A stretch of DNA of 21,161 nt from the IMG/VR virus record IMGVR_UViG_3300020469_000308, positions 1 through 21,161 of that record; one strand, written 5' to 3'. The notes under the pieces are model-generated. The model had not been told where the DNA came from, ran no database searches, and saw only the letters and a list, made by a program, of their open reading frames with translations. Positions 1 through 21,161 of this stretch are shown piece by piece. Each line of letters starts with the position of its first letter. Position 1 is the stretch's first letter. Made by a program: the position numbers and the translations under genes. Source of the DNA: a virus.

Positions 1-1
1 T

Positions 2-472
2 AATAGATATGAGAGAAATATAATAGTAATTAATACAACGTTAGATAATGAAATACCGATGAGTGTATATGCTAAAGATAAACAATGGAAGGATGAACTC
101 AATAATAAGTGGCCTGAGTTTATTAAAACAATTAAAGAAAAAAATCCAAATGAGACTATTGTGGAGGTTAGTTATAGAAGCCCAATAAGAGAAGTACATG
201 ATTTATATGCACGATGTAAACTAGCAATAGGTTACCATGGTTCTACAATGTGGATGGGTAAGTTTTTATACTGCCCTATGTTTATATTTTCAAAACACAT
301 AGCAACAACTAAATATTTTCCTTGGGCATATACCTCAGATGATATGGAAGAGTTTTTTGATTATCCCTTAGATTATTGGATAGAGTCAAGTAAATTATTC
401 CAAATAAGATTTAAAGATATAGCAGAAGATTATGCTCCTGGATGTTATGCATGGCTTGGTATTGAACAATAA
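2..472 (+). CDS. 3' part of an unidentified protein, cut by the window edge
   Basis: The reading frame is open from base 2, and the codons before the first ATG (59) read like real protein (a strand-like NIIVINTT stretch, then LDNEIP). The gene therefore very probably starts left of the window, and the ATG at 59 is probably internal. About 156 residues are visible. The C-terminal part has a CKLAIGYHGSTMWMGK stretch (residues about 53-68 counted from the internal Met), followed by a hydrophobic strand and an aromatic-rich tail. The pattern of a hydrophobic strand, a GxHGS turn and a following helix is reminiscent of the nucleotide-sugar-binding half of glycosyltransferase-like proteins, but no family can be assigned. 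It ends 67 bases before the tRNA and shows no clear terminator. Partial coding status is well supported; function is not. Confidence 0.6.
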   Translation, partial: NRYERNIIVINTTLDNEIPMSVYAKDKQWKDELNNKWPEFIKTIKEKNPNETIVEVSYRSPIREVHDLYARCKLAIGYHGSTMWMGKFLYCPMFIFSKHIATTKYFPWAYTSDDMEEFFDYPLDYWIESSKLFQIRFKDIAEDYAPGCYAWLGIEQ

Positions 473-486
473 ATATAATTTTATTG

Positions 487-515
487 TTGATATTATCAAT
501 AAAATATAGTATAAT
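487..515 (+). promoter_or_regulatory. sigma70-type promoter upstream of tRNA-Thr and gp33-59-32
   Basis: A TTGATA -35 box (487-492) and a perfect TATAAT -10 box (510-515) are separated by 17 bases, the ideal host sigma70 spacing. Transcription would start near 522, about 18 bases before the tRNA. It could drive tRNA, gp33, gp59 and gp32 as an early unit. A 9-bp inverted repeat (478-486 with 497-505) brackets the -35 box. It is made almost only of A/T pairs and may be chance, an operator, or a weak end signal for the upstream gene. AT-rich sequence makes such boxes common, but the match and position are good. Confidence 0.55.
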
Positions 516-539
516 AAATTTTATAATAAGAAAGGAATT

Positions 540-615
<76 letters not shown>

Positions 616-624
616 TTATTAAAT

Positions 625-852
625 ATGATAGAAATAAAAAATAAACACAAATTTGCAGCAGATATTGAGCGAATTGTATCAGAGAAAAAATGTGAGTACA
701 TGGAAGCTTTACTCATATATTCAGAACAAAATAAAATGGAAGTAGAAACAATAGCACAATTGACAAGACAGTCATCTGTGATTAAAGCTAAATTAGAAGT
801 AGAATGTTATGATGCAAATTTATTGAAGCATGGAGCCCAATTACCTATATGA
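625..852 (+). CDS. 33: gp33-like late transcription co-activator
   Basis: A 75-residue protein, shorter than T4 gp33 (about 112). In T4, gp33 binds the RNA polymerase beta flap and, through its hydrophobic C-terminus, the gp45 sliding clamp, linking late transcription to replication. The sequence is mostly helical and carries a YMEALLIYSEQ helix followed by VETIAQLT, the pattern of short gp33 proteins in marine T4-like phages. The order gp33-gp59-gp32 matches T4. The ATG at 625 is chosen because the frame upstream runs through the tRNA; a TTG at 601 would lie inside the T arm. There is no free ribosome-binding site: the 24 bases before the ATG are tRNA 3' end plus CCATTATTAAAT. The stop overlaps the gp59 start (ATGA), implying translational coupling. 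Confidence 0.72.
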   Translation: MIEIKNKHKFAADIERIVSEKKCEYMEALLIYSEQNKMEVETIAQLTRQSSVIKAKLEVECYDANLLKHGAQLPI

Positions 853-1445
853 GGAATTTCGTAAAATTGGAACCGTTTGAAGCATATCAAAGTTACTTAG
901 CTCTAAAGAGACACTTTAGTGGTAGCTATGATTATTTTAAATATAACGGCAAAATAAATGTATCAAAAGATAAGTTTGATACTAGAAGAGATAAGTATCT
1001 ATTTTATAAATTATCAAAAAAGAAAGAAGTAGTTAATTACTTATTAGCTAATATGTTATGTGAAGGCCCAGATTTTTGGGTTGGAAGTGTGAAAGACAAT
1101 GCATCAGATAAAGTATATAATGATTGGAAAAAAAGACAAGAATCATTATCATATACATTTAAACAAGATCTATGTAAATTAAAAGATAACTTTGATGATA
1201 ATTTTAAAATGCCAGAATATGGTCATCCCCATTTAATGCTCCTCTTTATGAGAGATGAGATATGCATCGAAACTATTATAATATTAGATATGTTAATTAA
1301 TTATTCTAAGGTGTGGAATAATAAGTTGACTTCTGACATTATATGGAGTAATATAAATAATAAGATGGAAAATTATAAACCATTTCTATCTATACAATTA
1401 AACAAATATAAACAATTCGTATTAGATTATTTTAATACAAATTAA
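849..1445 (+). CDS. 59: gp59-like loader of the gp41 replicative helicase
   Basis: A 198-residue protein, close to T4 gp59 (217). In T4 it binds fork DNA and gp32, and loads the gp41 helicase on gp32-covered single strands. The N-terminus has the family-typical PFEAYQSYLALKRHF helix, followed by DYFKYNGK and a KFDTRRDKYLFYKLSKK basic stretch, which in T4 belongs to the DNA-binding N-terminal domain. A PEYGHPHLMLLFMRDEICIE segment lies in the C-terminal half (residues about 121-140). The start overlaps the gp33 stop by four bases, and gp32, its functional partner, follows after 39 bases. Both the sequence and the gene order support the call. Confidence 0.9.
   Translation: MRNFVKLEPFEAYQSYLALKRHFSGSYDYFKYNGKINVSKDKFDTRRDKYLFYKLSKKKEVVNYLLANMLCEGPDFWVGSVKDNASDKVYNDWKKRQESLSYTFKQDLCKLKDNFDDNFKMPEYGHPHLMLLFMRDEICIETIIILDMLINYSKVWNNKLTSDIIWSNINNKMENYKPFLSIQLNKYKQFVLDYFNTN
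1352..1359 (+). promoter_or_regulatory. possible T4 late-promoter box inside gp59, upstream of gp32
   Basis: An exact TATAAATA octamer, the T4 late -10 consensus, lies in the gp59 coding sequence about 125 bases before the gp32 start. T4 gene 32 is also served by a late promoter. Because the window is so AT-rich, several exact matches are expected by chance, so this is only a candidate. Confidence 0.25.
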
Positions 1446-1448
1446 TAC

Positions 1449-1467
1449 ACCGCTATAAACCGCTATA
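1449..1467 (+). repeat. tandem ACCGCTATA repeat in the gp32 leader
   Basis: ACCGCTATA occurs at 1449-1457 and again at 1459-1467, a 10-base period, in the 39-base gap between gp59 and gp32. It lies just before the strong AAGGAG ribosome-binding site (1472-1477, 7 bases from the ATG). The core CCGCTATA also forms the 5' end of the tRNA (541-548). In T4, gp32 represses its own translation by binding its leader mRNA; whether these repeats play that part is inference. Confidence 0.6.
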
Positions 1468-1484
1468 CAATAAGGAGATATAAT

Positions 1485-2408
1485 ATGTCTAGCTCTTTTT
1501 CAGATATGAAAAATTCACGTCAAAATTCAATTGACAAAATAACTTCCGAACTTAATAAATTAAATATTTCATCAGCTCAAAATAGTAGTGCCGATACAAG
1601 ATTCTGGAAACCCGAAGTTGATAAGGGAGGAAATGGATATGCAGTTATACGTTTCTTGCCTGCGCCACAAAATGAAGATGTTCCTTTTGTGAGAGTATGG
1701 GATCATGGATTTCAAGGTCCTACTGGAAAGTGGTATATCGAAAGATCATTAACAACTCTAGCACAAAAAGATCCTGTATCCGAATATAATAATATGTTAT
1801 GGAATTCAGGCATAGCAGCTAATAAAGATCTTGTAAGGAAATATAAAAGAAGATTATCCTTCTATTCTAATATCTATGTTGTTAAAGATCCTAGTAATCC
1901 TCAAAATGAAGGACAAGTGTTTTTATACAAATATGGTAAAAAAATATTTGATAAATTAAATGATATGATGAACCCGGAATTTGAAGATGAAAGTCCAAGA
2001 AATCCATTTGATTTATGGGAAGGTGCAGATTTTAAATTAAAGATACGTAATGTTGAAGGATATCGTAATTATGATAAATCAGAATTTGATACACCTAGAC
2101 CATTATTAGATGATGATGATAAAATGGAAAAAACATGGAAGTCACAGTTTAGTATTAAGGAATTTACGGATCCTTCTAACTTTAAATCATATGATGAATT
2201 AAAACAAAAGTTATATACTGTGCTTGCATTAGATGGTGTTCAGCAATCTGTTGAAACACCTAATCAAGAACCAGCTTCATATAATTTAGAGACATCTGCA
2301 AAAGCTGCTCCTGTTGCTGCAGCACCTCTATCTACAGTAGAAGCTGCACCTGCGCAAGATGAAGATGAATCGTTATCATTTTTTCAGCGATTAGCAGAAT
2401 CTAATTAA
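1485..2408 (+). CDS. 32: gp32-like single-stranded DNA-binding protein
   Basis: A 307-residue protein (T4 gp32 has 301). It coats single-stranded DNA during replication, recombination and repair. In order: a polar N-terminal region with KNSRQNSIDK, fitting the cooperative-binding segment; a core OB-fold region from about residue 40 to 210 with GFQGPTGKWYIE, YSNIYVVKDP, KYGKKIFDK and WEGADFKLKIRNVEGYRNYD; an Ala/Pro-rich linker (about 265-290); and an acidic, phenylalanine-containing tail DEDESLSFFQRL, which in T4 contacts gp59, polymerase and other partners. The protein contains no cysteine, so the zinc site of T4 gp32 (His64, Cys77, Cys87, Cys90) is absent: the equivalent stretch reads ERSLTTLAQKDPVSEYNN. 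The start has a strong ribosome-binding site. The gene ends 22 bases before a terminator hairpin. Confidence 0.95.
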   Translation: MSSSFSDMKNSRQNSIDKITSELNKLNISSAQNSSADTRFWKPEVDKGGNGYAVIRFLPAPQNEDVPFVRVWDHGFQGPTGKWYIERSLTTLAQKDPVSEYNNMLWNSGIAANKDLVRKYKRRLSFYSNIYVVKDPSNPQNEGQVFLYKYGKKIFDKLNDMMNPEFEDESPRNPFDLWEGADFKLKIRNVEGYRNYDKSEFDTPRPLLDDDDKMEKTWKSQFSIKEFTDPSNFKSYDELKQKLYTVLALDGVQQSVETPNQEPASYNLETSAKAAPVAAAPLSTVEAAPAQDEDESLSFFQRLAESN

Positions 2409-2430
2409 TAGAAAATAAAATAATAATTAG

Positions 2431-2450
2431 AGGCGGCTTCGGTCGCCTTT
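2431..2450. terminator. bidirectional UUCG-hairpin terminator
   Basis: AGGCGGC (2431-2437) pairs with GTCGCCT (2442-2448) around a TTCG tetraloop, giving a C(UUCG)G hairpin with one G-U pair on the + strand. T-rich sequence follows on the + side (TTTATAATTTATA) and, on the minus strand, an AT-rich run with several Ts. It sits between the convergent ends of gp32 (2408) and the minus-strand operon (2456) and is one of the few GC-rich spots in the window. Confidence 0.88.
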
Positions 2451-2455
2451 ATAAT

Positions 2456-4309
2456 TTATAAAACAATATTTTCCCAGGCTTTAGAAGAACTTTTACCATT
2501 ACCACCAAACGTAATGCTAGATTGTTTATTGTTATTATTACTTCCTGCACTCGCCACACTAGTAATATTTGTTCCCCCTGCGGAATAGTTACTAGGTATG
2601 TTCTGTGCTATAGTGTTTAAAGATTTAGCTGCTTGACCTAATTTATCAACGGTAGAAGAAAGATCATCCACAAAAACCTTATCATTTTTTAATTCATAAT
2701 CTTTAAGCAAATCTTTCATTCTACGGCCGTCTATATAATCTTGGCGACGATCTTTTTGTGATATTATTTCACCACCAGCTCTATTTAATGTGCTGCCACC
2801 TACACCACTTAAATCCTCAACACCTGATTTCATAGCAGCTTCTGCGTTTAATTTATCATCACTACTTTTAAATTTTAATTGCTTCAACGAATTAGCGGCT
2901 TTATCAAAACCCAACTTTTCCGCCACAGTAGCTATTCCATCAATAACTGAGTTAATTATACTATACAATACATCAAAAACACCATCAACTAATTTGCGGA
3001 TTATGTTTTCTATTTTAAATGAGTCTAAAAACGTTTCCGCTTTTTTAAATCCTAATGCCCCTAATGCCCATGAGATTACAGACTTTAATAAATCTAAAGG
3101 CATGCCTATAAAACTTCCTAAAAATCCCCTTACACCACCTTGAAACCCTTTAAAATATTTTTGATATCCTTCTGCTTTATCAAACTCTTCTTTTCCTTCT
3201 TTCATACCATCATATAAAGATAATGCTACACCAATTGGATAAAATATTTTTCCTAATAGAGAACCCAATTTTCCAAGAGCTGTTACTATAGGGTTCTTTT
3301 TAATAAAATTCCAAACCTTAGATAATGGCTCAGTAACAGATTTTAAACTAAACCCTTTTACTAGATCTGTTGTATAGGTTTTAAGTCCGGTAAACGCACT
3401 TCGCAATCCAATAATAATATCATCAAAGGGATTTTGCAATACACTAGATATCATTTTAGGTATTCTGGATATAGATGTCAATATTCTTGCAACCATACCT
3501 TCACCTTTAAAAATATTTAATATTGATGCTCTTAATTTAGCTAACCTCTCTGATATTGTAGTGCCTGCATTTCTGAAAGCTTCAACACTCATTGTTCTAA
3601 ATCTGGAAACATTATTAGCAATATTATTATAAAATAATTTTAAATTGGCTTTAATGTTATCAAATTTTAATGCTGTACTTAATTTTGTAAGTAATGCCGT
3701 TATACCTGTTAATTTGCCTACAGCCTTAATCCATTTAAGTGTGCCAGCTTTCAATGCAGATAAGAAGTTAGTTGCAAATGCAGATATTCCACCAATAATT
3801 AAACCTGCCAGCATCAAAGGGCTCATTCCTTTTTTATCTTTATCTGACGATGGTGTATTATCATTAGCAGCTGTAAACATTGGAGCACTTTGCACATCTA
3901 ATTCTTTTCTTGCTTGATTAATAGCTAGATCCTCTTTTAATTCTGCAAGATAACTTGTATTATCACTTATCATTCTGAGTTGAGATAAAACCCCACTCTC
4001 TGTTAGTGTTCCTAATTTATTAAGTGTATTTAAATTCTTTTCACCTGTCTTTTTAATAGCATCTAAATTATCATTATTATCATTCGTAGCACCTAATAAG
4101 TCAGCATAATTTTGGGATAGAGAACCTTTTAAATCACCAAGTCCACTTGACATAACTGATTTTAAAGTTAATATCTCAGGCCCTATTATTCCTGCAACTC
4201 CAACTTTAGCAGTAGTCTTAACTGTGTCTTTTATTGAGTCTGTAATTACTTTGCCAAAAGCGCCAACACCAGCGGTTGCTTTTTGTCTCATATTAGGTAA
4301 AGGTGCCAT
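2456..4309 (-). CDS. probable tail tape-measure protein (gp29-like)
   Basis: A 617-residue protein, similar in length to T4 gp29 (590), the tail-length ruler and hub component. The N-terminal 45 residues are Ala/Gly/Thr-rich. A long polar helical region follows (about 60-140, SQNYADLLG, LGTLTESGVLSQLRMISDN), then a hydrophobic segment (about 162-186, MSPLMLAGLIIGGISAFATN). Further hydrophobic or amphipathic stretches lie near 340-370, 395-420 and 438-465, separated by basic helices. The C-terminus is Ser/Asn/Gly-rich and ends KAWENIVL. This layout of helices with buried hydrophobic segments fits tape-measure proteins. It lies downstream of the gp26-like tail-assembly pair, as expected for a tape measure served by those chaperones. 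Its ATG overlaps the preceding stop (TAATG). No direct sequence motif proves the role; the 683-aa protein at 11532 is a less likely alternative ruler. Confidence 0.65.
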   Translation of the reverse strand: MAPLPNMRQKATAGVGAFGKVITDSIKDTVKTTAKVGVAGIIGPEILTLKSVMSSGLGDLKGSLSQNYADLLGATNDNNDNLDAIKKTGEKNLNTLNKLGTLTESGVLSQLRMISDNTSYLAELKEDLAINQARKELDVQSAPMFTAANDNTPSSDKDKKGMSPLMLAGLIIGGISAFATNFLSALKAGTLKWIKAVGKLTGITALLTKLSTALKFDNIKANLKLFYNNIANNVSRFRTMSVEAFRNAGTTISERLAKLRASILNIFKGEGMVARILTSISRIPKMISSVLQNPFDDIIIGLRSAFTGLKTYTTDLVKGFSLKSVTEPLSKVWNFIKKNPIVTALGKLGSLLGKIFYPIGVALSLYDGMKEGKEEFDKAEGYQKYFKGFQGGVRGFLGSFIGMPLDLLKSVISWALGALGFKKAETFLDSFKIENIIRKLVDGVFDVLYSIINSVIDGIATVAEKLGFDKAANSLKQLKFKSSDDKLNAEAAMKSGVEDLSGVGGSTLNRAGGEIISQKDRRQDYIDGRRMKDLLKDYELKNDKVFVDDLSSTVDKLGQAAKSLNTIAQNIPSNYSAGGTNITSVASAGSNNNNKQSSITFGGNGKSSSKAWENIVL

Positions 4310-4638
4310 TATTTTTTAACCAATGCTTCTTTAGCGTAAAATGCTGCTACTATTGCTGCAACCGATACAAAATATGTAGGCGCCATATCTCCTAATATTT
4401 TACCCGCAGTATCTAGTCCTACCCATGTTGCAATGACAACTGCAAATGGATATAATAACATTCCAAATAAAGCAAACCATGCCATATTTCTTTGTGCATC
4501 TGCTTTTTTATCTTCATTCTCTAGTCTCATTAATTTACTGCTCATTTCAAGTTCTTCATCACTAACAATTCCATCACCATCAATATCAAATTCATCATAC
4601 GAGGAATTTGGTTGTAATGTCTTTGGTTTTTTAGCCAT
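4309..4638 (-). CDS. small EF-hand protein with two membrane spans
   Basis: A 109-residue protein. After a short basic, polar N-terminus comes a canonical 12-residue EF-hand loop (residues 18-29) with D18, D20, D22, G23 and E29 in the Ca2+-ligand positions. A charged helix (about 30-50) follows, then two hydrophobic segments: about 52-75 (AWFALFGMLLYPFAVVIATW) and about 85-102 (YFVSVAAIVAAFYA), with a KEALVKK tail. Similar EF-hand plus two-span proteins are, from memory, frequent in marine T4-like phages, with unknown function. Size and topology would allow a holin or another membrane role, but its place between the tail-assembly chaperones and the tape measure suggests a tail or DNA-entry role. 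The start overlaps the previous gene by 8 bases, and the stop overlaps the tape-measure ATG by one. Confidence 0.85.
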   Translation of the reverse strand: MAKKPKTLQPNSSYDEFDIDGDGIVSDEELEMSSKLMRLENEDKKADAQRNMAWFALFGMLLYPFAVVIATWVGLDTAGKILGDMAPTYFVSVAAIVAAFYAKEALVKK

Positions 4639-4798
4639 TATTTTTATCCTTCTCTGCTTCGAGGTGTGCTACCAACATATCAACATAAAGATCCCTTTCA
4701 AATGGTATAATATTTTCAATTTCTGTTATTGAGTATTTATGATGTTGAACCATCGAAAATACTATTTGATAATATGAGCTTAAATTCGTATAGCTCAT
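4631..4798 (-). CDS. small tail-assembly protein in the -1 frame after gp26 (55 aa)
   Basis: A 55-residue ORF missed by the usual 60-residue cutoff. It begins with YTNLSSYYQIVFSMVQHHKY, continues with SITEIENIIPFERDLYVDML and ends in a charged EAEKDKNNG tail. The pattern of an aromatic helix, HH, a short S-T-E-I helix and an ERDxYVxxL helix looks like the small protein following gp26 in marine T4-like phages and, more loosely, like the second part of tail-assembly chaperones. Its ATG (4798-4796) overlaps the gp26-like TGA in an ATGA junction, has no ribosome-binding site, and lies in a hairpin stem. The same frame is open upstream into a T7 slippery run, so it may be made as a 292-residue gp26 fusion. 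It overlaps the EF-hand gene by 8 bases. Coding status is strong from gene packing; function is inferred. Confidence 0.82.
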   Translation of the reverse strand: MSYTNLSSYYQIVFSMVQHHKYSITEIENIIPFERDLYVDMLVAHLEAEKDKNNG

Positions 4799-4813
4799 GC
4801 ATACATAAAAAAA
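4774..4813 (-). promoter_or_regulatory. candidate programmed -1 ribosomal frameshift signal
   Basis: On the minus strand the gp26-like gene ends GAT TTT TTT ATG TAT GCA TGA. The T_TTT_TTT heptamer (4813-4807) fits the X_XXY_YYZ rule with the correct zero frame. After an 8-base spacer comes a perfect 7-bp inverted repeat, ATGAGCT (4798-4792) and AGCTCAT (4780-4774), around an 11-base loop. A -1 slip reads Tyr-Val-Cys and then enters the 55-residue ORF at its Met without a stop. Heptamer, spacing and structure match known -1 recoding signals; actual use is not shown. Confidence 0.6.
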
Positions 4814-5508
4814 TCGGTTAAGCCTTGCAGGGTCCTTTCTTTAATTCCATCTCTGGTTTGGTATTTAATCGTATGTTTTAATTTAGGTGCATCTTCAAAA
4901 AATTGATTTATTTTTTTAAATGTTTCTACAGATAATCCTTCAAGAAAAGTTGTCTTTTCTGTAGTTGTACTATCAGATAATACCCAAACCTCTTCATTAG
5001 TAAATAATTTATCAATACATTCAGTAATAAATTTAAAACTATTATCAGTATTCATATCAGCAGATCCTATTTTAGAAATAGTAGTGAATGAAGGATATTT
5101 CATTTGTAATTTATATGTATCATCTATATCAATAATATTATTTGGCTCATCTGGAAATATAACATTAACATCTTCTAAATCTAATTCATAATTAATCTGT
5201 TCACCACCATCACCAACACTATCATCTAAAAATGATAATTTCACTACATTGCCTACACTGATATTTCTTAATCTTACAAAAAGATATTCTAAATCAAATG
5301 TTGGTAAATTGGTAACATCAACATCTCCTTGTATACAATTTTGTACTATTTGTTGAATAGCGGTTAATATTTGTATTTGATCATTTGATTCAAGTGCTAT
5401 TAATAATATCTTTTCATCTTTGACGAGAAAGGGTCTTACTCTTATTTGTTCTTTTGTTGATGGTATGGTCAAATTAAATAGAGGTTGGTCTATTTTTGGA
5501 AGGGCCAT
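4795..5508 (-). CDS. 26: gp26-like baseplate hub / tail assembly protein
   Basis: A 237-residue protein; T4 gp26 has 208. The N-terminus MALPKIDQPLFNLTIPST, the VRPFLVKDEKILLIALES helix (residues about 24-41) and PTFDLEYLFVRLRNISVG (about 68-85) are typical of the T4 gp26 family (Pfam T4_baseplate). In T4 it is needed for hub assembly; in marine relatives it occupies the tail-assembly-chaperone position before the tape measure. A GGAG ribosome site lies 8 bases before the ATG. It follows the gp54-like gene by 18 bases. The last codons form a T7 slippery run before the TGA, and the next ORF continues in the -1 frame, which suggests a long (about 292 aa) and a short (237 aa) product. Confidence 0.85.
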   Translation of the reverse strand: MALPKIDQPLFNLTIPSTKEQIRVRPFLVKDEKILLIALESNDQIQILTAIQQIVQNCIQGDVDVTNLPTFDLEYLFVRLRNISVGNVVKLSFLDDSVGDGGEQINYELDLEDVNVIFPDEPNNIIDIDDTYKLQMKYPSFTTISKIGSADMNTDNSFKFITECIDKLFTNEEVWVLSDSTTTEKTTFLEGLSVETFKKINQFFEDAPKLKHTIKYQTRDGIKERTLQGLTDFFMYA

Positions 5509-5526
5509 AATATATACTCCTAATAA

Positions 5527-6489
5527 TTAAAAATTTAAATTCGATGCAACTAATGATGCATTATTCATCAAATTCACAGCATCACCTACAGATCGTGGTG
5601 ATTTAAATGTTGATATTGTTTGTGCTATAGATCCTATTTTTTGTAGTTTATCTCCAAGTGATAATGACTTGCCTGTGCTTGGTGATGATCCTGATATATG
5701 TGATGATGTCCAATTACGGTACATGAAGCCAACTGGCAGCAATGCGATTTCATCATTAGCAGACCAACTTAAAGACACATCTCCTATTTGCACAGGATAT
5801 GCACCATGAAATGTATATTGTGTAATAGGACTTCCGTCGGGTTTAAGATGAGTCAATCTCAACTCATCATGTATATAATCATCATGATAACCAAATTCGA
5901 ATGGTTGAGCCTCTTTACTATTTAATGTTTGTACAGAATGCATATCATTACCATTGACATTGTAATTAAAAACCTGATTTAATGAATTATGAAAAAACTT
6001 CATTATCATACCACCATTATCTAATGTAAATGTAAGTGTTAATTGATCTACAACACCAGAGTTAGGTCTTCTATCTGTCATACCATATCCATGTTGTTTA
6101 AAATCAATCGGAGCTAATGAGATTCCTGGCATTATTGCTGAATTACAAAAAAAGTATAAATTTTGTTGCACATCAGCCATTTGCATAGGTTTTTCACCCA
6201 ACCCACCTGCTAATTTAGATATTCTATTTACAGCACCTGCAGCAGTTGAAAGAACACCTGTTGCTGAACTAATTTGCCCCGCCACACCTTTCATTCCAAT
6301 ACCTTGTGCTATTGATCCAACACCTGCTAATGTGCCAGCAAGATTATTTAATTTATCACCTAACGATAATGATTTCTGTTTAGTCATCCATTTAGGAGCA
6401 CTAAATTCAACATAAAATAAATTAGGTCTAGCAAGTCCACCAGCTTGATCTATCTTTGATTTAAATTCTCCAATATTGAAACCTGGCAT
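5527..6489 (-). CDS. gp54-like baseplate tail-tube initiator (gp19 tube fold)
   Basis: A 320-residue protein, the same length as T4 gp54, which sits on gp48 and starts tail-tube polymerisation. The opening FNIGEFKSKI and GGLARPNLFYVEF, then NLYFFCNSAIMPGISL (residues about 109-124), LTLTFTLDNGG (about 150-160) and YTFHGAYPVQIGDVSLSW are the gp19/gp54 tail-tube pattern. A hydrophobic Gly/Ala-rich insertion (about 45-98) lies between the first strands. KSLSLGDKL occurs exactly twice, at residues 39-47 and 274-282, each followed by a GSIAQ segment. A plain gp19 tail tube would be shorter (T4 about 163), so the initiator role is preferred; assignment to a tube-type protein is firmer than the exact name. 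The ATG overlaps the upstream stop by one base (TAATG). Confidence 0.65.
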   Translation of the reverse strand: MPGFNIGEFKSKIDQAGGLARPNLFYVEFSAPKWMTKQKSLSLGDKLNNLAGTLAGVGSIAQGIGMKGVAGQISSATGVLSTAAGAVNRISKLAGGLGEKPMQMADVQQNLYFFCNSAIMPGISLAPIDFKQHGYGMTDRRPNSGVVDQLTLTFTLDNGGMIMKFFHNSLNQVFNYNVNGNDMHSVQTLNSKEAQPFEFGYHDDYIHDELRLTHLKPDGSPITQYTFHGAYPVQIGDVSLSWSANDEIALLPVGFMYRNWTSSHISGSSPSTGKSLSLGDKLQKIGSIAQTISTFKSPRSVGDAVNLMNNASLVASNLNF

Positions 6490-7082
6490 TATCTTGTTAA
6501 CATCCTTTGACTATCTCGCCACACTTTACCTTTATTGGCTTTAGCAAATCTCTCAACCGGGAGAAATAATGCTATATCCCATTCGGTAGCTTCTACGGCA
6601 ATTAAACGTGATCTAATATGGTTATTTAGGTATCTTTTTATTGTTGGTTTATAAAATTTTAAAGATGCCATTTGTTTGCACCTTTCGTATGATATTTTTA
6701 TTCTAGTCTTATCATCATATTTTGTATCTGTGGCAATTTCATATAATGCATCCATAAACAATGCTCTCATTTTATATGGAAGATAATGAAAATTTAATCC
6801 TAGAAATCCATCATCCATTTTTTCGATAGGAAATATAACAGGAAATTTATCGTAATAAGGCAATTTATCTTTAGTTTTAGGATCATAAAAAAACATTATC
6901 ATAGATCCAGGTCTAACCATATCAGGTTGAGTAGTCTTATTTGCTTGCCTTAATAGTTTAGTTGCAGTAACATTTGTTAGTTGTGCTTTTGACCTATACC
7001 AATTTCTTGCTTGTTTAGTTAAAGCAGGAACTTGACTTATATTAAGACCTTTTGTAATTAAATCATTAAATACAGTTGCCAT
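6489..7082 (-). CDS. conserved T4-type structural protein, possible gp2-like DNA-end protector
   Basis: A 197-residue basic protein. Its core motif is MFFYDPKTKDKLPYYDKFP (residues about 63-81) followed by DGFLGLNFHYLPYKMRALF (about 91-109). A second conserved-looking block is FYKPTIKRYLNNHIRSRLIA and then VERFAKANKGKVWRDS near the end. I recognise this arrangement from T4-like marine phages but cannot name it with certainty. In T4, gene 2 (protector of the DNA ends during and after packaging) lies next to gene 4, and this gene directly follows gp4, which favours a gp2-type role. The start codon comes immediately after the gp4 stop, so translation is probably coupled. T4 gp2 is longer (about 274), so the match is only by motif impression and position. 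Confidence 0.5.
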   Translation of the reverse strand: MATVFNDLITKGLNISQVPALTKQARNWYRSKAQLTNVTATKLLRQANKTTQPDMVRPGSMIMFFYDPKTKDKLPYYDKFPVIFPIEKMDDGFLGLNFHYLPYKMRALFMDALYEIATDTKYDDKTRIKISYERCKQMASLKFYKPTIKRYLNNHIRSRLIAVEATEWDIALFLPVERFAKANKGKVWRDSQRMLTR

Positions 7083-7535
7083 TTATATTCCTAATTCTTT
7101 TTCTGTCATAATCTGAAATTTCCATTTTCTATCTTTACAGAATGCATCTGCAGCTCTCCATTTAGCTTCATTCATCCCATATGTCTTTACTTGGTTCAAC
7201 CATCTTCTACTAACTCTGCCCTTTACTGTATATTTATTCTCCATTAAAGGTGGTATTGTTTGTGCTTTAGGTTTTACTTCTATTACCACAGTCTCGGTTA
7301 TTCCATTCTTATTAATCATTCTAACCCAAAAGTCTGGAAAATATCTTCTCCATTTGCCATCTAGAGGATTTTGATATCTAATACAAAATTCTTCACTTGA
7401 CCAAAATAATACCTTATCATGGTTGTCTAAATATATCATAAGTTTGCGCTCCCACAAACTACGATAAATAACATTAGATGGGTCGCCTTTATACTTCTTT
7501 GGATTTTTTGGGTTGTATCTACCTCTATATGCCAT
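7083..7535 (-). CDS. 4: gp4-like head completion protein with PD-(D/E)xK nuclease motifs
   Basis: A 150-residue protein, the same length as T4 gp4, which completes DNA-filled heads before tail attachment. The N-terminus carries NPKNPKKYKGDPSNVIYRS and then LWERKLMIYLDNH, with E29 in the first helix. Strands bearing RRYFPDFWV (P67-D68) and VIEVKPK (E86, K88) follow, which is the PD-(D/E)xK layout of TnsA-like nucleases. The C-terminal half is basic (KGRVSRRWLNQVKTYG). It is the first gene of the minus-strand operon. No ribosome-binding site precedes the ATG; instead a perfect late-promoter box ends 6 bases upstream, predicting a leaderless message. Catalytic activity is inferred from the motifs only. 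Confidence 0.88.
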   Translation of the reverse strand: MAYRGRYNPKNPKKYKGDPSNVIYRSLWERKLMIYLDNHDKVLFWSSEEFCIRYQNPLDGKWRRYFPDFWVRMINKNGITETVVIEVKPKAQTIPPLMENKYTVKGRVSRRWLNQVKTYGMNEAKWRAADAFCKDRKWKFQIMTEKELGI

Positions 7536-7540
7536 AAGTA

Positions 7541-7548
7541 TATTTATA
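7541..7548 (-). promoter_or_regulatory. T4-type late promoter for the gp4 operon
   Basis: On the minus strand 7548-7541 reads TATAAATA, the exact T4 late consensus. Placing the box at -13 to -6, as in T4, puts +1 on the A of the gp4 ATG (7535). The + strand copy of the same bases overlaps the AAGGAG ribosome-binding site of gp48 (7548-7553). The octamer alone could be chance in AT-rich DNA; its position at the divergent start raises the odds. Confidence 0.5.
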
Positions 7549-7561
7549 AGGAGTAATAAAC

Positions 7562-8446
7562 ATGGAAATGATGGGTAACAGAAAACCAGTAGCTGCTGTT
7601 GTTAATACTAGCAAAGCATCTTCAGGTGCACCTGCACAATTACAATATCCAGCTAATATTGGCTCACATGCAATGATGTTTTCTTTTATGAAATACAATA
7701 GAAACAAATCGTATGTAGAGGGAAAAATTATTAATAATATTCAATTGCCTATTCCACAAGAACTTAATGAAGTATATTCCGCATCGTATCAAGATGCTGA
7801 ACTGGGTACGTTTGGTGGTGAAATGTTACAAGCAGGATTAGCTCTTAGTGATGCTATAGAAAATATACAAAATACAAGTGGTTCTAAATTAGCAATGGCT
7901 GCCACTGAAGGTGGTAAAATATTAGATAGAGCACGTGATCTTTCTACAACAGCTGCAGTGGGTCTTGCATTAAGAAGAGCAGTTGGAGGGATATCAAATG
8001 AATTGGGTGGTGTAGTAGATTTAGCTAAAGGCAATATTCCAAATCCTCATGCTGCATTATTGTTTAATGGTGTGAATTTAAGAACCCATAATTTTACCTG
8101 GAATTTATCTCCAACAAATCAAAAAGATGAAGATAAACTATTAGAAATATTTAACGAACTTAAAAAACATATGCATCCAACCGCTAAAGGTATAACAACA
8201 AGTGGTGGGGGAGATTCATTATTAACATACCCAGATGAAGTAGATATAACATTTATGGGGTCATCAAGTTCTTTATATAAAATTAAAAGATGTGTAATAT
8301 CAGCTTTAAATATTAATCAAGCACCTAATGGAGCAGCATTTCATGCAGGCACAGGCAATCCTGTATACTATGCAGTATCAATGTCCTTACGTGAAGTTGA
8401 AATAATTACAAGAGATGATTTTACTTTCCCAGACATTTCAACATAA
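7562..8446 (+). CDS. 48: gp48-like baseplate tail-tube cap protein
   Basis: A 294-residue protein (T4 gp48 has 364). gp48 sits on the hub and is the platform on which gp54 and then the tail tube assemble. The first 50 residues are flexible with AQLQYPANIGSHAMMFSFMK, followed by a strand-rich region with INNIQLPIPQELNE. A hydrophobic Ala/Gly helix region (about 85-155) precedes PNPHAALLFNGVNLRTHNF, WNLSPTNQKDEDKLLEIFNE and LKKHMHP, which form the gp19-like tube fold shared with gp48/gp54. AAGGAG (7548-7553) lies 8 bases before the ATG. It opens the divergent baseplate operon. In T4, genes 48 and 54 are adjacent and co-oriented; here they are on opposite strands. Confidence 0.8.
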   Translation: MEMMGNRKPVAAVVNTSKASSGAPAQLQYPANIGSHAMMFSFMKYNRNKSYVEGKIINNIQLPIPQELNEVYSASYQDAELGTFGGEMLQAGLALSDAIENIQNTSGSKLAMAATEGGKILDRARDLSTTAAVGLALRRAVGGISNELGGVVDLAKGNIPNPHAALLFNGVNLRTHNFTWNLSPTNQKDEDKLLEIFNELKKHMHPTAKGITTSGGGDSLLTYPDEVDITFMGSSSSLYKIKRCVISALNINQAPNGAAFHAGTGNPVYYAVSMSLREVEIITRDDFTFPDIST

Positions 8447-8460
8447 TAAGGATCATTATA

Positions 8461-8976
8461 ATGAGTTATTTTAAATATTTTAAAAATATTGTATATAAAA
8501 ATTATACTGTAAAAAATATACTTGAAAGTGTAAAAATTCGAGATCTAATTGAAGATGATTTAAAAGCATATTTGCCATATACTATAAAACAAGGTGATTC
8601 AATTGAATCAATAGCATATCACTACTATGGGAGCACAGATTATTTTTGGTTGGTTTGTTTATCCAATGATATAGTTGATCCTTACTATCAATGGCCAATG
8701 AATAGTATAGAATTAGATAAGCATATTAAATTAAAATATGGTAGTACTGAAATAGCAAAAAATACTATCGAATATTATAAAGATTCTGATGGTATGTTGT
8801 ATACTCCTGATAGTTATGTATATTCTAATGCAGGTGTTGGCGATTGGGTTGCAGTAGATGCATATACAGCAGAAGATGAAAAAAATGAAAATAATAGAAA
8901 TATTTTATTATTAGATAAAACCTATTTATCTACCGCAGAAGAAAATTTAGAAGGGTTATTAGATGGCCGCAACTGA
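8461..8976 (+). CDS. 53: gp53-like baseplate wedge protein
   Basis: A 171-residue protein (T4 gp53 has 196). gp53 binds the wedge near gp25 and the hub and holds wedges together. Residues about 40-75 form a LysM-like unit: YTIKQGDSIESIAYHYYGST, then YFWLVCLSNDIVDPYYQWPM, the signature of the gp53 family. The C-terminal region is acidic and asparagine-rich. AGGA precedes the ATG, 14 bases after the gp48 stop, and the 3' end overlaps gp27 by 14 bases. T4 also keeps 53 next to 4 and 5, so the surroundings agree. Confidence 0.88.
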   Translation: MSYFKYFKNIVYKNYTVKNILESVKIRDLIEDDLKAYLPYTIKQGDSIESIAYHYYGSTDYFWLVCLSNDIVDPYYQWPMNSIELDKHIKLKYGSTEIAKNTIEYYKDSDGMLYTPDSYVYSNAGVGDWVAVDAYTAEDEKNENNRNILLLDKTYLSTAEENLEGLLDGRN

Positions 8977-10252
8977 ATTTAGTCCAGCAGGTTCTGGAGG
9001 ATTAAAATCATTAGAGATCATTAGTGGTGATGAAAAAATTAATCTTATTCCACTATTAGAATCAATACAGATTAATGAATCATTGATGTCGCCTTCATTT
9101 AATTGTGTAATATATATTGTTGATGCGTTAGATATAATCAATTCATTACCAATTGTAGGTGAAGAACAAATTAATGTTACATTAAACTCAAGTGGTGTTG
9201 GTGTAAGGTCTTATAAGTTTCAAATAACTTCTGTAGATAATGTTGTATCCACCGTTGGATCAACAACAAGCAGATATAAGTTACAATGTATAACATTAGA
9301 AGATATAGAAAATGCATTAGTTAGTGTAGACAAATACTTAAATGATATGATATCATTAAGTGCTCTAAATGTCTATGAGGATACTTTGCAAAGTGTAGAC
9401 AATACTATTTTTAATTATCATCCAACAGGAAACCGAGCAGATTATCTTGTTAATGGACTATTACCATTCGAAACAATGAAACATTTATGTGGACGAGCAT
9501 ATAGTGAAACTAGCGCGTCAAGTTATTATGCGTTTTATAGAAATAAAGATGGATTTAATTTTCATAATATTGAACAACTTATAAAAGACGGTAGAGATAA
9601 TCCAATTGCAACATATAATTATGATGAATCTATTAGAACTTCCTTAGCATCAGTAACAAAAAAATGGGAAAAAGAATTTTATAATATTAAAAATTATGTC
9701 ATTGATTCAAGATCAAATATTGGAGACAGAATATATAATGGGGGATTATCCTCTAGTGTTGAAGAGGTAGATATTATATCTAAACAAATTACATACCATG
9801 ATTATATAGCACATGCACACTTTAATGATATTAATGAATATGCTACTGATAAAACTGCGGTAAATCCTAATAGTGATAGTTTTTTAGAAAAGCATGCTTA
9901 TAAAATTAATGAAAGATCAACATATATTACAGATGTAACACGGTTTGATCAATATGCTAAAAGTATTATACCAAGAAGATTATCATATAGTTTATTAACA
10001 CAAAATTTAAAAATGAATGTTAAAGTTCCTGGCAATGTAGATTTATCAGTTGGAAAAGTAATTGGTTTAAATTTACCAACAGTTCATGGATTTACTATTC
10101 CAAAATTAAATGATAATTTAATTTCTGGTAATTGGCTAATAACAGATGTTGATCATATTACAGACGGACAAGAATTTGATACATCTTTTTATTGTGTAAA
10201 AATAGGATTTAAAAAAGGCTTAAATAATGAAAAACACTACAAAAAGCAATAA
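8963..10252 (+). CDS. 27: gp27-like baseplate hub protein
   Basis: A 429-residue protein, slightly longer than T4 gp27 (391). gp27 trimers form the cup that connects the gp5 spike to the tail tube. The N-terminal SLEIISGDEKINLIPLLESI and INESLMSPSFNCVIYIVDAL strands match the first hub domain of gp27/VgrG-like proteins. The middle has LPFETMKHLCGRAYSETSAS and YYAFYRNKDGFNFHNIEQL, and the C-terminal part has VPGNVDLSVGKVIGLNLP with GNWLITDVDHIT, the usual late strands of these hubs. AAGGG lies 8-9 bases before the ATG. The gene overlaps gp53 by 14 bases and gp5 by 26, typical of a tightly coupled operon. Confidence 0.87.
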   Translation: MAATEFSPAGSGGLKSLEIISGDEKINLIPLLESIQINESLMSPSFNCVIYIVDALDIINSLPIVGEEQINVTLNSSGVGVRSYKFQITSVDNVVSTVGSTTSRYKLQCITLEDIENALVSVDKYLNDMISLSALNVYEDTLQSVDNTIFNYHPTGNRADYLVNGLLPFETMKHLCGRAYSETSASSYYAFYRNKDGFNFHNIEQLIKDGRDNPIATYNYDESIRTSLASVTKKWEKEFYNIKNYVIDSRSNIGDRIYNGGLSSSVEEVDIISKQITYHDYIAHAHFNDINEYATDKTAVNPNSDSFLEKHAYKINERSTYITDVTRFDQYAKSIIPRRLSYSLLTQNLKMNVKVPGNVDLSVGKVIGLNLPTVHGFTIPKLNDNLISGNWLITDVDHITDGQEFDTSFYCVKIGFKKGLNNEKHYKKQ

Positions 10253-11522
10253 TATATACATTGGAGTTGTAGAGGATAGAAATGATCCTGAACAAATGGG
10301 TAGAATTAAAGTTCGATTTGCAGGAATACATAGTGAATTGAAATCAGATGTACCAACATCAGTTTTGCCATGGGCACAAGTAATACAAGATATTACATCA
10401 GCTGGTGTATCTGGTATAGGCAGATCTCCAACAGGAATAGTAGAAGGCACATGGGTTATTGGCATGTTTTTAGATCCCGGGTATAATCAAAAACCTATTG
10501 TTTTAGGCACAATCGCAGGCCATCCGACTAATTATCCTAATCCTGATCTTGGGTTTAACGATCCTAATGGCAAATATCCTTCTAATATTGACCAATCGGA
10601 TATACCAATACTATCTCGAGACGATGCAGAAAGTAGTAATATGCTTTCTACTAAAAGAGAAACCAAATTAGAAGATGTTCCTACAGCAATAGCTCCACAC
10701 GTATTTTCTGTAATGCCTGATAAAAATGATAGATCATTATATAATAGATCATCTTGGAGTGAGCCTAATCCTAGGTATGGTGGAGAAGAAAGAGACAAGT
10801 ATCCCGATGATGTAAATGAATCTACGTATCCTTTTAATCATGTTAATACTACAGAAGGTGGCCATACCTTTGAGATTGATGATACACCTAATGCAGAAAG
10901 AATACATGAATATCATACAGCTGGCACATTTAGAGAAATACAACCAGACGGCAATCGTATTACTAAAATAAATGGTAAGGATTATGAAATAGTTGTTGAT
11001 AATAAAAATTGTTATATAAGAGGATCATTAAATGTTACTGTGGCTGGCAATGCTAGATTATATGTACAAGGTGATATGATTACTGAAGTAGATAAAGATT
11101 ATTATCTAACCGTCAAAGGTGATATGATAACAAAAGTACAAGGCAATAAAGTTACAGAAATTGTATCAGATTCAAGTACACAAATAAATGGAAATAATAG
11201 TATACGTATAACAGAAAATCATACAGAAACAATTAATAAAAATAGCACCTTGTCTGTTGGAATAAATAGTAAAACAACTATAGGTGGTAATAGTAATATT
11301 TCAGTTACTGGTAATCATTTTCATATGAATACAGGTGATTATAGTGTAGTTGTTGTTAATAATATTAATGTGGGTGCTGCTAATACTATTGGGTTTGCTG
11401 CAGATAATACAATGGCTATAAAATCAACAAATAGTATGACGATTGAAACAGATTCGACAATGGATATAACTGCTGCTGCTGATTTAACAGAAGTCGCCAA
11501 TAATATACACATGAACCCTTAG
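10227..11522 (+). CDS. 5: gp5-like central spike protein lacking the lysozyme domain
   Basis: A 431-residue protein; T4 gp5 has 575 with an internal lysozyme. Residues about 8-100 form the OB-fold domain (NIYIGVVEDRNDPEQMGRIK, VRFAGIH, GTWVIGMFLDPGYNQKPIVL, GTIAGHP). A polar linker (about 105-200) has no lysozyme-like sequence. GGHTFEIDDTPNAERIHEYH then TAGTFREIQPDGNRITKI (about 211-248) lead into a long repetitive beta-helix (about 255-431) of VTVAGNARLYVQGDMI, LTVKGDMITKV and SIRITENHTETIN type, the membrane-piercing needle. It overlaps gp27 by 26 bases; the ATG lies shortly after an AAGGC. Loss of the lysozyme part means cell-wall cutting must come from elsewhere or is not needed here. Confidence 0.9.
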   Translation: MKNTTKSNNIYIGVVEDRNDPEQMGRIKVRFAGIHSELKSDVPTSVLPWAQVIQDITSAGVSGIGRSPTGIVEGTWVIGMFLDPGYNQKPIVLGTIAGHPTNYPNPDLGFNDPNGKYPSNIDQSDIPILSRDDAESSNMLSTKRETKLEDVPTAIAPHVFSVMPDKNDRSLYNRSSWSEPNPRYGGEERDKYPDDVNESTYPFNHVNTTEGGHTFEIDDTPNAERIHEYHTAGTFREIQPDGNRITKINGKDYEIVVDNKNCYIRGSLNVTVAGNARLYVQGDMITEVDKDYYLTVKGDMITKVQGNKVTEIVSDSSTQINGNNSIRITENHTETINKNSTLSVGINSKTTIGGNSNISVTGNHFHMNTGDYSVVVVNNINVGAANTIGFAADNTMAIKSTNSMTIETDSTMDITAAADLTEVANNIHMNP

Positions 11523-11531
11523 GATACACAA

Positions 11532-13583
11532 ATGCCATTTCAAGAAGTCAAAGACACTAAAATTGTATCACTATTCCAAGAACCTATAGTAATTGATAGT
11601 GTTCAAGGTAAAAATTATGGATCTAATTACTTTGGGTCCGTATCATATGAACAAAATGGTAGTACTTTATTTTTATCAAAAAAATATGCAGTAGTAAAGG
11701 TTGATTATACAACTGCAGGCGAACAAAATGCACCTAAAAAAAGTGATGGTACTGATTATCTTCCTCCTATTACATGTGGCCCTGATGGCAAATTACAAGG
11801 ACTAGAGGAAGCTATATCTCTTGCTACAGATAAAGCATTAGAAGCTATTAATGACCCTACAAAAGGTATAGCAGCAAATATAGGCAAGATTAAAAGTGAG
11901 GTGTCTGGGGCATTGGATGAAATTAACAGTAAGATTAGTGATTTAGCAAAGCCTGAATCTGAAGTAGCTCAAAATATGCAAAAAGATTTCGAAGATTTAT
12001 CAAAGAAATTAAATGATCCAGAGTTTGGGAAAGAATTGAGTGATGGCATAAAATCTGCAGGGGATAAATTAAGCCAATTTCTTGGTGGTAGTATAGATGG
12101 TGCTGCAGCAGCAGGTTCAAATTTATCAGGATCTATTAGTGCTGCCTTAGGCAATATAGATACAAATGCAATACAATCTGGTTTAAGTAATGATATTGGA
12201 AAGGCTCAAAACTTTCTATCTGGTTCGGGTGACGGGTCATTAACAGGAGAATTGTCAAAAGCATTTGGATCAAATATTGGTGAATTAGGTGGTATAAGTA
12301 ATTCACTAACTGGTGGAACAAATAATTTAGCTGGTATTAAAATTCCTAGTGTAAGTAATACAGAAATTTTAAGCAAATATAATGCATCAAAACAAAAAGC
12401 AATAGCTGAGTTTGAAAAAATATGGAGTCCTGCATTAGGCAAAACTGATACTAGTGTAGATAAGCTTATGGGAGTATTAAATGATCCCACTAATACTTTA
12501 GAGATATGTAAATTGTGTCCTAATGTAGATTTAGTTGAATCTGGCAAAGATGCATCAGGTTTGCCAATATTTAAGGATATAATAAAAGGCATACCTCTCA
12601 CTGTGCCAGAGACTGATGCAGTTAAAGAAAAAACTCAAGTTGATATTATACCAAAAGACTCTGTCAAAATAATAACTAAAATAAAACCAGAACAAGGCGA
12701 GGTAGCTTCAATAGTCAAAAAAGAATCTACTGCTACTGTTTTAAATAATGCAACTGAAAAAAATAAAATTATTGTTAAAAAAGCACCGGTAGTTACTACT
12801 CCAAGTGCTGATAAAAAAGAGGAAATACCTTTTACTAAAAGAATATATATTGTTAGAGATGCATTAGCAGGTAATGAAATAACATTCACAGTATCAATTA
12901 GTCCAGTAAATGGTGACTTTATTTGGTATGGGAGTATGACAGGTATTAGAGGGCCTGCTACTAGTGGAATGACTGACCAAGGTTACTTAAAACCTGGTGT
13001 AGGTTTGCCCGAAGCTGCACCAGAGTTTTGGCGCAAGTATACTGAAAAATGGAAAGAAAAACAAGATGGGCTAATAAAATCAATACAGAGTGAAATAAGT
13101 GATTTAAAAGAATCAAGTATGCCAGAGGTTAAAAAATCACCTAGTTTATCTAAAAATGCAAGAGTTGCCAAGCTCCAAGGTGAATTAACCTTATTTAAAG
13201 AAGATGCGGAACGAATGTTTGAAGGATTACCATTAAAACATCAAACAACAAAAACAAAACTTTACAAGCAATATAAAGCATCAAGTTCTAAATTACAAGC
13301 TAGACAAAATCAATTATCTATTAATCCAATTATTGTGTTTACTCCAGTTATAAAAAGCGAAGGACAATTTTGGCAAGAAGCTGAAGAAGATGATACAGAC
13401 GTAATGAATGCATTAGAAGAATTAATTGAGACTTACGAGAGAAGAATAAAATATGTTAGAAAAATAAATGGATTAAAAAGTGAGTTAACGAATGAAGATG
13501 ATGTTGAGAGCGAAATAAAAGAATTAAAGCGCCAATTAAGAGATGCAAAAGAATTAAAACCTAATTATCCGTTTGGTGAATAA
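11532..13583 (+). CDS. large baseplate-operon protein of unknown function (683 aa)
   Basis: I do not recognise this protein. Residues 1-85 look strand-rich (TKIVSLFQEPIVIDS, STLFLSKKYAVVKVDY). About 90-180 is helical and coiled-coil-like (SEVSGALDEINSKISDLAK, MQKDFEDLSKKLND). About 180-270 is a Gly/Ser/Ala-rich low-complexity stretch. ICKLCPNVDLV (C326, C329) is a CxxC motif; one other Cys is at 82. A second strand-rich domain (about 435-490, RIYIVRDALAGNEITFTVSI then DFIWYGSMTGIRGP) precedes a charged, helical C-terminus (about 500-675). It lies between gp5 and gp25, has AGGA 7 bases before its ATG, and is almost certainly a virion part by position. It does not look like the T4 gp5.4 PAAR tip. 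A hub or spike accessory, or fibre attachment protein, are possibilities only. Confidence 0.85.
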   Translation: MPFQEVKDTKIVSLFQEPIVIDSVQGKNYGSNYFGSVSYEQNGSTLFLSKKYAVVKVDYTTAGEQNAPKKSDGTDYLPPITCGPDGKLQGLEEAISLATDKALEAINDPTKGIAANIGKIKSEVSGALDEINSKISDLAKPESEVAQNMQKDFEDLSKKLNDPEFGKELSDGIKSAGDKLSQFLGGSIDGAAAAGSNLSGSISAALGNIDTNAIQSGLSNDIGKAQNFLSGSGDGSLTGELSKAFGSNIGELGGISNSLTGGTNNLAGIKIPSVSNTEILSKYNASKQKAIAEFEKIWSPALGKTDTSVDKLMGVLNDPTNTLEICKLCPNVDLVESGKDASGLPIFKDIIKGIPLTVPETDAVKEKTQVDIIPKDSVKIITKIKPEQGEVASIVKKESTATVLNNATEKNKIIVKKAPVVTTPSADKKEEIPFTKRIYIVRDALAGNEITFTVSISPVNGDFIWYGSMTGIRGPATSGMTDQGYLKPGVGLPEAAPEFWRKYTEKWKEKQDGLIKSIQSEISDLKESSMPEVKKSPSLSKNARVAKLQGELTLFKEDAERMFEGLPLKHQTTKTKLYKQYKASSSKLQARQNQLSINPIIVFTPVIKSEGQFWQEAEEDDTDVMNALEELIETYERRIKYVRKINGLKSELTNEDDVESEIKELKRQLRDAKELKPNYPFGE

Positions 13584-13602
13584 ATAAGATATAGAGGTAA
13601 AT

Positions 13603-14001
13603 ATGGCTACACAATCAAATAGAGAAATATATAGTGATTTTAGAAATGATTTTGCTATTCATCCTATCAGAAAAGATATTTTAAAAAATACAAATGAAAA
13701 TGCTGTTAAACAAAGCATCATGAATATATTGCAAACATCCCAAGGCGAAAGATTATTTCAGCCGACTTTTGGTGGTGATTTAAGAGCTTACCTTTTTGAA
13801 AATGTTACTCCATTTACAGAAAAATCAATACAAAATGCTATAATATCAACAATAGAAAATTACGAGCCAAGAGCAGGGTTAATTGATGTTATCGTATCAG
13901 CAAATCCCGATCTGAATCAATATTCAGTATCAGTTACATTTTATGTAATAAATAAAGAAGAACCAATACAATTAGACTTCATATTAGATAGGGTAAGATA
14001 A
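13603..14001 (+). CDS. 25: gp25-like baseplate wedge protein
   Basis: A 132-residue protein, the same length as T4 gp25. gp25 stabilises the inner wedge ring and links to gp6 and the sheath. It has the family pattern: YSDFRNDFAIHPIRKDI, then NAVKQSIMNILQTSQGERLF and QPTFGGDLRAYLFENV, followed by the conserved NYEPRAGL (EPR motif) and closing strands VSVTFYVINKEEP. AGAGG (13593-13597) precedes the ATG. The stop overlaps the gp6 ATG (TAATG). An AATAAATA near the end of the previous gene is one base off the late-promoter consensus. Confidence 0.96.
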   Translation: MATQSNREIYSDFRNDFAIHPIRKDILKNTNENAVKQSIMNILQTSQGERLFQPTFGGDLRAYLFENVTPFTEKSIQNAIISTIENYEPRAGLIDVIVSANPDLNQYSVSVTFYVINKEEPIQLDFILDRVR

Positions 14002-15797
14002 TGCCAGCAAATTCCAGCTTAGATATTTTAAATTTAGATTTTGATACAATTAAAGCAAATTTAAAAACCTTTATAAGAAATGAAGGTGCGTTTAAAGACT
14101 TAGATTATGAAGGATCAAATTTAAATGTATTAATTGATGTGCTTGCATATAATAGCTTTTATAATAATTTTTATACTAATATGTTAGCAAGTGAAATGTT
14201 TATAGATAGTGCTATTACTAGAGACGCTATGATATCACATGCCAAAGAATTGAATTATAATCCTAGAAGTTCAAGATCATCAGTAGCGCATCTTGATGTT
14301 ACTATTATACCTAATGATAATCCATCTACTATTACTATACCCAAACATTATCCTATATCCACTGCTATAGATGGAAGAACATTTACATTTAGAACCGAAA
14401 GTGCACATGTTTTAAAACAAGATGAATTAGGAGACTATATTGCATCCAATGTTGCTTTTTACGAAGGCAGACAAATAACCGAATATTATACAATCTCTGC
14501 TAATAACTCACAGAAATACAAATTAAGTAATAAAAATATAGACACAAGAAGTATTGAATTAACGGTCAGGGAATCAAATACTGTTTCAACAAATACATCA
14601 TGGCGAAAAGCAACAAGTTTATTTGGTGAGGGTGCAACATCTAATATATTTTTTATAGCACCAACAAGTAATGAAAAATGGGAAATTCAATTTGGTGATA
14701 ATATAGTAGGAAGAAAACCAATAGCTGGAAATATTGCGGAAGTTCATTATAGAGTAGCATCAAAAGAAATATCAAATAAAGCAACCTCATTTACTACAAC
14801 AACGAATATAGATGGTTATAGTAATATATCTCTTTTAACTAATATAGAATCAACTGGTGGTGCAAATATAGAATCTATTGAATCAATAAGATTTAATGCT
14901 CCTAAGTCATTTCAAATACAAGATAGAGCTGTTACTCCTAATGATTATAAAATAATTGTACAAACAGAATTTCCTGAAGTACAATCAATTGCTGTATATG
15001 GTGGTGAAGAAGCTAATCCACCAAAATATGGTAGAGTTATATTGTCTGTTGATTTGACTGATGCAGACGGAATTCCTGAATCAAAAAAGACATTGATCAA
15101 ATCGTTTTTAGAACAAAGAACACCAGTTGCAATAAATGTAGATGTTGTCAACCCTGATTTTACATATTTAAGTGTATCTACCGATGTTAATTATAATATT
15201 AATACAACCAATGCTACACCTTCTCAGATAACAAGTATAGTTTCATCTGCTATGATTAAATTTGCAAATTCTAATATTAATACATTTGATAAGCCTCTAA
15301 GAAAATCAAAATTCACGTCAACTATTGATGAATCAAATCCTAATATATTAAGTAATAAAACCACTATTCATCCTTTTAAAAAGGTTATACCTACAATTAA
15401 TTCTTCTTTCTCATCTTCTTATCATTTCCACAATAGTTTAATTGTAGACGGTATATTGGGTTCTAATACTAGCATTAGTACGCATTTACCTGCGATAGAG
15501 AGTTCAAGTTTTACATATGACTCTATTAGTGCATTTATAATTGACAACTCTGTAGGTTTTTTAAATATAGTGACTAATGCTAATGGGATATACCAGGTTT
15601 TAAATAGCAATATTGGAACAGTAGATTATAATAATGGTATTGTTACTATCGATGGATTAATTGTAGATAGTTACTTAGGTGATTCAATAAAATTAAAAGC
15701 TAGAATATCAGGTTCCGATATAGTAACAAACCAAAATACTATTCTTCAATTAAACGGAGAAGATATAACAATCAATGTATCACAAGAGCGTGTATAA
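14001..15797 (+). CDS. 6: gp6-like baseplate wedge protein
   Basis: A 598-residue protein (T4 gp6 has 660). gp6 dimers form the continuous inner ring of the baseplate and transmit the change of shape to the sheath. The N-terminus is typical: SLDILNLDFDTIKANLKTFI, then LNVLIDVLAYNSFYNNFYTN, MLASEMFIDSAITRDAMISH and AKELNYNPRSSRSS, a pattern shared with P2 J-type baseplate proteins. The middle has GDNIVGRKPIAGNIAEVHYR and the ITNYxI-like block AVTPNDYKIIVQTEFPEVQS. The C-terminal 150 residues are strand-rich. It is flanked by gp25 and the gp7-like gene with one-base overlaps on both sides. Confidence 0.95.
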   Translation: MPANSSLDILNLDFDTIKANLKTFIRNEGAFKDLDYEGSNLNVLIDVLAYNSFYNNFYTNMLASEMFIDSAITRDAMISHAKELNYNPRSSRSSVAHLDVTIIPNDNPSTITIPKHYPISTAIDGRTFTFRTESAHVLKQDELGDYIASNVAFYEGRQITEYYTISANNSQKYKLSNKNIDTRSIELTVRESNTVSTNTSWRKATSLFGEGATSNIFFIAPTSNEKWEIQFGDNIVGRKPIAGNIAEVHYRVASKEISNKATSFTTTTNIDGYSNISLLTNIESTGGANIESIESIRFNAPKSFQIQDRAVTPNDYKIIVQTEFPEVQSIAVYGGEEANPPKYGRVILSVDLTDADGIPESKKTLIKSFLEQRTPVAINVDVVNPDFTYLSVSTDVNYNINTTNATPSQITSIVSSAMIKFANSNINTFDKPLRKSKFTSTIDESNPNILSNKTTIHPFKKVIPTINSSFSSSYHFHNSLIVDGILGSNTSISTHLPAIESSSFTYDSISAFIIDNSVGFLNIVTNANGIYQVLNSNIGTVDYNNGIVTIDGLIVDSYLGDSIKLKARISGSDIVTNQNTILQLNGEDITINVSQERV

Positions 15798-18556
15798 TGG
15801 ATGGTAATTTAAATATATCTAATTTTATATCGGAACAATTTCCGGAAATATATCAGTCTGAAGCAAAACCTTTTGTTGCATTTGTTACTGAATATTTTAA
15901 ATTTTTAGAAAGTAATAATGAAACAATAAATGTAAATAGATTATTATCACAAAATAGAGATATAGATAACACTGTTGATGATTTTTTAATACATTTTAAA
16001 AATACATATTTGCAAAATCTGCCACTCAATACAAAGGTAGATACCAAATTTTTAGTCAAACACATCAAGGATTTATACACATCTAAAGGGTCACCAAGAT
16101 CCTTTAAATTATTGTTTAGATTATTATTTGATGAAGAGATACAAGTTAAGTATCCAAGCAAATCAATATTTAGAGCATCAGACTCTGATTATTTTAAACC
16201 ACAATATTTAGAAACATCTTACACAGATAAAGTATTAACATTTCTAGGAAAAGAAATTGTAGGATCATCTAGTAATAGTAAAGCTTTTGTTGAATCAATA
16301 TCAACCAGATTAATTAGTGGTAAAGAGATAATTGTATTAACATTATCTAATGTTAGAGGCTTATTTTTATTAAATGAATTAATAACAAGTGATGGAGATA
16401 CTGCCGATTGTCCGGTTGTTACTGGATCATTAACAAATATTGACTTAACAAATGGTGGTCAGGATTTTGAAATTGGTGATACATTTGATATAATCTCATC
16501 AGAAGGTAAAGGTGGTAAAGCTAGAGTGATATCTATTGAGAATGCAACCGGAAGAGTTCTTTTTGAGTTAGCTTCTTTAACATTTGCTCAATCAGCTATC
16601 GATGGAGGAAGTGGTTATACACTCACTGATGCTACAAATACTGGTGTAAGTTCTGCTACTATTGAATATAATAACCACACAAATAGTGATCCAAACATAA
16701 CAAATTTTTTTAGATTTGAAACAATAAGACAACCTAATCAGACAGTGACATATTTAAGTGGCTCAGATATATCAAATAATATAGAGATAGGAAATTATAT
16801 TAATGGTGCAAATTCATCTGGTGGTATTGTAGCAAATGGAATAGTTGCAAGCACTTCTGCTAATGGTGCATCAGGATCATTAATAATTATAGTAAATACA
16901 GGTAGCTTTAGTGATTCGTCTGATTTATATTTAGAAGGTGTATCAACTGTAAATGCAGTTATTGATATAACTACTAATACACACATTACAGGCAATCTAG
17001 TAAATTCAAATACAACATACCTTGGCATAGCGGCAAATAATTTATCTTTTTATACAACTAATAATGCATTCGTTGTTGGAGATAGTTCAAATAGTATAGC
17101 GAATATTATTTCAGCTGGATCTGGTCAAGGAGCGGACTTTAATGTTGGCACCATAGGCAATACAGAAACAATATCTCTTTATACTGATTTTATAAAAGAT
17201 ATTAATATAGCTAATCAAGCATATTTAGATGTTAAATTAGATGCTAGTAATTCAGGTATAGGTTTTTTAGATTCAATTACTGTTAATGATGGTGGTTCTG
17301 GTTATAGTAATTCTGATACAGTAACATTTTCAGGAGGTGCTGCATCGACTAATGCTGCAGCTAATGTGCAAACATTTGCTAATGGGACTATTAATACTAT
17401 AACAGTAACTATTCCTGGTGGTGGATATTATTCAAATGGTGTATCAACAGTAATAACATCTGGTGGTACAGGAGCTAATATAAATCCTAATTTTGATTAT
17501 GGATATGGATTTCCAAAAGATAGACACGGCGATCTTAATACTATACTAGATAATATGTTATCATCAAATACATTTGTAATAGGATCTATAAATTCATTAA
17601 GTGGTATTAACCCAGGTGAAAATTATAATTTAGCTCCACTTACATTTGCATTTAATCCATATATAGCAGGATTTAATAGAAGAGATTTAATATTAGAATT
17701 AGATAATGTATCAGGCGGTTTTGCTGTTGGCGAAGCAATAACACAAACTATACAGCAAGCCGGTATATCAATGAATATACTTGATCTTACAGGATCATTC
17801 AATACTGGTGAAGGTATTATACAATCAACATCTAATGCAACAGGTATAATTTCATTTGCAAATTCTACTGTAATTAATATTGCAAATACTAACGGTACGT
17901 TTACTTCTACTAATTCAGTATCTGGATTGAATAGTAATGCAACGGCTAATGTATCATCTAACACATCAATAAATAATATATTTAATGCAAAAGGTATAGT
18001 TAAAAGTTCAAATGGTACTCATATTGCAATGAAAAGAACATCATTTAATACCTCATTTGAAAATAGTTTTGGAATTACTGGTGTTAATAGTGGAGCAACA
18101 GCAGATATATTATCAGTTATAACTGATGAGAATTCTAAAAGAATGGGCGACAATGCTATAATAGGTGCAGCAGCACAAACAGCTAATGGAGTTGCTACAG
18201 GGGTTGAAGTAATTGATAGTGGATTTGGATATATCAATGGTGGAGATCTTACTCTATCTGGAAATTCTAATTTTGTTATTACCGGCACAGCTAATGTATT
18301 GCATTATGGTGTTGGTACAGGACGTTGGAGAACAAAGCAAAGTTTTTTAAGTGATAGTTCAAAATTACACGATAATTTTTATTATCAGGAATTGTCATAT
18401 GTAATTCAGTCCGGATTATCGTTAGATAAATATTCTAAAGTACTAAAAGATATTCTTCACGTCTCAGGTACAAAGTTATTTGGCGAAGTAATAAAAGTTC
18501 AAGAAGCAGTTGGGTTACAATTATCTGTAGCTAATAGTAGTGTGACAATAGGTTAA
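15797..18556 (+). CDS. gp7-like large baseplate wedge protein with Gly-rich repeats
   Basis: A 919-residue protein placed between gp6 and gp8 like T4 gp7 (1032). Residues 1-150 form a well-known N-terminal module of marine T4-like structural proteins: EQFPEIYQSEAKPFVAFVTE, a RDIDNTVDDFLIHFKNTYL helix, KFLVKHIKDLYTSKGSPRSF and KLLFRLLFDEEIQVKYPS. From about 200 to 830 it is strand- and Gly/Asn/Ser-rich with units of the form ID-x-GGSGY-x(4)-D (near 269, 497, 540 and 805) and VGEAI/TGEGI repeats (about 640-720). The C-terminus (about 839-905, GTGRWRTKQSFLSDSSKLHD, YYQELSYVIQSG, TKLFGEVIK) is a conserved closing domain. Equivalence to T4 gp7 rests on position and size; virion baseplate role is firm. 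Confidence 0.75.
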   Translation: MDGNLNISNFISEQFPEIYQSEAKPFVAFVTEYFKFLESNNETINVNRLLSQNRDIDNTVDDFLIHFKNTYLQNLPLNTKVDTKFLVKHIKDLYTSKGSPRSFKLLFRLLFDEEIQVKYPSKSIFRASDSDYFKPQYLETSYTDKVLTFLGKEIVGSSSNSKAFVESISTRLISGKEIIVLTLSNVRGLFLLNELITSDGDTADCPVVTGSLTNIDLTNGGQDFEIGDTFDIISSEGKGGKARVISIENATGRVLFELASLTFAQSAIDGGSGYTLTDATNTGVSSATIEYNNHTNSDPNITNFFRFETIRQPNQTVTYLSGSDISNNIEIGNYINGANSSGGIVANGIVASTSANGASGSLIIIVNTGSFSDSSDLYLEGVSTVNAVIDITTNTHITGNLVNSNTTYLGIAANNLSFYTTNNAFVVGDSSNSIANIISAGSGQGADFNVGTIGNTETISLYTDFIKDINIANQAYLDVKLDASNSGIGFLDSITVNDGGSGYSNSDTVTFSGGAASTNAAANVQTFANGTINTITVTIPGGGYYSNGVSTVITSGGTGANINPNFDYGYGFPKDRHGDLNTILDNMLSSNTFVIGSINSLSGINPGENYNLAPLTFAFNPYIAGFNRRDLILELDNVSGGFAVGEAITQTIQQAGISMNILDLTGSFNTGEGIIQSTSNATGIISFANSTVINIANTNGTFTSTNSVSGLNSNATANVSSNTSINNIFNAKGIVKSSNGTHIAMKRTSFNTSFENSFGITGVNSGATADILSVITDENSKRMGDNAIIGAAAQTANGVATGVEVIDSGFGYINGGDLTLSGNSNFVITGTANVLHYGVGTGRWRTKQSFLSDSSKLHDNFYYQELSYVIQSGLSLDKYSKVLKDILHVSGTKLFGEVIKVQEAVGLQLSVANSSVTIG

Positions 18557-18560
18557 TCAT

Positions 18561-20372
18561 ATGGCAAAAATAATACGTAAAGATTTTAATATACATAGCG
18601 CAAAACAATTTATTGAAGCTATAGACGAACCAGCAAATACAATATTATATGTTGGTTATGGTAAACATACACCATTTGTAGATGATTCTATTCCAGATAC
18701 ACCACATGATGCATTGAGTAATAGCCATTTTCAAATATATAGAAATTTAATTGGAGGTAAACAAATTACCGCTGCAGATATTAAATCAATGGCTCATAGA
18801 TATAATTGGACAGCAAACACCAAATATACAATGTATGATGATAAAAAGGAATTAAGTGGTGAGCAGTTTTTTGTTGTTAATGAGGAAAGTTCTGAATATA
18901 ATGTATTTGTGTGTTTAGACAATAATAATGATTCAATCTCTTTATCTGCACCTTTATTATCAGAAACATCAGCTAATGATTCAATTTATGTTAAGACGGT
19001 TGATGGATATCAATGGAAATATCTATATACAATATCAACCGCTAATTGGGATAAATTTGCTACTGACGAATACATACCCATTATTCCTGACAATAATGTT
19101 ACTGGAAATGCAACACCAGGATCAATACAAACAATAATTGTTAATACCGGAGGTGAAAAATATAATGCTAGAGCAAACGGTGCTATATCCCAAGCTTCTA
19201 TTGGCGGTAACAATTTAATATTTGCAATTGAAAGTAGTTCTGATGTATTATCATCTAATACTGATTTTTATAAAGGTTCCGCACTTTATATAAGTTCAGG
19301 TGTAGGAATTGGGCAATTAAGAACTGTAAGTGAATATATAGTTTCTGGAAATACACGAAGAATTGTAGTGAATCAGCCTTTTGATGTTATACCTGATTTA
19401 ACGTCTACATTTGTTATATCTCCATCTGTCTCTGTGACTGGTGATGGAACTGGAACATTAGCAAGAGCATTGGTGAATACAACAACTAATACAGTAAGTA
19501 ATATACATATTGTTAATGTGGGCACTAATTATACATGGGCTAATGCAACAGTTATTGGAAATACTGGTATAGTAAATGTTGCAACAAATACTTCTATAAC
19601 CGCTAATAGTGCCTCAATTAGGCCTATAATAAGTCCTAAATATGGTCATGGATCTGACATTGTTAAAGAATTAGACGGCCATTATGTTTGTATAACCACA
19701 ACACAAGCAAATACAGAAAATGGTATTTTATCTACTGAAAATGATTTTAGACAAATTTCTATAATAAAAGATCCTAGATTTGCAAATGTAGTTATTGATA
19801 TAACATCATCCGTTGGAGTTGTTACTGTAGGTGAAACTTTATCTGGTGATACGTCTAATGCAACTGGTGTAATCACAGGATCAAATTCAAGCCAAATATC
19901 ATTGACTGATGCCATAGGATTTTTTCAGACAGCAGAGACAGTTAGGGGGTCTGTTTCTAATAATACAGGTGAGGTAACATCAACAATGCAACCAACTACG
20001 GTTTTTGATCAACGACATAAGTATACTGCTAATGTAATTACTACTGGTAGTGGTAGTGCTTTCGGTGGCTTTATTATAGATGAAGTGGTTACACAAAGTC
20101 CAAATACCGCTTTAGTTGCTAATGCTGATTTATTTTCTGTAAATACAACAAGTATATCAGTAACTAACCAATTAGGGATAGTAAATGTATCTGATGTAGA
20201 TGACCTAAATACATTTGAAGGAATATCATCTGGTGCGGTAGCCAGTTTATCAGCAGTGACAATTCCAGACTTAATATCAGGATCAGGAGAAATATTATAT
20301 GTTGAGAATATTATCCCTGTATCCAGATCAAATACTCAAAGTGAGACAATTAAACTTATTATCGAGTTTTAA
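18561..20372 (+). CDS. 8: gp8-like baseplate wedge protein with two insertions
   Basis: A 603-residue protein; T4 gp8 has only 334. The N-terminal part (about 1-180) follows gp8: NTILYVGYGKHTPF, MAHRYNWTANTKYTMYDD, then DGYQWKYLYTIS (WKYLY at about 152-156) and FATDEYIPI. gp8 signatures return as ENDFRQISIIKDPRF (about 394-408) and in the last residues GEILYVENIIPVSRS, then ETIKLIIEF, which match the T4 C-terminus. Between these, about 180-370 and 410-575 hold strand-rich modules with GG-x-Y and VGETLSGDTSNATG repeats like those of the preceding gp7-like protein. gp8 joins gp7 and gp10 in the wedge. It starts 4 bases after the gp7-like stop. Confidence 0.88.
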   Translation: MAKIIRKDFNIHSAKQFIEAIDEPANTILYVGYGKHTPFVDDSIPDTPHDALSNSHFQIYRNLIGGKQITAADIKSMAHRYNWTANTKYTMYDDKKELSGEQFFVVNEESSEYNVFVCLDNNNDSISLSAPLLSETSANDSIYVKTVDGYQWKYLYTISTANWDKFATDEYIPIIPDNNVTGNATPGSIQTIIVNTGGEKYNARANGAISQASIGGNNLIFAIESSSDVLSSNTDFYKGSALYISSGVGIGQLRTVSEYIVSGNTRRIVVNQPFDVIPDLTSTFVISPSVSVTGDGTGTLARALVNTTTNTVSNIHIVNVGTNYTWANATVIGNTGIVNVATNTSITANSASIRPIISPKYGHGSDIVKELDGHYVCITTTQANTENGILSTENDFRQISIIKDPRFANVVIDITSSVGVVTVGETLSGDTSNATGVITGSNSSQISLTDAIGFFQTAETVRGSVSNNTGEVTSTMQPTTVFDQRHKYTANVITTGSGSAFGGFIIDEVVTQSPNTALVANADLFSVNTTSISVTNQLGIVNVSDVDDLNTFEGISSGAVASLSAVTIPDLISGSGEILYVENIIPVSRSNTQSETIKLIIEF

Positions 20373-20382
20373 AGGATAAAAG

Positions 20383-21161
20383 ATGCCAATACAAACAGAT
20401 TTAAACATTAGTCCGTATTATGAAGATTTCGATCAAACTAAAAATTTTCATAAAGTTTTATTTAGACCGGGCGTAGCTGTACAAGCAAGGGAACTTACCC
20501 AATTACAAACAATATTGCAAGATCAAATAGAAAAATTTGGTGCTAATATTTTAATTGACGGTACTATTGTAAAGGGTTGTACATTTAATTTTGACAAAGG
20601 TATTGATTATATTAAAATAAATGATTTACAAGCTGATGGACAAAACACTATAGTATCCAACTATGCTAACCAGGTGTTAGTATCTGCAGCATCTAATTTA
20701 ACCGCGACTATTATAAATGAATCATCTGGTTTTGAGTCACAAACACCTGATTTAAATACTCTTTATATAAAATATCGAAATACTGGCACTGGTGGTGAAA
20801 AGAAATTTGCCAATAATGAAGTACTTCAGGTTTTGTATGCTAATAATGATCCTATAGCTAATGTTACTGTAGCTAATTCTACTCATAGTGCAATCGGCAA
20901 CTCATATATGTTTAAAATTAATGATGGTATAATATTCCAAAAAGGGCATTTTATATCTGTCGCCCCACAAGATATAATTGTATCTAAATATACTGCCAAT
21001 GCTCATGAATTATCAGTTGGCTTTGAGGTAGTAGAAAGTGTAGTTAATAATTCTATTGATACATCATTGCTTGATAATGCTCAAGGATTTAATAATGAAA
21101 ATGCTCCAGGTGCATTTAGATTAAAATTAGAACCTAAATTAGTTGTTAAAACTAAAGCACA
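20383..21161 (+). CDS. start of a large DUF4815-type virion structural protein (cut by the window edge)
   Basis: The frame is open from the ATG at 20383 to the window end, giving 259 residues. AAAGGA (20371-20376) lies 6 bases before the ATG and overlaps the gp8 stop. The N-terminus reads LNISPYYEDFDQTKNFHKVL, then FRPGVAVQARELTQLQTILQ and DQIEKFGANILIDGTIVKG, the recognisable opening of the DUF4815 family found in baseplate or tail regions of marine T4-like phages. Further on, DLNTLYIKYRNTGTGGEKKF and FKINDGIIFQKGHFISVAPQ are strand-rich. Its place after gp8 is that of the peripheral wedge and fibre-attachment proteins (gp9-gp11 in T4). Exact partner and full length are not visible. Confidence 0.85.
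   Translation, partial: MPIQTDLNISPYYEDFDQTKNFHKVLFRPGVAVQARELTQLQTILQDQIEKFGANILIDGTIVKGCTFNFDKGIDYIKINDLQADGQNTIVSNYANQVLVSAASNLTATIINESSGFESQTPDLNTLYIKYRNTGTGGEKKFANNEVLQVLYANNDPIANVTVANSTHSAIGNSYMFKINDGIIFQKGHFISVAPQDIIVSKYTANAHELSVGFEVVESVVNNSIDTSLLDNAQGFNNENAPGAFRLKLEPKLVVKTKA

Follow-up and report, generated by a model that had tools for sequence, protein, structure and literature searches.

The gp26 locus in the window

The window, by which we mean the whole 21,161-nucleotide stretch of viral DNA analyzed here (IMG/VR record IMGVR_UViG_3300020469_000308), carries on its minus strand a gene for a 237-aa T4_baseplate family protein, gp26 or TAC-N (4795..5508, minus), which matches PF12322 (E 8.4e-55) and the baseplate hub family phrog_150 (E 1.1e-59). 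The 3' end of this gene, read directly on the minus strand, is GAT TTT TTT ATG TAT GCA TGA, so that a slippery heptamer T_TTT_TTT (4807..4813, minus) lies in the gp26 frame and three sense codons (ATG TAT GCA) separate it from the stop. The heptamer is followed by an 8-base spacer (4806-4799, minus) and a perfect 7-bp inverted repeat (4774..4798, minus), whose arms, ATGAGCT (4798-4792) and AGCTCAT (4780-4774), enclose an 11-base loop. From the slip site the -1 frame stays open as far as 4631 and contains a 55-aa ORF (4631..4798, minus) whose ATG overlaps the gp26 stop (ATGA), with no stop codon between the slip site and this methionine. An HMM search matches the ORF to phrog_634, the baseplate hub assembly catalyst (E 8.5e-23), and we refer to it as gp51, the C-terminal extension of TAC-NC. 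A further match of the ORF (E 0.003) is to the gp26 family phrog_150, in its C-terminal part (240-276), a hint that fused members of this family exist. Translation across the slip predicts a gp26-gp51 fusion of 292 aa (4631..5508, minus), with the predicted junction peptide ...DFFYVCMSYTNL... in the window and ...QSFFRISMFYNN... in phage S-PM2. A sequence-only reading of this DNA had proposed the slip site, the phase, the 8-base spacer, the 7-bp/11-base repeat and the 292-aa fusion, and all of these proved exact when we re-read the letters; it had also described the small ORF as lacking a ribosome site, and our own search before it found no Shine-Dalgarno-like sequence.

The gene order in the window is a tail-tube-like gene, gp26, gp51, one 109-aa ORF and then a 617-aa ORF. 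The tail-tube-type protein (5527..6489, minus) lies upstream of gp26 and matches phrog_45 (tail tube, E 3.8e-33). The 617-aa ORF (2456..4309, minus) occupies the place of a tape measure gene, and from its position and size only it is presumably the tape measure protein; a BLASTP comparison with T4 gp29 gave no useful similarity. A large ORF of at least 575 codons is found near this position in all 20 loci with enough sequence. The 109-aa ORF (4309-4638, minus), which separates gp51 from the putative tape measure gene and is additional to the lambda-type order, contains the motif DIDGDGIVSDEEL, which resembles a calcium loop, and after it a hydrophobic segment; the EF-hand match of this ORF (E 0.009) is below the cut-off. 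In relatives, DxDGDG motifs of this kind can be seen downstream of gp51. The window differs from the named T4-like phages in belonging to a marine lineage, its gp26 being at most about 44% identical to that of any named phage record found. One IMG/VR contig encodes a gp26 with 99% identity and is probably the same virus.

Phase and slip site among relatives

Relatives were gathered from viral contigs and annotated phages and searched, without regard to frame, with an HMM that combined the annotated small gp51 proteins with the C-domain of T4 gp51. Where gp51 was found it lay in the -1 frame relative to gp26 in 203 of 204 loci, and the single exception was T4, whose gp51 is a natural in-frame fusion. 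The HMM gave no match in ten loci: five contigs that run out within or at gp26, the T-even records L212 and L213, and the divergent Vibrio phages L122, L123 and L209, in which a gp51-like frame can be seen by eye in -1. We rejected the -1 phase alone as evidence of frameshifting, since many neighboring pairs in the window share it (8 of 18 same-strand pairs, gp26/gp51 included).

After the -1 loci were collapsed at 90% gp26 identity, an in-frame T_TTT_TT[C/T/A] was present within the last ten gp26 codons, in the same register as in the window, in 162 of 166 loci, counts which, like the p-values given below, overstate independence because the relatives share ancestry, so that tiny nominal probabilities are taken as direction only. 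The heptamer is T_TTT_TTC in 108 of these loci, T_TTT_TTT in 44 and T_TTT_TTA in 10, and all 162 can be read in -1 from the slip into gp51 without meeting a stop. The earlier proposal of a -1 frameshift from gp26 into the next ORF is thus upheld by the relatives, which keep both heptamer and phase. The codon before the slip ends in T in every one of the 162 (AGT, GAT, TCT, AAT, GCT, GGT or CAT) although these seven codons encode six amino acids (Ser, Asp, Asn, Ala, Gly and His), and the first Phe codon of the slip is TTT in 162 of 162, compared with 77% of the other Phe codons in the same genes. As judged from the sequences, these codon choices are what tandem re-pairing would need, and protein-level constraint does not explain them. 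The window itself has a GC content of 31% and seven in-frame T_TTT_TT[TCA] heptamers per ~6,900 codon positions, of which only the one in gp26 lies within 10 codons of a stop; it is conservation across relatives that puts the signal far beyond chance.

The four loci without the heptamer are Ackermannviridae. In total, seven Ackermannviridae or Ackermannviridae-like loci (L121, L206, L207, L208, L122, L123 and L209) lack a canonical heptamer yet have gp51 in -1, and heptamer and phase are therefore imperfectly linked in the wider family. In place of T_TTT_TTY these loci have ATT TTC ATT TAA (GAG ATT TTC ATT TAA in the Ackermannviridae junction), CTT TTC or CTT TTT, and gp51 is start-less in at least the Det7-type Ackermannviridae phages. 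Bakedbeans (L210), of the same gp26 clade, retains GAT TTT TTC, so a secondary loss or alteration of the heptamer is possible. In the jumbo Agrobacterium phage Atu_ph07 (L124), the gp26 homolog ends CAT TTT TTC GCA TGA and is accompanied by a long open -1 frame with a PYER-like core; this junction is probably the same frameshift with an insertion.

Candidate RNA signals and the proposed origin of two products

The 54 nt past the slip are predicted to be more stably folded in relatives than synonymous recodings of the locus in question (mean MFE -8.9 versus -5.1 kcal/mol), with a mean z of -1.76 compared with -0.2 to -0.5 in ten control windows (Wilcoxon p 2e-22, taken for its direction). In the window, the total downstream stability is better than that of ~97% of synonymous recodings, an excess at about the 2-3% level, and there are two competing predicted folds: the 7-bp hairpin, a possible stimulator, and a longer pairing that takes in bases further 3'. 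A perfect 7-bp repeat of this geometry occurs in 8% of synonymous recodings and in 10% of relatives, and a column-by-column comparison found no helix of at least 6 bp common to both large groups, so we rejected the exact hairpin as a conserved element. Of the hairpin proposed in the sequence-only reading, what stands is the elevated downstream structure, which is seen family-wide; the specific 7-bp hairpin is not conserved and is near chance. According to these predictions, the candidate downstream stimulator would be a raised level of structure throughout the family, built from lineage-specific helices.

A second candidate element lies on the other side of the slip. In 64% of relatives, compared with 10% in the control, the 22 nt that precede the slip include a Shine-Dalgarno-like stretch, which nearly always ends 8-10 nt before the slip (e.g. 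GAGGG in L041-L118). The Glu-Gly pair encoded here uses GAG over GAA at 69:19, compared with 579:1442 elsewhere. The dnaX frameshift has an upstream Shine-Dalgarno-like stimulator, and by analogy the GAGGG-type element of the relatives could possibly act in the same way. In the window, no such element is present at the 8-10 nt spacing.

We suggest that gp26 very probably holds a programmed -1 ribosomal frameshift site that yields both gp26 and the 292-aa gp26-gp51 fusion. The majority of ribosomes would read GAT TTT TTT ATG TAT GCA TGA and stop, producing gp26 (TAC-N, 237 aa), while a minority, aided by RNA structure just downstream, would slip back by one base as tRNA-Phe re-pairs on T_TTT_TTT and read on in the gp51 frame to give the fusion, the long chaperone TAC-NC. 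If they work as lambda gpG/gpGT do, the short and long forms would cover the tape measure protein and bring in subunits of the tail tube. We infer both that slippage occurs, at some frequency, and that the products act as chaperones. If so, the small ORF is the tail end of a frameshifted protein whose fused form is equivalent to the whole of T4 gp51, rather than a short gene.

The main alternative is that there is no frameshift: gp51 would be a small gene of the usual kind, with termination-reinitiation at ATGA to start its translation, and the T run a chance feature of an AT-rich genome. The overlap of the window's ATG with the gp26 stop is a common coupling arrangement, the same 4-base overlap occurs in another gene pair of the window (601-852/849-1445), and in 59 of 156 relatives an ATG is found either at the gp51 core helix or before it; independent translation of the window's own 55-aa ORF by such coupling is possible. 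As an account of the family, reinitiation is very unlikely. Most relatives, 91 of the 156, carry no ATG, GTG or TTG either at the core or before it, in keeping with the frameshift claim, and a Shine-Dalgarno-like site precedes gp51 in only 5 of the 65 that have a start codon. The heptamer is kept throughout nearly the whole set, and the codons before and within it are more restricted than their amino acids require. From slip to gp51 core there are 34 codons in 148 of 156 relatives, although the gp26 stop varies from 0 to 8 codons past the slip; the conserved length thus begins at the slip, as it would in one protein.

A fusion could in principle also arise if RNA polymerase slipped on the T run to give mixed mRNAs, a reading for which the seven-T run of the window and the eight-T run of some relatives (GATTTTTTTTAA) speak, but which we find scarcely credible: the commonest heptamer has six T, which is short for polymerase slippage, whereas the strict X_XXY_YYZ register with a last base of C, T or A is required for tandem tRNA slippage, and the raised downstream RNA structure likewise counts against it. 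There is next to no chance that a sequencing or assembly error split one fused gene. Homopolymer runs are error-prone, but this split recurs at the identical position in more than 160 non-redundant contigs and genomes of isolates, mostly as six T then C, and is present in the isolates S-PM2, phiM19, Mosig and Melnitz-1.

Returning to the frameshift reading, public annotations do hide the fusion that we predict from the sequences. In public records gp51 is either omitted (ACG-2014j, L033) or begun at an internal Met (Melnitz-1, L034; Mosig, L035; Vibrio 1.081, L036), and proteomic searches based on such annotations would therefore miss the long protein. A broader version of this reading, which we put forward tentatively and regard as possible rather than probable, is that marine gp51 exists only as a frameshift extension, with no free gp51, served by the upstream Shine-Dalgarno-like element in most relatives and by lineage-specific downstream structures, and that the start-less -1 gp51 of the Ackermannviridae depends on a degenerate slip (G_ATT_TTC, A_CTT_TTC or G_CTT_TTT). 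If true, the Ackermannviridae slip would be an unusual -1 site in which good re-pairing is provided by the second codon only.

T4 genes 26 and 51 and other tail chaperones

The relation to T4 becomes clear when T4 gp51 (249 aa) is compared with the family profiles. PF12322 matches it over 1-201 (E 3.9e-52) and phrog_150 over 3-248, and the small-gp51 family phrog_634 matches at its C-terminus, 147-246. A direct comparison of the window gp26 with T4 gp51 gave nothing useful; it is the family HMM matches to T4 gp51 that settle the relation. On these profile matches, T4 gp51 is a gp26-like domain joined to a gp51 C-domain, the same two-domain layout as the predicted fusion but in one gene. T4 gp26 thus resembles the short form and T4 gp51 the gp26-gp51 fusion of marine phages, and T4 would obtain the same pair of products from separate genes, the short one from 26 and the long one from 51. 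These T4 genes are divergently transcribed, in contrast to the single frameshift locus of the marine phages, and the end of T4 gene 26 (GAG TTC TTT GAG) has no T_TTT_TTY.

An unrooted tree places the T-even gp26 and gp51 N-domains together on one side of a branch with support of 98, although some end branches are long, and this is consistent with duplication having replaced frameshifting in the T-even lineage. The trade-off between frameshifting and gene duplication becomes directly testable within one protein family. It was remarked in 2010 that the gp51 of cyanophages and marine vibriophages lacks the first ~200 residues (PMC3037559), as would be expected if the small gp51 is only the C-terminal part of a frameshifted protein.

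The chaperones of lambda (gpG/gpGT), P2 (E/E') and Mu are also -1 frameshifted, with no sequence similarity to the window shown. The lambda slip is G_GGA_AAG, in contrast to the T_TTT_TTY of the gp26 family. An AlphaFold model of gp26 (pLDDT 82) gave the HK97 tail assembly chaperone 2ob9 as the match of highest probability among the PDB matches listed (0.57/0.51); at E 1.4-1.8 this is not significant, and the likeness in fold is a weak hint.

The TAC-N and TAC-NC of T4-like phages, which we take to be gp26 and gp51, fit the homology found here. Vladimirov, Gautam and Davidson (Virology 2022, 566:9-15) reportedly identified the tail assembly chaperone genes of T4-like phages, and the study is reported to describe frameshifting as conserved in several T4-like groups, with T4 genes 26 and 51 as the version that uses separate genes. 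The sequence-only reading had held that T4-type phages are not generally credited with such a frameshift, which is incorrect, as PMC12846349 credits the 2022 work with poly-T -1 slippery sequences in T4-like TAC-N genes. The PRFect paper (PMC10885494) cites the same work for T4-like phages that, in place of frameshifting, have two chaperone genes, a short one and a long fused one. By these accounts, the T4-like chaperones resemble the window in having a short TAC-N, a long TAC-NC and a poly-T -1 signal. The frameshift principle in T4-like chaperones was therefore already published in 2022, and what the window offers is a well-supported, independent rediscovery of it in a new lineage. Less expected are the upstream Shine-Dalgarno-like element of most relatives and the -1 gp51 of the Ackermannviridae without a canonical heptamer. 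For other phage families, the Vandenendeviridae and Andersonviridae, PMC12846349 describes a -1 frameshift that is likewise conserved where TAC-N ends; its poly-T motif, given as GTTTTT, is invariant, and nothing blocks the -1 frame.
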